A DNA stretch of 64,000 nucleotides. Source: Rhodospirillaceae bacterium. GTDB taxonomy: Bacteria; Pseudomonadota; Alphaproteobacteria; UBA6615. Position numbers and translations under genes: made by a program. The stretch spans positions 62,001-126,000 of the forward strand of contig JABIVD010000022.1 in NCBI GenBank assembly GCA_018667335.1. The letters run 5' to 3'. The notes under the pieces are model-generated. The model had not been told where the DNA came from and ran no database searches. It saw only the letters and a list, made by a program, of their open reading frames with translations. Below, one piece after another: positions 1 to 64,000 of this stretch (within the stretch, counting starts at the first letter, position 1; each line of letters starts with the position of its first letter).

Positions 1-2
1 AG

Positions 3-509
3 CGCCAGTCTGATGTCTCTCCGGCGCCGAGCGCGCTGGTCGAGAATGCGCGCTGGCGGATCGGTGGCGTGATGTTCGCGACCGCCCATGTGGTGGGCTC
101 GAACAACGGACGCCGGTCGGGCGACGCCGCGGCGATCGCGGAGTATGAAAGCCGTGATGCGGCTAACAGAGAATGGATCAAGGAACTGTTCGAGTTGGCG
201 GCGTCCGAACGGTCGACTGCAGTGGTCCTGGCATTCCAGGCCGACCCCTATCTGCTCTTCGGGGTGGGTGGGGGCTTCCATGCGACCGTGGCCGCGATCA
301 CCGAGGGGGCAATCGCATTCGGCGGCCCTGTGCTCGTGATCCATGGCGACGGCCATGTCTTCACCGTCGACACCCCGTTTCAGGATTCCTTCGGCAATCA
401 ATTGGAAAAAGTGTGGCGGGTCGAGGTGCCCGGTGCGCTCGATATACGCGCGGTCCGGATCCGGATCGATCCTGGCGCATCGAGAATCTTCGATGTTGTG
501 ACCTTCTAG
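3..509 (+). CDS. C-terminal part of an uncharacterised protein, possibly metallophosphoesterase-like (5' truncated by window edge)
   Basis: An open frame enters from the left edge (first full codon at base 3) and stops at TAG 507-509, so only the C-terminal ~168 residues are visible. The GTG at 69 is in frame, but the upstream codons (R-Q-S-D-V-S-P...) remain open, so it is unlikely to be the start. The segment WRIGGVMFATAHVVGSNNG followed by an alternating beta/alpha pattern recalls uncharacterised calcineurin-like phosphoesterases, in which His and Asn near such a motif bind metal. The usual N-terminal metal motifs (DxH, GDxxD, GNHE) would lie outside the window, so the family call is tentative. 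Confidence 0.5.
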   Translation, partial: RQSDVSPAPSALVENARWRIGGVMFATAHVVGSNNGRRSGDAAAIAEYESRDAANREWIKELFELAASERSTAVVLAFQADPYLLFGVGGGFHATVAAITEGAIAFGGPVLVIHGDGHVFTVDTPFQDSFGNQLEKVWRVEVPGALDIRAVRIRIDPGASRIFDVVTF

Positions 510-567
510 TTCGGCCATTTGGCCAGCGCGATCGTATGGCTGGCGCGTCCGTCTGGGTCGATTGAGG

Positions 568-1545
568 CTAGTTGACCCGCGGCTTCTTGAGGAAGTCTGC
601 GCGTGCTGCGCTTTCAACCCGCACCGACACCACCTGGCTGTCGCGGTGCAGGGTCAGCGGTACCATCACCCCGGCATCGCCCAGCGACCAGATCTTGCGG
701 AACAGGGTCGAGAGGCCCGAAATTTCCTCGCCATCGACGCCGAGCACCATGTCGCCCGGCTCGACCCCTGCGCGCATGGCGGGGCCGCCTTCGGCGATGC
801 CCGCGACGACGAGATGGTTTTCCGCCTCCGCGGTCGTCATCCCGAGCCATGGCCGCGCGGCCCGACTTCGGCCGCCGGAATCCTTGATTTCCTGGAGAAT
901 GGGCTTCAGCAGGTCGATCGGCACGATCATGTTGCCGTCGATCTCGTCATCGTCGCCGGCGGCCTGCTGGATATACAGCGATCCGATCCCGGCGAGATGG
1001 CCAAGCTGGTCGATCACGGCCGCACCGCTCCAGCGCGGATGGGCCGGCACGGTAAAGATGGCGCTGTCGAGGACATATTCCCACGATCCGGCAAACTCGC
1101 GCACCGAGATCACCTGGGTGTTGATGGCCGCCTCGCGGCCGCCCTGTCCTGCCACGATCAGCGAGTCTCCGGTGGAGATCGCCGCGGACTCGCCCAGCGG
1201 CATCGTCGGCAGGTTCAGCACGCCCAGCGCCTGCACCAGCCCGAAACCGGTTTCCTGATCGTAGCCGACGACATGGGCGGCATGGGCGCCGCCATGGTTG
1301 TCGATGAGCCAGACATCCTCGGCTTCGGTCACCAGGTAGCCGATCGTCAGGACCATGCCATCGTCGCTGATGACCACACCCTGGCCCTCCCGCTCGGTGC
1401 CGAGGATGGGCGCCGTGAAGGCGTCTTCGGGCACGCGCGACTGAAGGGACACGACCGAGGAGAGCGTGCGCTCAAGGTCGAATGAGACTTCGTCAGGGCT
1501 CGGATGTCGTCCGAGGTTCAGGTTCCAAGGGTGCGATTCACTCAC
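568..1545 (-). CDS. HtrA/S1C-like trypsin-fold protein with PDZ domain, catalytic His and Asp apparently lost
   Basis: This 325-residue protein has the layout of an S1C serine protease: a trypsin-like double barrel (about residues 25-200) and a C-terminal PDZ domain (about 235-315, with PWLGM and PGDMVLGVDGEEI). The strand GQGVVISDDGMVLT aligns with the HtrA segment before the catalytic His, but the NHV there reads GYL (around residue 70). The Asp position of the DxxTDLA block reads TGFG (around residue 100). The Ser region PRWSGAA keeps a Ser (about 173). Two of three catalytic residues are therefore missing and it is probably not a protease; peptide binding through the PDZ domain is more plausible. 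No signal peptide is evident. It is transcribed alone, convergent with the preceding gene and divergent from the AhpD-like gene. Confidence 0.8.
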   Translation of the reverse strand: MSESHPWNLNLGRHPSPDEVSFDLERTLSSVVSLQSRVPEDAFTAPILGTEREGQGVVISDDGMVLTIGYLVTEAEDVWLIDNHGGAHAAHVVGYDQETGFGLVQALGVLNLPTMPLGESAAISTGDSLIVAGQGGREAAINTQVISVREFAGSWEYVLDSAIFTVPAHPRWSGAAVIDQLGHLAGIGSLYIQQAAGDDDEIDGNMIVPIDLLKPILQEIKDSGGRSRAARPWLGMTTAEAENHLVVAGIAEGGPAMRAGVEPGDMVLGVDGEEISGLSTLFRKIWSLGDAGVMVPLTLHRDSQVVSVRVESAARADFLKKPRVN

Positions 1546-1809
1546 GCCTTGCGCTCCGATTGCTGAGGCTTGCGCGATATAGCGCAGGGGACAGCTGCTG
1601 GTGTTAGTGACCTTCCGCCCCGGCCGTCAAGTATCAGGGCAACGCGTTCGATTCGGAATGTCACGCATTCTCGGTGGGTATCGTGCGATTTCATGATTAT
1701 CGCACAATCTGGTGTTAGGGGGATGCGCGCTTATTCGTCGCTGCGCGCTTTTTCGTGGCTGCACTCTATAATTGTAGGCACGCGCAACGACCACGAGGGA
1801 ATTCCTGCC

Positions 1810-2391
1810 ATGAGCGCCCAGCCCGACCATATCCATGCCATCGACCTGCGAATTCCCGACGCGGAGGAGCTCGACGAGGATCTGCGGAAATACTTCGCCG
1901 TCTGCCAGGACAAGCTCGGCATGGTGCCGAACGTCCTGCAGAGCTATGCGGTGGTGCCGGAGCGCCTGCGCGCCTTCGTCGCCATGTACAACGAGCTGAT
2001 GCTGTCGGAGATGGGGTTGAGCCGGCTGGAGCGCGAGATGATCGCCACCGTCGTGTCGTCTGAGAACAAGTGCTTCTACTGCGTTGTCGCCCATGGCGCG
2101 GGGGTGCGCGAGCTGTCCGGCGATCCCATGCTGGGGGAGCTGATGGCGATCAACTATCGCGCGGCCGAGATTTCGGCGCGCCAACGGGCCATGCTGGATT
2201 TCGCGGTGCGGATGACCCGCGCACCGGCCGAGGTCGAGGAAACCGACCGCCAGGCCTTGCGCGACGCGGGTTTCGACGAGCGCGACATCCTCGATATCGC
2301 CAACGTCGCGGCCTTCTTCAACATGACCAACCGGGTCTCGACCGCGCTCGATCGGATGCCCAACCCGGAATATCACGCCAAGGCGCGCTGA
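1810..2391 (+). CDS. Peroxidase-related enzyme, AhpD-like carboxymuconolactone decarboxylase fold
   Basis: This 193-residue protein belongs to the uncharacterised peroxidase-related branch of the AhpD/CMD family. The signature is ENKCFYCVVAHG, a CxxC followed by the conserved His, with the all-helical pattern around it. AhpD-like proteins use the CxxC pair for thiol-dependent peroxide reduction, so a cytosolic antioxidant role is likely; the physiological reductant cannot be read from the sequence. The frame is open far upstream, but ATG at 1810 is preferred: a GAGGG stretch lies about 10 bases upstream and similarity begins shortly after. It stands alone between a divergent protease-like gene and rpmJ. 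Confidence 0.85.
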   Translation: MSAQPDHIHAIDLRIPDAEELDEDLRKYFAVCQDKLGMVPNVLQSYAVVPERLRAFVAMYNELMLSEMGLSRLEREMIATVVSSENKCFYCVVAHGAGVRELSGDPMLGELMAINYRAAEISARQRAMLDFAVRMTRAPAEVEETDRQALRDAGFDERDILDIANVAAFFNMTNRVSTALDRMPNPEYHAKAR

Positions 2392-2488
2392 ATAGCCGAT
2401 CGGGGCGTTGACATGACGGTTCGGCGCGGTTAGTTTCCGCGCGTTTCCGCCATTTGGGGCGGGTTTTTTAATATTTGGGAGCGGTCCT

Positions 2489-2614
2489 ATGAAGGTCGCA
2501 AGTTCGCTGAAGACACTCAAGAAGCGCGGTCGTGGCTGCCAGGTCGTACGCCGGCGTGGACGCATCTATGTGATCAACAAGCTGAACCCCCGCTTCAAGG
2601 CGCGCCAGGGCTGA
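2489..2614 (+). CDS. rpmJ: 50S ribosomal protein L36
   Basis: This 41-codon gene begins [17 protein letters not shown] and ends NPRFKARQG, the hallmark of bacterial L36 of the alphaproteobacterial type. It has a single Cys, so it is the form lacking the CCCH zinc ligands of classical L36. The start ATG is preceded by GGGAG at 2478-2482. L36 is the smallest protein of the large ribosomal subunit. It stands alone, as is usual in alphaproteobacteria, and is followed by a strong intrinsic terminator. Confidence 0.97.
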
Positions 2615-2652
2615 GCCCGGCATATCGAATCACGCGTCCTCGACGTGGTGAT

Positions 2653-2682
2653 GAAAAAGCCGCGCGTTATGCGCGGTTTTTT
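2653..2682 (+). terminator. Rho-independent terminator of rpmJ
   Basis: The stem CCGCGC (2660-2665) pairs with GCGCGG (2671-2676) across a five-base loop and is followed by six T (2677-2682). A run of A precedes the stem, so the structure may also work weakly in the other direction. Confidence 0.85.
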
Positions 2683-2730
2683 GTTGCCCGGCGACCGCTA
2701 TACTCCGGACAGCGTTTTGGAGATGCCCCC

Positions 2731-2748
2731 ATGTTGATATCCCCATGA
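2731..2748 (+). other. Five-codon mini-ORF overlapping the glcD start
   Basis: ATG-TTG-ATA-TCC-CCA-TGA at 2731-2748 has its own GGAG at 2719-2722, and its TGA overlaps the glcD ATG as ATGA. This is the classic geometry for translational coupling. glcD itself has no other clear ribosome binding site. The element could be chance. Confidence 0.35.
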
Positions 2749-4232
2749 AGATGCCTGAGCCCGATGCCCAGACCCTAGCGCGTCGCGACGAGATCGTCGC
2801 GGCCATGCACGCGTTCGTTCCGGGCGAGGGCGTGATCTCAGACGAGACCGGCATGGCGGTCTACGAATCCGACGGCCTCACCGCGTACCGGCAGTTGCCG
2901 ATGATCGTCGTCCTGCCCGAGACCGTCGCGCAGGTGTCGGCGATCATGCGCTACTGCAACGAGAACGCGGTGAAGATCGTCCCGCGCGGGGCCGGCACGT
3001 CCCTGTCGGGCGGCGCGCTGCCCGCGGCCGACGCGATCACGCTCGGGCTCGGCAAGTTCAACCGGGTGCTCGAAGTCGACTATGAGAATCGCTGCGCCGT
3101 CGTCCAGCCGGGCGTCACCAATCTGGGGATCACCCACGCGGTCGAGGCGGACGGATTTTATTACGCCCCCGACCCGTCGAGCCAGATCGCCTGCACGATC
3201 GGCGGCAACGTGGCGGAGAATTCCGGCGGCGTGCATTGCCTGAAATACGGCCTGACCACCAACAACATCCTGGGCATCGAGATGGTGCTGCCGGACGGCG
3301 AGATCCTGCGTCTCGGCGGCAAGCATATGGATTCCGAAGGCTATGACCTGCTCGGCGTGATGACCGGTTCGGAGGGCCTGCTCGGCGTGATCACCGAGGT
3401 GACGGTGCGCATCCTGCCGAAGCCAACCGCGGCGCGCGCGCTGATGATCGGCTTCGAGTCCAGCACCGCCGGTGGCCAGTGCGTCGCCGACATCATCGGC
3501 GCCGGCATCATTCCCGGCGGCATGGAGATGATGGACCGGCCCGCGATCAAGGCCGCGGAGGCCTTCGTGCAGGTCGGTTACCCGCTCAATGTCGAGGCGC
3601 TGCTGCTGGTCGAGCTCGACGGCCCGCCGGTCGAGGTTGATTACCTGATCGGCCGGGTGCGCGAGATCGCCGACGGGCTGGGCGCGGTTTCGATCCGGGT
3701 CAGCGAGAGCGAGGACGAACGCAACCAGTTCTGGGCCGGCCGCAAGGCGGCGTTCCCCGCGATCGGCCGCCTGACACCGGATTACTACTGCATGGATGGC
3801 ACTATCCCGCGCCACCGCCTGCCCGAGGTGCTCGAGCGCATGTCGGTGTTGTCGGAGAAATACGGGCTCGGGGTGGCCAACGTGTTCCACGCCGGCGACG
3901 GCAACCTGCATCCGCTGATCATGTATGACGCCAACAAGCCCGGCGAGCTGGATCGGGCGGAGAATTTCGGCTCCGACATCCTGCGCCTGTGCGTCGAGGT
4001 GGGCGGCGTCCTGACCGGCGAGCACGGCGTCGGGGTCGAGAAGCGCGACCTGATGTCCGAGGTCTTCACCGAGGATGATCTGAAACAGCAGCAGCGGGTC
4101 AAATGCGCGTTCGATCCGAACCAGCTGCTCAATCCGGGCAAGGTCTTCCCGACCCTGCATCGCTGTGCCGAACTCGGCCGCATGCATATTCATCGCGGCA
4201 AAATGCCGTTCCCCGATATCCCGCGTTTCTGA
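2745..4232 (+). CDS. glcD: Glycolate oxidase FAD-binding subunit GlcD
   Basis: This 495-residue FAD-linked oxidase has an N-terminal PCMH FAD-binding domain (PRGAGTSLSGG near residue 85, IGGNVAENSGG near 150) and a C-terminal VAO-type domain ending in GEHGVGVEKRD and FDPNQLLNPGKVF. It is the catalytic flavoprotein subunit of the GlcDEF complex, which oxidises glycolate to glyoxylate (or D-lactate to pyruvate) with electrons passing to the quinone pool. glcE and glcF follow within a few bases, making an operon. The ATG at 2745 overlaps the stop of a five-codon mini-ORF (see separate entry). No regulator gene such as glcC is adjacent. Confidence 0.93.
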   Translation: MKMPEPDAQTLARRDEIVAAMHAFVPGEGVISDETGMAVYESDGLTAYRQLPMIVVLPETVAQVSAIMRYCNENAVKIVPRGAGTSLSGGALPAADAITLGLGKFNRVLEVDYENRCAVVQPGVTNLGITHAVEADGFYYAPDPSSQIACTIGGNVAENSGGVHCLKYGLTTNNILGIEMVLPDGEILRLGGKHMDSEGYDLLGVMTGSEGLLGVITEVTVRILPKPTAARALMIGFESSTAGGQCVADIIGAGIIPGGMEMMDRPAIKAAEAFVQVGYPLNVEALLLVELDGPPVEVDYLIGRVREIADGLGAVSIRVSESEDERNQFWAGRKAAFPAIGRLTPDYYCMDGTIPRHRLPEVLERMSVLSEKYGLGVANVFHAGDGNLHPLIMYDANKPGELDRAENFGSDILRLCVEVGGVLTGEHGVGVEKRDLMSEVFTEDDLKQQQRVKCAFDPNQLLNPGKVFPTLHRCAELGRMHIHRGKMPFPDIPRF

Positions 4233-4239
4233 CCGACCC

Positions 4240-5478
4240 ATGGTTGAAACACTCAAACCCGAGACTTCGGAGCAGGTCGTCGAGGCGATCGCCTGGGCAA
4301 CCGGCGAGGAGGCCCCGGTCGAGATCCTCGGCACGGGCACCAAGCGCGGCTTCGGCCGGCCCATGGGCGACGGCAACCGGCTCATCGGCCATGCCGTCGA
4401 CCTGTCGGGGCTGAGCGGCATCACCCTGTACGAGCCCGAGGAACTGGTCCTGTCCGCCTGGGCCGGGACGCCGCTGGCCGAGATCGAGGCCGCCGTCGCG
4501 GAGAAGGGCCAGATGCTGGCCTTCGAGCCGCCGCGCTTTGCGCGGCTCTACGGCGGGGAAGGCGGCACATTGGGCGGCATGATCGCCTGCAACCTCGCGG
4601 GCCCGCGGCGTCCCAAGGCGGGATCTGCGCGCGACCATATTCTCGGGATCGAGGCGGTCACCGGCCGCGGCGAGCTGGTGAAGAGCGGCGGCCGGGTGGT
4701 CAAGAACGTCACCGGCTACGACCTGTCGAAGCTGCTGACCGGTTCGTTCGGCACACTGGCCGCGCTCACCCAGATCACAATCAAGGTCTTGCCGGCGGCG
4801 GAGACCGAAGAAACAATTCTGGTGTCGGATATGGATGATGCCGCCGCTGTCGATCTCATGTCGGCGGCGCTCAACTCCAGCAACGAGGTGTCGGGCGCGG
4901 CGCATTTGCCCAGCGGAACAGGGGCGGTCCCCGGTCCGGTCACGGCGTTCCGGATCGAAGGCTTCGCGCCTTCGGTTGCGGCCCGTGGCGACACGCTGCG
5001 CGATCTCGTCGGCGGCCATGGCGGCGTCTCGACCCTCGACCGCGAGGGCTCCCGGAGCCTCTGGGCGTCGGTGCGCGATGTCGACGGGATGGCCGCAGAA
5101 ACCGCAGAAACCGGGGAAACCGGGGATGATGACATGCCGCTCTGGCGTCTCTCGGTCACGCCGAACCGCGCCGCGGATATTGTCTCGGCCGTCTTGGCGA
5201 CAGTCCCTGGCACGGTCCAGTATGACTGGGCCGGCGGATTGATATGGTTCCAGGCGGAAACCGATGCGGACGGGACGGGGCATGCCGCCATTCGTTCGAT
5301 CCTCGCGGCCCACGGCGGCGGGCATGCCACCCTGGTGCGCGCATCCGAGGATGTGCGGCGCACGGTCGACGTGTTCGAGCCCCAGCCGGCACCGCTCGCG
5401 GCGTTGTCGGCCCGGGTGAAGGAAAGCTTCGACCCGCGCCATATCCTCAACCCCGGCCGCATGTATAGCGGGGTCTAG
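4240..5478 (+). CDS. glcE: Glycolate oxidase subunit GlcE
   Basis: This 412-residue second FAD-binding-type subunit of glycolate oxidase shows EILGTGTKRGFGRP near residue 25, a PCMH-like core with GGEGGTLGGMIACNLAGP, KNVTGYDLSKL near 155, and a C-terminal FDPRHILNPGRMY. It begins seven bases after glcD stops and ends three bases before glcF. The frame is open upstream into glcD, but ATG 4240 is the natural start. A short in-frame repeat at about 5090-5125 encodes AETAETGETGDD, an acidic low-complexity insert in a loop. Confidence 0.93.
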   Translation: MVETLKPETSEQVVEAIAWATGEEAPVEILGTGTKRGFGRPMGDGNRLIGHAVDLSGLSGITLYEPEELVLSAWAGTPLAEIEAAVAEKGQMLAFEPPRFARLYGGEGGTLGGMIACNLAGPRRPKAGSARDHILGIEAVTGRGELVKSGGRVVKNVTGYDLSKLLTGSFGTLAALTQITIKVLPAAETEETILVSDMDDAAAVDLMSAALNSSNEVSGAAHLPSGTGAVPGPVTAFRIEGFAPSVAARGDTLRDLVGGHGGVSTLDREGSRSLWASVRDVDGMAAETAETGETGDDDMPLWRLSVTPNRAADIVSAVLATVPGTVQYDWAGGLIWFQAETDADGTGHAAIRSILAAHGGGHATLVRASEDVRRTVDVFEPQPAPLAALSARVKESFDPRHILNPGRMYSGV

Positions 5479-5481
5479 CCG

Positions 5482-6774
5482 ATGCAAACCCACTTCTCAC
5501 TGGCCCAGCTCGCCGATCCCGACATCGCCGTCGCCAACGACATCCTGCGTGCCTGTGTCCATTGCGGCTTCTGCACCGCGACCTGCCCGACCTATGTGCT
5601 GCTGGGCGACGAACTCGACAGCCCGCGCGGTCGCATCTACCTGATGAAGCAGATGCTGGAAGCCGACGCGCCCGCCGATGAAGAAACCGTCCGCCATGTC
5701 GACCGCTGCCTGTCCTGCCTGTCCTGCATGACCACCTGCCCGTCGGGGGTGCACTACCAACATCTGGTGGATCACGGCCGCAGGCACATCGAAGAGACCT
5801 ATACCCGGCCCATGTTCGAGCGGATGATCCGCTGGACGCTGGCCTGGTCGATCCCCCATCCGCTGCGCTTCCGCGCGTTGCTGGCTGCCGCGTCCCTGGC
5901 CCGCCCTCTGCGTGGCCTGTTCCGTGGCCGAACCCGCGCGATGCTGGAACTCGCGCCGACCGATCTTGGGCCGCCGTCGCCGGTGGACGTGCCCCAGGTC
6001 ATTCCCGCGGAAGGCACGCGGCGCGGCCGTGTGGCGCTGCTGAACGGTTGCGCGCAGACGGTCATCGCCCCGCAGATCAACGAGGCGACCGTGCGCCTGC
6101 TCACCCGGCTCGGGATCGAGGTCGTGGTGGCCGACGGTGCGGGCTGCTGCGGATCGCTCGTCCACCATATGGGCAAGGTCGATGCGTCCCACGCCCAGGC
6201 CGCCGCGAACATCGATGCCTGGATCGCAGAGGCGGACGGCGCGGGCCTCGATGCGATCATCATCAACACCAGCGGCTGCGGCACCCAGGTCAAAGACTAT
6301 GGGTTCATGTTCCGCGAAGATGCGGCCTACGCCGACAAGGCCGCCCGGGTCTCGGAACTGACCCAGGATGTCAGCGAGTATCTGGCAGCGCTTGAGCCCG
6401 AGCTGACGCCGGTCGGGGGTATCCCCGAACTGCGGGTGACCTATCATTCGGCCTGCTCGATGCAGCACGGCCAGCAGATCCGCACGCCGCCCAAGACGCT
6501 GCTCACGGCGGCCGGCTTCACGGTCAGCGAGCCGGGCGAGGGGCATCTGTGTTGCGGTTCGGCCGGGACTTACAACATCCTGCAGCCGGAGATCGCGGGG
6601 CGCCTGCGCGACCGCAAGGCGGCGAACATCGCCAGGACCACGCCCGAGGTGGTCGCGACCGGGAATATTGGCTGCATCACCCAGCTCGCCGGTGCGCTGG
6701 ATGCGCCGGTGGTCCATACGGTCGAGTTGCTCGACTGGGCGACAGGCGGTCCGAAGCCGAAAAAGCTTGGATAG
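5482..6774 (+). CDS. glcF: Glycolate oxidase iron-sulfur subunit GlcF
   Basis: This 430-residue protein carries two [4Fe-4S] motifs near the N-terminus (ACVHCGFCTATCPTY and CLSCLSCMTTCPSGV). Two cysteine-rich CCG-type domains follow: GCCGSLVHHMGK then SGCG around residue 220-270, and HSACSMQHG with HLCCGSAGTYN around 325-360. GlcF carries electrons from the flavoprotein subunits to the membrane quinone pool. It is the last gene of glcDEF and ends three bases from the convergent lipocalin-like gene. Confidence 0.95.
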   Translation: MQTHFSLAQLADPDIAVANDILRACVHCGFCTATCPTYVLLGDELDSPRGRIYLMKQMLEADAPADEETVRHVDRCLSCLSCMTTCPSGVHYQHLVDHGRRHIEETYTRPMFERMIRWTLAWSIPHPLRFRALLAAASLARPLRGLFRGRTRAMLELAPTDLGPPSPVDVPQVIPAEGTRRGRVALLNGCAQTVIAPQINEATVRLLTRLGIEVVVADGAGCCGSLVHHMGKVDASHAQAAANIDAWIAEADGAGLDAIIINTSGCGTQVKDYGFMFREDAAYADKAARVSELTQDVSEYLAALEPELTPVGGIPELRVTYHSACSMQHGQQIRTPPKTLLTAAGFTVSEPGEGHLCCGSAGTYNILQPEIAGRLRDRKAANIARTTPEVVATGNIGCITQLAGALDAPVVHTVELLDWATGGPKPKKLG

Positions 6775-6777
6775 GGA

Positions 6778-7200
6778 TCAGCTCGGCTTTGGCCGTTCCC
6801 AGACGATCGTCGCCGTTGAAGCACCGTCGCCGCCCTTGCCCTTCAACACCATGCGGTCGCCCTGATGTTCGATCTCGCGCGTCCGGTCGTCGCCGACGAA
6901 GTTCTCGTTCAGCGCATGGGCGATATGATGGGTGACGATATTGCCGTTGAGCGACCAGCGCCCGGCATAGTTCAGGTAGGTGTCGAACATTCGGGCCTTG
7001 TCGGCGTCCGTGGCGTCCGACGTGCCGGGAAACTCGCGGGTTCCCCAGCGGGTGATCGCACTCATATGGCCGTCGGCGGTGTACATGATGATGCCAGTGG
7101 GATTCGGCCCCTGATGCTGAATGCGGGTGCCGTCCGGATCATCCCGGTAGGTGTCCACGAGGTACCAGGTTCCGATGATGTCGTCGGGTGTGAGAGCCAT
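6778..7200 (-). CDS. Lipocalin-like domain protein
   Basis: This 140-residue protein begins TPDDIIGTWYLVD, the GTW motif of lipocalin-like domain proteins. It continues with beta strands such as GIIMYTADGHMSAI and ends TATIVWERPK, typical of the short cytosolic-looking lipocalin-like family seen in proteobacteria and fungi. The fold suggests small-molecule binding, but the ligand is unknown. There is no signal peptide. It is divergent from the propeller gene (108 bases between starts) and convergent with glcF. Confidence 0.75.
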   Translation of the reverse strand: MALTPDDIIGTWYLVDTYRDDPDGTRIQHQGPNPTGIIMYTADGHMSAITRWGTREFPGTSDATDADKARMFDTYLNYAGRWSLNGNIVTHHIAHALNENFVGDDRTREIEHQGDRMVLKGKGGDGASTATIVWERPKPS

Positions 7201-7308
7201 GATGTGTGTGTCCTGAGAGGAAAAATGTCGGGTGACACTATAGCGAAAGCAGGAGACCCACGAAGCTGTGACTGGCCGGTCGTGTGGCGGTCGAGGACAC
7301 TCCGCGCC

Positions 7309-8406
7309 ATGCTACGCAGATTCTTTCTTACGCTGTTCCTGTCTCTGTTTGTGGCCGTTCCGGCGGCGGCGGAGGACTGGCCCGCGTTTCGGCTCGATCC
7401 GGCCCATCGCGCCTGGGACGGCGCGGGTGATATCGCCGCCACACCAAAACTCGACTGGCAGTTTGATACCGGCGGCGTCGTGGAATCCTCGCCGGCCGTC
7501 GTCGACGGTGTCGTCTACGCTGGAAGCTTCGCGCAGGCGCTGTTCGCGATCGACGAGGCGAGCGGCAAGAGAAAATGGAGCTTTCCTGTTGGCGGGCTGC
7601 TGCGCGCGTCGCCGGCGGTGGTCGCCGGGACGGTGTATTTCGGGGCCGATGACAACAAATTCTATGCCGTCGATGCGGCGACCGGCGCGGCCAAATGGAC
7701 CTTCGATCTCGGCCCTGGCGGCGAACAATCCTCACCCGCAGTCGTCGATGACGTCGTGTATTTCGGGGCCTTCGACAAATATGTCTACGCGCTGAACGCC
7801 GGCACCGGCACCCTGCGGTGGAAATTTCGTGTCGGCGGTGGCGTGCTGGCATCACCGGCCGTCGTGGACGGTGTCGTCTACATCAGCTCCATTGGCGGAA
7901 TTCTCTATGCGATCGATGCCATGACAGGCACGCGAATCTGGCAGATGCGTGCGCGCGGCGGGATATTCTCTTCGCCCGCCGTCGCCGAGGGCATCGTCGT
8001 GGTCGGATCGGATGATGGCAACATCTATGCGCGGGATGCGCTGACGGGCGACAAACTTTGGACGTTCGCAACGCGGCGCGAGGTGTTTTCCTCGCCCGCG
8101 ATTGTCGACGGGACGGTCTATATCGGCGCGCATACGGGATTTCTTTACGCGCTCGATGCGGCAAGCGGGACGGAACGCTGGAAGACCCAGCTCAACGGGC
8201 CGGTCTTCTCGTCCCCCGCCGTGACCGACGAACACATCTATATCGGCTCGAGCGACGGTCATTTGTATGCCCTGCGGCGCAGTGACGGCGGTATCGCGTG
8301 GCGTTTCGAGGCAGGTGAACGGGTCTGGAGCTCGCCGGCCGTGGTCGGTGGGCGCATCTATTTCGGCAGCCACAGCGGCTTCGTATATGCGCTGGCCCCC
8401 CGATAG
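7309..8406 (+). CDS. Secreted PQQ-like beta-propeller repeat protein, eight blades
   Basis: This 365-residue protein has a signal peptide (RRFFLTLFLSLFVAVPAAAE) and then eight tandem ~40-residue repeats of the form SSPAVVDGVVYxGS...YALDAxTGxxxWxF. This is the PQQ/YncE-type propeller blade also seen in BamB. The repeats nearly fill the mature protein, so it looks like a single closed eight-bladed propeller without an added enzymatic domain. No PQQ ligand can be assigned. A periplasmic scaffold or BamB-like role is possible, but BamB is normally found beside der/engA, which is absent here. The start at 7309 gives the signal peptide; the frame upstream is only antisense to the lipocalin-like gene. 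Confidence 0.85.
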   Translation: MLRRFFLTLFLSLFVAVPAAAEDWPAFRLDPAHRAWDGAGDIAATPKLDWQFDTGGVVESSPAVVDGVVYAGSFAQALFAIDEASGKRKWSFPVGGLLRASPAVVAGTVYFGADDNKFYAVDAATGAAKWTFDLGPGGEQSSPAVVDDVVYFGAFDKYVYALNAGTGTLRWKFRVGGGVLASPAVVDGVVYISSIGGILYAIDAMTGTRIWQMRARGGIFSSPAVAEGIVVVGSDDGNIYARDALTGDKLWTFATRREVFSSPAIVDGTVYIGAHTGFLYALDAASGTERWKTQLNGPVFSSPAVTDEHIYIGSSDGHLYALRRSDGGIAWRFEAGERVWSSPAVVGGRIYFGSHSGFVYALAPR

Positions 8407-8485
8407 ACTCGTAATAGAATCACAACATTGTGGACGTGCGTGTACCCACTTGAGCCGCTGACCCGCGCCGTCGCATAATTGGGCC

Positions 8486-9040
8486 ATGCGCACGCTTTGT
8501 TTCGCCCTCCTGATCGTGTTCGCCGTTGCCGGATCGCGACCCGTGTTTGCGGATCAGACAGATCCACGCCTCGACAATCTCTTTCTGATCCTGCAGTCGA
8601 GCGAACAGCAGATCGAGGTTCGGGCGGCGGAGAATCTGATCTGGTCCACCTGGATCCAACATGGGGATGGCGACATCAACCGCCTCATGCAGGTCGGTAT
8701 CAAGGCGATGGCGGACCGGCGCCTCGACGATGCTGTCGAAGTTTTCACGGCATTGATCGATCAGGCCCCGGATTACGCCGAGGCCTGGAACAAGCGCGCC
8801 ACCGTCTATTTCATCCAGGGCAAGCTCGCCTTGTCGTCCGCGGATGTGGCGCAGACGCTGGCGCTCGAGCCCCGGCATTTCGGTGCGCTCAGCGGTCTCG
8901 GGCAGATCGAAATGCTGCGTGGCAACGGGGATGCGGCCCTGAAGGCGTTCGAGGATGCGGTGAAGGTCCACCCCCGACTGGCGGGCATGCACGACCTCAT
9001 TCGTGACCTGAAGCAGCGGGTGCGCGGACAGGAGCTCTAG
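8486..9040 (+). CDS. Exported tetratricopeptide-repeat protein
   Basis: This 184-residue protein has an N-terminal signal peptide (MRTLCFALLIVFAVAGSRPVFA) and at least two TPR units: a block around residues 72-105 (MADRRLDDAVEVFTALIDQAP then AEAWNKRA) and the next around 106-165 ending GNGDAALKAFEDAVKVHP. TPR proteins are protein-interaction scaffolds. Its position 80 bases after the propeller gene on the same strand suggests the two periplasmic repeat proteins may be co-transcribed. No specific partner can be named. Confidence 0.8.
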   Translation: MRTLCFALLIVFAVAGSRPVFADQTDPRLDNLFLILQSSEQQIEVRAAENLIWSTWIQHGDGDINRLMQVGIKAMADRRLDDAVEVFTALIDQAPDYAEAWNKRATVYFIQGKLALSSADVAQTLALEPRHFGALSGLGQIEMLRGNGDAALKAFEDAVKVHPRLAGMHDLIRDLKQRVRGQEL

Positions 9041-9178
9041 GCGCGGGGCTGATAGCCGGTGCCCGGGGCTCGACTTTTGCCGTCGCGCAGCCGATGTTCC
9101 CGGCATCACATAATCTTGTGTGCCGGATGCCTCGGGTTTCGGCGCATATTTTGAATCCCAATCGCCGGAAGGTCCCCT

Positions 9179-10390
9179 ATGTCTCAGGCACTTGGCCGAA
9201 AACAACTTATCGTCATGGGCGCAGGCGCAGGCTTGCTCGCCGTCGCCCTCGGCGTACGCCAGGGCATGGGATTCTTCCTCGTCCCGATGACCGTCGACCT
9301 CGAATGGAGTCGTGAGCTCTTCGGCCTCGCCATGGCGGTGCAAAACCTGATCTGGGGGGCGTTCCAGCCGATCGCGGGCGGGCTTGCCGACCGATATGGC
9401 TCCGGCAAAGTGATCATGGGCGGCGGGCTGCTCTATGCGTTTGGCGTCCTGGGCATGGCGAGCGCGATCACGCCGACCGAATTGTTGATCTCCGGCGGCG
9501 TGCTGATCGGCCTGGGCATGAGTGGCGCCGGCATCTCCGTGGTGTATGGCGCGGTCGCCCGTCTCGTCGTGCCCGAGAAACGCACCTATGCGCTGGCCAT
9601 CGTCAGCACCATCGGCGCGCTCGGCCCGTTCGTGCTGCCCAAGGTCACCCAGGTCCTGATCGGCGGCATCGGCTGGGAATGGTCGCTCCTGGCGACAGCG
9701 GCTGTTGTGACGCTGATGATCCCGCTCGGTGCGATGATCCGGGGTAAGGCCATCGATGAAGAGGGCGTTGCGCCCCAGAGCTGGACCGCGGCGCTCAGTG
9801 AAGCGCGCAAGAATCGCGGCTATCTCCTGTTGGTCGCCGGATTCTTCGTCTGCGGCTTCCATGTCACTTTTATTGGCACCCATCTGCCCGGCTTCGTCGC
9901 CTGGTGTGGCCTCGCCGTTGGCGTAGGCGGTACAGCACTGACGGTCATCGGCGCGGGTAACATCGTTGGCACCTATATGGCCGGTGTGTTGAGCAATCGC
10001 TTCAAACAGAAAAATCTCCTCAGCCTGATCTACCTGGCGCGCGCGGTGCTGATCGCCTGGCTGATGCTGATGCCCAAGACCGAGATGACCATCTACATCT
10101 TCTCGGGCGTGTTCGGGCTTCTGTGGCTCTCGACGGTACCGCTGACCAGCGGCGTGGTCGCCAAGATGTTCGGCGCGCGCCATCTGGGCATGTTGTTCGG
10201 GTTGGTGTTCTTCAGCCATCAGGTCGGCGCGTTTCTGGGGGCCTGGCTCGGCGGCCTGAACTTCGATGTGACCGGCAACTACAACGCGGTCTGGTACACC
10301 TCGATCCTGCTCGGACTGCTCGCCGCGGCGCTGCATTGGCCGATCCGTGATGAACCTGCCGCGCGGCTTTCGGCGGCGCAAACGGCCTGA
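9179..10390 (+). CDS. MFS transporter, monocarboxylate-transporter-like
   Basis: This 403-residue membrane protein has about 12 hydrophobic helices, the first beginning RKQLIVMGAGAGLLAVALGV. The loop GGLADRYGSGKVIMGGG between helices 2 and 3 matches MFS motif A, and the central cytoplasmic loop (RGKAIDEEGVAPQSW) divides the two six-helix halves. The pattern is close to the OFA/monocarboxylate branch, which moves small organic acids, but the substrate cannot be fixed. No adjacent gene forms an obvious pathway with it. ATG 9179 starts right before the first helix. Confidence 0.85.
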   Translation: MSQALGRKQLIVMGAGAGLLAVALGVRQGMGFFLVPMTVDLEWSRELFGLAMAVQNLIWGAFQPIAGGLADRYGSGKVIMGGGLLYAFGVLGMASAITPTELLISGGVLIGLGMSGAGISVVYGAVARLVVPEKRTYALAIVSTIGALGPFVLPKVTQVLIGGIGWEWSLLATAAVVTLMIPLGAMIRGKAIDEEGVAPQSWTAALSEARKNRGYLLLVAGFFVCGFHVTFIGTHLPGFVAWCGLAVGVGGTALTVIGAGNIVGTYMAGVLSNRFKQKNLLSLIYLARAVLIAWLMLMPKTEMTIYIFSGVFGLLWLSTVPLTSGVVAKMFGARHLGMLFGLVFFSHQVGAFLGAWLGGLNFDVTGNYNAVWYTSILLGLLAAALHWPIRDEPAARLSAAQTA

Positions 10391-10407
10391 TTTCCGCCCT
10401 GTAACAC

Positions 10408-10428
10408 CGGAATAACTAGTTTATTCCG
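10408..10428. promoter_or_regulatory. 8-bp-arm inverted repeat between MFS gene and msrP
   Basis: CGGAATAA-CTAGT-TTATTCCG is a perfect 8-bp inverted repeat 18 bases after the MFS stop and about 100 bases before the msrP start. It has no T run directly behind it, so it is a weak terminator at best and may be an operator. Confidence 0.4.
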
Positions 10429-10528
10429 TTTCGCTGTTTTCAAGCAGCCGTGACTTGTTTTCGTGTGTGCGCGCCCCCATCGTATGGTCACGCGCCTTAT
10501 TGTTGCGCGGGCACGAACGGAGATTGAA

Positions 10529-11347
10529 ATGCTGATTAAGGTGAAGCGGGGCTGGGAACTGCCCGAGAGTGCGGTCACACCCGAAGACATCTATCTCAAT
10601 CGCCGCCAGATCGTGAAGGCGCTGGGCATCGCCCCTGCTATTGCGGCGACCGCCAGCGTTTTGCCGACCGGTATGGCGATGGCTGCGACCGATCCCGATC
10701 CGTCCGCGGGTCTCTACCCGGTGCCGCGCAATGAGAAATACACCGTTGATCGCGCGCTGACGGAAGAGAAAGAAGCGACGACCTATAACAATTTTTACGA
10801 GTTCGGCTCCCACAAGCAAATCTCGCGCGCCGCGCAGCGGCTGGAGACCCGCCCCTGGAACATCGTCATCGACGGCATGGTCGAGAAGGAGTTCGAGATC
10901 GGGATTGATGACCTGCTCAAGCAGGTCCAGCTCGAGGAGCGGGTCTATCGCCATCGCTGTGTCGAGGCCTGGGCCATGACCGTGCCCTGGTCCGGATTTC
11001 CGATGAAGCAACTGGTCGACCTGGCGCGGCCGACGTCCGGTGCCAAATACGTGATGATGCAGACGATCGCCGAGAGCAAGGCGGAGATGCCGGGCCTGCG
11101 GCAGTTCTGGTACCCGTGGCCCTATCAGGAAGGCCTGACGATGGAAGAGGCCAACAACGACCTCGCCTTCCTCGTGACGGGCATGTACGGCAAACCCGTG
11201 CGGCCACAGAACGGCGCGCCGATCCGTTTGGCGGTGCCCTGGAAATACGGCTTCAAATCGATCAAGTCGGTGATCCGCTTCTCATTTACGGATCAGAAGC
11301 CCAAGACCTTCTGGGAGTCCCTGCAGGACAAGGAGTATGGCTTCTAG
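10529..11347 (+). CDS. msrP: Protein-methionine-sulfoxide reductase catalytic subunit MsrP, truncated by an in-frame amber codon
   Basis: The protein matches MsrP (YedY), a periplasmic molybdoenzyme that repairs oxidised methionines. It has a twin-arginine signal (NRRQIVKALGIAP near residue 25), the molybdenum-ligand Cys in YRHRCVEAWAMTVPW (about residue 148), and the C-terminal part WKYGFKSIKSVIRFSFT. ATG 10529 is preceded by GGAG. The frame stops at TAG 11345-11347 after 272 residues, where relatives continue GFYANVNP; here it reads GF-stop-ANVNP. Fifty-four conserved codons follow to TAG 11510-11512, giving the family's usual length (327) if read through. The membrane partner msrQ is not adjacent. 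It is either a recent nonsense mutation, a sequence error or a suppressed stop. Confidence 0.9.
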   Translation: MLIKVKRGWELPESAVTPEDIYLNRRQIVKALGIAPAIAATASVLPTGMAMAATDPDPSAGLYPVPRNEKYTVDRALTEEKEATTYNNFYEFGSHKQISRAAQRLETRPWNIVIDGMVEKEFEIGIDDLLKQVQLEERVYRHRCVEAWAMTVPWSGFPMKQLVDLARPTSGAKYVMMQTIAESKAEMPGLRQFWYPWPYQEGLTMEEANNDLAFLVTGMYGKPVRPQNGAPIRLAVPWKYGFKSIKSVIRFSFTDQKPKTFWESLQDKEYGF

Positions 11348-11512
11348 GCGAACGTCAATCCGGAGATCGACCATCCGCGCTGGAGCCAGGCGAGCGAGTG
11401 GCTTCTGGGCGGTAGTCAGCGCGATCGGGTGCCGACGAAGCTGTACAATGGCTATGCGGAATTTGTCGCCGGGATGTACCCGTCCGACGCGGGCGACGAA
11501 TACTTCCGATAG
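11348..11512 (+). pseudogene. msrP: Detached C-terminal segment of MsrP beyond the amber codon
   Basis: In the same frame as msrP, directly after the TAG, the codons read [18 protein letters not shown] and then [19 protein letters not shown] before a second TAG. This matches the C-terminal tail of MsrP proteins ([14 protein letters not shown]...FNGYA..VA.LY). No start codon with a ribosome binding site is visible for independent translation. The segment has no other frameshift, so the amber change is the only visible defect. Confidence 0.85.
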
Positions 11513-11683
11513 GCGCAGCAGCGGCACAGCGAAGACATCACGTCTGAAATAGTCGAGACATCGGAGATCACCTGCTCCGTCTGCGGGCATCACGAAGTCG
11601 AGACGATGCCGCGCGACGCGTGTCAGTTCTTCTATGACTGCAAGGGCTGTGGGACCGTGCCGTGTCCGCCGATCCAGGCCTGA
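11513..11683 (+). pseudogene. Remnant of a GDCCVxC-type small cysteine-rich protein
   Basis: After the second msrP stop, the same frame reads EITCSVCGHHEVETMP, RDACQFFYDCKGCGTV and CPPIQA before TGA 11681-11683. This resembles the short proteins NCBI calls GDCCVxC domain-containing (seleno)proteins, which have CPxCGH, then MPxxACQFFYxCxxCG, then GDCCVFCSYG, then CPPIQ. Here the GDCCVFCSYG block is missing: GTV is followed at once by PCPPIQ, as if about 14 codons between two GTV-like sequences were deleted. No ATG, GTG or TTG precedes the conserved part in frame, so it also lacks a start. Probably a decayed gene. Confidence 0.55.
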
Positions 11684-11708
11684 GCGGACCCCAAACCTTC
11701 TGATATCC

Positions 11709-11743
11709 CAAAAAATAAAGCCGGACCCGGAGGGGCCCGGCAG
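11709..11743 (-). terminator. Intrinsic terminator on the minus strand
   Basis: Read on the minus strand, GCCGGGCCC pairs with GGGTCCGGC (one mismatch) and is followed by TTTATTTTTT. It lies about 235 bases downstream of the LysR gene stop. It could end the LysR transcript or an unannotated small RNA from the 11.75-11.97 kb interval, which holds no convincing ORF. Confidence 0.65.
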
Positions 11744-11976
11744 TTGAACAGGGAGGCATTACACCTTGGGAGACGTCGAGACCGTGTTCGGCGGTCTCGA
11801 AAGCCACTGGTCTACTGGGAGGGACAAACCAGCGGCGTGGTGCGTGTCGCACCGTGTGTATCCAATAGATAGTGTGCCGACGCCCCGACGAGGAGGCCGC
11901 TAAACCGTTAACCAGATATGCGTATTATGCATACCTCAAAATGTGTGTTTTCAAAGACTTGGGAAACACCTGCTTG
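11744..11976 (-). other. Gap without convincing gene; possible small RNA upstream of a minus-strand terminator
   Basis: No coding frame with family similarity is visible on either strand. On the minus strand the segment contains a hairpin GAGACCGCC...GGTCTC, an AT-rich stretch near 11920-11945 that could serve as a -10 region, and ends in the strong terminator at 11709-11743. This is the arrangement expected for a small RNA or a long 3' UTR of the LysR gene. Confidence 0.3.
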
Positions 11977-12876
11977 CTAGAAGCGGGTTTCCGCGACTTT
12001 CCGTAGCAGGAAGTCCCGGAAAACCGCAATCCGCTGCGAACTCCGCATCTCTTCGGGATAGACGAAAAACGCATCGTTCCCGGGTCCCTCGAGCTCCGGC
12101 AGGATTCGCACCAGGTTCTTCGCCTCGCGGGCCAGGAAGTCCGGCAATCCGGCCACGCCGACCCCGGCCTCGACGGCGCGGAACATGCCGTAGAGGTTGT
12201 TCAGGGTGAGGACCTTGCGAGGCTCCTCATTTGTGGCGTCGCGCACCGCGTTCAGCAGCCAGTTGATGTTGGCAACCGGCATCGCCTGATCTTCGCCATA
12301 GACGATCAGATCATGGTTTGCGAGATCGCGGACTTTCTCCGGCATGCCACGGTTCTGCAGATATTCCGGTGATGCGAACACATGGGTGTGGACACGGGTG
12401 AGTCGGCGCTGGATCAGGTCGGCCTGGGTCGGCGGGGTGAGCCGGATGGCGCAATCGGCCTCGCGCATCGAGACATCGAGCTCTTCATCGGTGGTGATCA
12501 GGTTCACCTCGATATCCGGGTACATCTCTATGAACTCGGTGATACGTGGCGTCAGCCAGAGCGAACCCAGCCCGACTGTCGTGGCGATCTTCAGAGGGCC
12601 TTGCGGCTGTTCCTGGGAATCCGTCAGCCGGGCCTCGACCATGGTCAGCTTGGCGAAGACGTCATGCACTGTGCGATAGAGCAGTTCGCCTTGTTCGGTC
12701 AGGATCAATCCCCGCGCGTGGCGATGAAACAGCCGCGAACTCAGGCTCTCCTCAAGGGAGCTGATCTGACGGCTGACCGCAGACTGGCTCAGATGCAGGG
12801 TCTCACCCGCATGGGTGAAGCTGCCAGCATCTGCGACAGCATGAAAAATCCGCAGTTTGTCCCAATCCATGGCCAT
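11977..12876 (-). CDS. LysR-family transcriptional regulator
   Basis: This 299-residue regulator has a classic N-terminal winged helix (WDKLRIFHAVADAGSFTHAGETLHLSQSAVSRQI is the start of it) and a LysR effector-binding domain (about 95-290, e.g. IATTVGLGSLWLTPRI). ATG at 12876 is preceded by a G-rich stretch 9-14 bases upstream, and an alternative ATG lies two codons later. It starts about 50 bases after trxB stops on the same strand, so trxB and lysR probably share a transcript, a pairing seen in other alphaproteobacteria. The effector and targets are unknown. Confidence 0.9.
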   Translation of the reverse strand: MAMDWDKLRIFHAVADAGSFTHAGETLHLSQSAVSRQISSLEESLSSRLFHRHARGLILTEQGELLYRTVHDVFAKLTMVEARLTDSQEQPQGPLKIATTVGLGSLWLTPRITEFIEMYPDIEVNLITTDEELDVSMREADCAIRLTPPTQADLIQRRLTRVHTHVFASPEYLQNRGMPEKVRDLANHDLIVYGEDQAMPVANINWLLNAVRDATNEEPRKVLTLNNLYGMFRAVEAGVGVAGLPDFLAREAKNLVRILPELEGPGNDAFFVYPEEMRSSQRIAVFRDFLLRKVAETRF

Positions 12877-12925
12877 GTGGCCGTTCCCCCCGGGGACGTG
12901 CGCGATGCGCTTTGCGTGTGCTTGA

Positions 12926-13897
12926 TTACTCGGCCGCGTCCTGTGCGGCCGCGTCTTCATGATCCGCGATGTATTTCGCGGATTCCAGTGCCGCCATGCA
13001 ACCCATGCCGGCGGCCGTCACGGCCTGGCGGTATATCTTGTCTTTGACGTCGCCCGCGGCGAACACGCCGGGAATGTTGGTCGCCGTGCTGTCGGGCGCG
13101 GTGATCAGGTAGCCTTCGTCATCCATGTCGAGCTTGCCCTGAAACACCTTGGTGTTCGGGTCATGACCGATGGCGATGAACACGCCGTCCACTTCCAGAT
13201 CCTGGCTGTCGCCGGTTTTGATGTTCTTGAGCTTGGCCCCGGTTACACCCGGCGGATCCTGGGTGCCCACGACCTCTTCCAGGACCGTATCCCAGGCGAC
13301 ATCGATCTTCTCGTGCCGCATCAGGCGGTCCTGCATGATCTTCTCGGCGCGCAATTCGTCGCGTCGGTGAATCAGGGTCACCTTGGAGGCGAAATTGGTC
13401 AGAAACAGCGCCTCCTCGACGGCCGTGTTGCCGCCGCCGATCACCGCGACCGGCTTGTCGCGGTAGAAGAAGCCGTCGCATGTGGCACAGGCAGACACGC
13501 CGAAGCCGGAGAATTTCTGTTCGCTTTCCAGTCCCAGCCACTTGGCCGATGCGCCGGTCGCCACGATGACCGTGTCGCCGGTGTACACGTCGCCGGAATC
13601 GCCGGTGCAGGTGAAGGGCCGGGTTGTGAAATCCACATCGACGATCAGGTCGTCGAAGATCTTGGTGCCGACCTTCTCGGCCTGTTCGACCATTTGCTCC
13701 ATGAGCCAGGGCCCCTGGATCACGTCGGCGAAGCCCGGATAGTTTTCCACCTCGGTCGTGATGGTCAACTGACCGCCGGGCTGCATGCCGTGCACCATCA
13801 TCGGCTGCAAGTTCGCGCGCGCGGCATAGATGGCTGCGGTGCAGCCGGCGGCGCCGGAACCAAGGATCAGAACCTTGGTGTGGTGGGTCTCGGACAT
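12926..13897 (-). CDS. trxB: Thioredoxin-disulfide reductase
   Basis: This 323-residue flavoprotein has the FAD Rossmann motif GSGAAGCTAAIYAARA near residue 13, the redox-active CATC at Cys137/Cys140, the NADPH motif GGGNTAVEEA and the C-terminal FAD motif GVFAAGDVKD. TrxB reduces thioredoxin with NADPH in the cytosol. The chosen ATG 13897 (MSETHH) places the Rossmann strand at the usual distance; the longer upstream frame has no support. It is followed by the LysR gene. Confidence 0.96.
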   Translation of the reverse strand: MSETHHTKVLILGSGAAGCTAAIYAARANLQPMMVHGMQPGGQLTITTEVENYPGFADVIQGPWLMEQMVEQAEKVGTKIFDDLIVDVDFTTRPFTCTGDSGDVYTGDTVIVATGASAKWLGLESEQKFSGFGVSACATCDGFFYRDKPVAVIGGGNTAVEEALFLTNFASKVTLIHRRDELRAEKIMQDRLMRHEKIDVAWDTVLEEVVGTQDPPGVTGAKLKNIKTGDSQDLEVDGVFIAIGHDPNTKVFQGKLDMDDEGYLITAPDSTATNIPGVFAAGDVKDKIYRQAVTAAGMGCMAALESAKYIADHEDAAAQDAAE

Positions 13898-14046
13898 AGT
13901 GCGAGCGTCCTCTGGTTTGTTCGTTGTGGCGGCACGCGCCAATGCGCATGCCTGCCATGTTGCTGATAGTTAGATAGTCGGGGCGCCGGCGGGTGGCAAG
14001 CGACCTGCCGGAAACTCACCCGTGAAGTCAGGTTCAGAATGCCGCG

Positions 14047-15156
<1,110 letters not shown>

Positions 15157-15251
15157 GGCGATGTCTCCGGGATACGCGGTTGTTTTCGTTGCCGTCGAGT
15201 GTCCCAAGGCGGGCAGTCGAGTGCAAGCCTGATAGCGTGATTTCGGTTCGT

Positions 15252-15995
15252 TTAGCCCAGCACGCGGGCGTAGAGGTCGAACATCTTGCCCCAGACGATC
15301 TCGGCCGATGCCTCGTGATAGATGTCGCGCTGGGGAAACGCGAAGCCGTGATCGGTGTCCGCGAAGGTCTCGATCTCGTGGGGCACGCCCGCCGCGTCGA
15401 GCGCCGCGGTCAGGTCGGGGATCACGGTGTCGGGCACCCAGTGATCGCGCTCGGCGAAGGCGTAATACATCTCGCCCTCGATCTGCGGTGCCAGCAGGTG
15501 TGGGGAATCCTCGTGCTCGGTGACGATCCACACGCCATAGAGCGAAACATTCGCGGCGAACCGGTCGGGGAAACGTCCCGCGACCGTGGTGATGAAGGCG
15601 CCGCTCATGCAGTAGCCGACACAGCCCATGGGCCCGTCCGACGCTGCCGCGTCGTCGCCCAGTGCGGCCAGGATCGCGCCGGTGTCGCTGGCGACGCCAT
15701 CATTGGTCAGGCTGTGCCAGGCGGCGAAGATCATCTCGCCCATCTTCTCGGTGCGCTCGGCCAGGTTGAAGCGCAGCAATCCGAGCCGGTAATACAGGTC
15801 CGGCAGCACCGCGTAGTAGCCTTGGGCCGCGATGCGTCGCGCGAAGTCCCGCAGTTCCTCGCGGATGCCCGGCGCGTCCATATACATGACGATCACCGGG
15901 TAGGGGCCGTCGCCATGCTCACCCGGATCGGGCCAGGCGGCGAAGCTCGGCATGACCCCATCGGGGGTCGTGATGTTGAACTCTTTCTCGGCCAT
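15252..15995 (-). CDS. Dienelactone hydrolase family protein
   Basis: This 247-residue alpha/beta hydrolase has the nucleophile elbow GYCMSG (Cys nucleophile, as in dienelactone hydrolases), the acid region [11 protein letters not shown] and the His in [15 protein letters not shown]-family enzymes hydrolyse lactones or thioesters. Next to class III alcohol dehydrogenase an S-formylglutathione-hydrolase-like role could be imagined, but that enzyme normally comes from the esterase D family, so this is only inference. ATG 15995 lies 13 bases after the cytochrome gene stop, indicating co-transcription. Confidence 0.88.
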
Positions 15996-16007
15996 GGTTG
16001 TTCCCAA

Positions 16008-16883
16008 CTATTTCGCAGGCAGCGTGCGGAGATAGGCGACGATCGCCTGGAGGTCTTCCTCCGTGATGTTGGCGTAGAAGGGATACGCCATCGGCGGCGC
16101 CATCCGCGCGCCATCGGCCCGTGTGCCGGTCGTGATTCGCGCCTTGATGTCGGCGTAGCTCCGATCCGCCAGGGCCGTGGGTGTGATGTCCGCGGAGACG
16201 CTCGTGCCCCAGGGGCCGTGGAACTCGGCGCCGCCCGCGCCCAGCTTGTTCTCGAAGTCACGCATGCCGGGCTTGGCGAACGGCGTGTGGCATTCCATGC
16301 AATGCCCGGCCGGCCCGGCCAGGTAGGCGCCGTAGGCGACCCGGTCGTCGCGCGGCACGTTGGGCACGGACCCCACCGGCGGGCCATAGGCCGGCGGCAG
16401 CGGGAACTCGTATTTGGACTTCGCCACCACGTTGCGGACCGGCTTGACGGTGCGCAGATAGGCGACGATCGCCTGCGCGTCCCAGTCGGACAGGCCGCGG
16501 TACATCCCGATCGGCATCGGCGGGCCGATGGTCGAGCCGTCCGGGCGCTTGCCCTCGCGGATCGAGGCGATGATCTGCGCGTCGCTCCAACTGCCTATTC
16601 CGGTCTCCCTGTCGGGCGTGATGTTGCTCGAGACCGCCACGAATCCAGGCTCTTCGAACAGCAATCCACCGGCCAGGTTCTTGCCGGCGATCGGGCCGTT
16701 CGGGCCTTGGGGCGTGTGGCAATTGCCGCACGCGACGATCGATTCCATCAGATAGGTGCCGCGCTCCAGCAGAGTTTCTGCGGATGCGTGCGGCGCGCCG
16801 AGCCCGACAACAACGAGAAATGCCGCCAGAACAGCAGACGGAACAGCAGACGGAACAGCAGTCAAAAAGGTGCTAATTTTCAT
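16008..16883 (-). CDS. Periplasmic dihaem cytochrome c
   Basis: This 291-residue protein has a signal peptide (residues 1-35, ending PHASA) and two c-type haem motifs, CGNCH (about 52) and CMECH (about 195). Each sits in a cytochrome c domain with downstream Met-containing segments (PPMPIGMYRGLSDWD; APPMAYPFYANI). Such dihaem cytochromes accept electrons from periplasmic or membrane dehydrogenases, including alcohol/aldehyde dehydrogenases. It heads a possible transcript cytochrome-dienelactone hydrolase-formaldehyde dehydrogenase, which suggests C1 or alcohol oxidation. A 12-bp tandem repeat in the signal-peptide region encodes AVPSAVPSAV. Confidence 0.9.
   Translation of the reverse strand: MKISTFLTAVPSAVPSAVLAAFLVVVGLGAPHASAETLLERGTYLMESIVACGNCHTPQGPNGPIAGKNLAGGLLFEEPGFVAVSSNITPDRETGIGSWSDAQIIASIREGKRPDGSTIGPPMPIGMYRGLSDWDAQAIVAYLRTVKPVRNVVAKSKYEFPLPPAYGPPVGSVPNVPRDDRVAYGAYLAGPAGHCMECHTPFAKPGMRDFENKLGAGGAEFHGPWGTSVSADITPTALADRSYADIKARITTGTRADGARMAPPMAYPFYANITEEDLQAIVAYLRTLPAK
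16831..16861. repeat. 12-bp in-frame tandem repeat in cytochrome c signal peptide
   Basis: ACAGCAGACGGA occurs twice in tandem (16831-16842, 16843-16854) with a partial third copy to 16861. The unit is a multiple of three, so copy-number change would lengthen or shorten the signal peptide by four residues without frameshift. Confidence 0.75.
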
Positions 16884-16922
16884 GTGACCCCCCCAAGTCA
16901 GAATGCCTGATTTCCGCGGGCC

Positions 16923-16948
16923 CCTTATTTATCATCTGATAAATAAGG
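16923..16948. promoter_or_regulatory. 26-bp palindrome upstream of the cytochrome c gene
   Basis: CCTTATTTATCA-TC-TGATAAATAAGG has perfect 12-base arms with a two-base centre. It lies 40 bases upstream of the cytochrome c start and 28 bases past the stop of the 658-residue protein gene. It lacks a T run, so an operator for the cytochrome operon is more likely than a terminator. Confidence 0.55.
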
Positions 16949-16976
16949 CCGCGCGGTATCAGGCGATGTGTTCGGC

Positions 16977-18953
16977 TCAGAATCCGAACATGTGATCGAG
17001 CGAAAAGGCGCTCCCGTCGCGCGCGATCAGGCCATGATAGCCGAAAAGGCGACATGTGGTGTCGCGGATCAGTACATATCCGCCACCGGCCGCACCGGGT
17101 TCGGCTGCCGCCGTGCGGGCCTTGGCGTCGAAGGTTTCGCTGAGCCGGAAATGCACGGAGCCGCCACACGCGATGCGCAGGGTCTCCTCCGCCACCACAT
17201 GGCCGGCGCCGTCATGCAGCTGCAACACGGTCTCTGAGGTCACGTGCCACGGGGTCGATGCGGGATAGATCAGGTGACAGAAGGTGTCGAGATCGTCGCC
17301 GCCGACCGCCATCGCCGGGTCGGTGCGCAGGAACAGCCGCGTCGACAGGCCCGGCGGCGCGCCGGAATAGGATTGCGGCTCGTTGTTCCAGGTCAGGACC
17401 GTGTTGAAGATGTGGGCGCCGAAGCTGGTCTCCGCGGCATGGCCCGACCCGCGGGCCTCGTAGCGGAACAGCCCGTGCAGCCAGCCGTCGACGCCGCGCG
17501 TCGCGACCCCGAAATCATAGATGAGTTCGATATGCCCGGCATCGGTGCGGAGCACGTCTGCGCCGTCGAGGACATCGTCGATGTCCAGTACCGCGCTGTC
17601 CGATCGCGTGAGCTCGCCGAATTCATGCCGGCCGACTTCCTGTCCGGCGGCATCGAAGACCAACGCGCGCAGCGGCAGGGTTTCCTGGGTCGTCGCCATC
17701 GGCGTGGGCAGCGCGATCGAGCGGAAGTCATCGCGCGGCAGGATCGGCGCCGGCAGGATGAAGCCCTTGCCCATCAAGTTGCCGATCTCGGCGATGCGGG
17801 GATCGGGCGCGAGGTCGGTCCGCTCGACGTTTACATGTGCGGTCCTGCGTCGATCGACTGCGTCGTTGGACAGGCTCTCGATCTCGTAGCGCGGCCGCAC
17901 GAAATGCTTGCCCGCATGGACCTCGATCTGTGCCGGCCATCGCGCATCGGGGAGCAGGTCGGTGGCGTCGAGGGCATAGGTGCCGAAGGGCGCGATCTCC
18001 CGGTCGAGCCAGGCGGTCTTGTCGTCGCCCATGAGATTGAGGCCGACCACCCCGGCCGGGATCGGGCAGGGGTGACTGTTCTGGATCCAGAGAAGCACCC
18101 GTTCGCCGGGGGCCGGCGCCGGCAGGCCGGCGTAGAAATCGGCGGGCCACGCATTTGCATCGTGGGTGCAGGAGAGATCGCGCGGGTCATCGCCATAGGT
18201 GTCGAGCGCATATTTGACGATGTCGTGCCCGGTCGCGCCGATCGCATGAATGAACAGCTGTCCCGTGAAGTCCTCGATCCCGAACCGCGCGCAGACGTCG
18301 GCGCTGTCGATCGTCACGCCGCCCGGCGCGTCCGGCAACGCCAGATCCCATTCGGCGCGCGTGTGCCCGGTCTCGTCAATGAGTGTCAGCCACAGGGTCA
18401 CATTCGCGCCGCCGTAGCGATGCCAGTAGTTGGCCGTGGCCACGCGGGTATGCAGCCGCCCGCCGCGCCCATCGGGCACGTCGCGGAAGAAGGCGAAGTT
18501 CGTGGCGAAGTTGAGCGGATCGAGATAGCGGCGCGTGTTGGTCAGCCGGTCCTTGGGCAGGCGGAGTTCGTCGAGGGTGACGATCTCCATGCCGTCGGGC
18601 ACGAGCCGAGAGATATCGCGGACCACCTTCTCGGCGTCGAACGCGACGACCAGAAGATGCGTGGCGGTGGATGATGCGAGATCGGTCACGGGTTGGGTTG
18701 TTTTGCCCAACACGGGCTGGCCCAACGCCGACAAATCCTGGACCAGGACCTCCTCGATCGGGAGCGCGGCGAGGGGGAACAATTCCGCGAGCGCCGGCGC
18801 GAACCCCGAAGGATCGTAGATGGCAACGGCGCGGGCCGCGGCCAGGCGCGCCATCATGGCCTGTGCCATTGGTGCTGCCGCCGGGTGGCCGGCCGCCTTG
18901 AAGAACGGGAAGCCGCCCTTGCGGTTCGAGAAGGTATCGATGTTGAGGGCCAT
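16977..18953 (-). CDS. Uncharacterised 658-residue protein, linked to 2OG-Fe(II) oxygenase and ELM1-family genes
   Basis: I do not recognise a named family. The N-terminal ~140 residues alternate strand and helix (AVAIYDPSGFAPALAEL, HLLVVAFDAEKVV), like a Rossmann-type or amidohydrolase-like domain that could bind a nucleotide or sugar. The remainder is beta-rich and appears to contain repeated sandwich-like modules, each with an LxDxxGH-type strand (LTLIDETGHTRAEW, LVFDAAGQEVGRHEF, LQLHDGAGHVVAEE) and the second and third with a later GxHGL or GYHGL turn. There is no signal peptide or membrane helix. It starts nine bases after the 2OG oxygenase stop, so the two are surely co-transcribed. ATG 18953 (MALNIDTF) is chosen; longer extensions overlap the oxygenase gene. 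Confidence 0.75.
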   Translation of the reverse strand: MALNIDTFSNRKGGFPFFKAAGHPAAAPMAQAMMARLAAARAVAIYDPSGFAPALAELFPLAALPIEEVLVQDLSALGQPVLGKTTQPVTDLASSTATHLLVVAFDAEKVVRDISRLVPDGMEIVTLDELRLPKDRLTNTRRYLDPLNFATNFAFFRDVPDGRGGRLHTRVATANYWHRYGGANVTLWLTLIDETGHTRAEWDLALPDAPGGVTIDSADVCARFGIEDFTGQLFIHAIGATGHDIVKYALDTYGDDPRDLSCTHDANAWPADFYAGLPAPAPGERVLLWIQNSHPCPIPAGVVGLNLMGDDKTAWLDREIAPFGTYALDATDLLPDARWPAQIEVHAGKHFVRPRYEIESLSNDAVDRRRTAHVNVERTDLAPDPRIAEIGNLMGKGFILPAPILPRDDFRSIALPTPMATTQETLPLRALVFDAAGQEVGRHEFGELTRSDSAVLDIDDVLDGADVLRTDAGHIELIYDFGVATRGVDGWLHGLFRYEARGSGHAAETSFGAHIFNTVLTWNNEPQSYSGAPPGLSTRLFLRTDPAMAVGGDDLDTFCHLIYPASTPWHVTSETVLQLHDGAGHVVAEETLRIACGGSVHFRLSETFDAKARTAAAEPGAAGGGYVLIRDTTCRLFGYHGLIARDGSAFSLDHMFGF

Positions 18954-18961
18954 GGCGTTCG

Positions 18962-19585
18962 CTACCCGGCGATTTTCTTGAAGAATGCGGAGATCGAGTG
19001 CCGCACCTGCTCGCGCAGCTTGTAGCGGCGGCTGTTGACCCAGTTCAGCTGGATCGTCCGGCGCTCGCCGTCGAACGGATGGTGCCCGTGCCAGGCGTTG
19101 GGAATGCATGGGAAGGCGAGGAACGTGCCCTCGTCGGGCGGCACTTCGACCGCGTAATCATCGAGATCGTCGGGACTGCGCAGCAACCGCAACTGGCCGC
19201 CGGGCTCGTCCCACGATGAGTTCATGTACAGCAGGACCGTGACCAACTTGCCGGATGAATCCGTATGGATTTTTCCGTCGGTCGGCCGGGCGCGGCCGCG
19301 CACTGTGACCATGGTGGGTTTGCCGGTCAGGTCGACACCCAGTTTGTCACCCAGCGCCGCCGCCATCTCGGGGCCCTCAAGCGCTCTCAGCAGAGCCGCG
19401 AAACCGGGTCCGTAACGCAGTTGGCCCGTGGGGAAGCTGCCCGCGCTCTCGATATTTGGAAAATCCTCGTTGGCCGCACGCAGGGCATCCTGCGAGATCA
19501 GACCCGGCACGAGGACATGATCGAACGGGTCATGTCCAACGGGGGCTGATCCCAAGGCTTCGAAGTCGATGACTGACATACTCAT
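18962..19585 (-). CDS. 2OG-Fe(II) oxygenase family protein
   Basis: This 207-residue protein has the facial-triad pattern of prolyl-hydroxylase-like oxygenases: H-x-D in KIHTDSSGKLVTVLLYMN (about residues 106-108), the distal His in AWHGHHPF (about 165-170), and the oxoglutarate-binding Arg in ERRTIQLNWV. It should couple oxidative decarboxylation of 2-oxoglutarate to hydroxylation of a partner or small molecule. It lies between the ELM1-family gene and the 658-residue protein gene on the same strand with short gaps (35 and 8 bases), which suggests a shared task. Substrate unknown. Confidence 0.85.
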   Translation of the reverse strand: MSMSVIDFEALGSAPVGHDPFDHVLVPGLISQDALRAANEDFPNIESAGSFPTGQLRYGPGFAALLRALEGPEMAAALGDKLGVDLTGKPTMVTVRGRARPTDGKIHTDSSGKLVTVLLYMNSSWDEPGGQLRLLRSPDDLDDYAVEVPPDEGTFLAFPCIPNAWHGHHPFDGERRTIQLNWVNSRRYKLREQVRHSISAFFKKIAG

Positions 19586-19620
19586 TTCTTAGATCGCGAC
19601 TCGCGTGAATGCAAACGATG

Positions 19621-20598
19621 CTAGGCCCGTTCCATTGCGGCCATACGCCGCTGAATCTCGCCCACAACCACCGCCATGTCATCCGGCGGGTCGTAGGTCC
19701 ATTGTTCGAGTGTGCCGGCGAATGGCCGGGTGATGCCGCGCGCGGCCAACGCCTCATGGAAGCGCGTGAACTTCTTCGATCCGCCCTCGAGGTGGACCAC
19801 ATGTACCGGCTTGCCCGTGGCCGCCGCCTCGCTGACCATGTTCACGGAATCTCCCGTCACGATGATCGAGTCCGCGTGGGCGAGGAATCCCAGATACGGA
19901 TTCGGCCCGGTCTCGTCCCAGATATCGACATCCAGCCCGTCGAGCGCGGTTCGGACCGCATCGAGCACGAAGCCGGGCGTGCGCCTGGACGGCGTGATGG
20001 CCAGCCCCCAGCCGTGATCGGCCGCGAGCGCGCGCAATTGCATCGCCAGTGTTTCACCCAGCGCCGGCGTCATGCGGTAGACCGCGTTGTCTCCCCCCAG
20101 GAGGACGCCCGCGAGCGGACGGGGCAGGCGCGCCACCCGGTCGGCGAATGCCGCCCGCGCGCCCTCGAGCGCGGCGGGGTCGACGCCCTGCATCGCGCCA
20201 AGCGTCGAGACGACATTGTCGCCACGCAGGCGGTCATGGTCGGGTGCCACGACGAGGTCGAACGATCCGACTGCGATCCCGGGATCCTGGATCTGGATGC
20301 AAAAGGTCCGCCCGCCGCTGGCCTTGCGGATGGCCTGGGCCGGCGCCACCGATTTTCGGCCGGACGCGATCAACAGGTCGGGCCAGGGCGGCGCGAGCGG
20401 CGTGGAGCCGGCGGTGATCACGCTTGTCCTGGCCGGGATCAGCGTCGGGGGCAGCCATGCCCAGGGGCGGCGCAGATCAACGGTCTTGATGTCGGGGTCG
20501 TGGCCCAGTGCGCGGGCGAGGCCGAGGCATTGGTTCACCATGCCGATCTTGCCATCGGTGAGAATCCAGCAGGATTGGATGTTGGGCGGTGCGGTCAT
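19621..20598 (-). CDS. Mitochondrial fission ELM1 family protein (DUF1022)
   Basis: This 325-residue protein starts SCWILTDGKIGMVNQCLGLARALG, the hallmark of bacterial ELM1-like proteins. It has a GT-B-like two-domain pattern with GVLLGGDNAVYRM mid-protein and the donor-site-like TGDSVNMVSEAAATGKPVHV at about residue 245. The family is named after a plant mitochondrial fission factor, but bacterial members resemble nucleotide-sugar-dependent transferases and are often found with lipid A or envelope genes. An ATG at 20598 is preferred over TTG 20604. It is the first gene of the minus-strand trio and is divergent from the Lrp gene. Confidence 0.85.
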   Translation of the reverse strand: MTAPPNIQSCWILTDGKIGMVNQCLGLARALGHDPDIKTVDLRRPWAWLPPTLIPARTSVITAGSTPLAPPWPDLLIASGRKSVAPAQAIRKASGGRTFCIQIQDPGIAVGSFDLVVAPDHDRLRGDNVVSTLGAMQGVDPAALEGARAAFADRVARLPRPLAGVLLGGDNAVYRMTPALGETLAMQLRALAADHGWGLAITPSRRTPGFVLDAVRTALDGLDVDIWDETGPNPYLGFLAHADSIIVTGDSVNMVSEAAATGKPVHVVHLEGGSKKFTRFHEALAARGITRPFAGTLEQWTYDPPDDMAVVVGEIQRRMAAMERA

Positions 20599-20649
20599 CG
20601 ACAATGGTTGTATCGCCGGGAATTCGGCGCAATTTGAGCAAGCTTGCGT

Positions 20650-20666
20650 TTGAAATATAATTTCAA
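20650..20666. promoter_or_regulatory. Palindromic site in the ELM1-lrp intergenic region
   Basis: TTGAAAT-ATA-ATTTCAA is a perfect 7-bp inverted repeat with a three-base centre. It lies 52 bases before the ELM1-family start and 110 bases before the Lrp start. Its AT-rich symmetric form fits an Lrp/AsnC-family operator, so the Lrp protein may control itself and the divergent trio. Confidence 0.5.
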
Positions 20667-20776
20667 TCTGCTAGCATCCGGTTCGGCTGTAACGGTGACT
20701 ATAAGCGGGGCAATGGGTGATTCCCATTGCGGGTCCCGTGAAAAGAAAAGCCGGGCCACCCTGGAGAGTGCAGAGA

Positions 20777-21292
20777 ATGCCGGACAGTGATCGGGGGGGC
20801 GAAGGCGCCCTGAACCGCAAAGTTAAACTCGATGCGATCGACCGGCGAATCCTCCGCAATCTTCGCGATGAAGGCCGCATCACAAATGTCGAGCTTGCGC
20901 GGCGTGCCGGAATTTCCGCACCGCCCTGTCTGCGCCGCGTCCGTGCGCTGGAATCAGCTGGTTACATCAAGGGCTATCACGCCGAACTCGAGGCCGAGCA
21001 ACTCGGCTACGAGGTCGCGTTTCACGCATTGGTCGGGCTCGACAGCCAATCCGATGCGGTGTTGACCGAATTTGAACGCGTCGTGGCCGATTGGCCCGAG
21101 GTGCGCCGCTGCGACATGATCCGTGGCGGCGGCGATTTCATGCTGCGTTTCGTGGCCCGCAACACCGCCCACGAGAACGAACTGACCACCCGTCTGACGG
21201 GGGTGCTCCATGTCTCGACGGTGCAGACGTTTCAGGTGATCCGAAGTTCGAAATACGCCTCGGGCGTCCCGGTGGACGATCCGGCGGACTAA
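20777..21292 (+). CDS. Lrp/AsnC family transcriptional regulator
   Basis: This 171-residue regulator has an N-terminal helix-turn-helix (LDAIDRRILRNLRDEGRIT, VELARRAGISAPPCLRRVRALE) and a C-terminal RAM ligand-binding domain (FHALVGLDSQ, VRRCDMIRGGGDFMLRFVA). ATG 20777 is preceded by GAGAG and gives a short basic N-terminal tail; the frame is open to 20717 but that extension lacks support. Lrp proteins usually sense amino acids and bind tandem palindromic sites; a candidate site is at 20650-20666. It is divergent from the ELM1-family trio. Confidence 0.92.
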   Translation: MPDSDRGGEGALNRKVKLDAIDRRILRNLRDEGRITNVELARRAGISAPPCLRRVRALESAGYIKGYHAELEAEQLGYEVAFHALVGLDSQSDAVLTEFERVVADWPEVRRCDMIRGGGDFMLRFVARNTAHENELTTRLTGVLHVSTVQTFQVIRSSKYASGVPVDDPAD

Positions 21293-21323
21293 GCAGCGTC
21301 CCGCCGGCTAAGTCGCGTCACGC

Positions 21324-21797
21324 CTAACGAAAGCGGACGGACACAACCTCGAAATAGCGCACGCCGTTGGGCGTGGTGACCTCGACACTGTCACCAATCT
21401 CGCGGCCAATCAGGGCCTTGCCGAGCGGCGACAGGATCGAAATCTTGCGCTGCTCGATATCGGCCTCGAATTCACCGACCAGTTGATAGGTGTTTTCCTC
21501 GTCGGTCTCTTCGTCGGCGAGTTTCACCTTGGCACCGAATCGCACGGTCTTGCCCTTGAGCTTCGTCGTGTCGATGATCTCGGCGCGTTTGGTGGTGTCC
21601 TCAAGCTCGCCGATCCGACCCTCGACAAAGCTCTGCCGTTCACGCGCAGCATGATACTCGGCGTTCTCCGAGAGATCACCGTGTTCGCGTGCCGCCGCGA
21701 TGGCCTTCACGATCGCCGGACGTTCGACGGTCTTGAGGTTTTTCAACTCTTCTTGAAGGGCCTCGTGGCCCCCCGGAGTCATTGGGATTTTATCCAT
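21324..21797 (-). CDS. greA: Transcription elongation factor GreA
   Basis: This 157-residue protein matches GreA in full: an N-terminal coiled-coil (about 1-75) with the tip [16 protein letters not shown], which inserts into the RNA polymerase secondary channel and stimulates cleavage of backtracked RNA, and a C-terminal FKBP-like domain with [18 protein letters not shown]. It lies downstream of carB on the same strand, an order common in alphaproteobacteria. The leader carries two 13-bp direct repeats. Confidence 0.97.
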
Positions 21798-21818
21798 GAT
21801 TCGATCGCTTTTCGATCG

Positions 21819-21848
21819 TTGTTACGAACGATAAATTGTTACGAACGA
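21819..21848. repeat. 13-bp direct repeats in the greA leader
   Basis: TTGTTACGAACGA occurs at 21819-21831 and again at 21836-21848, 17 bases apart and about 22 bases before the greA start. Function is unknown; a regulator site or an RNA element in the leader is possible. Confidence 0.5.
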
Positions 21849-21921
21849 CAGACTAAAACACCCGCCTCGGGCCGCACCAGCCATTTTGGCAATATGCGGA
21901 CATCCAGCGGGCCTAAGCCGT

Positions 21922-25188
<3,267 letters not shown>

Positions 25189-25190
25189 GG

Positions 25191-26363
<1,173 letters not shown>

Positions 26364-26629
26364 GTCTTCCGATCCTTAGGGTTGGCGGGCACGCGCGATT
26401 TGCGGGGCCGCCGGGGCAATTCGTTCCTGGAGCCGGCCGCGTGGCGACCGGGCGCACCTGTCCGGGGCGCAAATTGCCCGGTTGTTTACGGCACCCCGTG
26501 GGAGTCGTCAAGCACGGCTGGGAAAGAAAAGAGCAATAAAAAACAATGACTTAGACGTCACTCGATCCGATTGCCTTCGCAATCCAAATCCTTTACCTTC
26601 TGCCGCTTCTGGAAAAGGCCCAAAAATTC

Positions 26630-27088
26630 ATGTTTCGCGATCAACTTCCCGAGGCGCTGCGCACGGCGTTGAAAGAAAAAGACCAGCGTGCGGTCTCGAC
26701 CCTGCGCCTCATCATGGCTGCGCTGAAGGACCGCGACATCGCGGCTCGCGGCAAGGGCAACGATGAGGGGATCGACGAAGACGAGATCCTCCAGATGCTC
26801 CAGACCATGGTCAAGCAGCGCCGTGATTCCATCACGATGTACGAAAAGGGCGGGCGCCTGGAGCTGGCGCAGCAGGAAGCCGAAGAGATCACGATCATCG
26901 AGCGCTACCTGCCCGAGCAACTTGGCGATGATGCGATCGAGACCGCCGTCGACACGGTGATCGCCGATGTGGGGGCCGGCGGGCTCAAGGATATGGGTGC
27001 CGTCATGGGCGCCCTGCGTGAGGGCTATGCCGGTCAGATGGATTTCGGCAAGGCCAGCGCAATCGTCAAGTCGCGCCTCGGCGCCTGA
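26630..27088 (+). CDS. GatB/YqeY domain-containing protein
   Basis: This 152-residue helical protein begins MFRDQLPEALRTALKEKDQ, continues VSTLRLIMAALKDRDIAARGKG, and has ITIIERYLPEQL, all signatures of the YqeY family, which resembles the C-terminal tRNA-binding part of the amidotransferase GatB. Stand-alone members are often encoded between carA and dnaG in alphaproteobacteria, as here. A role in tRNA-related or translation quality control is inferred from the fold; it is not experimentally clear. Confidence 0.93.
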   Translation: MFRDQLPEALRTALKEKDQRAVSTLRLIMAALKDRDIAARGKGNDEGIDEDEILQMLQTMVKQRRDSITMYEKGGRLELAQQEAEEITIIERYLPEQLGDDAIETAVDTVIADVGAGGLKDMGAVMGALREGYAGQMDFGKASAIVKSRLGA

Positions 27089-27232
27089 CGTCCCCAAAGA
27101 CGCCCCGGCAAACAGTCCCCGTCTTTAATTTTATCCTCAGTATGTAATTCCGGTCATGTCCGCGACTCTGGCGGTATATTGACGCGTGCGTGCCGGACTG
27201 TGCCCGCACCCGATTGCACATGAGGATCGAAC

Positions 27233-29062
27233 TTGGCCTTTCCGCCGCAATTTCTCGATGAGTTGCGCACGCGGCTTCCGGTGTCGGAGGTCGTGGGCAA
27301 GAAGGTGCGCCTTGTCCGCAAGGGCCGGGAGTTCGCCGGCCTGTGCCCGTTCCACAATGAAAAGACGCCTTCGTTTACGGTGAACGACGACAAGGCCTTC
27401 TATCATTGCTTCGGCTGCGGCCAGCATGGCGACGTCATCACCTTCGTGATGGAGACCGACGGGCTGAGCTTCCCCGAGGCGATCGAGCGGCTCGCAGGCC
27501 TGGCCGGCTTGGAGGTGCCGCAATCCTCGCCCGAGGAGCGCGAACGCGCGAAAGTCCGCTCGACCCTGTATGACGTCGTCGAGCAGGTCTGTGGCTGGTA
27601 CCAGGAACATCTTTCGCAGCCGGGCGGCCAGGCGGCCTATGACTATCTGCGCGGGCGCGGGTTCACCGACGAGACGATCGGCCGGTTTCGCCTCGGCTAC
27701 GCGCCGGACGGGCGCGGGCGTCTGCTGCAGGCGATGGAGGCGCGCGGCGTGCGCCAGGATCAGCTGGTCGAGGCCGGGCTCATCAAACTGCCGGAAGGCG
27801 GGGGCAACCCGCGGGACTATTTCTTCGACCGGGTGATCTTTCCGATCAATGACAGCCGCGGCCGGGTGATCGCGTTTGGCGGGCGTATCCTGGGGGACGG
27901 CCAGCCGAAATATCTCAACTCCCCCGAGACGCCGCTCTTCCACAAGGGGCGCAGCCTGTACAACTTCACCATGGCGCGCGAGGCATCGCGCGAGGCCGGC
28001 ACGGTCATCGTCGCCGAGGGCTATACAGACGTGATCGCGCTGGCCCAGGCCGGATTGCCGAATGCCGTCGCCCCCCTGGGGACCGCGCTGACCGAAGATC
28101 AGATCCGCCTCATCTGGCGCGTCGCCGACGAGCCGGTGCTGTGCTTCGACGGCGACACAGCCGGCGAGCGCGCCGCATTGCGCGCGGCAGAGCGCGCCCT
28201 GCCGCTGTTGCAGCCGGGCAAGACCTTGCGCTTCATGGCGCTGCCGTCCGGCGATGATCCCGATACGCTGATCAAGGCGCGCGGTGCGGAGGGCTTCCGG
28301 ACCCTGCTGGCAGGCGCCCACCAGCTCGTCGACGTGCTCTGGCAGTCCGAGGTGTCCGCGGCCAGCCACGACACGCCGGAACGCCGCGCCGACCTGGAAC
28401 GCCGGATCAACGCGCGCCTGGCGCAGATCGAGGATCCGGGCGTTAAATATCACTATCAGCAAAGCATGCGGCAGCGCCTGCGCGACCTGTTTTTCGTTGC
28501 GCGGCCCGCGAAGGGCGGAAATCAGCGGGGCAGGGGCCGGTTTGATGGCCCGAAACGGCCGGAATTGGCGCCTGGATTGGGCGCGCGCGGCGATATCGGC
28601 GCAATGAAAGCCCAGCAGGAGCGGATGATACTGGCCACGTTGGTCAATCACCCTGACCTTTTGCACGACTCTCTTGAGGCGCTGAATGAAATTTCCCTGC
28701 AAAGCAAGGAACTTGACACCCTGCTCCGGGTGATCTTAAACCTCGCGGTCACGACGCCGGTCCTTGACACCAAGGACCTGCAACGCCATTTGATCCAGAG
28801 CGGCTATGAAGTGCCGCTGGGACAGGTTTTGCATCCGCAAGTGTATCGTCAGGCGTCGTTCGCGGCACCGGATGCGACGATTGCGGATGCGCGTGCTGCG
28901 CTGGATGAGATTCTGGGGCAGTATCGATACCGGCGAGAACGGCTGGCCCCGGATCGGGTGGACGCGAAAGAGGATCTTGCGGACGACAACAACGAGACGA
29001 AGAGCAATAGACTTCTCGAGTTGGTCCGCGAAGAATCGGGTGCGGGCGGTCTGTATGAATAA
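27233..29062 (+). CDS. dnaG: DNA primase
   Basis: This 609-residue DnaG has the N-terminal CHC2 zinc finger (Cys38, His41, Cys59, Cys62 in CPFHNEKTPSF and HCFGCGQHGD), the primase core with the TOPRIM acidic motif VAEGYTDVIAL and CFDGDTAGERA, and a C-terminal helicase-binding domain. The start is TTG 27233 with GAGGA seven bases upstream; it gives the normal short N-terminus before the zinc finger. DnaG makes RNA primers at the replication fork. rpoD follows 52 bases later, the ancient dnaG-rpoD order. Confidence 0.97.
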   Translation: MAFPPQFLDELRTRLPVSEVVGKKVRLVRKGREFAGLCPFHNEKTPSFTVNDDKAFYHCFGCGQHGDVITFVMETDGLSFPEAIERLAGLAGLEVPQSSPEERERAKVRSTLYDVVEQVCGWYQEHLSQPGGQAAYDYLRGRGFTDETIGRFRLGYAPDGRGRLLQAMEARGVRQDQLVEAGLIKLPEGGGNPRDYFFDRVIFPINDSRGRVIAFGGRILGDGQPKYLNSPETPLFHKGRSLYNFTMAREASREAGTVIVAEGYTDVIALAQAGLPNAVAPLGTALTEDQIRLIWRVADEPVLCFDGDTAGERAALRAAERALPLLQPGKTLRFMALPSGDDPDTLIKARGAEGFRTLLAGAHQLVDVLWQSEVSAASHDTPERRADLERRINARLAQIEDPGVKYHYQQSMRQRLRDLFFVARPAKGGNQRGRGRFDGPKRPELAPGLGARGDIGAMKAQQERMILATLVNHPDLLHDSLEALNEISLQSKELDTLLRVILNLAVTTPVLDTKDLQRHLIQSGYEVPLGQVLHPQVYRQASFAAPDATIADARAALDEILGQYRYRRERLAPDRVDAKEDLADDNNETKSNRLLELVREESGAGGLYE

Positions 29063-29114
29063 TTTGGCAAGTGCGCGATAGCGCGGCATAGCCGCCGCCG
29101 CTGTGAGGGAAAAT

Positions 29115-31142
<2,028 letters not shown>

Positions 31143-31163
31143 GTCGTGCGAAGTCTGGAAGTG

Positions 31164-31191
31164 AAAAGGCCGGCATATCGCCGGCCTTTTT
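31164..31191 (+). terminator. Rho-independent terminator of rpoD, likely bidirectional
   Basis: AAAAGGCCGGC (31164-31174) pairs with GCCGGCCTTTT (31180-31190) around a five-base loop. Symmetric A and T runs suit termination of rpoD and of the convergent cupin gene. Confidence 0.9.
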
Positions 31192-31212
31192 CGTGGCGTG
31201 TGAGGGGGTGGT

Positions 31213-31788
31213 TCAGTCTTCGTGGGTGATGGTGATCTTCCGCCCCGATGTCTCGAACATCTCGCGAATTTCGTCGGTCTGGTTGGGGCCGTAGAATATC
31301 TTGCCCATGACGTCGCCCGGGCTGTCGTAGATCACCATGATCAGGGCCGTCGTCAGCCCGACATTCTTGAAGGTGCGCATGACGCCGACGGGGACAGAGA
31401 AGGTGTCGAGGGGATTGAGCGCGACACAATGTTCGCCCTCGTCGCCATAGTACAGCTCCCAGGTGCCGGTCATCGGAATGAACACCTCCGGCACGTCATG
31501 GGCGTGCAGGCGCACCTGATTGCCCGGCGGCATCTCGACATAGCTGACGTGGAAATGATGCGGGGTCTTGATCTTCGCAGTGGGCAGGACGCCGTTGTCC
31601 GAGATGGCATGAAAATGACGTCGCGCGCCGGACCCGGTGCGATCCTCCTCGAAGATGGCAGGGTCCTCGACCAGCTCATGGAATCTGGCGACGTGCCGGG
31701 CCTCGACGTCGGCCGGGTCCATTTTTAGGGATTCCTTGATGCGGAACTCCACACCCGGCGTGTCGTCGGTTGTGTCGGTGGCAGTCAT
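31213..31788 (-). CDS. Cupin domain-containing protein
   Basis: This 191-residue protein has a single cupin barrel (about 80-165): the metal-binding strand HHFHVSYVEMPPGNQVRLHAHDVPEVFIPMTG is represented by PPGNQVRLHAHDVPEVF, and the second motif by PVGVMRTFKNVG. His and Glu in HAHDVPE should bind one metal ion. The N-terminal 70 residues are helical and polar. Such proteins range from dioxygenases to isomerases and sensors. It stands 42 bases from the hydrolase gene on the same strand and could share its TetR-controlled promoter. Confidence 0.8.
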   Translation of the reverse strand: MTATDTTDDTPGVEFRIKESLKMDPADVEARHVARFHELVEDPAIFEEDRTGSGARRHFHAISDNGVLPTAKIKTPHHFHVSYVEMPPGNQVRLHAHDVPEVFIPMTGTWELYYGDEGEHCVALNPLDTFSVPVGVMRTFKNVGLTTALIMVIYDSPGDVMGKIFYGPNQTDEIREMFETSGRKITITHED

Positions 31789-31830
31789 GGCTTGTCTCCG
31801 TTGTTGAGGGGCTGGGTGCGCGCAGGCGCG

Positions 31831-32558
31831 TTATTGCGGACGGGCCGAGCTGTTCAGCGCGTCGACATGTGACAGAAGCATTTCCGTGAGCGCGGCCGGT
31901 TCGGTGAGCATGGCGTCGTGGCCGGTATCGAGGCTCTCAACCGGCCAACCCCACGCGCGAACCTGCTCTTCGACCGGCGCGAAGAGGTGGGCGATGGGGC
32001 CGCCGGTACAGCGGATGAAGAGGCGCGGCAGGGCGGCGCTTTCCGGCGTGTCTGCGGGCATGACCTCATCGTAAGTCGCCAGCGGATGGGGGGTCATCCG
32101 CGCGGCCACGTGGTTTGCGAGGTCGGGGTTGTCGATTCCAAGTGCCGCGGGCGGCAGCGGCTCACGATAGGGATCCGGGCCATCGAGGGCTTTCCTGGCG
32201 GCCGTGACGCGTTCTTCGTCCCACAGGTCGAAGCCGCGCCCGCCTGCCGGCACGATGTAGGCATCGAGATACACCAGGCTGCGCAACCGGGCGGCGATGC
32301 GCGGTGCGGCCGCCTGACCGACCAGGCCCGCATAGCTGTGGCCGACGAGAATTACCTCGGACAAATCTTCGAAGAACAGCAGGTTTTCGATATCCATCAC
32401 GTGGGTGGACAGGTCGATAGAGCCGTCCAGGCGGTGCACGTTTTCGGCGCAGCCGCTCAGCGTTGGCGTGAAAACCCTATGGCCGCGCGCGCGTAAGGCG
32501 TCGGCGACTTCACGCCAGCACCAGCCGCCGTGCCATGAACCATCACGAATGTCGCCAT
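31831..32558 (-). CDS. Alpha/beta hydrolase, frameshifted near the N-terminus
   Basis: The frame after the break reads GSWHGGWCWREVADALRA, VILVGHSYAGLVG (nucleophile Ser) and DTGHDAML (catalytic His), typical of the salicylate-esterase/EstC-like alpha/beta hydrolases that begin MATFVLVHGSWHGGWCW. The natural start ATG 32558, preceded by GAGG, encodes MATFVMVHG and then runs into the wrong frame. The expected GTTCATGGTTCATGGCAC (two tandem TTCATGG units) is here GTTCATGGCAC, one unit short (around 32533-32545). A TTG at 32571 keeps the main frame open but lacks a ribosome binding site and would change the oxyanion strand. So the gene is disrupted or phase-variable. Confidence 0.8.
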
Positions 32559-32572
32559 ATCGGAACCTCAAA

Positions 32573-32588
32573 TTATACGAACGTATAA
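32573..32588. promoter_or_regulatory. TetR-type operator 1 (perfect palindrome)
   Basis: TTATACG-AA-CGTATAA is a 16-bp perfect palindrome in the gap between the divergent hydrolase and TetR genes. With the next site, whose centre is 20 bp away, it forms a tandem operator about two helical turns apart. Confidence 0.75.
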
Positions 32589-32592
32589 GAAA

Positions 32593-32608
32593 TTATACAG
32601 TCGTATAA
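32593..32608. promoter_or_regulatory. TetR-type operator 2
   Basis: TTATAC-AGTC-GTATAA has 6-bp arms and matches the consensus of operator 1. The ATG at 32609 touches this site directly and has no ribosome binding site. Confidence 0.7.
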
Positions 32609-32656
32609 ATGCGGTCAAGTGCGTATATTTTCAGCGCAGGTTTTAGGAGTGGCAGG

Positions 32657-33319
32657 TTGGTTGAACTAACCCAGAAAGACCGCGGGGGAGGGCGCGAGCA
32701 GGCGATCCTTCGCGCCGCCGAACAGGTGTTCGCGGAGCGCTCCTACGAGGGGGCGTCAATTCGCATCATTGCCGCGACAGCCGATGTGAACCCGGCGCTC
32801 GTCGGCTACTATTTCGGGACCAAGGCCGAGCTCTATCGTGAGATCTTCGCGCGTCGGTATCACGACATCACCGAGGAGCGCCTGCGTTGCCTCGACGCCG
32901 TGCCGGCGGATGTGCGTGGAGAGGAGGGTGTGTCCGCGATCCTGGACGCCTGGTTCCGTCCGTTCTTCGCGCGGCTGGACTCTCCCGACGGCGCCAACTT
33001 CGTTCGGCTCCTCACCCGCGAAGCACATGATCCGCGCCAGGGTGAGCGCGACATCGTCTCGCAATTTCTGAATCCCTCGGCGACGCGCTGCATGGAGCGT
33101 CTCGCGGCCGCACTGCCGGATGCAACGTCGGATGACATTGCCTGGGGTTATCAATTTTGCATTGCGGTCATGCTCAGCAGCGTCGCCGGGGTTGATCGGG
33201 CAGCAGCGCTGGCAAGCGTGCCCCTCGCGTCGGCAGGCGAAACCGATCTGCGGGGCGCCATGGTCGAGTATGCCAGTGCCGGCTTGATGGCACTGGTGGC
33301 CCGGCATGTGCGGCGCTAG
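32657..33319 (+). CDS. TetR/AcrR family transcriptional regulator
   Basis: This protein of about 220 residues has the N-terminal TetR helix-turn-helix (REQAILRAAEQVFAERSYEGASI then ADVNPALVGYYFGTKAELYRE) and a C-terminal ligand/dimer domain of the CerR/DUF1956 kind. The start is uncertain: TTG 32657 follows AGGAG by about ten bases, while ATG 32609 abuts an operator and lacks a ribosome binding site, so TTG is preferred. It is divergent from the hydrolase gene and two palindromes lie between them, so it likely represses itself and the hydrolase/cupin transcript. Its last four bases overlap the end of the next, convergent, TetR gene. Confidence 0.88.
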   Translation: MVELTQKDRGGGREQAILRAAEQVFAERSYEGASIRIIAATADVNPALVGYYFGTKAELYREIFARRYHDITEERLRCLDAVPADVRGEEGVSAILDAWFRPFFARLDSPDGANFVRLLTREAHDPRQGERDIVSQFLNPSATRCMERLAAALPDATSDDIAWGYQFCIAVMLSSVAGVDRAAALASVPLASAGETDLRGAMVEYASAGLMALVARHVRR

Positions 33320-33930
33320 TCGGCCTTGAACAGCAGCTCGACGAAATCCCGGTAGAGAGCGATCTGGGCTGCGACCAGCTTCGGCTCCTTGAGGGTCTTC
33401 GACATGATGAAAGCCCCCTCGATGGTCGCCGTGAACATGTCCGCCAGATCGTCCGGGTTGACCGGCAGGTTTGGCGTGTGGGTTTCCACCACCGTGTCGA
33501 TCATCGCGCCGAGGGTCACGCGCCAGTCGCGATAGGCGTCGTCGATGATCTGCATCGTGCGGTCGTCGAACAGGTTCGCCTCGTAGAGGTAGGACGCGAA
33601 CAGGCAACCCGGAAAGGGCTCGTCGAAACCCTCCATCAATTCTTCATAGAGGCCGATGAAGATCAGCAGCTGCTGCAACGGGTCGCGCGCGAGCTTTTCT
33701 GCCCGGGCCCGGAAACCATCGCGCAGCGTCAGGTCGGCCTGGGCGTAGCGTTCGACCAGTGTGTGGGCGAGCGCCGCCTTGTTCTCGAAGTGATAGAAGA
33801 ATGCGCCCTTGGTCACGCCCACCGCGGCAATCAGCTTGTCGATCGAAGTGGCGGAATATCCCTGATCGAGAATCAGGGCCTCGGCGGTGTCGAGGATCTT
33901 GTCGCGTGTGATGGTTCCGTCGCGGGGCAT
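33316..33930 (-). CDS. TetR/AcrR family transcriptional regulator
   Basis: This 204-residue regulator starts with the TetR HTH (TRDKILDTAEALILDQGYSATSID then VGVTKGAFFYHFENKAALA). Its C-terminal half contains GCLFASYLYEA, similar to the TetR_C domain of regulators related to YxaF/LmrA and AcuR. It is divergent from the methyltransferase gene, and the 233-base gap holds an 18-bp palindrome overlapping a predicted start point, so this protein probably represses the methyltransferase. It is convergent with, and overlaps by four bases, the preceding TetR gene. Confidence 0.9.
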   Translation of the reverse strand: MPRDGTITRDKILDTAEALILDQGYSATSIDKLIAAVGVTKGAFFYHFENKAALAHTLVERYAQADLTLRDGFRARAEKLARDPLQQLLIFIGLYEELMEGFDEPFPGCLFASYLYEANLFDDRTMQIIDDAYRDWRVTLGAMIDTVVETHTPNLPVNPDDLADMFTATIEGAFIMSKTLKEPKLVAAQIALYRDFVELLFKAD

Positions 33931-34075
33931 TTTTCCTGCCAGTTCGAATTATCGAATTCAAATATATACTATCCGGTTTGTTTCGGGCAAGTCCTCGGCG
34001 CGCGATGCCTTGCGCCGGGAGCGTCCGGTTATCCAATTGTTTTCCGACATGAGACTAAAGTATGGAAAGTTCCCG

Positions 34076-34105
34076 TTGACTCCAGGCGCCCAAATCCGCT
34101 TAAAC
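34076..34105 (+). promoter_or_regulatory. Predicted promoter of the methyltransferase gene
   Basis: TTGACT (34076-34081) and TTAAAC (34100-34105) are separated by 18 bases, close to a sigma-70 promoter. The TetR-like operator at 34107-34124 sits immediately downstream, at the expected transcription start. Confidence 0.5.
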
Positions 34106-34106
34106 A

Positions 34107-34124
34107 ATACCAACTGGTCGGTAT
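34107..34124. promoter_or_regulatory. TetR-type operator before the methyltransferase gene
   Basis: ATACCAACTGGTCGGTAT is an 18-bp imperfect palindrome (7 of 9 half-site bases match). It overlaps the predicted promoter start and lies 40 bases before the methyltransferase ATG, a position suited to repression. Confidence 0.6.
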
Positions 34125-34163
34125 AGGTAAAATCGACCGCGTCACACAAACGGAGTTGGAAAA

Positions 34164-35285
34164 ATGTCTGTAGCTGAAATTTACCCTGCCGACGGGGCGT
34201 CACCCGGCGACGAAGCTTTTTCACCGGCACGCGCCGAAGCGTTCGAGGAACGGTTCGTCGGGATGCTCAATGGCGGCGCGGCCTGCCTCATGGTGTCGGT
34301 TGGACACCGCACGGGGTTGTTCGACGCGTTGGAAGATGGCGCATGGGTTTCGAGCGAGGCCCTGGCGGGCCGGGCGGAGCTGAATGAGCGCTACGTGCGC
34401 GAATGGCTCGGCGCGATGGTCGCGAGCGGGATCGTCGAAGTTGATGCCGAGACCACCACGTTCCGACTGCCGTCCGAACATGCGGCCTGCCTGACCCGGG
34501 CAGCGACGCCAAACAATTTTGCGGTGTTCGCCCAGTATATTCCCGAGCTCGGGAGCATCGAGAGTGACATCGTCCGCTGTTTCGAGCAGGGCGGCGGCGT
34601 TCCCTATGAGCGGTTCGGCCGTTTCCACGAGATCATGGCCGAGGATAGTGGCCAGTCGGTGCTGCCGGCACTCGAGGAACACATCCTGCCCCTGGTCCCC
34701 GGACTGCAGGATCGGCTGGCAGCCGGCATCCGGGTGGCCGATCTCGGCTGCGGGCGGGGCCGGGCGCTGATGGAGATGGCCGCGCGCTATCCCGCCAGCC
34801 AGTTTACGGGCATCGACCTGTCGGCCGAGGCCGTGGCCTGGGCGACGTCCGAGACCGAGGCACGTGGTCTCACGAACGTTCGGTTCGAAGTGCGCGATCT
34901 CGCGACATTTGACCGGGAGGCCGAGCCGGCAGCATATGATTTCGTCACCACCTTCGATGCAGTCCACGACCAGGGCAACCCGCGCGCGATGGTGCGTGGC
35001 ATCCGCCGAAGCCTCGCCGCGGATGGCGTCTATCTCGCCCAGGACATCAACGGGTCGAGCCATGTGCATGAGAATAGCGATCACCCGATCGGGACGCTCC
35101 TCTACACGATCTCCTGCATGCATTGCATGACCGTCTCTCTGGCGCAGGAAGGCGGCGAGGGTCTCGGTGCCATGTGGGGCCGGCAGAAGGCGGTGGAAAT
35201 CTTCACCGCGGCGGGCTTCGCGACGGTTGAGGTGAACGAGCTCTCCCACGATGTGCAGAATTGCTACTACGTCTGCCGCCCTTGA
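34164..35285 (+). CDS. Class I SAM-dependent methyltransferase with N-terminal winged-helix domain
   Basis: This 373-residue protein has an N-terminal winged-helix dimerisation region (about 30-105; LNGGAACLMVSVGHRTGLFD, LNERYVREWLGAMVASG), like small-molecule O-methyltransferases and the UbiE/S25-type fusions. The Rossmann methyltransferase domain (about 170-300) shows motif I VADLGCGRGRALMEMA, motif II FTGIDLS and DFVTTFDAVHDQ. The substrate is unknown. It has its own promoter and operator and is divergent from a TetR gene, so it is probably induced by a ligand, perhaps as a detoxification step. Confidence 0.87.
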   Translation: MSVAEIYPADGASPGDEAFSPARAEAFEERFVGMLNGGAACLMVSVGHRTGLFDALEDGAWVSSEALAGRAELNERYVREWLGAMVASGIVEVDAETTTFRLPSEHAACLTRAATPNNFAVFAQYIPELGSIESDIVRCFEQGGGVPYERFGRFHEIMAEDSGQSVLPALEEHILPLVPGLQDRLAAGIRVADLGCGRGRALMEMAARYPASQFTGIDLSAEAVAWATSETEARGLTNVRFEVRDLATFDREAEPAAYDFVTTFDAVHDQGNPRAMVRGIRRSLAADGVYLAQDINGSSHVHENSDHPIGTLLYTISCMHCMTVSLAQEGGEGLGAMWGRQKAVEIFTAAGFATVEVNELSHDVQNCYYVCRP

Positions 35286-35307
35286 GGGCGGGGCACGGAG
35301 CGTAACG

Positions 35308-35346
35308 AAAAAAAAAGGCGGCGGGGCCGGGTCTGGTCTCGCCGCC
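35308..35346 (-). terminator. Strong minus-strand hairpin with T run, no annotated minus gene
   Basis: On the minus strand GGCGGCG pairs with CGCCGCC around a 16-base loop and is followed by nine T. On the plus strand the hairpin has no T run. There is no minus-strand gene between here and the kinase start, so it may terminate a small RNA from about 35350-35450 or serve as an antisense stop. Confidence 0.5.
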
Positions 35347-35470
35347 TCCATGCGGTCGAATTGCCTGCACCAAAGTGCCAATTTCCAGGGTGACTCCGAA
35401 GATAGTTAAGCCTTTCTTAACGGCTTTGCATGCATAGGTAGTGTCCCAGTTAAGCTTTGGACGATCTGCC

Positions 35471-37870
35471 ATGCACTCGATTTCCCGCATTCGGGCAGCC
35501 TTGATCATCGGCTCTGTGCCAGGCGCCCTCGCGATTATCGTCGTTGCGATCTTCATGCTGCTCAATGCCACCTCCCAAAGGATCGTGGCAGAGAATGCCG
35601 AGGAAATATCGCTCGGTTGGGCCACTTATCTGGGCGTGCAACTGGATCGCATCGAGGGCATAGCGGCCGGCGCAGAGATGCTGGCCGAGGAAAAGCTGTT
35701 TCTTGAGCGGGTGACGCGCTTCCGCGATGTATTCCGGTTCAAACTCTTCGACGCGGAAGGTCGCCTGCGGCTCATTTCCGACGATTTGACCGTGAATGAA
35801 ATTAGCCGCGGGATTGATGCGGCGGATGCCGCCAGCGCGGGTTTCACCGGTGATGCGGTCGTGCTGCGTGAACACAATCCGAAGGCTGCCACTGTGCTTA
35901 AAACAGGCCTGCCGTTCACGCAGGTTGAGGACGGAACTGCAAAGCCGGATCGCCCGGACGTCTATGCCGAGAGCTACACGCCGGTGATACGCGACGGACG
36001 GATCGTCGCGGTTGCCGAAGTGTATGTTGATCAGACCGCGCGGGCGGCTGAAGTGCGTTCACAATTTCTCGGATTCGGCCTGAAGGTTGCCGGGCTTATG
36101 CTGCTGGTTCTCATTCTGCCCGGCTTGGGAATGTATAGCCTGTTGCTGACGCTGCGCCGACAGAACCACACACTGAAGGTGGAACGCGACCGCGCGCTTG
36201 TGGCCGAGCGTGCCAAGGCGGAGTTCCTGGCGAATATGAGCCACGAGATCCGCACCCCGCTGAATGGTGTGTTGGGCACGGCGGGCCTGCTGGATGAAAC
36301 CGAACTCGACGAGGAACAGCGTGGCTACACGAGCACGATCCTCAGGTCCGGCGAATCCCTGCTTCGGGTGCTGAACGATATTCTCGATTTCTCCAAGATC
36401 GAGGCCAACAGCCTCGAGATTGAGATGGCGCCCTTCGATATCGTCGAATTGCTCGATGGTGCCGTCGAACTCATGGCCGCACCTGCGCAGGCCAAGAATC
36501 TGGAACTCGCCGTATTCGTGGCGCCGGATGTCCCGGGCATCCTGACGGGAGATGAGGGTCGGATCCGCCAGATTCTAATCAACCTGGTGCACAACGCGAT
36601 CAAGTTTACGGAGACGGGCGGTGTGACGGTCGAGGTCAACCGGCAGCATGCCATGGCCGATGACGGGCATATCCTGCTGCGCTTCGACGTGTCCGACACC
36701 GGCATCGGGGTTCCGGACGGCCTGCGCAAACATATCTTCGACAAGTTCTCGCAAGTCGACGGCTCCGTCACGCGTGACGCGGGCGGCACGGGCCTTGGCC
36801 TGGCGATTTGCCAGCGGCTGGTGACCATGATGGGTGGCGAAATCTCGTGTGAGCCGCGGCCCGAGGGCGGAACGATATTCAGTTTCACCCTGCGGTCGGC
36901 CTTCGCCGAGTCACAATCTGCATGGGTGTCGGCGCTGAATCGGGATTTCAAGGATCGCCGTGTTCTCGTGGTCGATGACAATGAGACCAACCGCTTTGTA
37001 TTTGAAAAGCAGCTTCGCGCGCTGGGAGCCGAGGTGATTGTCGCCATGAGCGCCAAGAGTGCGATGTCGCGGCTTGAGGCCGCCTGCGCGGCCGGTGCGC
37101 CGTTCGATATCGCGATCATCGACCATATGATGCCGGGCACGGACGGCCTCGATCTCGCCGGGATGATTCGCGAGGCCGGCGAATATGCCGGCTTGCGGCT
37201 GGTCCTCTCCTCATCGTCAGGCATGGTCAACAGCACCCACCAGGCCAAGCAATATGGCTTCGACGCCGCATTGCCCAAACCGTTGCGACCGGGCGACCTC
37301 CTGACATGTCTCAATGGTCTGTCCGCGATGCCGGAGCCCGACAAGCCTGTACCCAACAAGCCGGTGTCCGATGCACCGGCACCTGTGCTTCTACCGGTCA
37401 ACGCCGTCGTCATGAGTGCCGGCCCGCCGGCCGCTGAGTCGGCGCCGGCCGACGGCGCATCCGTCCGGGTACTGGTGGTCGAGGACAATCAGACCAACCA
37501 GATGATTCTCGTTGCCCTGCTCAAGAAGCGTGGCTATCGCGTCGATGTGGCAGGCAACGGATATGAGGCGCTCGCGGCCATGCGGGACAGGCCGTTCGAC
37601 GTCGTCCTGATGGATGTTCAGATGCCCGAGATGGGCGGGCTCGAGGCGACTCGCCAGATCAGGCTTCTCGCGGGCGATGTGGCCCAGACCCCGATCATCG
37701 GCGTCACGGCGCATGCGCTGAAAGGCGATCGCGAACGCCTCCTTGAGGGCGGGATGAACGATTATCTGGTGAAGCCCATCAATCTCGCGGACGTCACCAC
37801 GAAAGTCGCCCAATGGGCCGCGACCCGTTCACCGACTGCGTTGCACGATACCTCGTCCAGGGTCGCCTGA
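35471..37870 (+). CDS. Hybrid sensor histidine kinase / response regulator
   Basis: This 799-residue membrane protein has a first TM helix (about 12-33), a periplasmic sensor region (about 35-200), a second TM (about 203-225), a short coiled coil, the HisKA domain with phospho-accepting His in [10 protein letters not shown], and a HATPase_c domain with the N box [13 protein letters not shown]1 DTGIGV and G2 GGTGLGLAI. Two receiver domains follow: the first with [10 protein letters not shown] and the Asp in [12 protein letters not shown], the second with [10 protein letters not shown] and [13 protein letters not shown] Pro-rich linker ([10 protein letters not shown]) joins them. There is no HPt domain, so a separate HPt partner is expected. 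ATG 35471 is preferred. No output regulator is adjacent; the signal is unknown. Confidence 0.93.
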
Positions 37871-37971
37871 CCGAGTTGTCGCCGGGCGCCACCCGCCGCT
37901 ACAGAGGCTTCCGGTGCCACTCTTCATCGCCCCTGAGCTTGTGCTATAGGAGTCCAGCATTACGCGTGCGT

Positions 37972-38048
37972 GGGCCCGTAGTTCAGTTGGTTAGAACGGA
38001 CCGCTCATAACGGTCATGTCGCAGGTTCGAGTCCTGCCGGGCCCACCA
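37972..38048 (+). tRNA. tRNA with CAT anticodon (likely tRNA-Ile2, otherwise tRNA-Met)
   Basis: The 77-base cloverleaf is complete: acceptor GGGCCCG pairs with CGGGCCC, D arm GTTC/GAAC, anticodon stem GACCG/CGGTC with loop CTCATAA (CAT at 38006-38008), T arm GCAGG-TTCGAGT-CCTGC, and an encoded 3' CCA. The D stem carries U-A where GCTC/GAGC is more usual. A CAT anticodon can mean initiator or elongator Met, or Ile2 after lysidine modification. The lack of the initiator's unpaired 1-72 end excludes initiator; the sequence resembles alphaproteobacterial Ile2/elongator types. Confidence 0.95.
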
Positions 38049-38085
38049 TTTCCCGCGCGATTCCGCGGTCCCGGAGTTTGTTTCT

Positions 38086-38844
38086 TTGGAATTCTTGCCT
38101 GCCGATATCGATGCGACGGCCGCCGTCGCGCTCGTCGCCGCGACCTTCATCGGCAATATCATCTCCGGCATTATGGGCGTCGGCGGGGGGATCATCCTGC
38201 TGGCGGTCATGGCCACTCTGATGCCGGCCGCGGCGATCATCCCGATCCATGGCATTGCGCAGCTGGGGGCCAACATCTTCCGGGGCACCATCCAGCGGGC
38301 CCATATCGACTGGCTGACCTTCGTTTGGTTTGCCATTGGCAGCGTCGTCGGCGTGGCCGTGGGTGGCAGCATCGTCGTCACGCTCCCGCCCGATATCCTG
38401 CGCGCCGGGCTGGGGTTGTTCATCCTCTACGCGGTCTGGGCGCCGCGGCTGAAATTCGTCAGTGAAGGCAATGTGATCACGGTGTTCGTCGGCGTTGCAT
38501 CGAGCATCCTGACCATGTTCTTCGGCGCGACAGGGCCCTTCGCGATGGCGCTGCTCAGCCAGCGTGGCTACACGCCCCAGGGGCTGGTTGGCACCCATTC
38601 GGCCTGCATGGGTGCGCAGCATGGCCTCAAGATCGTCGTCTTCGGGATCCTCGGGTTCGCATTTTCCGAATGGCTGGGGCTGGTTGCAATGCTGCTGCTG
38701 GCCTCGCTGGCGGGCAGCCTGATCGGGAGCTATGCACTTCGCCGGATATCCGCTGGCGCCTACGCCATCGTCCTGAAGGTGATCCTGACGGCCCTCGCAG
38801 CGAACCTGCTGGCCGTGGCTTTCGGGATCTACAGCATCACCTGA
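38086..38844 (+). CDS. TSUP family transporter (TauE/SafE-like sulfite exporter)
   Basis: This 252-residue protein has about eight hydrophobic helices in two similar halves, with the TSUP motif SGIMGVGGGIILLAVM near residue 27 and its counterpart MFFGATGPFAMALLSQ near 145. TSUP permeases export sulfite, sulfoacetate or similar anions; the substrate here is unknown. The start is TTG 38086 with CCGGAG ten bases upstream. It begins right after the tRNA gene and precedes the selenoprotein candidate. No sulfur pathway gene is adjacent. Confidence 0.85.
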   Translation: MEFLPADIDATAAVALVAATFIGNIISGIMGVGGGIILLAVMATLMPAAAIIPIHGIAQLGANIFRGTIQRAHIDWLTFVWFAIGSVVGVAVGGSIVVTLPPDILRAGLGLFILYAVWAPRLKFVSEGNVITVFVGVASSILTMFFGATGPFAMALLSQRGYTPQGLVGTHSACMGAQHGLKIVVFGILGFAFSEWLGLVAMLLLASLAGSLIGSYALRRISAGAYAIVLKVILTALAANLLAVAFGIYSIT

Positions 38845-38983
38845 TAAGCGCGGTTTTCGCGATAACCATACGCCTGGTGTCACAAGTCATTGATTCCCCG
38901 GTCACGGGTCGGGCATTGGTCGATGCCCCATATGGGGTGTAGGGTTCGGCTCGGCCGATTAACGGCCAGAAAGAGGGGTAAGC

Positions 38984-39628
38984 ATGAGTTTACAGGAAAA
39001 GCTTGCGGAGATTAGTGCCGCCGGCGCGAAGCGAATGCCTGAGGAAGTGCGCGCGACGATGGGCAAGGCGACCCAGGAATTGCGCGAGTCCGGCATTCTG
39101 GACCGCACCATCAAGGTGGGCGACAAATTGCCGGCCTTCAGTCTCACAAACGCCAACGGCGAAATGGTGAATTCCGCCGACCTGCTGTCCAAGGGAGCTG
39201 TCGTCCTGACGGTGTTCCGCGGCCACTGGTGACCGTATTGCAATGCAGAGCTGTATGCTATGCGCGATATCGTACCCGCACTCGACGAAGCCGGCGCCAC
39301 CCTGGTTGCCATCACCCCTCAGCTCGTCGAGCACAACAAGGCCATGACTGAAAAGCACGGCCTGAATTTTGAAATGCTTTCCGATCCCGGACACGGCTAT
39401 CTGGCCGAGCTCGGTCTCAAGTTCGAAATTCCGCCGGAGGTCAAAGCGATCTACCAGGGATTCGGGCTCGATATTCCGGGCACGAACGGCGACGACAGCT
39501 GGACGCTGCCGATGCCGGGCCGGATCGTTGTCGACAGCAGCGGCGTTGTCCGCGCGACGGACATCGACCCGAACTACGCGTCACGGCCGGAGCCGGAGAA
39601 GACGCTGGCGGACGTGCAGGCCCTGTAG
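38984..39628 (+). CDS. Peroxiredoxin-like (AhpC/TSA) family protein, candidate selenoprotein with Sec at codon 83
   Basis: The frame starts at ATG 38984 (ribosome binding site AGAGGGG) and reads VGDKLPAFSLTNANGE, VVLTVFRGHW, then TGA at 39230-39232, then PYCNAELYAMRDIV and the rest of a peroxiredoxin-like protein to TAG 39628 (214 residues). Cys relatives read FYRGxWCPYCN, so the TGA replaces the peroxidatic Cys, giving UPYC. Thioredoxin-fold similarity continues without frameshift after the TGA (PGRIVVDSSGVVRATDI). A SECIS-like hairpin follows directly. The enzyme should reduce peroxides or disulfides using the Sec/Cys pair. Without Sec insertion only an 82-residue fragment would form. Sec genes (selA, selB, selC, selD) are not in this window. 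Confidence 0.88.
39234..39264 (+). promoter_or_regulatory. SECIS-like hairpin directly after the in-frame TGA
   Basis: The RNA from 39234 to 39264 folds as a hairpin: CGUAUUGC and AUGCA on the 5' side pair with UGUAU, GC and AUGCG on the 3' side, with one bulged A and one U-U mismatch. The apical loop GAGC is at 39248-39251, 15 bases past the TGA, and begins with G. A small loop with an early G, about 16 or more bases from UGA, is what bacterial SelB recognises. The hairpin overlaps coding sequence, as bacterial SECIS elements do. Confidence 0.7.
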
Positions 39629-39660
39629 CCGACCCGCTGCGTTTTGTTGAACGTTCAAGA

Positions 39661-39694
39661 CCCCATCTGCGGTTCACCCGCGGATGGGGTTTTG
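39661..39694 (+). terminator. Rho-independent terminator after the selenoprotein candidate
   Basis: CCCCATCTGCGG pairs with CCGCGGATGGGG over 12 base pairs with one G-U wobble and a short loop, followed by four T. It lies about 32 bases after the stop codon. Confidence 0.85.
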
Positions 39695-39746
39695 TCGTTA
39701 TGGGGGCAGCGCGCGATCGGTACGCGCGTGACCGGCGCATGGGGGG

Positions 39747-40730
39747 TCAGCGCGTGACAGGCGCGTTGGGCAGCAGGGCGTGGCAGTGGAGATAGACGAG
39801 CTCGCCCGACCCCAGCGCGCGTTCCAGGCGAACCCAGTATTCGGCTTCCCGCATCATCGTGTTGACGAAGTCACGGGTGAGTTCCTCGCGCTTCAGCCCG
39901 TCGATGAATTGTGCCCAACCGGCGAGAATCATCTGGCGATAGCGCGTTGAGGCATCCTCGAAGCTTCTGACCTGCAAGCCGGCGCCCTCGAGGACGTCGC
40001 GACAGGCTTCCATGGTCCAGAGATGGGGTGCCTCTGTCTCCCTAGCGGTCCAGGCGGTGACGGGATCGGACGCGCCGGATTTGTCGGTGGCGAGCACGAA
40101 GTCGGTCATGATCAGGGAACCGCCGGTCTTCAGACTCATACGGATCGTCTTGAGGACCGCCTGCTTGTCGCGCATCCGAAACAGACGTTCGCGCAGCAAT
40201 ACGGCGTGAAATTTGTTTTCGGGCAGCTCGAGCGTATCGGGGTCATACACGGTGATCGGTGCACGTTTTGCGAGACCGCGGCGGACGGAAAGTTTCTGGG
40301 CCCGGCCGACCAGTTCCCGGTCGGGATCGGATGCCGTGACCCAGAGGCCAAGTCCGCCGACCATGCGCCGCACGCCGCCGCCGAGCCCGGCAGACAGGTC
40401 GAGCGCGGACTTCGAGGAGTTCAACGCGGCGGGCTGCAGGAGCGTATCAATGTAGCGCGCCCCGCCCGGTTCGACCATTTCGTTGTCTTCATCGGAGATC
40501 GCCCAGAGCCGTCGGCAGAACGAAACGCGTTTTTCCGTCCAGGCCAGTCCGGTGTCTTCGGGGCTGTCGCGCGTGATCGCCTCGGGGTCGCCCTCGGCAC
40601 CAGGTTCGGCCGAGACGCTGCCGTCACCCGATATGGGCGCGCGATCGCCATTCCACCAGCGCCTGAAGCGCTCGAGGAACGGTATATAGCCGTCATCGGA
40701 CTCTGCGTCGCCGTGTCGCGCGCGTACCAT
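39747..40730 (-). CDS. SAM-dependent methyltransferase-like protein
   Basis: This 327-residue protein has an acidic, probably disordered N-terminus (about 1-65) and a class I methyltransferase core (about 105-245): ALDLSAGLGGGVRRMVGG (motif I, DLSAGLGG), VTASDPDRELV (motif II) and SLIMTDFVLATD. A C-terminal part similar to the SARP/ubiquinone-type methyltransferase tails follows. Its substrate is unknown. It is transcribed alone on the minus strand, divergent from the acyl-CoA synthetase gene. ATG or GTG 40730 fits the frame start; the true start could be further downstream because the N-terminus is not conserved. Confidence 0.75.
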   Translation of the reverse strand: MVRARHGDAESDDGYIPFLERFRRWWNGDRAPISGDGSVSAEPGAEGDPEAITRDSPEDTGLAWTEKRVSFCRRLWAISDEDNEMVEPGGARYIDTLLQPAALNSSKSALDLSAGLGGGVRRMVGGLGLWVTASDPDRELVGRAQKLSVRRGLAKRAPITVYDPDTLELPENKFHAVLLRERLFRMRDKQAVLKTIRMSLKTGGSLIMTDFVLATDKSGASDPVTAWTARETEAPHLWTMEACRDVLEGAGLQVRSFEDASTRYRQMILAGWAQFIDGLKREELTRDFVNTMMREAEYWVRLERALGSGELVYLHCHALLPNAPVTR

Positions 40731-40929
40731 TTGGACGCCTCAGTCGTGTACTGCCGGGTATCACATGTTGCTGAACGCGGACCATGGCACTCATAGGGTT
40801 AAGTTCCGGTAAACCCACGGCATTGAACAGGCGCTTGAAAGCGGGGAAATGCAGCGCGATTCCGGGGATCTCGATTTTGGGTGTCACGCGGTTTTGCTAG
40901 GATATGATGTGCATGCACGGGAGCACGCC

Positions 40930-42621
<1,692 letters not shown>

Positions 42622-42630
42622 AACATAGAT

Positions 42631-42707
42631 TTCGTCATGCCCGGGCGCGACCCGGGCATTTTATCGGTGGTGCCTAAGATGCGCGGATCAAGTCCGCGCA
42701 TGACGAA
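42631..42707. repeat. Intergenic palindromic repeat A, copy 1
   Basis: This copy is bounded by inverted termini TTCGTCATGC and GCATGACGAA and contains two internal hairpins: CCCGGGCG...CCCGGGC and GCGCGGATCAAGTCCGCGC. Copies 2 and 3 lie at 44241-44316 and 44362-44435. It may also act as the terminator of the acyl-CoA synthetase gene. Confidence 0.85.
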
Positions 42708-42708
42708 A

Positions 42709-42779
42709 CGGGCGGGTTTGAAACCCGCCCCTACGGAATTTTCTTCGCGCGGGTAGGGGCGGGTCTGTGACCCGCCCGG
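42709..42779. repeat. Intergenic palindromic repeat B, copy 1
   Basis: CGGGCGGGTTTGAAACCCG then CCCCTACGG, a short centre, and GTAGGGGCGGGTCTGTGACCCG. The element is a double hairpin. A second copy at 43501-43571 has the same orientation, so the two bracket the flavin reductase gene. Confidence 0.85.
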
Positions 42780-42795
42780 TGAAGCCGATGGCCGC

Positions 42796-43449
42796 CTAGT
42801 TCCGCTCGCCCGTATTCGGGTGGCCGACGTCGGGCTGAATGTACGGCGCTTGCATCTCGTAGATATCGTGGGTCCGGCAGTAGCGCGGGCCGCCGAGGCG
42901 CCCGACGGGCTGGAGCGTGTGGGGGTTGATGTACTTGTCGTCGAGCATCAGGTCCTCGCGCACATGCCAGCGCAGGACCTTGCCGATCACCAGATAGGTC
43001 TTCCAGTCGTCGCCGAACTCCTGCATTTGCTCGAACTGGCACTCCATGGCCACGGGGCAGTCCTTGATGCGCGGCGCGTCGACCAGATCCGACGGGACGG
43101 TCTCAAGTCCGAGCTCGGCGAACTCGTTCTGGTCACGCGCGAAATTGGCCGCGCTGGCGTTCATCTGCTGCTCCCAGCCGTCGGTGACGGTGTGGACTAC
43201 GTAGCCGCCGGTCGTGGAGATGTTGGCCGCCGTGTCCTTCTTTTCCTTCTCGCGCTCACCCACGGTGATTGAGACCAGAGGCGGGTAGTGGGAGACGATG
43301 GAAAAGAAGGAGAAGGGCGCCAGGTTGGGCACGCCGTTCTCGTCCATGGAGCTGACCCAGGCGATGGGGCGCGGCACGATCGAGCCGATCAGCAGGCGGT
43401 AGCATTGCTGGTGGTCGATCTCGTCGCTGTTGAAAATCCTGTAGTCCAT
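42796..43449 (-). CDS. Flavin reductase family protein
   Basis: This 217-residue protein has the split-barrel FMN-binding fold of flavin reductases: YRLLIGSIVPRPIAWVSS, GVPNLAPFSFFSIVSHYPPL and VVHTVTDGWEQQMNASAANF are characteristic of the DIM6/NTAB type. It uses NAD(P)H to reduce or bind flavin and may serve a monooxygenase partner such as the LLM-type enzyme at 57-58 kb, though no partner is adjacent. It lies between the two copies of repeat B. Confidence 0.88.
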   Translation of the reverse strand: MDYRIFNSDEIDHQQCYRLLIGSIVPRPIAWVSSMDENGVPNLAPFSFFSIVSHYPPLVSITVGEREKEKKDTAANISTTGGYVVHTVTDGWEQQMNASAANFARDQNEFAELGLETVPSDLVDAPRIKDCPVAMECQFEQMQEFGDDWKTYLVIGKVLRWHVREDLMLDDKYINPHTLQPVGRLGGPRYCRTHDIYEMQAPYIQPDVGHPNTGERN

Positions 43450-43500
43450 GACCTGTCTCCCGAAGCGTTATCTCTTCATAGCCCGTTCGCGTAGTCGGGA

Positions 43501-43571
43501 GTAGGGCGGGTTTGAAACCTGCCCCTACAGCCTCCGTCACACGCCGTAGGGGCGGGTCTGTGACCCGTCCG
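43501..43571. repeat. Intergenic palindromic repeat B, copy 2
   Basis: GTAGGGCGGGTTTGAAACC then TGCCCCTAC, a longer centre, and GTAGGGGCGGGTCTGTGACC. It is highly similar to copy 1 at 42709-42779 and lies between the divergent flavin reductase and hemerythrin genes. Confidence 0.85.
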
Positions 43572-43611
43572 CTCTTTGCACGCGCGCGCCATTGGTGTAA
43601 GCCCCGCGACC

Positions 43612-44229
43612 ATGTCGGATGCATCACCAGAAACATTGCCCGAGGCCCTGTCTCTCACCACCCGTACCGCGCTGCCGGACGGCTTTGCGTTCCTGCTCGC
43701 GGAGTTCCCGCGTCCGGTCTGGGAGGGACATCCCAACAACGGCCAGTGGTGCCAGTTCTGGCTGCAGCGGCACCAGATGTTCCGGGATTACTCCGCGGCG
43801 CTGACCGATGCGTGCGCGCAGCTGTCCGACGGGAAGATCGAAGCGCAGGCCTTTCACGAATGGTTCGTGCCTCGGGTGAATTTCTATCTCGGCGAGATCG
43901 ACACCCATCACAAGATCGAAGAGCATCACTATTTCCCCGCGCTGGCGCAGGCGGACGAGAAGATGGAACGCGGGATCGCGCTGCTCGAAGGTGATCACCG
44001 GGTGGTGCACGATCGGCTGATCGCGGCGCACGGGACGATCGTGGCGCTGGATGCGGCGATCCGTGAGGCGGCGGGTGATGTCGCGTCAGCTGCATCGTCT
44101 GCTGCCGGGGCGGCACGTGACGGGATTGCCGCTTTGGGCGACGCGCTCGGCCATCACCTGGATGACGAGGAAGACATCATCGTGCCTCTGATCCTCGACC
44201 GCACGGAGCCGGTGCTGGGGATCGGTTGA
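43612..44229 (+). CDS. Hemerythrin domain-containing protein
   Basis: This 205-residue protein is a four-helix bundle with the hemerythrin-like iron ligand pattern: His in WLQRHQMF, H...HxxxE in DTHHKIEEHHYFPAL, His in GDHRVVHDRL and HHLDDEED at the end. It probably binds a di-iron site and senses or stores O2, NO or iron. The ATG at 43612 is preferred to 43576, which lies within repeat-like sequence. Its C-terminal coding end (the codons for EPVLGIG) is part of a ~120-bp sequence that is duplicated downstream. Confidence 0.85.
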   Translation: MSDASPETLPEALSLTTRTALPDGFAFLLAEFPRPVWEGHPNNGQWCQFWLQRHQMFRDYSAALTDACAQLSDGKIEAQAFHEWFVPRVNFYLGEIDTHHKIEEHHYFPALAQADEKMERGIALLEGDHRVVHDRLIAAHGTIVALDAAIREAAGDVASAASSAAGAARDGIAALGDALGHHLDDEEDIIVPLILDRTEPVLGIG

Positions 44230-44240
44230 AGACGTTCTCC

Positions 44241-44316
44241 CCGTCATGCCCGGACTTGATCCGGGTATCTTGTCGAATGGTGCCGGAGATGCGCGGATCA
44301 AGTCCGCGCATGACGG
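44241..44316. repeat. Intergenic palindromic repeat A, copy 2
   Basis: CCGTCATGCCCGGACTTGAT-type start and GCGCGGATCAAGTCCGCGC then ATGACGG end. It is very similar to copy 3 and has the same inverted termini as copy 1. Confidence 0.85.
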
Positions 44317-44361
44317 TGTTTTAGGAGCCGGTGCTGGGGATCGGGTAGCGACCCCCAATGT

Positions 44362-44435
44362 CGTCATGCCCGGACTTGATCCGGGCATCTTGCCGATCGG
44401 GGGATGAGATGCGCGGATCAAGTCCGCGCATGACG
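44362..44435. repeat. Intergenic palindromic repeat A, copy 3
   Basis: CGTCATGCCCGGACTTGATC to GCGCATGACG, nearly identical to copy 2 and part of the tandem duplication. It lies 35 bases past the sthA stop on the other strand and may help end that transcript. Confidence 0.85.
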
Positions 44436-44470
44436 GTGTTTTGGGAGCCGGTGCTGGGGATCGGGTAGGG

Positions 44471-45919
44471 CTATTCCAGCCGGTTGAGGCCGTCGAAGGC
44501 GGCCGTCTTGTAGCATTCGGCCAGGGTCGGATAGTTGAAGACCGTATCGACGAAATAGTCGATCGTGCCGCTGTGGGCCATGACCGCCTGGCCGATATGG
44601 ATGAGTTCGGACGCGCCTTCGCCCAGGATGCTGACCCCGAGAATCTCGCGGGTTTCGACGTGGAACAGCATCTTCAGCATGCCCGTGGAATCGCCGATGA
44701 TCTGGCCGCGGGATATTTCCTTGTAGAACGCCTTGCCCACCTCGTAGGGGACACCTTCGGCGGTGAGCTCTTCCTCGTTGGCGCCAACCACCGAGATTTC
44801 CGGGATCGTGTAGATGCCATAGGGAAAGAGCTGGGCGACGCCGGACACCGACGCGTCGAACGCATGACAGGCGGCGAGGCGACCCTGTTCCATCGAGGTC
44901 GACGCGAGACTGGGGAAACCGATCACGTCACCGGCCGCGTAGATGTTCGAAACATTGGTCCGATAGTTGCTGTCGACCGTCAGGCGGCCGCGCTCGTCGG
45001 CCTCGAGGCCGGCGGCGGCGAGGTCGAGCTCGCGGGTCGCACCGGTGCGCCCGACGCTGTAGAGCGCCTTGTGGGCCACGATATTCTTGCCGCTTTCCAG
45101 CACCACGCGCACATGCGTGCCACGCTTGCCTTCCGCCGTGGTGATCGATTCCACGCCTTCTCCCAGGCGCAGGGTCACGCGGTTCTGGCGCATCAGGTAG
45201 GCCAGCGCGTCGGTGATCTCGCCGTCGACGAAGTCGAGAAGGCGCGGGCGCTTGTCGATGAGGGTCACGCGCACGCCGAGTGTGGCGAAGATGGTCGCAT
45301 ATTCGAGGCCGATGACCCCGGCGCCGATGACCACCAGGGTGCGCGGGAGTTCTTCCAGGTCGAGGATGTCGTCGCTGGTGAATACGGACTGCCCATCGAA
45401 GGGAATGTCGGGGGATTTGGTGGTCTCGGTGCCCACCGCGATGACGATCCTGTCCGCCGTCACCGCGCGTTGGCCGCGACCATCGAAGTAGTCGAGGCGG
45501 ACCGTGTTGGCGTCGGCGAAGGTGGCTGTCGCCTCGATCACGGCCACGCCATTGCGGCGCAGCTGGTGATGGGTGACGTCGATCTCATTGCGGATCACAT
45601 GATCGGCGCGAAACAGCAGGTCCGACATGGCGATGTCATGCTTCACCACATACGACGCGCCATAGACGTTGCGCTCGCGATAGCCCGACAGGTGCAGTGC
45701 TGCTTCGCGCAGGGTCTTGGACGGGATGGTGCCGGTGTTGATGCACACGCCGCCGACGACGGTGCGGCGCTCGATGATGGCGGCGCGCTTGCCCAGCTTG
45801 GCGGCCTGGATGGCGGCGCGCTGGCCGGCCGGCCCCGATCCCATGACGATCAGGTCGAAATCATGGCCCTCGCCGGTCGTCGACTGGCCGGTGACGTCTG
45901 GTGTGGTCTGATCAAGCAT
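44471..45919 (-). CDS. sthA: Si-specific NAD(P)+ transhydrogenase (soluble)
   Basis: This 482-residue flavoprotein of the pyridine nucleotide-disulfide oxidoreductase family has the FAD motif VMGSGPAGQRAAIQAAKLG, the NAD(P) motif VIGAGVIGLEYATIFATLG and the C-terminal dimerisation domain. In the redox-active position it reads GGVCINTGTIPSKTL, that is, one Cys and a Thr instead of the CxxxxC of lipoamide dehydrogenase. This is typical of SthA (UdhA), which moves hydride between NADPH and NAD+ without a disulfide. ATG 45919 is preceded by GGGGAG. It is transcribed alone. Confidence 0.92.
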   Translation of the reverse strand: MLDQTTPDVTGQSTTGEGHDFDLIVMGSGPAGQRAAIQAAKLGKRAAIIERRTVVGGVCINTGTIPSKTLREAALHLSGYRERNVYGASYVVKHDIAMSDLLFRADHVIRNEIDVTHHQLRRNGVAVIEATATFADANTVRLDYFDGRGQRAVTADRIVIAVGTETTKSPDIPFDGQSVFTSDDILDLEELPRTLVVIGAGVIGLEYATIFATLGVRVTLIDKRPRLLDFVDGEITDALAYLMRQNRVTLRLGEGVESITTAEGKRGTHVRVVLESGKNIVAHKALYSVGRTGATRELDLAAAGLEADERGRLTVDSNYRTNVSNIYAAGDVIGFPSLASTSMEQGRLAACHAFDASVSGVAQLFPYGIYTIPEISVVGANEEELTAEGVPYEVGKAFYKEISRGQIIGDSTGMLKMLFHVETREILGVSILGEGASELIHIGQAVMAHSGTIDYFVDTVFNYPTLAECYKTAAFDGLNRLE

Positions 45920-46025
45920 GTTCGCTCCCCGCGTCAAACGGCGCGCAAGCGCCGGGCAGGGAATCAGAATTGCCTGTTTTGGTTAAGAAACCCTTGGTTG
46001 CGGGTAGATGCCGCCGGAACGGCGA

Positions 46026-46847
46026 CTATCCTGATTGGCGGTCGGGTCGCAAATAAACAAGCCAGTACACCAAAGCGACAAAAACGCTGCCGCCGACGAT
46101 GTTGCCGATCGTGACCGGGACCAGATTGGCTGCCATCGCGCCGAACGTGACTCCCTCGGCGCCGAGCAACCAGCCCAGCGGCAGGAGGTACATATTCGCG
46201 ACCGAATGCTCGAATCCAAGCGCCACAAAGGCGGTGATCGGGAAAATGATTGCGAGGATCTTGCCGGCGACCCGATGGGCACTCATGGACAACCAGACCG
46301 CGAGGCAGACCAGGGCGTTACACAGGGTGGCGCGCACGAACGCCTCGAACCAGGTCATCGAAAGCTTGCCGGTCGCGATCGCAATTGCGGTCTCGGCGAC
46401 GGCCCCGTCACCGAGGCCGAGCGTGCCGGACCAGAAGACCATTACCGCGGTAGCACCGGCGCCCACGAAGTTCGCGATGTAGACGATCACCCAGTTTCGC
46501 AGTAGTTGTCCGGTCGTGACCTTCCGGTCGGCCCAGGCCATGACGATCAGGTTGTTTCCGGTAAATAACTCGGCCCCGGCGATGATCACCAGGATCAGCC
46601 CGAGGGAGAATACGAGACCGCCGATCAGGCGGGTCGGCCCGAATCCGAGTGTGCTGCCGGTGATCGACAGCGTGAAGAACATCGCGCCGAATGCGATGAA
46701 GGCACCGGCGAGAATACCAAGCACGACCAGCGGCAGCAGCGGAAGGTTTGCCTTGCTAACCCCGACATTCTCGACCAGATGCGCGATTTCGGCGGGCGCG
46801 TAGGGGTCGCGGCCGGTGTTTGGGGGTTCGGGCGTCTTGCTTGTCAT
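46026..46847 (-). CDS. Formate/nitrite transporter (FNT) family channel
   Basis: This 273-residue membrane protein has six hydrophobic helices and FNT signatures: LAGAFIAFGAMFF, GAELFTGNNLIVMAWADRKVT (the characteristic half-helix region) and GFEHSVANMYLLPLG. FNT channels are pentameric and pass formate, nitrite or hydrosulfide with a proton. The substrate is unknown and no formate or nitrite enzyme is adjacent. A 30-residue polar N-terminus (PEPPNTGRDPYAPAE) precedes the first helix. Confidence 0.9.
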   Translation of the reverse strand: MTSKTPEPPNTGRDPYAPAEIAHLVENVGVSKANLPLLPLVVLGILAGAFIAFGAMFFTLSITGSTLGFGPTRLIGGLVFSLGLILVIIAGAELFTGNNLIVMAWADRKVTTGQLLRNWVIVYIANFVGAGATAVMVFWSGTLGLGDGAVAETAIAIATGKLSMTWFEAFVRATLCNALVCLAVWLSMSAHRVAGKILAIIFPITAFVALGFEHSVANMYLLPLGWLLGAEGVTFGAMAANLVPVTIGNIVGGSVFVALVYWLVYLRPDRQSG

Positions 46848-46920
46848 GGCACAATTCTAGCGCGGTCGCTTGGGATGTCACCTGACCTTGATCAAATCGT
46901 GGTGCCGAAACGGCTGCACG

Positions 46921-48126
46921 TCAGTCGAGTGCGTTGGCCGCGCGTAGCCCGGCGATCATCGACGATCCCATCATGAAGCCATAGCTCTTGCGCGGGTCTT
47001 CGGCGATGGCGCGCATCTCGTCCTGATTCCGGAGTCGCTCGTCGGCGTCTTTCTCGGCGATGAACTTGGTGTTGCGGATGGTCTGCAGCCGCACATCCTC
47101 CAGCGCTACATGGCGCCGCTGGCGGGTGTAGCGGTCGAGCAGGCTCTCATCGGCTTCGCCGCGCCAGATCTGTCCCATCTTGTCGGCGAAATTCACCGCG
47201 TCATGGACGCCGGAATTCATGCCCATGCCGCCCATGGGCGAGTTGATGTGCGCGGCATCGCCACCGATGATGATGCGGCCCTTGCGGAGATCCTCGGCGA
47301 CCCGCTGATGGATCGCCCAGATATTCCGGTGCAGCTCGACCACGGCGCCTGATTTGCCGAAAAAGGCCGCCATGCGGGCCTCGGCCACGTCGTCGCGCAC
47401 CGCCACGTCATCGGCCTCGCCGTCGCGTGCCGAGAACGTCACGCGCCAGTATTCGGGCAGATGCAGGATCACGCACCATTCGTCGGGATCGGAGATGTAG
47501 GCCACCCCGGCGATGTCGGGCATCGCCTCGCTGACGTCGAATGTGGTGCCGTACTGCACGACCTTTTCGTCATAGGTGAAGCCGTCGAAACCAACGCCGA
47601 GGGCGCGGCGGATATTGGACCGGGACCCATCGGCGCCGAACACGTAGCGCCCGGCGAAATTCTCTTCGCCGTCGGGCGTCTTCGCGCGCACGGTCGCGCT
47701 GTCGCCATCCTGTTCCGCGCCGAGCACCTCATGAGAGAACCGAATTTCGACGTTCGGGTGGTCGGCCAGTGTCTTGTAGAGCGCCCGGTTCAGCTCCATC
47801 TGCTCGCACTGCACGCGATAGGGGTACTTCGTCTCATCCTTGAGTGCCGATAGATCGAATTCCGCGACGACGCCCGTGTGCCGGTCGCGGAACTGCCAGA
47901 CCGGGGTGATCCGCCCATCGTCGAGCACGGCGTCGATCATGCCGAGTTCGTCGAGATATTCGAGAGTCGGTGGGTGGAAGGTCGTGGCACGTCGATGATC
48001 CTGCGGGGCCTCCTGCTGCTCGAGCAGAAGGACGGGGATGTCCTGCTTGGCCAGCGACAGCGCCGCGATGAGCCCGGTCGGGCCGCCGCCGGCGACGATG
48101 ATCCGGTCTGTGGGGTTGGAAGACAT
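46921..48126 (-). CDS. FAD-dependent monooxygenase (aromatic hydroxylase type)
   Basis: This 401-residue protein is a class A flavoprotein hydroxylase: the FAD GxGxxG motif VAGGGPTGLIAALSLA, the second FAD/NAD(P)H motif VFGADGSRSNIRRALG and the third FAD motif IIIGGDAAHINSPMGGMGMN. Related enzymes (UbiH/PHBH/MhpA) hydroxylate aromatic rings with NAD(P)H and O2. It is divergent from the IclR gene, whose usual targets lie on both sides, so a role in breaking down an aromatic or related compound is likely. The ATG 48126 is used; GTG 48132 is possible. Confidence 0.9.
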   Translation of the reverse strand: MSSNPTDRIIVAGGGPTGLIAALSLAKQDIPVLLLEQQEAPQDHRRATTFHPPTLEYLDELGMIDAVLDDGRITPVWQFRDRHTGVVAEFDLSALKDETKYPYRVQCEQMELNRALYKTLADHPNVEIRFSHEVLGAEQDGDSATVRAKTPDGEENFAGRYVFGADGSRSNIRRALGVGFDGFTYDEKVVQYGTTFDVSEAMPDIAGVAYISDPDEWCVILHLPEYWRVTFSARDGEADDVAVRDDVAEARMAAFFGKSGAVVELHRNIWAIHQRVAEDLRKGRIIIGGDAAHINSPMGGMGMNSGVHDAVNFADKMGQIWRGEADESLLDRYTRQRRHVALEDVRLQTIRNTKFIAEKDADERLRNQDEMRAIAEDPRKSYGFMMGSSMIAGLRAANALD

Positions 48127-48242
48127 GCGCACGCACCGCGTTTGATTTTTCGAGTGAACCGTTTCTACGCCATTGCCGGGGTGCGGAAAAGCCGCACGGG
48201 CGGCGCTTGACCCGGTAGTTTCACACCGCCAAACTGGTTTTC

Positions 48243-48998
48243 ATGAATATGAATGATGGTGTGAAGACCGCGGTCCGCACCGTAAACCTTTTCGAGGCGT
48301 TCTCGCGTCGCAAGGGTCCCATGACCCTGACACAGATCGCCGAGGCCCTGTCGGCGCCGATCAGCAGCTGTCACGGGCTGGTCCGGACCCTCAGTGCCAA
48401 GGGGTATCTCTATACGTCCGAGCGCAACCGGGCGATCTATCCGACCAAGCGCCTGTTGGAGATCGCCACCACCATCGCTGCCCACGACCCGGTTCTCGAA
48501 ACTATTGTCCCGGTGCTGGAGGCGCTGCGGGACGAGACTGACGAGACCATTCTGCTGGGCCGCCGCCAGGGCGAAACGATTCTCTACCTCGACGTGATCG
48601 AGGGTGGTCAGACATTGCGTTATTCCGCCGGCGCCGGGGACATCAAGCCGATGCATTCGAGCGCCATCGGCAAGGCCTTTCTCGGTCGCCTGAATGACAC
48701 GGAGCGCGCCGCACTGGTGGCGCGCCTGCCGCTTGATCTGCGGACCGCGAACACGATCACCGAGCGGGCAGCTCTCGAGGCAGACCTCACCGAGGGGATC
48801 GGTAGGGGATACTTCGTCACCCGCGGCGAGAATGTCGTCGACGTGATGGGGCTGGCGACCACGGCTGACGTGTATGGCGAGACCATGGGGATCGCGGTCG
48901 CGGGTCCCCTGGTGCGCATGGAAGCCGGCGAGGCCGAACTTGCCGCACGACTGTTGTCCGCGAAGGCCACGCTTGAAGCGCTGGGGAGCGGCGCATGA
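48243..48998 (+). CDS. IclR family transcriptional regulator
   Basis: This 251-residue regulator has a winged helix at the N-terminus (VKTAVRTVNLFEAFSRRKGPMTLTQI, AEALSAPISSCHGLVRTLSAKG) and an IclR effector domain (about 80-245) with PMHSSAIGKAFLG and GYFVTRGENVVDVMGLATT. It is divergent from the FAD-dependent monooxygenase (116 bases) and overlaps the next gene by four bases, so it probably controls both this operon and the monooxygenase. Confidence 0.92.
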   Translation: MNMNDGVKTAVRTVNLFEAFSRRKGPMTLTQIAEALSAPISSCHGLVRTLSAKGYLYTSERNRAIYPTKRLLEIATTIAAHDPVLETIVPVLEALRDETDETILLGRRQGETILYLDVIEGGQTLRYSAGAGDIKPMHSSAIGKAFLGRLNDTERAALVARLPLDLRTANTITERAALEADLTEGIGRGYFVTRGENVVDVMGLATTADVYGETMGIAVAGPLVRMEAGEAELAARLLSAKATLEALGSGA

Positions 48999-49546
48999 GC
49001 GATACGGTCTTGCGTCCCGATGCCGTCGCACCCGAATGGGCGGATGCGCTCTACGATGTGCTGGTTGCGCAGAATATTCGCCAGGTCGCCTATGTACCGG
49101 ATGCCGGGCATTCCCGGCTGATCGCGCGTTGCGAAGAAAACCCGGACATGTGCGCGACCGTGTTGACGACGGAAGAGGATGGGGTGGCGTTACTAGCCGG
49201 CGCCTGGCTGGGCGGTGACCGCGGGGTCTTGCTGATGCAATCCAGCGGTGTCGGCAACTGCGTGAACATGTTTACCCTGATCGAGAATTGCCGGTTGCCG
49301 CTGGTGGCGGTGATCACGATGCGCGGCGAGTGGGGCGAGTTCAATCCGTGGCAGGCCCAGATGGGCCAGGCGACGCCCGACGTGCTGACCCGGATGGGGG
49401 TGCAGGCCCATCGGGTCGACGACCCCGATGATGCGGCGCCTGTTCTCGACGCCGCGATCCGGCAGTCCTTCGACGGTATGCTCGCCTCGGCGGTGCTGTT
49501 GTCCCAACGCCTGATCGGCCGCAAGGCCTTCACGGAGGAGGGCTGA
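48995..49546 (+). CDS. Thiamine-diphosphate-binding enzyme alpha subunit (phosphonopyruvate/sulfopyruvate decarboxylase-like N-terminal half)
   Basis: This 183-residue protein matches the N-terminal (Pyr) half of split ThDP-dependent decarboxylases such as sulfopyruvate decarboxylase ComD. TTEEDGVALLAGAWLGG contains the Glu that activates thiamine, and GVLLMQSSGVGNCVNMFT is characteristic. It overlaps iclR by four bases and is followed two bases later by the beta subunit. The substrate, probably a 2-oxo acid, is unknown. Confidence 0.87.
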   Translation: MSDTVLRPDAVAPEWADALYDVLVAQNIRQVAYVPDAGHSRLIARCEENPDMCATVLTTEEDGVALLAGAWLGGDRGVLLMQSSGVGNCVNMFTLIENCRLPLVAVITMRGEWGEFNPWQAQMGQATPDVLTRMGVQAHRVDDPDDAAPVLDAAIRQSFDGMLASAVLLSQRLIGRKAFTEEG

Positions 49547-49547
49547 T

Positions 49548-50147
49548 ATGGCGGACCCAGGAACGCAGGATCTCCGGCTCGACCGGCGAGAGGCCGTCGC
49601 CCGGCTGTTGCAAGATCGCGGCGAGCTGCTCGTGGTCTCCGGGCTCGGCTCGGCGACCTATGACTGCGCGGCTGCCGGTGACGATCCGCGCAACTTCTAC
49701 CTGTGGGGGGCGATGGGTGGCACGGCCGCGCTGGCGCTCGGCCTGGCGCAGGCCCAGCCCAACCGGCCGGTCGCCGCAATCACCGGTGACGGGGACATGC
49801 TGATGGGGCTCGGGAGCCTGGCGACGATCGCCGCGGCGGCACCCGCGAACCTGTCGGTGATCGTGCTCGACAACGAAGTCTATGGCGAAACCGGTGCCCA
49901 GCCGACGGCAACGGCGCGCGGTGTCAGCCTCGTGGAGGTGGCACGCGGTTGCGGCATCGATGCGCTCGAGGATATCCGCGATATGAATGCGCTGGGTACC
50001 CTGGCGGCGCGCATGCAGCGCTGTGAGGGGCCTTTGTTTGCCAACATCAAGATCGCGGCGGGCGAGCATCCGCGCGTCCTGCCGGCGCGGGACGGCGCCT
50101 ATTTGCGCTCGCGGTTCCGCGAAGCGGTTCTGGGCACCGGTCCATAA
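49548..50147 (+). CDS. Thiamine-diphosphate-binding enzyme beta subunit (PP domain)
   Basis: This 199-residue protein supplies the C-terminal PP half: GAMGGTAALALGLAQAQPN and the ThDP motif GDGDMLMGLGSLATIA...LDNEVYGETG, with GDG at about residue 82 and the Asn at about 109, the diphosphate/Mg site. It resembles ComE of sulfopyruvate decarboxylase and the C-terminal half of phosphonopyruvate decarboxylase. It surely forms a complex with the alpha subunit just upstream. The reaction is probably decarboxylation of a 2-oxo acid. Confidence 0.87.
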   Translation: MADPGTQDLRLDRREAVARLLQDRGELLVVSGLGSATYDCAAAGDDPRNFYLWGAMGGTAALALGLAQAQPNRPVAAITGDGDMLMGLGSLATIAAAAPANLSVIVLDNEVYGETGAQPTATARGVSLVEVARGCGIDALEDIRDMNALGTLAARMQRCEGPLFANIKIAAGEHPRVLPARDGAYLRSRFREAVLGTGP

Positions 50148-50185
50148 GACCGACACACATATGATTGCGTCTTCAGGAGGAAATA

Positions 50186-51061
50186 ATGGCTGAAAAGATA
50201 GGAATTCTGGGGCTTGGGCTGATCGGTGGCATTACGGCCGAGATCCTGATGCCGGAGGGCTACGAATGTGCGGCCGTCCGCCGCCCGAGCACCGAGAGCT
50301 TCCCCGACACCGGCGGCAAGCTGTTCGACACGGCGCGTGAGCTTGCCGCGTGGGCCGATGTGGTGATTTCGGCGCTGCCGAGCACCGAGGCGTCCCGCAC
50401 GGCCCTGGAGGGCCCTGACGGCCTCCTCGCGGGAGCGCATGAGGGTCTCACGATCATCGAGATGAATACCTTCCCGGTGGGCGAGAAGGAGCGCATCCGT
50501 GATCAGGTCGGCGACACGCCGGCAAAGATCATCGATTGCCCTCTCAGCGGCACCCAGCCGATCATCCGCGCGGGCAAGGGCGTCATCATGATGAGCGGCG
50601 ACGAGGCGCTGTGCGAATCCGTGAAACCGATGCTCGAGAAGGTCTGCCCCAAGACATTCTACGTCGGCGAATACGGGACGGGCATCAAGCTCAAGCTGAT
50701 GATCAACTTCATGGTCGGCGCCAACACCGTGGCGCTCGCCGAAGGCATGCTATTCGGCGCCCAGATGGGCCTCGACCCCGATCTGATGATCGATATCGTG
50801 GGCCCGAGTGCGGCCGGGTCGACCGTCTTCGGGATGCGCGCGGGCATCATCAAGGATCGGACCTGGCAGCCCTGTGCGGGCCCCAGCAAGCTGTTGTGGA
50901 AGGACCTCGACATCGTCGAGGAGCAGGCCGATGCGCTCGGCCTGTCGGCGCCGCTGCTGCGGATCTGCAATGACTATTACAAGAAGATCGCGAAGGCCGG
51001 GCGGCTCGAGGATGAGTGCTCGGTTGTTTATGAGATTCTAGAGAGCGAAATTATCGCCTGA
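50186..51061 (+). CDS. NAD(P)-dependent oxidoreductase of the beta-hydroxyacid dehydrogenase family
   Basis: This 291-residue enzyme has the N-terminal Rossmann motif GILGLGLIGGITAEIL, the substrate loop DCPLSGTQP (like DAPVSGG of 3-hydroxyisobutyrate dehydrogenase) and the catalytic Lys in GTGIKLKLMINFM (about residue 170). ATG 50186 has an excellent AGGAGG ribosome binding site. As the last gene of the iclR operon, it probably oxidises or reduces the aldehyde or hydroxyacid linked to the ThDP enzyme. Its end overlaps the convergent meaB-like gene by 11 bases. Confidence 0.92.
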   Translation: MAEKIGILGLGLIGGITAEILMPEGYECAAVRRPSTESFPDTGGKLFDTARELAAWADVVISALPSTEASRTALEGPDGLLAGAHEGLTIIEMNTFPVGEKERIRDQVGDTPAKIIDCPLSGTQPIIRAGKGVIMMSGDEALCESVKPMLEKVCPKTFYVGEYGTGIKLKLMINFMVGANTVALAEGMLFGAQMGLDPDLMIDIVGPSAAGSTVFGMRAGIIKDRTWQPCAGPSKLLWKDLDIVEEQADALGLSAPLLRICNDYYKKIAKAGRLEDECSVVYEILESEIIA

Positions 51062-51938
51062 GCCGGGCGACGATTGCGTCGAACAGCGCGCCGGGCTCCT
51101 GGTCGAGGAAGTCCGCGTCGGCCGCCTCGAGAACTTCGTCGATCCTCCGGGAAATGAGGCCCTGGGCCTGGTAGCGTGCGCGGGCGTGGCGTGCCGTCGC
51201 GACATCCTTATGGTCGGCCCGCCAGGCCGCGTGGTTGGTGATCGCCTCGTCGAGCGCGGCAAAGCCATTCGGATCGTCGCGTGATGTCATGATGACGGGC
51301 GGTGTCCAGCCGTCAGCGCTCTGATGGTCGGCAACCTGTTCGATCTCGGCGGCCATCAACTCGGCGCCCGGCAGGTCTGCCTTGTTCACCACATAGATGT
51401 CGGCCATTTCGAGAATACCGGCCTTCATCGCCTGGATCGCATCCCCGGAGTGGGGCACCAGGATGAGCACGACCGTGTCCACCAGCGTCCGGATCGTGTA
51501 CTCGGCCTGTCCGACCCCGACCGTCTCGAGGATGATCTCGCCGAACCCGTGCCCTTCCATGGCGTTGAGCAGATCGGCGGTGTTGTCCGCCAGGCCGTCA
51601 TGGGCGCGGCGGCTCGGGATCGAGCGGATGAAGATATCCGGGTCATCGGCGATGGCATCCATGCGGATACGGTCGCCCAGGATCGAGCCCTGGGACACCG
51701 GGCTCGACGGATCGATTGCCAGCACCGCGACTTTACGATCAGCGCGTTTTCGGAGATTGGCGAGCCTGGCTATCAGCGAACTTTTTCCAGCCCCCGGTGC
51801 GCCCGTGATGCCAATGCGTGGCAGGTTCCCGGTCGGCAAGGCGCCCTGCTGCGCCAGGGTCTCGGAAACATCGGCGTTGGCGATGCGGGTCAGGGCGCGG
51901 CTGAGGTTTCGCCTTGGATTGCGGGACTCTCCGCTCAT
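51051..51938 (-). CDS. meaB: Methylmalonyl-CoA mutase-associated GTPase MeaB
   Basis: This 295-residue G3E GTPase has the Walker A GITGAPGAGKSSLI, the switch region DPSSPVSQGSILGDRIRM, ETVGVGQAE and NKADL. MeaB (ArgK, YgfD) loads and protects adenosylcobalamin in acyl-CoA mutases. It is the last gene of the mutase operon and overlaps the CoA-transferase gene by four bases, so it acts with the mutase of this cluster. Confidence 0.94.
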   Translation of the reverse strand: MSGESRNPRRNLSRALTRIANADVSETLAQQGALPTGNLPRIGITGAPGAGKSSLIARLANLRKRADRKVAVLAIDPSSPVSQGSILGDRIRMDAIADDPDIFIRSIPSRRAHDGLADNTADLLNAMEGHGFGEIILETVGVGQAEYTIRTLVDTVVLILVPHSGDAIQAMKAGILEMADIYVVNKADLPGAELMAAEIEQVADHQSADGWTPPVIMTSRDDPNGFAALDEAITNHAAWRADHKDVATARHARARYQAQGLISRRIDEVLEAADADFLDQEPGALFDAIVARLRR

Positions 51939-53077
51939 TTGGCAGCGGCGGCCGGCGGGGCGCCCAGAATTTCGTCGGTATGCTCGCCCAATTGCGGCGG
52001 CAACCCGTAGCGGGGCGGATGATCGGCCATCTTGATCGGGTTGCCCACCACACGCAGTGCGCCGTCGGGTGTGGGGATCACAGCGATCATCTCGCGCGCG
52101 GCGGCCATGTCTCCGTCGAGTGCACGGTCGAGGGTCTCGACGCCAGAGACCACCAGGCCTTCATTGCCAAGGGTTTCGACCCAATGCGCCGTGGTTTGCG
52201 ATTTCATAAGTTCGCCGACGGCATCGATCACGGCGGCGCGGTTGTCCGAGCGTGCGTTCATGGTCGCGAATTTCGGGTCGGTGGCGCGCTCGCTCCAGCC
52301 GACCACGGCGCAGAATTTCTTCCAGAATTTGTCGGTCGAGACGAACAGCATCAGGAAGCCGTCGCTGGTCTCGAAGACCTGGGCCGGGACCATGTAGGGA
52401 TGTGCGCTCTGTGATGTTCGCTGGGGAACGATCCCGTGGTTGAGGTAGCCCGAGGCCATATAGTTGAGCTGTGACAGCATGGTGTCGAACAGAGACACGT
52501 CGACCTGGCCGCCCTTACCCTCGATGATCTTCGCCAGCAGGCCGATCGCGCCCATCATGCCGGTCGAGTTGTCGACGGCCGAATATCCGGCCTTCGTCGG
52601 CGGTGTGCCCGGGTCGCCGGTCAGGGTCATCACGCCGGTGAGCGCCTGGACGATGTAGTCGTAGGCGGGTTTGTCGGCATAGGGCCCGTCCAGCCCGAAC
52701 CCGGTGAGGGCGAGACAGACGAGGCTCGGATTGTGCGTTCTCAGATCGTCGTAGGTCAGACCGAAGCGCCGGATGGTGGCTGGCCGCAGATTGGTGATCA
52801 GACCCTGGGCGCCGGCCGCGAGTGTGCCGAGCTGCGTCTGGCCGGCGGGCGTGTTCAGGTCGAGGACGATCGAGCGTTTGTTGCGGTTGAGGCTTGCGAA
52901 GTAGTCGTTATACGGCCCGGTGAACTGCTTGGTGATGTTGCGGGCCATGTCGCCGCCCGGCGGCTCGACCTTGATCACGTCGGCGCCCAGGTCGCCCAGG
53001 ATCATGCTGCAGAACGGGCCTGCGAGGACATGCGCGACCTCGATGATCCGAACGCCGGCGAGAGGGCCGCCGGTCAA
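51935..53077 (-). CDS. CaiB/BaiF (class III) CoA-transferase
   Basis: This 380-residue enzyme begins LAGVRIIEVAHVLAGPFCSM and contains LGADVIKVEPPGGDMAR and the catalytic Asp motif GGQVDVSLFDTML (about residue 190). Class III transferases move CoA between carboxylic acids by a covalent Asp-CoA intermediate. It overlaps the B12-binding gene and meaB by four bases each, so it is translationally coupled to the mutase genes. It could move CoA from the mutase product or decarboxylation product to a free acid such as succinate. Confidence 0.92.
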   Translation of the reverse strand: MTGGPLAGVRIIEVAHVLAGPFCSMILGDLGADVIKVEPPGGDMARNITKQFTGPYNDYFASLNRNKRSIVLDLNTPAGQTQLGTLAAGAQGLITNLRPATIRRFGLTYDDLRTHNPSLVCLALTGFGLDGPYADKPAYDYIVQALTGVMTLTGDPGTPPTKAGYSAVDNSTGMMGAIGLLAKIIEGKGGQVDVSLFDTMLSQLNYMASGYLNHGIVPQRTSQSAHPYMVPAQVFETSDGFLMLFVSTDKFWKKFCAVVGWSERATDPKFATMNARSDNRAAVIDAVGELMKSQTTAHWVETLGNEGLVVSGVETLDRALDGDMAAAREMIAVIPTPDGALRVVGNPIKMADHPPRYGLPPQLGEHTDEILGAPPAAAAK

Positions 53078-53472
53078 GCGCCCAGATCCGCTTCGATGGC
53101 CGCCACGACAGCATCGATGGTCATTTCGGCCGTGAAAATCCCGCGCGCACCGGCGTGGCGCAGTTCGTCATGATCCTCACTGGGGATCGTGCCGCCGACG
53201 AACAGGTGAATATCGCCTGCGTCGAGTTCCGCCAGGCAGCGCACGGTCTCTTCGACGAGTTCCTTGTGGCTGCCCGACAGGATCGACAAGCCGACGGCGT
53301 CCACATCCTCGTCCACGGCGACCCGCGCGATATAGTCCGGGCTGCGGCGCAGGCCGGTGTAGATCACATCGGCACCCGCGTCGCGCAGCGCCAGGGCGAT
53401 GATTTTCGCGCCGACATCGTGCCCGTCGAGGCCCGGTTTTGCGATCAGAATGCGTTTTCCGTTCAGGCTCAT
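53074..53472 (-). CDS. Cobalamin B12-binding subunit of acyl-CoA mutase
   Basis: This 132-residue protein is the stand-alone C-terminal B12-binding domain of methylmalonyl-CoA mutase-type enzymes. It has the base-off motif DGHDVGAK with the cobalt-ligand His at 18 (DxHxxG at 16-21), VDAVGLSILSGSHK and LFVGGTIPSEDH (GG). It pairs with the large subunit encoded upstream, forming a split mutase. It overlaps the CoA-transferase gene by four bases. Confidence 0.95.
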   Translation of the reverse strand: MSLNGKRILIAKPGLDGHDVGAKIIALALRDAGADVIYTGLRRSPDYIARVAVDEDVDAVGLSILSGSHKELVEETVRCLAELDAGDIHLFVGGTIPSEDHDELRHAGARGIFTAEMTIDAVVAAIEADLGA

Positions 53473-53483
53473 ATTCGTCGGTC

Positions 53484-55124
53484 CTAAAGCCGTACCGGCT
53501 CTTCAAATTCGCCCCATTGCGTCTTCAGGGTCGCCACCATCTCGCCGACGGTGGCGTAGGCGTGGCAGCAATCGATCAGATACGGCATGAGGTTCTCGTC
53601 ATCCTTGGCGGCGGCGGCTTCCAGGGCGGAGAGGGATGACGCGACGGCGTCGTTGTCGCGGCTGTCGCGGACCTTTTCGAACTTCTCAATGACCCGCGCT
53701 GATGCTTGCGGGTCGAGTTTGAACAGTTCGGCAACGCCGTCTTTCTGGTCTTCGCGGCGGAAGTAATTCTGCCCGACGATGACGGTCTCGCCGCTGTCCA
53801 CCTTGCGTTTCCGCTCGGCCGCGCGATGGGCGATCTTGAGCTGCAACCAGCCGTCTTCGACGGCCTTGGTGACGCCGCCATAGGCCTCGATCTCGTCGAT
53901 GACCTTCATGACTTCTTCTTCCATCCGGTCGGTCAGCCATTCGACATAGTAGCTGCCGCCGAGCGGGTCGACCGTGCGGGCGATGCCGGATTCATGGGCG
54001 ACGATCTGCTGGGTGCGGACCGCGATCTCGGCCGAGTGTTCGGTCGGGATCTGATAGGCCTCGTCGAATGCGGCCGTGAAGATCGACTGCGCACCGCCCA
54101 TGACGGCGGCCATGTTTTCGGTGCCGACACGAACCACGTTGTTGTCGGGTTGCGCGCCGACCAGAGACGAGCCCCCGCACACGACACCGAAACGGAACAT
54201 CAGGGCCTTGGGGTCCTTCACGCCGTAGCGTTCGGTCAGGAGTTTCGCCCAAAGCCGCCGGCCTGCACGGAACTTGCAGACTTCCTCGAAGAAATCCATG
54301 TGCACATAGAAGAAGAAGCTGAGGCGACGGGCGAATTTCTCGACATCGCCGCCGCGTCTGATCAACTCGTCGATGTAGGCGAGGCCGTTGGCCAGCGTGT
54401 AGCCCATCTCCTCGACCGCCGTGCAGCCGGCGTCGCGGACATGGGCGCCGGCGATGCTGATCGCGTTGAACCGCGGCGTCTGGTCGTAGGAGAACAGGAT
54501 CGTGTCGGCGATCAACCGCATCGACGGGCGCACCGGGAAGATCCAGGTGCCGCGGGCCACATATTCCTTGAGGATGTCGTTCTGGATCGTGCCGGTGAGT
54601 TTCTCGCGAGGTACGCCCTTCTTGTCGGCGACGGCGCAATACATCGCGTAGATGATCGACGCGGTGCCGTTGATCGTGAACGAGGTGGATATCCCTGCCA
54701 GATCGATCCCATCGAACAGGATTTCGGCCTCGGCGAGGTTCGAAAGGGAAACGCCGACCTTGCCGACCTCGGTCTTCGCGATCGAATCGGTTGGGTCGTA
54801 GCCGCACTGGGTGGGCAGGTCGAGCGCGACCGACAGGCCTGTCTGGCCCTGATCGAGCAGGAAGCGGTAACGCTCATTCGATTCCTCGGCCGTACCGAAA
54901 CCTGAATACTGGCGGATGGTCCACATCCGGCCGCGAAAGCCATCGGGGAAGATGCCGCGGGTGAACGGATACTCGCCCGGCATTTCCGGTTCGCGGTCCG
55001 CCACCATGTCCGCGGTTACGACCTGGGGCACCTCGATTCCCGACGGGGTCGCGGTCGTGGGCTTTGTTGGCGGTTCGCGCGGCGGCTCGGCGTCGTCTTT
55101 CGCCGCGATGGATTTGTCGGTCAT
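53484..55124 (-). CDS. Acyl-CoA mutase large subunit (methylmalonyl-CoA mutase-like)
   Basis: This 546-residue protein is the TIM-barrel catalytic subunit of a B12-dependent acyl-CoA mutase: MWTIRQYSGFGTAEESNERY, GLSVALDLPTQCGYDP, GTIQNDILKEYVARGTW, PSMRLIADT and QQIVAHESGIARTVDPLGGS. Canonical methylmalonyl-CoA mutases have RGPY near the start of this block, with Tyr89 (Propionibacterium numbering) touching the substrate carboxylate; here the aligned motif is RGIF, so a Phe replaces it, while the Arg of PSMR is kept. Substrate preference could therefore differ. An acidic/Pro-rich N-terminal tail (about 1-40) is unusual. It starts four bases after the upstream hydratase-like gene stops. Confidence 0.92.
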   Translation of the reverse strand: MTDKSIAAKDDAEPPREPPTKPTTATPSGIEVPQVVTADMVADREPEMPGEYPFTRGIFPDGFRGRMWTIRQYSGFGTAEESNERYRFLLDQGQTGLSVALDLPTQCGYDPTDSIAKTEVGKVGVSLSNLAEAEILFDGIDLAGISTSFTINGTASIIYAMYCAVADKKGVPREKLTGTIQNDILKEYVARGTWIFPVRPSMRLIADTILFSYDQTPRFNAISIAGAHVRDAGCTAVEEMGYTLANGLAYIDELIRRGGDVEKFARRLSFFFYVHMDFFEEVCKFRAGRRLWAKLLTERYGVKDPKALMFRFGVVCGGSSLVGAQPDNNVVRVGTENMAAVMGGAQSIFTAAFDEAYQIPTEHSAEIAVRTQQIVAHESGIARTVDPLGGSYYVEWLTDRMEEEVMKVIDEIEAYGGVTKAVEDGWLQLKIAHRAAERKRKVDSGETVIVGQNYFRREDQKDGVAELFKLDPQASARVIEKFEKVRDSRDNDAVASSLSALEAAAAKDDENLMPYLIDCCHAYATVGEMVATLKTQWGEFEEPVRL

Positions 55125-55128
55125 CGGG

Positions 55129-55905
55129 TCAGCCCTTCTTGGCGGGAAGCACCTTTTCGGCGGCCTCCCAGTGATCGTCGTGTACCCAGGTCTTTACGAA
55201 CATACCCGTCTCAATCTCCTGCATTTCCGCGCGGGTGTCCCCGCGGCGGTGTGCGTCGCTGACGGCCTTGAAGGCGCGCATGGATTGGGGCTTCTGTTTG
55301 CGGATCGGTGCGAGGAAGGTTTCGATCGTATCGTCGAAATTCTCACCGTCTGCGCCGACCGCGTCGTACAGGCCGATCTCCAGCGCCTTTGCCGGGTCCA
55401 GCATCTCGCCAGTGCTCATCAGCCGGAGCCCGCGTGCGCGGCCGACCAGGTCGAGCAGATCCGGGCCGCCGCCCCAGGCTGTGGCAAGCGCCAGGCGGCC
55501 CTGGACGAAGCCGATGCGCGCGTGGTTCGCCGCGACGCGGAAGTCGCAAGACACGGCCAACTCGGCGCCGCCGCCAAATGCGTTGCCGTTCAGGCCCGCG
55601 ATGACCGGGACCGGGAAGTCCCGAATGGCATTGAAGGCGGTCTTGGCGTCGCGTGCCATGGTCTCGGCCTCGCCTGCGGTCCGCAGGGCGGCCAACTCGC
55701 GCAGGTCGCCGCCGGCGGCGAAGGTCTTCTCGCCCGCGCCGCGCAGTACGGCTGCCACGAGTGCATCGTCTTTGGCTGCCGCGCGAAAGGTCTCGCCGAT
55801 CGTGTCGATGATCGAAATTGCCAGCGCGTTGTGTTTCTCCACCCGGTTGATGGTCACATACAGGACGCGCTCGCGCGTTTCGCTCAGGATATGTACGTCG
55901 CTCAT
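55129..55905 (-). CDS. Enoyl-CoA hydratase/isomerase family protein, possibly an acyl-CoA decarboxylase
   Basis: This 258-residue crotonase-fold protein has the CoA oxyanion segments FAAGGDLRELAAL and GLNGNAFGGGAELAVSCDFR and ends with a C-terminal helix. The segment IGFVQGRLALATAWGGGPDLL resembles methyl/ethylmalonyl-CoA decarboxylases (YgfG and ECHDC1 types, FVxxxxGIxPSWGGxxRL) more than hydratases, which need a second catalytic Glu. It is the first gene of the mutase operon, in the place YgfG takes in the E. coli sbm cluster. ATG 55905 is used; a longer in-frame extension exists. Confidence 0.85.
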   Translation of the reverse strand: MSDVHILSETRERVLYVTINRVEKHNALAISIIDTIGETFRAAAKDDALVAAVLRGAGEKTFAAGGDLRELAALRTAGEAETMARDAKTAFNAIRDFPVPVIAGLNGNAFGGGAELAVSCDFRVAANHARIGFVQGRLALATAWGGGPDLLDLVGRARGLRLMSTGEMLDPAKALEIGLYDAVGADGENFDDTIETFLAPIRKQKPQSMRAFKAVSDAHRRGDTRAEMQEIETGMFVKTWVHDDHWEAAEKVLPAKKG

Positions 55906-55952
55906 ACCAATACTTTCGTCACGGGACACACTGGGGTGGACGGCGAGGATCG

Positions 55953-56984
55953 TTAGCCCTCGTCCATCTCCGCCGTGCGGTAGATGTAGTTGCCATCCAT
56001 ATAGGTGATGAAGAAGTCGTGGAACGACATCGGCTCGTATTTCGGCGTCTCACCCGGCTTGATGCAGGACGGGAACGGTTCGGCCACGGTCTCATCATTG
56101 CAGTTGTAGAAGAATGTCAGCGCGTAACGGTCTTTCAACGGCGGCACAACGCGATGTGGCGTGGCGATGAACCGGCCATTGGTCCAGCGGTTGAAGAATT
56201 CGCCGGTGTTGACGACGATCGCGCCGCGCAGGGGCTCGATCTCCATCCATTTGCCCGACGGTGCCATGACCTGCAGGCCGGCGACATCCATCAGCGGCAG
56301 ATAGGTCATCGAGCTGTGGTCTGAATGGGGGGACAGCGAAAATTGTCCTTCTTCGGCCTCGACAGGCGGATACCAGGCGCAGCGATTGTAATATTCCGGG
56401 TGCGAGAACTTCTCGTCGAAGTAATCCGCCGGCAGCTCGAGCGCGCGGGCATAGGCCGGCAGCATCCGCGTCGCCAGCACGGCCATGGTCTCCTGATACT
56501 CCAGCAGCGTCGTGCGGAATTCGGGCAGTTCTTCGGGCCACTGATTGAGATTGCGGTGGCGGGTGTTGGCCTTGACCTTCGGGTCATCGGCGGTCCGCTC
56601 GCGCATGAACGCCCAGGCCTCGTTGAGGTCCTTCTTTTCGTTCTTCGCGATTTTCGACCAGCGCAGGATCAGCGATTTGTTGGGGATGAAGCCCTGGTGA
56701 TGGAAGTCCACCCGATACTTCATCTTGGTTTCGTCGGAAAGCGTGAACAGCTCCGCGATCTGATCGAAGCTGCGGTCGATCAGGCCCTGATCGATCCCGT
56801 GATTGACGATGCAGTAGAAGCCGAGGCTTTCCTGAATTGCCCGCAGGTCAGTTGCAAACTGCTCCAGCGCTGCGACATCGCCCGACAGGAAGTCGCTGAC
56901 ATCGATGATCGGAATGCGCTCTTCGGCGATGCATTCCGCCACGTTGGCGGAAACCTGGAGTTCGGATTCGGCTGCAACGGACAT
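55953..56984 (-). CDS. Isopenicillin N synthase-like non-haem iron 2OG dioxygenase
   Basis: This 343-residue enzyme has the N-terminal DIOX_N domain (ERIPIIDVSDFLSG, LGFYCIVNHGIDQGLIDRSF) and the C-terminal 2OG-FeII domain with HxD in SLSPHSDHSSMTYL, the distal His in FIATPHRVVPP and the R-x-A/S motif DRYALTFFYN. It should use Fe(II), O2 and usually 2-oxoglutarate. The start ATG 56984 is favoured because GGAGG in the preceding codons gives an ideal ribosome binding site. It is downstream of the LLM-type flavin enzyme on the same strand (81 bases) and may share its pathway. Confidence 0.9.
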   Translation of the reverse strand: MSVAAESELQVSANVAECIAEERIPIIDVSDFLSGDVAALEQFATDLRAIQESLGFYCIVNHGIDQGLIDRSFDQIAELFTLSDETKMKYRVDFHHQGFIPNKSLILRWSKIAKNEKKDLNEAWAFMRERTADDPKVKANTRHRNLNQWPEELPEFRTTLLEYQETMAVLATRMLPAYARALELPADYFDEKFSHPEYYNRCAWYPPVEAEEGQFSLSPHSDHSSMTYLPLMDVAGLQVMAPSGKWMEIEPLRGAIVVNTGEFFNRWTNGRFIATPHRVVPPLKDRYALTFFYNCNDETVAEPFPSCIKPGETPKYEPMSFHDFFITYMDGNYIYRTAEMDEG

Positions 56985-57065
56985 TTGAGCCTCCATCTAT
57001 TTGCGTTCGGGCACCCCACGCCGGTTTGGCGGCGCGGGGCATGCTCGAACTCGTTTTTCGGCTGT

Positions 57066-58181
57066 TTACTGTGCGGCGGCGGCTGGCTCCTCGTCGGGAA
57101 CGAGGCCCGCGAGGGCCGGCATGACCTTGTTGGCGAACAGCTCCATGTTGTCGTACCAAACTTGGTGCGGCTCGTAGGTGTACTGGATCTGCAGCACCGT
57201 CCCGAAGCCGCCAACGTCGTCGTAGAGCTTGCTCAGCTTCTCGGCGACGGTGTCGGGGCTGCCGACAACCCAGATGTTGTCGCAGACATATTCCGCCGTC
57301 AGCGCCTCGTCGGGCATGTCCGGATCTCCCTTGTAGAGACCCGTAGCCCCGAGCGATTTCAGGACGTTGAACATGTAGTTGGTATAGGCATGTCCGATCG
57401 GGCCGTTCAGCACATGGTCGCGTGCTTCCTGGTCCGTTTTGCCAACGAAAACTTCACGGGCAATGCGCCATTCACTTCGGCGTGGCGGTGGCCGGCCGGT
57501 CGATGCCGCCCCCTTGCACACTGCGTCCCAATGGGTGTTCAGGTTGACCGCCGGGAGGTAGTTGATGCTCATCGGAATCCAGCCGTTGGCACCCGCCGTA
57601 AACAGCGATTCCGACGACTTGTGCAATCCTGAAACCGCGATCGGCGGATGCGGGTCCTGGTAGGGCCGAATGTGATGACCCAGCGGCACCTGCGGCATCG
57701 GCTCCGGCACCTTGAACTGCCAGAACTCGCCGTTGTGTTCGAACGGCTCGTCTTCGGTCCACAGGCGCTTGATCACGTCGATAGATTCGCGCATGCGCGC
57801 GCGATGCTCGCCTTCCTTGTAATCGATATCCCAAAAATGGAAATCGGTCGGGGCGCCACCGGCGCCGATGCCGAAGTTCAGGCGGCCTTTCGACAGATGG
57901 TCGAGATAGGCGATACGCAATGCCACCTGACGGGGATCGTGCATGGGCAACAACACGATGCCGGTGCCGATGCGGATATTCTCGGTGCGCGCGAACACGG
58001 ATGCGGCGAAGAGGTCAGTGGCGGGAATCGGCTCCCACGGGATGGTGTAGTGCTCACCCATCCAGCCTTCGGTGTAGCCGAGCTTATCGCCCATCACGAA
58101 GGTTTCGATATCCTGGTGGTATTCCTTGGTGACGTCCCCGCCGGGCGGACGAAGCGGCATTGCAAACATTCCGTATTTCAT
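57066..58181 (-). CDS. LLM class flavin-dependent oxidoreductase (luciferase-like monooxygenase)
   Basis: This 371-residue protein has a TIM-barrel bacterial luciferase-like fold: YGMFAMPLRPPG at the N-terminus, LGYTEGWMGEHYTIPWEP, IGTGIVLLPMHDPRQVA and FGIGAGGAPTDF. LLM enzymes use FMNH2 or F420H2 and usually O2. The pattern is of the FMN type, and the flavin reductase at 42.8-43.4 kb could supply FMNH2. It is divergent from the citryl-CoA lyase-like gene; the 193-base gap should hold both promoters. It is probably co-transcribed with the IPNS-like gene. Confidence 0.9.
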   Translation of the reverse strand: MKYGMFAMPLRPPGGDVTKEYHQDIETFVMGDKLGYTEGWMGEHYTIPWEPIPATDLFAASVFARTENIRIGTGIVLLPMHDPRQVALRIAYLDHLSKGRLNFGIGAGGAPTDFHFWDIDYKEGEHRARMRESIDVIKRLWTEDEPFEHNGEFWQFKVPEPMPQVPLGHHIRPYQDPHPPIAVSGLHKSSESLFTAGANGWIPMSINYLPAVNLNTHWDAVCKGAASTGRPPPRRSEWRIAREVFVGKTDQEARDHVLNGPIGHAYTNYMFNVLKSLGATGLYKGDPDMPDEALTAEYVCDNIWVVGSPDTVAEKLSKLYDDVGGFGTVLQIQYTYEPHQVWYDNMELFANKVMPALAGLVPDEEPAAAAQ

Positions 58182-58374
58182 TGTTTGTGTCTCCCTATGA
58201 TCCGGGCCCCGGGCGGCGTGGCACCGCTCTCATTGCTGGCTGTGTTCATTCTACGCGTAGGGCGTTGGCGGGAGTCAATCACGTTCCATCAATTGAATTA
58301 TGTTTCGCCTACGTGAAAAGTTGTCGGCGCGGCGGTTAGACCCTATCGTCGCGCAGGACCTGGGGGAGACGACC

Positions 58375-59154
58375 ATGCTGATTGGCAAAAAGGGTGAGGC
58401 GAAAACCGCCATCGAAACGGCGGATTCGAGCTCGATCACGGTGCGCGGGAAGGATCTGTGCAACGAGATCATGGGGCACGCCTCGATCGCCGAGTTTTTC
58501 TATTTTCATCTCACGGGGCGGCAGCCCAATGCGGATCAGGCGTTCTTCATGGACGTCCTGGTGGTGGCGTTGGCCGAGCACGGCCTGACGCCGAGCGTAC
58601 AGGCCGCGCGGATGACCCTGGCGGCGGCGCCTGAGGCGCTCCAGGGGGCGGTTGCCGCGGGCCTTCTCGGGGTCGGCTCCGTCATTCTGGGCAGCGCGGA
58701 TGTGTGCGGCGAAATGCTCGACGATGCCGCGACACGCATCGAAGGCGGAGAGAGCCCCGAGGCGGCGGCGCTGGCGATTGCGCGCGAGCACAAGGACGCG
58801 GGCAAATTCATTTCCGGGTTCGGGCATCCCATTCACCACCCGGTCGATCCTCGCGCGGTCCGTATCCTGGAGCTGGCCGATGAACGCGGCGTCTCCGGGC
58901 GCCATGTGGACGCGTTGCGCGCGTTTCCAGACGCCGTTGCCGAAGTCTGGGGCAAGCCCCTTCCCATGAACCTCCAGGGGCCAATGGCGGCGGTGCTGCT
59001 CGACCTCGGTTTCCCCAAGGCGGCGATCCGCGGCATTCCCATTCTGGCCCGTACCGTTGGCCTGCTCGGTCACCTGAATGAGGAAATGGAACGTCCGATC
59101 GGCTTTCTTCTGGCCCATCATGGCGAAGAGGCCATCACCTATGACGGGGACTAG
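58375..59154 (+). CDS. Citryl-CoA lyase / citrate synthase-like protein
   Basis: This 259-residue protein matches the short citrate synthase-like family often called citryl-CoA lyase: GKDLCNEIMGHASIAEFFYFHLTGRQP, the CoA/oxaloacetate-binding FISGFGHPIHHPVDPRA and the C-terminal IPILARTVGLLGHLNEE. It lacks the N-terminal domain of full citrate synthases. The reaction is probably C-C bond cleavage or formation of a CoA ester; the substrate is unknown. The start ATG 58375 is preceded by GGGGGAG. It is followed five bases later by an acyl-CoA ligase, which may prepare its CoA substrate. Confidence 0.87.
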   Translation: MLIGKKGEAKTAIETADSSSITVRGKDLCNEIMGHASIAEFFYFHLTGRQPNADQAFFMDVLVVALAEHGLTPSVQAARMTLAAAPEALQGAVAAGLLGVGSVILGSADVCGEMLDDAATRIEGGESPEAAALAIAREHKDAGKFISGFGHPIHHPVDPRAVRILELADERGVSGRHVDALRAFPDAVAEVWGKPLPMNLQGPMAAVLLDLGFPKAAIRGIPILARTVGLLGHLNEEMERPIGFLLAHHGEEAITYDGD

Positions 59155-59159
59155 GGCGT

Positions 59160-60491
59160 ATGCCCTCAACAGAGCTCTTTGACCCGGAAGCCGAGACCAG
59201 AGACCTGGCGGACCAGAAGCGCCTGGACGAGCCCGTCTATCGCAAGCAGATCGCGTATTTGTTCGAACGGTCTGAGTTCTATCGTGACAAGTTCAAGGCG
59301 GCGGGTTTCAAGACCCCGGAATCCGTCGGCGGGCTGGATGAACTGCGGCACCTGCCGTTCACGGTCAAAGACGAGTTGCGGGCCAGTCAGGCCGAGCATC
59401 TGCCGCTGGGCAAGCAGCTCGCGGCTCCGCTTGATGACGTGGTTCGCATCTACTCGACCAGCGGCACATCGGGCACGCCGCTCTATATCCCGGTGACCCA
59501 GGGCGACCTCAAGCGCTGGATCCACGCGTCCAACCGGAGCTATTTCGCCGCCGGCATCCGGCCCCATCACCGGGTTGTCACCACATACAATTCCGGCCCA
59601 TTCGTGGCGGGTGCGGTGCACGAATCCATGATTGCGCTGGGCGTGCGCATGGTGCCCGTGGGCAGCGGCAACACCGAGCGGCTCCTGACCGCGCTGGAAC
59701 GCTTTCAGGTACAGGCCATGCCCGGGACGCCGTCGTATTTTCTCTATATCGCGGAGGCCGCGCGCGCGCGCGGGATCGACCCCCGTGCCTGCGGGCTCGA
59801 AACTCTCGTGGCCGGCGGCGAGCCGGGCGGGGGCGAGCCGGACGTCCGCGCGCAGATCGAGGAGGCCTTCGACGCCAAGGTGCACGAAGTGCTCGGGCTC
59901 GGTGAGATGTCGATTTCTATGTTCGGCGAGGGGCCGGAACAGGACGGCATGAACTTCCTCGCCCGCGACTACATCCATATGGAGCTGATCGACCCGGAAA
60001 CGGAAGAGCCGCTTCCCTTCGAGGATGGCGTCCAGGGCGAGCCGGTCTATACCCATTTGCAGCAGGAGGCGGCGCCGCTGCTGCGTTTTCGGTCACGCGA
60101 CCATGTCACGGTGCGCATGGGACCGGTCGACAGCGGGCGCACGGGCCCGCGCATTCGGTGCATCGGACGGACGGACGATATGCTTATCGTGCGCGGGGTG
60201 AACGTCTTCCCGAGCGCCGTTCGTGAGGTGGTGAACACGTTCCGCCCGGATGTGAGCGGTATCATGCTGGTGCGCCCGACCAAACGCGGCGTACAGCAAT
60301 TGCCGCCGCTGCCGGTACATATCGAGGCGGCCGAGGGCAGCGCGCCGGGCGCGGGCCTTGGCGAGGCCATCGAGAAGGCCATTCGTGACGCTCTGATCGT
60401 CACGACAAAGGTCGAGATCGTGCCGTTCGGCAGCCTGCCGCGCACGGACTACAAGACCCGGCTGGTGGACTATTCCGACGCGGAGTCCTGA
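59160..60491 (+). CDS. Phenylacetate-CoA ligase-like AMP-binding enzyme
   Basis: This 443-residue protein is an ANL enzyme of the PaaK type: FYRDKFKAAGF, the AMP motif YSTSGTSGTPLYIPVT, GLGEMS, and the C-terminal domain IRCIGRTDDMLIVRGVNVFPSAVREV with TDYKTRLVDY. PaaK-type enzymes activate aryl or other carboxylic acids as CoA thioesters, but paa catabolic genes are absent. Its gene begins five bases after the citryl-CoA lyase-like gene, so the pair forms an operon, divergent from the LLM and IPNS genes. A pathway that activates then cleaves an acid is likely. Confidence 0.9.
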   Translation: MPSTELFDPEAETRDLADQKRLDEPVYRKQIAYLFERSEFYRDKFKAAGFKTPESVGGLDELRHLPFTVKDELRASQAEHLPLGKQLAAPLDDVVRIYSTSGTSGTPLYIPVTQGDLKRWIHASNRSYFAAGIRPHHRVVTTYNSGPFVAGAVHESMIALGVRMVPVGSGNTERLLTALERFQVQAMPGTPSYFLYIAEAARARGIDPRACGLETLVAGGEPGGGEPDVRAQIEEAFDAKVHEVLGLGEMSISMFGEGPEQDGMNFLARDYIHMELIDPETEEPLPFEDGVQGEPVYTHLQQEAAPLLRFRSRDHVTVRMGPVDSGRTGPRIRCIGRTDDMLIVRGVNVFPSAVREVVNTFRPDVSGIMLVRPTKRGVQQLPPLPVHIEAAEGSAPGAGLGEAIEKAIRDALIVTTKVEIVPFGSLPRTDYKTRLVDYSDAES

Positions 60492-60498
60492 TTGCTGA

Positions 60499-61131
60499 TC
60501 AGGCGAGGTCCGGGTTCAGCGTGTATTCAGCGACGACCTGCCCGCTGGCCAGGACATGACCTTCCATCGCGGCCAGTGCCTCGGTGCCACCGAAGACGCC
60601 GGTGAGCCCCAGCGTCTCGACATCGAGCGCGTACACCGTGAAGACGTATTCGTGCATGATTTCGTCGTTCCAGGGCGGGGCCGGCCCGTCATAGCCGCCA
60701 TAGTCGCCGGCCATGTCGGGGTTCGACGCCATGAACATGCCGAAATTATTGGCGCCGCGAACGCCATGCGCAGACGGGCCCGTGGCCTTGCCTTTGGGCA
60801 CGACCGCATCGGACTCGGCGCCCTTCGGCAGGCTGGTCGTAGCCGCCGGGATATCCACCAGGACCCAGTGCATGAAGTCCATCCGCGCGAGGTCGGCGGG
60901 GATTGTCCGGCCTTCCTGGTTCGCGTCGTCGAAGACCGTCGGGACGCTGCGATCATGCATGATGACCGCATAGGATCTGGTGCCGTCCGGGCCGCTGCTC
61001 CAGCTCACCGCCGGGCTGATATTCGCACCGAAGGTGAAGGGCACGTCGTCCGTGCGGATGCCGAACGCAAACTCTTCGGGTATGCGTTGGCCGGCAGCGA
61101 TGCCGTCGATGCTGAGATTGAGATCCGTCAT
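60499..61131 (-). CDS. YbhB/YbcL family Raf kinase inhibitor-like protein
   Basis: This 210-residue protein is a bacterial PEBP (phosphatidylethanolamine-binding protein) homologue: ISPAVSWSSGPDGTRSYAVIMHD, FMHWVLVDIPAATTSLP and the end segment YDGPAPPWNDEIMHEYVFTVYAL. PEBP-like proteins bind small anionic groups and their bacterial role is poorly known. There is no signal peptide. It is convergent with the CoA ligase gene (7 bases) and stands alone. Confidence 0.92.
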   Translation of the reverse strand: MTDLNLSIDGIAAGQRIPEEFAFGIRTDDVPFTFGANISPAVSWSSGPDGTRSYAVIMHDRSVPTVFDDANQEGRTIPADLARMDFMHWVLVDIPAATTSLPKGAESDAVVPKGKATGPSAHGVRGANNFGMFMASNPDMAGDYGGYDGPAPPWNDEIMHEYVFTVYALDVETLGLTGVFGGTEALAAMEGHVLASGQVVAEYTLNPDLA

Positions 61132-61211
61132 GATTCCTCCCCATGAACCTGGTCATGCAAGGCATGAAGCTTAGCATGCGCGGAGAGGCTGAGAAGACCG
61201 GCCTGGTGGCG

Positions 61212-62219
61212 CTAGAAGTTCGCTGACAGGCTGATCGCTCCGAACCTGTCTGCCTGGCGTTGACCCTCGAATTCCCGGGTCCGGAAGATCTGGGTGACGG
61301 CCAGACGCACGCCCTTGTAGATAAACGCGAGACCAAGCTGTGCGTCGCCGACGAATCGTTCCTTGTCGACACTGTGACTGCTGGAGAAGGTGTTTCCGTC
61401 GAGGAATATGTCATGGATGACAGCGCGTCCCTGAACGCCGGCGAACGCATACCAGGCGAGGCTCGATCGTTTCTCGACCGCCGCGAGACCGCTGAGGGAC
61501 GGGCGGATCAGCGGCGGGCCGTAATCGACATCCAGATTCTGTCCAATCCGGAGGATCGCACCGGCGCTGCCAAAGGTCATCACATTGCCGACGCTGCCCC
61601 CGACATGGGGGATGGCGCCGGCCTCAAGGCCAAACAGGTTCCAGGCATCCGGCCGCCAGCGCCGCTCGCCGATCAGCATCACACCCGGTTCATTGTCGAG
61701 TTGATGGCCCCAGCCGTTGGAACGGCCGACATTGATCAGGTCGTGGACGCCGTTCTGCACCTGTCGGCCCAACGCCCAGGGGCCGACAATCCCGAGATTG
61801 AGTTCAACCGTGTCGAGTGTGTCGGTTGCAGAGGATGCCGGGTCGCGCTTGGTCTCGGCATGAACGGATATGGCGCCATACAACCAGCCGGCATAGGGCC
61901 GATCATCGGTCACCAGGTCCGAGGTGGCGGTGTTCTCGGGCGTGAAGATGCTCTGCCCGAACGCGGCGCCGATCCGGCCCTGCTTCAGGCTCGCGAAGGG
62001 GTAGATCGTCTCCAGCACATCCTTGACCCAGGCAGGATCATTGTCGCGTGCGCCTGAGACCCAGGATAGCCGGAAACCGTTGGTGTAATGGCGGTCGGTT
62101 CTGGCGATCCGGTCGTTTTCCCACTGAACGCTGTAGGTGTCTTTCGGCTCTTGGGCCCACGACGGGGTGATCGCGAGCGGCCAGGCGCAAAGCCCCAGAA
62201 GGATCGCGGCAGTGCGCAT
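61212..62219 (-). CDS. Lipid A deacylase LpxR family outer-membrane protein
   Basis: This 335-residue protein has a signal peptide (MRTAAILLGLCAWPLAITPSWA) and the N-terminal active-site block VQWENDRIARTDRHYTNGFRLS characteristic of LpxR (N, D and T near the start; DUF2219). Beta-hairpin repeats follow to a C-terminal Phe, typical of outer-membrane beta-barrels. LpxR removes the 3'-acyloxyacyl chain of lipid A. Its gene shares one base with the stop of the upstream transporter gene, so the two are likely co-transcribed. Confidence 0.88.
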   Translation of the reverse strand: MRTAAILLGLCAWPLAITPSWAQEPKDTYSVQWENDRIARTDRHYTNGFRLSWVSGARDNDPAWVKDVLETIYPFASLKQGRIGAAFGQSIFTPENTATSDLVTDDRPYAGWLYGAISVHAETKRDPASSATDTLDTVELNLGIVGPWALGRQVQNGVHDLINVGRSNGWGHQLDNEPGVMLIGERRWRPDAWNLFGLEAGAIPHVGGSVGNVMTFGSAGAILRIGQNLDVDYGPPLIRPSLSGLAAVEKRSSLAWYAFAGVQGRAVIHDIFLDGNTFSSSHSVDKERFVGDAQLGLAFIYKGVRLAVTQIFRTREFEGQRQADRFGAISLSANF

Positions 62220-62902
62220 CAGTCCTGCAGGCGAGAGACGGCGAAGGGGTTGAACCGGGTCTCCCGGTCATAATGATCGATCCCCTCGGATCGTTTCAGC
62301 CAGTTGATGACGATATAGGTAATCGGCGTCGCCAGTATCTCGTAGCCGATTTTTGCAATCGCCAGAACCGCGATGGTTGTGAGCAGGACCTTGGGCGGCA
62401 AGATGCCCCAGAACGCGATGGTGATGAACACGCTGGAATCCAGGGCTTGTCCGACAATCGATGAACCGATGGTCCGCAGCCAGAGCATCCGCCCTCCGGT
62501 CGCGACCTTGAGGCGCGCCAGGATATAGGAGTTGGCAAACTCCCCGATCAGATAGGCCACGAAGGAGGCCGCCAGAATGCGCGGGGTGGCGCCGAGAATC
62601 ACGTCATAGGCTTCCTGACCCGTCCAGAATCCCGCCGCCGGGAGCACGCCGACAACGGCGAATGACACGACAGCGAACAGATTTGCCGCGAAGCCGAGCC
62701 AGATCACCAATCGGACCTTGGCGAAGCCGTAAACTTCGGTCAGAACGTCGCCGATGATGTAGCTGATCGGAAAGATCACGATGGCCCCGGGCAGGACATA
62801 TCCGTCGATCTCGATCAGTTTGACGGCGGTAATATTCGACACGAGAAGACAAGCGACGAACATGACAGCGATGATGAGGAAACGTGTGGTAAGTCCGGGC
62901 AT
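62219..62902 (-). CDS. Queuosine precursor transporter (YhhQ/VUT family)
   Basis: This 227-residue membrane protein has six to seven hydrophobic helices with the VUT (DUF165) signatures SNITAVKLIEIDGYVLPGAI, PISYIIGDVLTEVYGF and VAYLIGEFANSYILARLK near the middle. YhhQ-type carriers take up queuine precursors (preQ0/preQ1) for tRNA modification. It is divergent from queA with 99 bases between, which supports this role. It overlaps the LpxR gene by one base. Confidence 0.9.
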   Translation of the reverse strand: MPGLTTRFLIIAVMFVACLLVSNITAVKLIEIDGYVLPGAIVIFPISYIIGDVLTEVYGFAKVRLVIWLGFAANLFAVVSFAVVGVLPAAGFWTGQEAYDVILGATPRILAASFVAYLIGEFANSYILARLKVATGGRMLWLRTIGSSIVGQALDSSVFITIAFWGILPPKVLLTTIAVLAIAKIGYEILATPITYIVINWLKRSEGIDHYDRETRFNPFAVSRLQD

Positions 62903-63001
62903 GTCTGGTGAACCAATCGTGGATGGTCGGGCTTCGATGAGGCTAATGGCAGGCCGATATACATGGTGTCAATCAGCGGATGCGCGCGCAGCGGGTGTCC
63001 G

Positions 63002-64000
63002 ATGAAGACGGCTGACTTCGATTTCGAGCTTCCCGGTGAGCGGATTGCCCAGCGACCCGCCGAACCGCGTGAATCCGCGCGCCTGCTCGACCTGCGTGAC
63101 CGCATGTCCGACCATGTTGTGCAGGAGCTGCCGGAGCTGCTTGACCCCGACAGCCTGCTCGTCGTCAATGATACGCGGGTGATCCCGGCGCAACTTGAGG
63201 GTCGCCGGGGTGAGGGGCGGATGTCCGTCACCCTGCACAAGCGTCTGACGGACACCGAGTGGCTGTCCTTTGCGCGCCCGGCGAAGCGCCTGAGGCCGGG
63301 AGATCGCATTGATTTCGCCGAAGGTTTTTCCGCAGACGTGATCGCGCGCGGCGAGGGTGGCGAGGCGCATTTGCGCTTCGATATGGATCCGGCGGCGTTT
63401 CGCGATGCCTTGGCGCAGCACGGTCGGACACCTCTGCCGCCCTATATCAAGCGCGTCGACGGGCCGGACGGACAGGACGCGCATGACTATCAGACCATGT
63501 TTGCGGTACGTGAGGGGGCCGTGGCGGCACCGACCGCCGGCCTGCATTTTACGCCCGCGCTCATGGCCTCGCTCGCGTCGGCCGGCATGGAGATCGCGAC
63601 GGTGACCCTGCATGTTGGTGCCGGGACCTTCCTGCCGGTCACGGTCGAGGATGTGCAGGATCACAAGATGCACGCCGAATTTGGCGAGGTTGATGCGGAC
63701 ACGGCCGCGCGGATCAACGCGGCGCGGGCGGCGGGGCGGCCCGTCGTGTCGATCGGCACCACGGCGCTGCGTGTCCTGGAATCCGCCGTTGATGTAGACG
63801 GCCATGTCGCGGCGTTCCGGGGTGATACCCGGCTCTTCTGCGTGCCCGGGTATGAATTTCGCGCCGTGGATCAATTGTTCACGAACTTCCACCTGCCGCG
63901 CTCGACATTGTTCATGCTGGTCTGCGCGTTCGCGGGCACGGAGCATATGCGGGCGGCCTATCGCCATGCGGTGTATATGGAATACCGCTTCTTTTCCTAC
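63002..64000 (+). CDS. queA: S-adenosylmethionine:tRNA ribosyltransferase-isomerase QueA (3' truncated by window edge)
   Basis: The frame opens at ATG 63002 with KTADFDFELPGERIAQRPAE, then LLVVNDTRVIPAQLEGRR, and later APTAGLHFT, TLHVGAGTFLPV and VSIGTTALRVLE, all hallmarks of QueA. It continues to base 64000 without a stop (333 codons visible), ending at the segment HAVYMEYRFFSY, near the family's usual length of about 345. QueA transfers and isomerises the ribosyl group of SAM to make epoxyqueuosine in tRNA. It is divergent from the queuosine-precursor transporter, which suggests joint salvage or use of preQ precursors. Confidence 0.95.
   Translation, partial: MKTADFDFELPGERIAQRPAEPRESARLLDLRDRMSDHVVQELPELLDPDSLLVVNDTRVIPAQLEGRRGEGRMSVTLHKRLTDTEWLSFARPAKRLRPGDRIDFAEGFSADVIARGEGGEAHLRFDMDPAAFRDALAQHGRTPLPPYIKRVDGPDGQDAHDYQTMFAVREGAVAAPTAGLHFTPALMASLASAGMEIATVTLHVGAGTFLPVTVEDVQDHKMHAEFGEVDADTAARINAARAAGRPVVSIGTTALRVLESAVDVDGHVAAFRGDTRLFCVPGYEFRAVDQLFTNFHLPRSTLFMLVCAFAGTEHMRAAYRHAVYMEYRFFSY

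Follow-up and report, generated by a model that had tools for sequence, protein, structure and literature searches.

An alphaproteobacterial operon joining an ELM1-family protein to a new protein family, with a probable role in making or adjusting a cell-surface sugar

What do an ELM1-family protein, a 2OG-Fe(II) oxygenase and a 658-residue protein of no recognized family do together in a single operon? The question is posed by a locus in the window analyzed here, a 64,000-nucleotide stretch of alphaproteobacterial DNA, and the analysis presented below points to a probable role for the operon in making or adjusting a sugar of the cell surface. The tight minus-strand arrangement opposite an Lrp gene that a preliminary description had reported was correct in coordinates and reading frames, with gaps of 8 bases between P0001 and P0002 and of 35 bases between P0002 and P0003 (Table 1), and its recurrence across the class argues that the gene arrangement is not due to chance. 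A 710-aa version of the P0001 open reading frame is only an in-frame upstream extension, the methionine of the MALxI motif being the start in homologs. The palindromic site noted with the Lrp gene was also recovered, and its two arms are identical in all seven aligned sequences (the window and six near relatives), with diverged flanks. The palindrome is probably an Lrp operator, through which Lrp may control the trio. No LPS core cluster was seen beside the trio within the window.

Table 1. Positions of the genes, motifs and predicted domains of the locus within the window.
Feature	Positions	Strand	Remarks
P0001, 658 aa, uncharacterized family	16977..18953	-	Rossmann-like N-domain and beta-sandwich domains predicted
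P0001 residues 534-658, predicted ASRT-fold beta-sandwich	16980..17354	-	1nc7, Z 10.7; 2ii7, Z about 8.2-8.7
P0001 residues 268-379, predicted ASRT-fold beta-sandwich	17817..18152	-	1nc7, Z 9.8, 106 residues, 3.4 A
P0001 residues 1-145, predicted Rossmann-like domain	18519..18953	-	Structure prediction; residues 40-140 give a Rex-like match at Z 7.7, at background level
P0002, 2OG-Fe(II) oxygenase (PF13640), 207 aa	18962..19585	-	
P0003, ELM1-family (PF06258) glycosyltransferase, KdoT-like by best reading, 325 aa	19621..20598	-	
SRRT motif of P0003, residues 204-207	19978..19989	-	Second Arg corresponds to R180 of A. baumannii KdoT
Palindrome TTGAAAT-ATA-ATTTCAA, 17 bases, between ELM1 and Lrp	20650..20666		Probable Lrp operator
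P0004, Lrp/AsnC-family regulator, divergent	20777..21292	+	Lrp/AsnC domains in Pfam

The earlier likening of P0003 to sugar transferases is borne out, and the protein matches PF06258 (E 6.6e-102, 341 bits, against a curated cut-off of 27). A bacterial role for the ELM1 family first came with KdoT of Acinetobacter baumannii, which, together with its R. rickettsii homolog, is an ELM1-family Kdo transferase of the LPS inner core (PMC12856342), and it is on this account that an LPS inner-core-type step is the best reading of the present locus. In published mutants of the A. baumannii enzyme, the second arginine of the SRRT motif (R180) is important and the first is dispensable (PMC12856342). Among the ELM1 loci compared here, the second arginine is kept in 145/145 and the first in 133/145 (with certain genomes counted twice across L001-L045 and L046-L145, the 145 loci are not all independent), which is the pattern predicted by the mutants and was counted for a KdoT-like reading. 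The KdoT-like class is marked by CMP-Kdo transfer to Kdo2-lipid IVA, and P0003, which shares its family and motif, is best read as a KdoT-like transferase, Kdo transfer being taken from a relative. P0003 and KdoT share PF06258 and the SRRT motif with its second arginine, and both come from Proteobacteria, Rickettsia belonging with the window to the Alphaproteobacteria. The KdoT gene, however, is part of a cluster for the LOS core, and KdoT acts together with GnaT (PMC12856342), whereas P0003 is found with an oxygenase and the 658-aa protein, opposite Lrp. Of the 385 alphaproteobacterial genomes sampled, 314 carry the ELM1 family; 28 of these 314, several of them complete, have no WaaA match, so that the tie between ELM1 and Kdo is not universal. 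The search for WaaA in the window's own assembly (96% complete) yielded no match; five of the seven genus members have one.

P0002 matches PF13640 (E 3.2e-9), and its predicted metal and 2OG ligands (H107, D109, H166 and R175, an HxD...H set plus arginine) are invariant in 102 loci, which, with some genomes again entered twice, are not all independent. This Fe(II)/2OG ligand set is shared with KdoO, for which hydroxylation of the outer Kdo is the characteristic trait. The Kdo hydroxylase model of Pfam, which we take to be PF11004, did not match P0002, PF13640 and PF13661 being the only families at E up to 1. The neighboring transferase and oxygenase genes recall the Burkholderia WaaA-KdoO-WaaC arrangement, in which a Kdo transferase gene adjoins that of a 2OG Kdo 3-hydroxylase (PMC5462993, PMC8533242); here, in contrast, the transferase belongs to ELM1 rather than to the WaaA family, the oxygenase comes from another family (PF13640) and a 658-aa protein is added.

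P0001 matches no family in Pfam or NCBIfam, as the preliminary description had surmised, and sequence searches of the PDB with P0001 and with A1 returned nothing below E 0.5. It is a member of a real, new and uncharacterized family, with 576 loci in GTDB and presence in 86 of the 385 sampled alphaproteobacterial genomes; of its homologs, 103 of 142 were retained by greedy de-duplication. Culturable carriers of the module include Nitrospirillum amazonense (L076, L079 and L081), Azospirillum (L105 and L122) and Pelagibius (L061). A search of 249 genomes from the phylum matched only the window's own genome and, since this draw was rich in alphaproteobacteria, says little about other classes. Search listings of the open-licence literature yielded no description of the family or of this gene set.

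Structure prediction and fold comparison agree with the Rossmann-like N terminus and beta-rich modules proposed earlier, and in the models two or more P0001 domains adopt the Anabaena sensory rhodopsin transducer (ASRT) fold; for residues 534-658, the next unrelated entry stands at Z 5.3. The Rex-like match of the N-terminal domain was considered as a sign of NAD binding and set aside, since its Z falls within the stated background range (7 to 8) and does not prove such binding. Foldseek alone, run against the PDB, returned nothing but long matches at low TM (complement C3, factor XIII, GH2; TM about 0.1-0.2), which we regard as the noise of beta-rich chains. The ASRT/ASRAH superfamily comprises predicted sugar-binding beta-sandwiches (structures 1nc7 and 2ii7), with secreted actinobacterial members arranged in tandem and linked to a glycosyltransferase (PMC2739507). 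The fold is common to this superfamily and to the two P0001 domains, but P0001 is intracellular and multidomain, is fused to a Rossmann-like domain and found no support for ASRT homology at the profile level: 0/18 family members match PF07100 at E up to 10, and a thin ASRT profile of three sequences gave hhalign probabilities of 0.17 and 0.24 percent against its domains. By inspection, the ASRT hallmark tryptophan (start of strand 1) and asparagine (end of strand 2) may correspond to W269 and N292 in the 268-379 domain, and no such pair was seen in the last domain. Comparisons between the P0001 domain profiles with hhalign reached 37% at best (third against fourth), then 19% and 17%, and nothing in global mode; given these low scores, we do not claim four ASRT-fold copies as shown. 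By analogy of predicted fold, the ASRT-fold domains of P0001 may bind sugar.

On this basis we tentatively propose, with somewhat less than even confidence, that the trio carries out a cytoplasmic, probably Lrp-controlled glycosylation of the LPS inner-core type, with a KdoT-like ELM1 protein, an accessory oxygenase and a sugar-binding 658-aa partner. The ELM1 protein would act as an inverting GT-B transferase on the cytoplasmic side of the inner membrane, moving Kdo or a Kdo-like sugar from a CMP donor to a lipid-linked acceptor, and the oxygenase, where present, may hydroxylate the added sugar or its carrier lipid, as KdoO converts Kdo to Ko. P0001 would be a soluble partner of the transferase that positions, senses or gates its reaction, its ASRT-fold sandwiches binding sugar or the nascent core and its Rossmann-like domain possibly a nucleotide. 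In a bolder and rather doubtful extension, P0001 would be the founder of a novel family of scaffolds that bind glycans inside the cell and serve ELM1/KdoT in about a fifth of Alphaproteobacteria. Such scaffolds would combine the Rossmann-like domain with up to four tandem ASRT-fold domains (a single-chain copy of the ASRT homotetramer), and along with a 2OG oxygenase of unrelated family they would make up another system for the transfer and hydroxylation of Kdo, assembled independently of WaaA/KdoO and existing alongside it.

Alternatively, P0001 might itself be an enzyme (a second transferase, hydrolase or transacylase, for example) for a surface glycan, which could be something other than LPS, with ELM1 giving another sugar and the oxygenase trimming the product. 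Over 104 family members, 122 positions, with H, D, W and R well represented, reach an identity of at least 97%, which is as dense as is commonly seen in enzymes; the SCTHDAN motif is nearly invariant, and some homologs (L128, L130, L134 and L136) have no ELM1 gene nearby. Against this, apart from the Rossmann-like domain no part of P0001 matched an enzyme fold, and the remaining domains resemble binding sandwiches; we consider an enzymatic P0001 unlikely.

The partnership that we favor instead is consistent with the linkage of the genes. The refuting condition set in the preliminary description, that homologs of P0001 would mostly lack these neighbors, did not hold: they mostly have the neighbors seen in the window, ELM1 lying beside them in 71 of 80 named loci and the oxygenase in 54 of 80. 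ELM1 was found in 84 of 100 loci, on the same strand as the P0001 homolog in 83 of those 84. Across genomes, ELM1 accompanies the P0001 family in 85/86 cases and the P0001 family is present in 57 of 66 oxygenase-positive genomes, with Fisher p-values that ignore shared descent and are hence inflated. Homologs of carB, greA, trxB or LysR are conserved around most loci, and part of the carB-greA-trxB block is retained in 62 of the 73 loci with enough flank; because of this wider synteny, part of the ELM1/P0001 linkage may be inherited order. That the genes merely belong to an old, unbroken neighborhood (carB-greA-Lrp/ELM1-oxygenase-658-trxB-LysR) with no common function is nevertheless improbable, given the co-occurrence across genomes, the adjacency of ELM1 to the P0001 homolog on the same strand in 7 of 11 loci outside the block, and the repeated loss and gain of the oxygenase at one operon position.

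Of the common product put forward in the preliminary description, an envelope glycoconjugate stands as the best reading, now of the LPS inner-core type; an obligate trio with one product is not supported. The oxygenase is a frequent accessory of the module in part of the genomes: it is missing beside P0001 in 49 of the 104 tree members, with at least 15 changes of adjacency on the tree, and at E 1e-20 none was detected in 29 of the 86 genomes with the P0001 family. Among its closest solved relatives by sequence is 9ei6 (E 8.7e-5), a "prolyl 4-hydroxylase alpha subunit domain-containing protein"; no relevant paper on PDB entries 9blq/9ei6 was found in the open-licence literature. This relative, the co-occurrence and the short gap to P0001 would suit a protein hydroxylase that acts on proline motifs of P0001 (GLPAP, LPAPILP, LPTPM) as an oxygen or 2OG signal, which is very unlikely given that these motifs are about equally kept whether the genome lacks the oxygenase (14 members) or has it (18 members), that the oxygenase pairs with ELM1 without a P0001 homolog in L182, and that by inspection it is sited away from P0001 in 15 of the 57 genomes with both.

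The locus pairs the ELM1 family with a conserved protein and with a hydroxylase. If LPS inner-core-type glycosylation is the correct reading, it would assign a function to the unnamed P0001 family, show how the LPS inner core varies in bacteria of little-studied core chemistry and provide a testable system for the ASRT-fold sugar-binding proposal. LPS genes lie near some P0001 homologs, with LptD and LptF/G in L130 and a GT9 heptosyltransferase in L144, and in six loci a PAP2 phosphatase and a PMT_2 transferase are located between ELM1 and the P0001 homolog.

Re-reading of coordinates and strands upheld the arrangement given in the preliminary description, in which three minus-strand genes lie opposite a divergent Lrp gene, with intergenic gaps of 8 bases (658-aa/207-aa) and 35 bases (207-aa/325-aa). 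The large protein had been described as lacking a recognised family, and searches with it of Pfam and NCBIfam were indeed empty up to E 1; with 18 members of its family compared against Pfam up to E 10, no family was matched by more than one member. The operon is real and conserved and, as a set, uncharacterised. Between the trio and trxB (14047-16883, minus strand), the window also carries genes for a cytochrome c-like protein, a dienelactone hydrolase-like protein and, as assigned by eye, a class III alcohol dehydrogenase; homologous loci L049 and L051 have a downstream hydrolase and cytochrome of the same types.

Genes of the trio and the divergent regulator in the window
Gene	Coordinates	Strand	Family
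P0001 (658 aa)	16977-18953	-	no Pfam/NCBIfam family
P0002 (207 aa)	18962-19585	-	Pfam 2OG-FeII_Oxy_3, E 3.2e-9
P0003 (325 aa)	19621-20598	-	Pfam Mito_fiss_Elm1, E 6.6e-102
P0004 (divergent Lrp)	20777-21292	+	Pfam Lrp/AsnC

The window's genome holds a single copy of the 658-aa protein. Of the 24 genomes in its family, 21 have a homologue, as do 86 of 385 genomes sampled evenly across the class (73 of the 315 good-quality ones), and GTDB contigs contain 576 homologous loci; in a phylum draw of 249 genomes, the sole match was the window's own genome. Identity to the window protein is 44-64% across most of the class, conservation reaches the final residue, and 122 positions show at least 97% identity among 104 de-duplicated members. 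One decayed copy was seen (genome G185, contig C55), with a split 658-aa gene carrying two TGA stops and an oxygenase broken into two.

Among the same 385 genomes, ELM1 was found in 314, the oxygenase (scored positive at E 1e-20) in 66 and WaaA, a Kdo transferase, in 324. ELM1 accompanies the 658-aa protein in 85 of its 86 genomes; the exception is a 70% complete genome. For the co-occurrence of the oxygenase with the 658-aa protein, a check proposed from the sequence, the 66 oxygenase-positive genomes divide into 57 that also encode the 658-aa protein and 9 that lack it; a further 29 genomes carry the 658-aa protein without an oxygenase at that threshold. Inspection of coordinates revealed that the two genes adjoin in 42 of the 57 genomes having both. 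On a FastTree phylogeny of the 104 members, 55 have an adjacent oxygenase and 49 have none, with at least 15 changes; for ELM1 adjacency the minimum is 8 changes. ELM1 is therefore a near-constant partner of the 658-aa protein, and the oxygenase a recurrent accessory.

Neighbourhoods were examined in the best 80 of the 576 GTDB loci (L046-L125), of which 71 have ELM1 near the 658-aa gene, 54 the oxygenase and 61 Lrp; several contigs end too early to include them. When 20 distant loci were added to the 80 named ones, 84 of the 100 had ELM1 (83 with it on the strand of the 658-aa gene) and 58 had the oxygenase, on the same strand every time. The wider block carB-greA-Lrp/ELM1-oxygenase-658-trxB-LysR is likewise conserved and could alone account for the adjacency, so we turned to the loci with at least 2.5 kb of flank on both sides (n = 73). 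Part of the block is kept in 62 of these, with ELM1 within 1.5 kb in 48, farther in 8 and absent in 6; among the 11 block-less loci, 7 have ELM1 immediately upstream in the same orientation, and 4 have no nearby ELM1. Support for a linkage of ELM1 with the 658-aa protein is good. At locus L182, an oxygenase and ELM1 pair without the 658-aa gene adjoins a family 2 glycosyltransferase. In loci L131 and L132, which lie outside the usual block, ELM1 and the 658-aa gene are preceded by a 5-aminolevulinate-synthase-like gene, recognised by eye and, in L132, by PF00155.

With slightly less than even confidence, we read the trio as an LPS-core glycosylation module, in which the ELM1/KdoT-type protein would perform a glycosylation step; for the 658-aa protein and the oxygenase we infer roles as its sugar-binding partner and as an optional hydroxylase, respectively. 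The bacterial ELM1 family had no assigned function before work on Acinetobacter baumannii. Two reports of that work describe an ELM1-like mutant with a core reduced to two Kdo (mBio 2024, PMC10936431), transfer of Kdo from CMP-Kdo onto Kdo2-lipid IVA by purified KdoT (JBC 2025, PMC12856342), restoration of the core by a Rickettsia rickettsii KdoT homologue, and a KdoT SRRT motif in which the second Arg (R180) is important and the first (R179) dispensable (PMC12856342). A survey had earlier listed Mito_fiss_Elm1 proteins in the Acinetobacter outer-core locus as predicted glycosyltransferases (PMC4172580). P0003 resembles KdoT in carrying SRRT (residues 204-207) with the second Arg, the counterpart of R180 in KdoT. 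Across 145 ELM1 loci, the aligned motif reads SRRT in 128, SPRT in 8, SRRS in 5, SFRT in 3 and SQRT in 1; all 145 retain the second Arg, while the first varies. Kdo as the putative transferred sugar draws on one family precedent and a conserved motif. A WaaA match is missing from 28 of the 314 ELM1-positive genomes of the class sample, which counts against a universal Kdo role. Among these 28 are complete genomes from groups f38 and f131 that carry two or three divergent ELM1 copies; in the WaaA-less genomes ELM1 may have another role.

The window's genome and 7 of 7 genus members encode LpxC and proteins of the CMP-Kdo synthetase type (PF02348, which is broader than KdsB alone); a WaaA search found no match in the window's genome, where an assembly gap may be the cause (96% complete), and matches in 5 of 7 genus members. 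Among distant homologues, LptD and LptF/LptG genes lie upstream of the 658-aa gene in L130, and a family 9 heptosyltransferase lies about 6.4 kb from it in L144. In six loci (L072, L089, L096, L099, L103 and L115), ELM1, if the contig extends that far, is separated from the 658-aa gene by a PAP2 phosphatase and, on the opposite strand, a PMT_2-type transferase, as called by Pfam on one protein of each type. These inserted proteins resemble lipid A or core modification enzymes.

The Rossmann-like N-terminus and beta-rich modules previously described for the large protein were seen in an AlphaFold2 model of its full length (18 sequences; pLDDT 86.5, pTM 0.89); residues 382-658 were also predicted alone (57 sequences; pLDDT 91.2, pTM 0.91). 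The Rossmann-like domain spans the N-terminal 145 residues, with Rex repressors as best match (Z 7.7, near background), and beyond it the protein is predicted as beta-sandwich. Residues 268-379 matched Thermotoga TM1070 (1nc7; Z 9.8, 106/116 residues) and, independently, so did residues 534-658 (Z 10.7), which also matched the Anabaena sensory rhodopsin transducer, ASRT (2ii7, 2ii8, 2ii9; Z 8.2-8.7, the next unrelated match at 5.3). TM1070 and ASRT are described as founding members of the ASRAH superfamily and proposed sugar binders, ASRAH proteins occurring as solo tetramers or tandem dyads or tetrads, with one family adjoining a glycosyltransferase (PMC2739507). The models suggest an ASRAH-type fold for these two of the beta-sandwich domains, the remaining ones lying at 146-266 and 382-519; because sequence-profile comparison of ASRT with the 658-aa domains gave no support for a relation, we claim likeness of fold and not membership.

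In the oxygenase, H107, D109, H166 and R175 are invariant across 102 loci, as an active 2OG-Fe(II) enzyme would require. The nearest solved chains to P0002 by sequence are 9blq (a putative hydroxylase, E 2.3e-12) and 9ei6 (E 8.7e-5). KdoO is reported as an Fe(II)/2OG Kdo 3-hydroxylase whose step follows that of the Kdo transferase; the two genes are neighbours in Burkholderia (PMC8533242, PMC5462993). The window oxygenase matches a different Pfam family, and KdoO is thus a precedent for the logic only and not for membership. The window's genome also has a second oxygenase copy (46% to P0002; L197:6007-7323, contig C50), with an oxygenase-like protein lacking a Pfam family behind it; comparable pairs are seen in L184 and also in L105 and L122, where they lie between ELM1 and the 658-aa gene.

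The spacer between the Lrp and ELM1 genes contains the palindrome TTGAAAT-N3-ATTTCAA, both arms of which are identical in the window and six near relatives. Of 66 Lrp-ELM1 spacers, many contain degenerate palindromes, written GnAATnATATTnC, and in 33 the exact pattern has a shuffle frequency of at most 0.01. The palindrome is most simply a candidate Lrp operator, which may act on Lrp alone or on the operon as well. Upstream of the Lrp start, the window has an additional 8-base perfect inverted repeat, GCAATGGG/CCCATTGC, at 20710-20730.

Follow-up and report, generated by a model that had tools for sequence, protein, structure and literature searches.

Does the TGA at codon 83 of a peroxiredoxin-like reading frame end the protein, stem from a sequencing error, or encode selenocysteine (Sec)? 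The question arose from an earlier note on a 64,000-nucleotide stretch of an alphaproteobacterial contig (the window, taken at its full length), which proposed a candidate selenoprotein with an overlapping SECIS-like hairpin. The comparisons below indicate that the TGA is very probably read as Sec and that the locus is a genuine Prx-like UxxC selenoprotein gene.

The reading frame and its surroundings

On re-reading, the limits of the frame, the position of the TGA and the number of sense codons beyond it (131) were as first described (Table 1). The frame runs MSLQ...VFRGHW-TGA-PYCNAEL...DVQAL-stop, and the TGA is its only internal stop. Similarity had been said to continue unbroken past this codon; indeed, the match to PF00578 (AhpC-TSA) spans it, covering residues 45-191 (E 3.7e-24; 85.5 bits against a cut-off of 26). 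The standard list of open reading frames confirmed that ordinary gene callers end at residue 82 and miss the gene, and a conserved active-site selenoprotein would thus be annotated as fragments.

The gene looks monocistronic, preceded by a Shine-Dalgarno-like sequence of its own and followed by a hairpin resembling a terminator. A mechanical terminator scan gave another, weaker site, and a promoter scan found none. The conserved neighbours (the TauE permease, the acyl-CoA ligase and a flavin reductase) are local synteny among close relatives and point to no functional partner.

Table 1. Features of the locus (window coordinates) and of related loci (genome and contig coordinates)
Feature	Position	Strand	Remarks
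Very probable selenoprotein gene, AhpC/TSA-family fold	38984..39628	+	214 residues, then TAG stop
Putative Sec codon (TGA) for residue 83, opening the UxxC motif	39230..39232	+	25 homologues have TGA; every Cys relative has Cys
Cys86, second position of UxxC	39239..39241	+	Aligned with the peroxidatic Cys of peroxiredoxins
Pro178, candidate cis-proline that would face a CxxC site	39515..39517	+	In the nearly invariant LPxP loop preceding a late strand; conserved in alignment
Probable ribosome-binding site AGAGGGG	38972..38978	+	5 nt 5' of the ATG; read from the sequence
Likely intrinsic terminator	39661..39695	+	Stem 39661-39672/39678-39689 (12 positions, one mismatch), then TTTTGT; by eye
TauE/SafE-family permease, upstream neighbour	38086..38844	+	Kept beside the gene in two close relatives
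AMP-binding acyl-CoA ligase, downstream neighbour	40849..42621	+	Still downstream in five relatives
Corrected SECIS-like hairpin	39244..39264	+	Stem 39244-39251/39257-39264, G-A mismatch 39248/39260, loop UGUAU 39252-39256, 19 nt after UGA
Alternative hairpin of the earlier note	39234..39264	+	Loop GAGC at 39248-39251; cannot form together with the corrected hairpin; not favoured
Second Prx-like TGA gene	L072 about 12423-12860; G000 contig C5:160922-161188 and beyond		
Third candidate selenoprotein	L073; G000 contig C42:20466-20936	-	
Tandem Sec gene copies	L024 1501-3055; G006 contig C11:4727-6281		
Cys homologue with TAG	L100; G319 contig C114:8586-9221		
Decayed syntenic remnant	L082 about 1393-1721; G002 contig C18		
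Sec gene G208b, nested in a Cys clade	L124; G208 contig C1:10791-11417		

Conservation of the TGA and the selenocysteine machinery

Sixty genomes were sampled around the window's genome (G000; 62 contigs, 96% complete), and an alignment query was then run against 386 genomes from the class. Among the 60, the window's genome and nine others have full-length homologues interrupted by TGA alone, and the query added eleven further TGA genomes. The collected Sec genes number 25, and in each the TGA lies at one identical column, which never holds TAA or TAG; independent assemblies at 92-94% identity have the same TGA, and TGA homologues reach down to 55% identity and beyond. These 25 homologues exclude a chance TGA. 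The expectation that Cys relatives have Cys at this column also held, the codon being TGC or TGT in the 23 class-wide Cys homologues returned by the same 386-genome search. The motif is W-U-PYC in the 25 Sec genes and W-C-PYC or PFC in the 23 Cys genes. Trp82 (TGG), directly before the TGA, is invariant, as is Cys86 in a 27-sequence alignment. Values of dN/dS were 0.06-0.27 before the TGA and 0.06-0.19 after it, and purifying selection is equally strong on both sides.

Two further loci were noted in this survey. In the same-genus genome G006 the Sec gene is duplicated in tandem; both copies have TGA, and they share 94% and 80% identity with the protein of the window. In G319, a genome with no selB match, a Cys homologue has an in-frame TAG five codons ahead of the Cys, likely reflecting a pseudogene or a base-call error.

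The search of the genome for Sec machinery, which the earlier note had proposed, found all four components together on contig C5, at about 153.8-166.3 kb. SelA (E 1e-161), SelB (E 9.6e-140) and SelD (E 5e-87) each matched their profiles above the curated cut-off, and the tRNA-Sec scored 71 bits, over its gathering score, and was classified by ARAGORN as SeC with anticodon TCA. The SelD match sits in a 743-residue frame with an N-terminus resembling an NADH dehydrogenase-type flavoprotein; assigned by eye, it looks like the Ndh-SelD fusion type described earlier (PMC2398784). Sec-containing formate dehydrogenase was considered as the carrier of Sec use in this genome and rejected: the sole formate dehydrogenase alpha match above cut-off (contig C50:44342-46396) has no in-frame stop, and Sec use is therefore seemingly not based on the usual Sec-FdhA.

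The Sec cluster itself contains, between selB and the tRNA-Sec and selD genes, a second Prx-like gene with an in-frame TGA (FYRGHW-TGA-PYCRRQL); similar TGA genes were found in many relatives. A third candidate selenoprotein, SLSW-TGA-PYCIVQ, is apparently exported, having a signal-like N-terminus, and a hairpin (CCAGGC-GGUC-GCCUGG) follows its TGA on the 3' side.

SelB scored above cut-off in 21 of 21 TGA genomes tested, compared with 5 of 27 Cys-only genomes (Fisher p 3e-9, uncorrected for relatedness). Sec had been called rare in free-living alphaproteobacteria. This does not apply to the window's bacterial family, where selB was present in 20 of the 24 genomes sampled; elsewhere in the class 4 of the 36 sampled had the gene.

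Against this background the other readings of the TGA can be weighed. An error of base calling or assembly in an ordinary Cys peroxiredoxin-like gene would require a single substitution, TGA being one change from TGC and TGT, exactly the codons of the Cys relatives. Such an error is vanishingly improbable given the recurrence of the TGA in independent assemblies and across the homologues, the presence of Sec machinery, and SECIS codons that are frozen only in TGA genes (see below).

Alternatively, translation could truly stop at the TGA, as it does at the TGA ending the upstream TauE gene, leaving an 82-residue truncated protein followed by a pseudogene or by a re-initiated frame, for which an open reading frame of 122 aa from the ATG at 39260 would be available. 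The invariant active-site Cys86, however, falls between the TGA and that ATG, selection is no weaker after the TGA than before it, no homologue substitutes another stop codon at the column, and the gene has decayed in a genome where selB was not found (G002, see below), all of which render a real stop highly improbable. The conserved column, the co-occurrence of TGA with selB and the low dN/dS on both sides thus exclude, for practical purposes, base-call error and simple truncation.

UGA is also decoded without Sec in some lineages, through near-cognate insertion of Trp or Cys or through a change of the code, and codon 83 might be read likewise. This route is exceedingly improbable here, since the relatives have Cys and not Trp at the column, beside the invariant Trp82 codon, tRNA-Sec, SelA, SelB and SelD are all encoded in the genome, and the TGA tracks selB.

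The proposal of a selenoprotein is therefore strongly supported by the machinery, the homologues with TGA, the Cys column and the TGA-selB association. The outcomes that had been named as speaking against it were a genome lacking Sec machinery together with a miscalled base, or a column without Cys; the machinery is present, 25 homologues have TGA, and the relatives have Cys.

The hairpin downstream of the TGA

An overlapping SECIS-like hairpin does follow the TGA, as the earlier note had claimed, but the one drawn there, with loop GAGC, was mis-registered and breaks in homologues. Ensemble folding of the window's sequence, a check that had been suggested, gave a pairing probability of 0.98 for the corrected hairpin, whose UGUAU loop begins four bases further on, and 0.01 for the GAGC-loop hairpin, and the corrected form was the more likely of the two in 24 of the 25 Sec genes. 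It is also the consensus fold of a 13-gene alignment, and 85% of its cells are paired, compared with 74% for the hairpin first drawn. The latter can be formed in the window (12 pairs, two wobbles, one mismatch, one bulge; -9.1 kcal/mol), and its apex pairs show a few two-sided changes, above most shuffles, in the 25-gene alignment. Among the 13 closest Sec genes, however, all 12 pairs are kept in only three, and 9 or 10 in the rest. Its loop begins 15 nt after the TGA, a spacing described as expected for a SECIS that in fact falls just outside the 16-37 nt published for most bacterial SECIS elements (PMC13188914). The GAGC-loop hairpin is probably not the SECIS, and that a Sec protein is made here by means of it is improbable.

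The corrected hairpin is marked by its conservation. The loop reads U-G-[U/G]-A-N in 25 of 25 Sec genes. At codons 89-93 synonymous identity between pairs with the same residue was 0.87 among Sec genes and 0.42 among Cys genes (elsewhere 0.44 in both), and in a scan of 13 genes the seven-codon windows over the hairpin ranked first of 206 for synonymous conservation. Of its 8 stem positions one is a G-A mismatch in the window, and six others likewise have G-A at one position; the MFE is -12.6 to -13.3 for stretches of 45-46 nt. No two-sided covariation was found in this stem, its core being nearly invariant in sequence. Compared with shuffled sequences, folding energies were unremarkable (z -0.3 to -1.2) and support no hairpin; the evidence for a hairpin is instead that of conservation. 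With its UGUAU loop and 19-nt spacing, the corrected hairpin agrees with the published bacterial SECIS model, which has a loop of 3-9 nt, a G at loop position one or two, mostly with G or U after it, a stem of 4-16 bp and an MFE of at most -7.5 kcal/mol (PMC13188914).

We infer that SelB would bind this hairpin. In the proposed mechanism, SelA and selenophosphate supplied by SelD would yield charged Sec-tRNA(UCA), which SelB would bring to UGA codon 83; recruitment of SelB by the hairpin would let the ribosome read through to the 214-residue protein. Insertion of Sec at codon 83 is predicted from comparative sequence evidence.

Loss of the system may be visible in G002, a genome of the same genus (87% complete) in which no SelB profile match was present. 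There the syntenic position behind the TauE gene is occupied by a remnant whose N-terminus is missing, whose frame is broken and from which an internal stretch has been lost. It has TTT-TGG where the Sec genes have TGG-TGA, and at the SECIS codons that the Sec genes keep frozen it has drifted to GAG CTA TAT GCA CTG. A remnant of this kind is to be expected once Sec decoding is lost, incompleteness of that genome being a possible alternative.

A tree of 52 proteins placed 24 Sec genes in one clade adjoining a small Cys clade; another Sec gene, G208b, was nested within a Cys clade with strong support, a position that requires at least two changes between Sec and Cys. The SECIS core of G208b is nearly the same as that of the main clade (GAGCUGUAUGCU) and the same as that of G208a, a distant paralogue in the same genome, which suggests that G208b may have gained Sec and SECIS jointly. 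Near the site the two paralogues match at 43 of 60 bases, against about half elsewhere, so both a short gene conversion and convergence are possible; constraint on the protein at the active site contributes to the identity near the site. We tentatively suggest that the Sec form arose at least twice in alphaproteobacteria, and that G208b may have acquired Sec and SECIS together, by a short gene conversion from the Sec paralogue of its own genome or by strict convergence. With homologues of both the Sec and the Cys form, one decayed copy in a genome where selB was not found and perhaps a second origin of Sec, this family offers a natural experiment on the gain and loss of Sec and SECIS.

Fold, active site and known relatives

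The AlphaFold model (mean pLDDT 95) matched AhpE/PrxQ-type peroxiredoxins over residues 41-214 (Z 21.7 and rmsd 1.4 over 150 residues to AhpE), residues 1-40 forming extra helices. The description of the protein as peroxiredoxin-like thus stands for the fold and not for the place of the Sec, which occupies the threonine column rather than that of the peroxidatic Cys. When aligned to PrxQ-type proteins, Sec83 matches the Thr of PxxxTxxC, Cys86 the peroxidatic Cys and Arg79 the Pro; the site reads R79-GHW-U83-PY-C86, with the canonical Pro and Thr absent and the Cys kept. The family profile also matched ResA-type oxidoreductases (CxxC), and the site is thus a thioredoxin-like UxxC carried by a peroxiredoxin-like fold. 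None of the NCBIfam models scored above its own cut-off, NF040769 (SelL-related redox protein) reaching 27.5 bits against 120.

The predicted product would combine a thioredoxin fold of the AhpE/PrxQ type with an active site Sec83-Pro-Tyr-Cys86, in which Sec83 would stand in for the peroxiredoxin threonine and Cys86 would hold the position of the peroxidatic Cys. Like thioredoxin-like enzymes with UxxC, it would most likely carry out thiol-disulfide (or peroxide-driven thiol) redox by way of a selenylsulfide between Sec83 and Cys86, and on motif and fold a thiol-disulfide oxidoreductase role of this kind is moderately probable. The protein might instead act as a true peroxidase, Cys86 attacking the peroxide and Sec83 resolving, as its fold (Z 20-22 to the AhpE/PrxQ type) and the alignment of Cys86 with the peroxidatic Cys would allow. 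Such an activity is rather unlikely, since Arg79 and Sec83 stand where the catalytic motif has Pro and Thr, and no clear counterpart of the peroxiredoxin-motif Arg emerged from the alignments.

Work on the Sargasso Sea in 2005 described a Prx-like selenoprotein family in which a thioredoxin-like UxxC stands in for the Prx motif (PMC1088965), and 'Prx-like 1' (pfam00578, UxxC, 225 sequences) followed from the Global Ocean Sampling (GOS) in 2008 (PMC2398784). In reviews the family appears as 'Prx-like thiol:disulfide oxidoreductase', a high-confidence prediction of unclear function (PMC9312934, PMC13188914).

Several known systems share part of this architecture. The Sec-peroxiredoxin of the Eubacterium acidaminophilum type (TxxU) has the AhpC/TSA fold and an active-site Sec, but its Sec stands for the peroxidatic Cys, whereas that of the window's protein lies three residues earlier and Cys86 is kept. 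PrxQ/BCP and AhpE share the fold and the position of Cys86; the window's protein differs in having UxxC/CxxC and in lacking the catalytic Pro and Thr. With ResA/TlpA-type thiol-disulfide oxidoreductases it shares the CxxC site and a family-profile match over the active-site region, but no signal peptide was seen in it and the fold search placed peroxiredoxins higher. The AhpC/TSA selenoprotein UxxS (cd02970 / pfam13911) and SelL (UxxU) have a related Prx-like fold with Sec first in the motif, and differ in the second motif residue, which is Cys86 here. The closest likeness is to the Prx-like UxxC family: pfam00578, UxxC in place of the TxxC/TxxU of peroxiredoxins, widespread Cys homologues and a bacterial SECIS after the UGA. 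The window's clade is set apart by being alphaproteobacterial and by its SECIS core GAGCUG-N-A-N-GCU, the likeness being one of sequence features. None of the gene's features contradicts known rules, and by those sequence features it is a further member of a family already described, since 2005.
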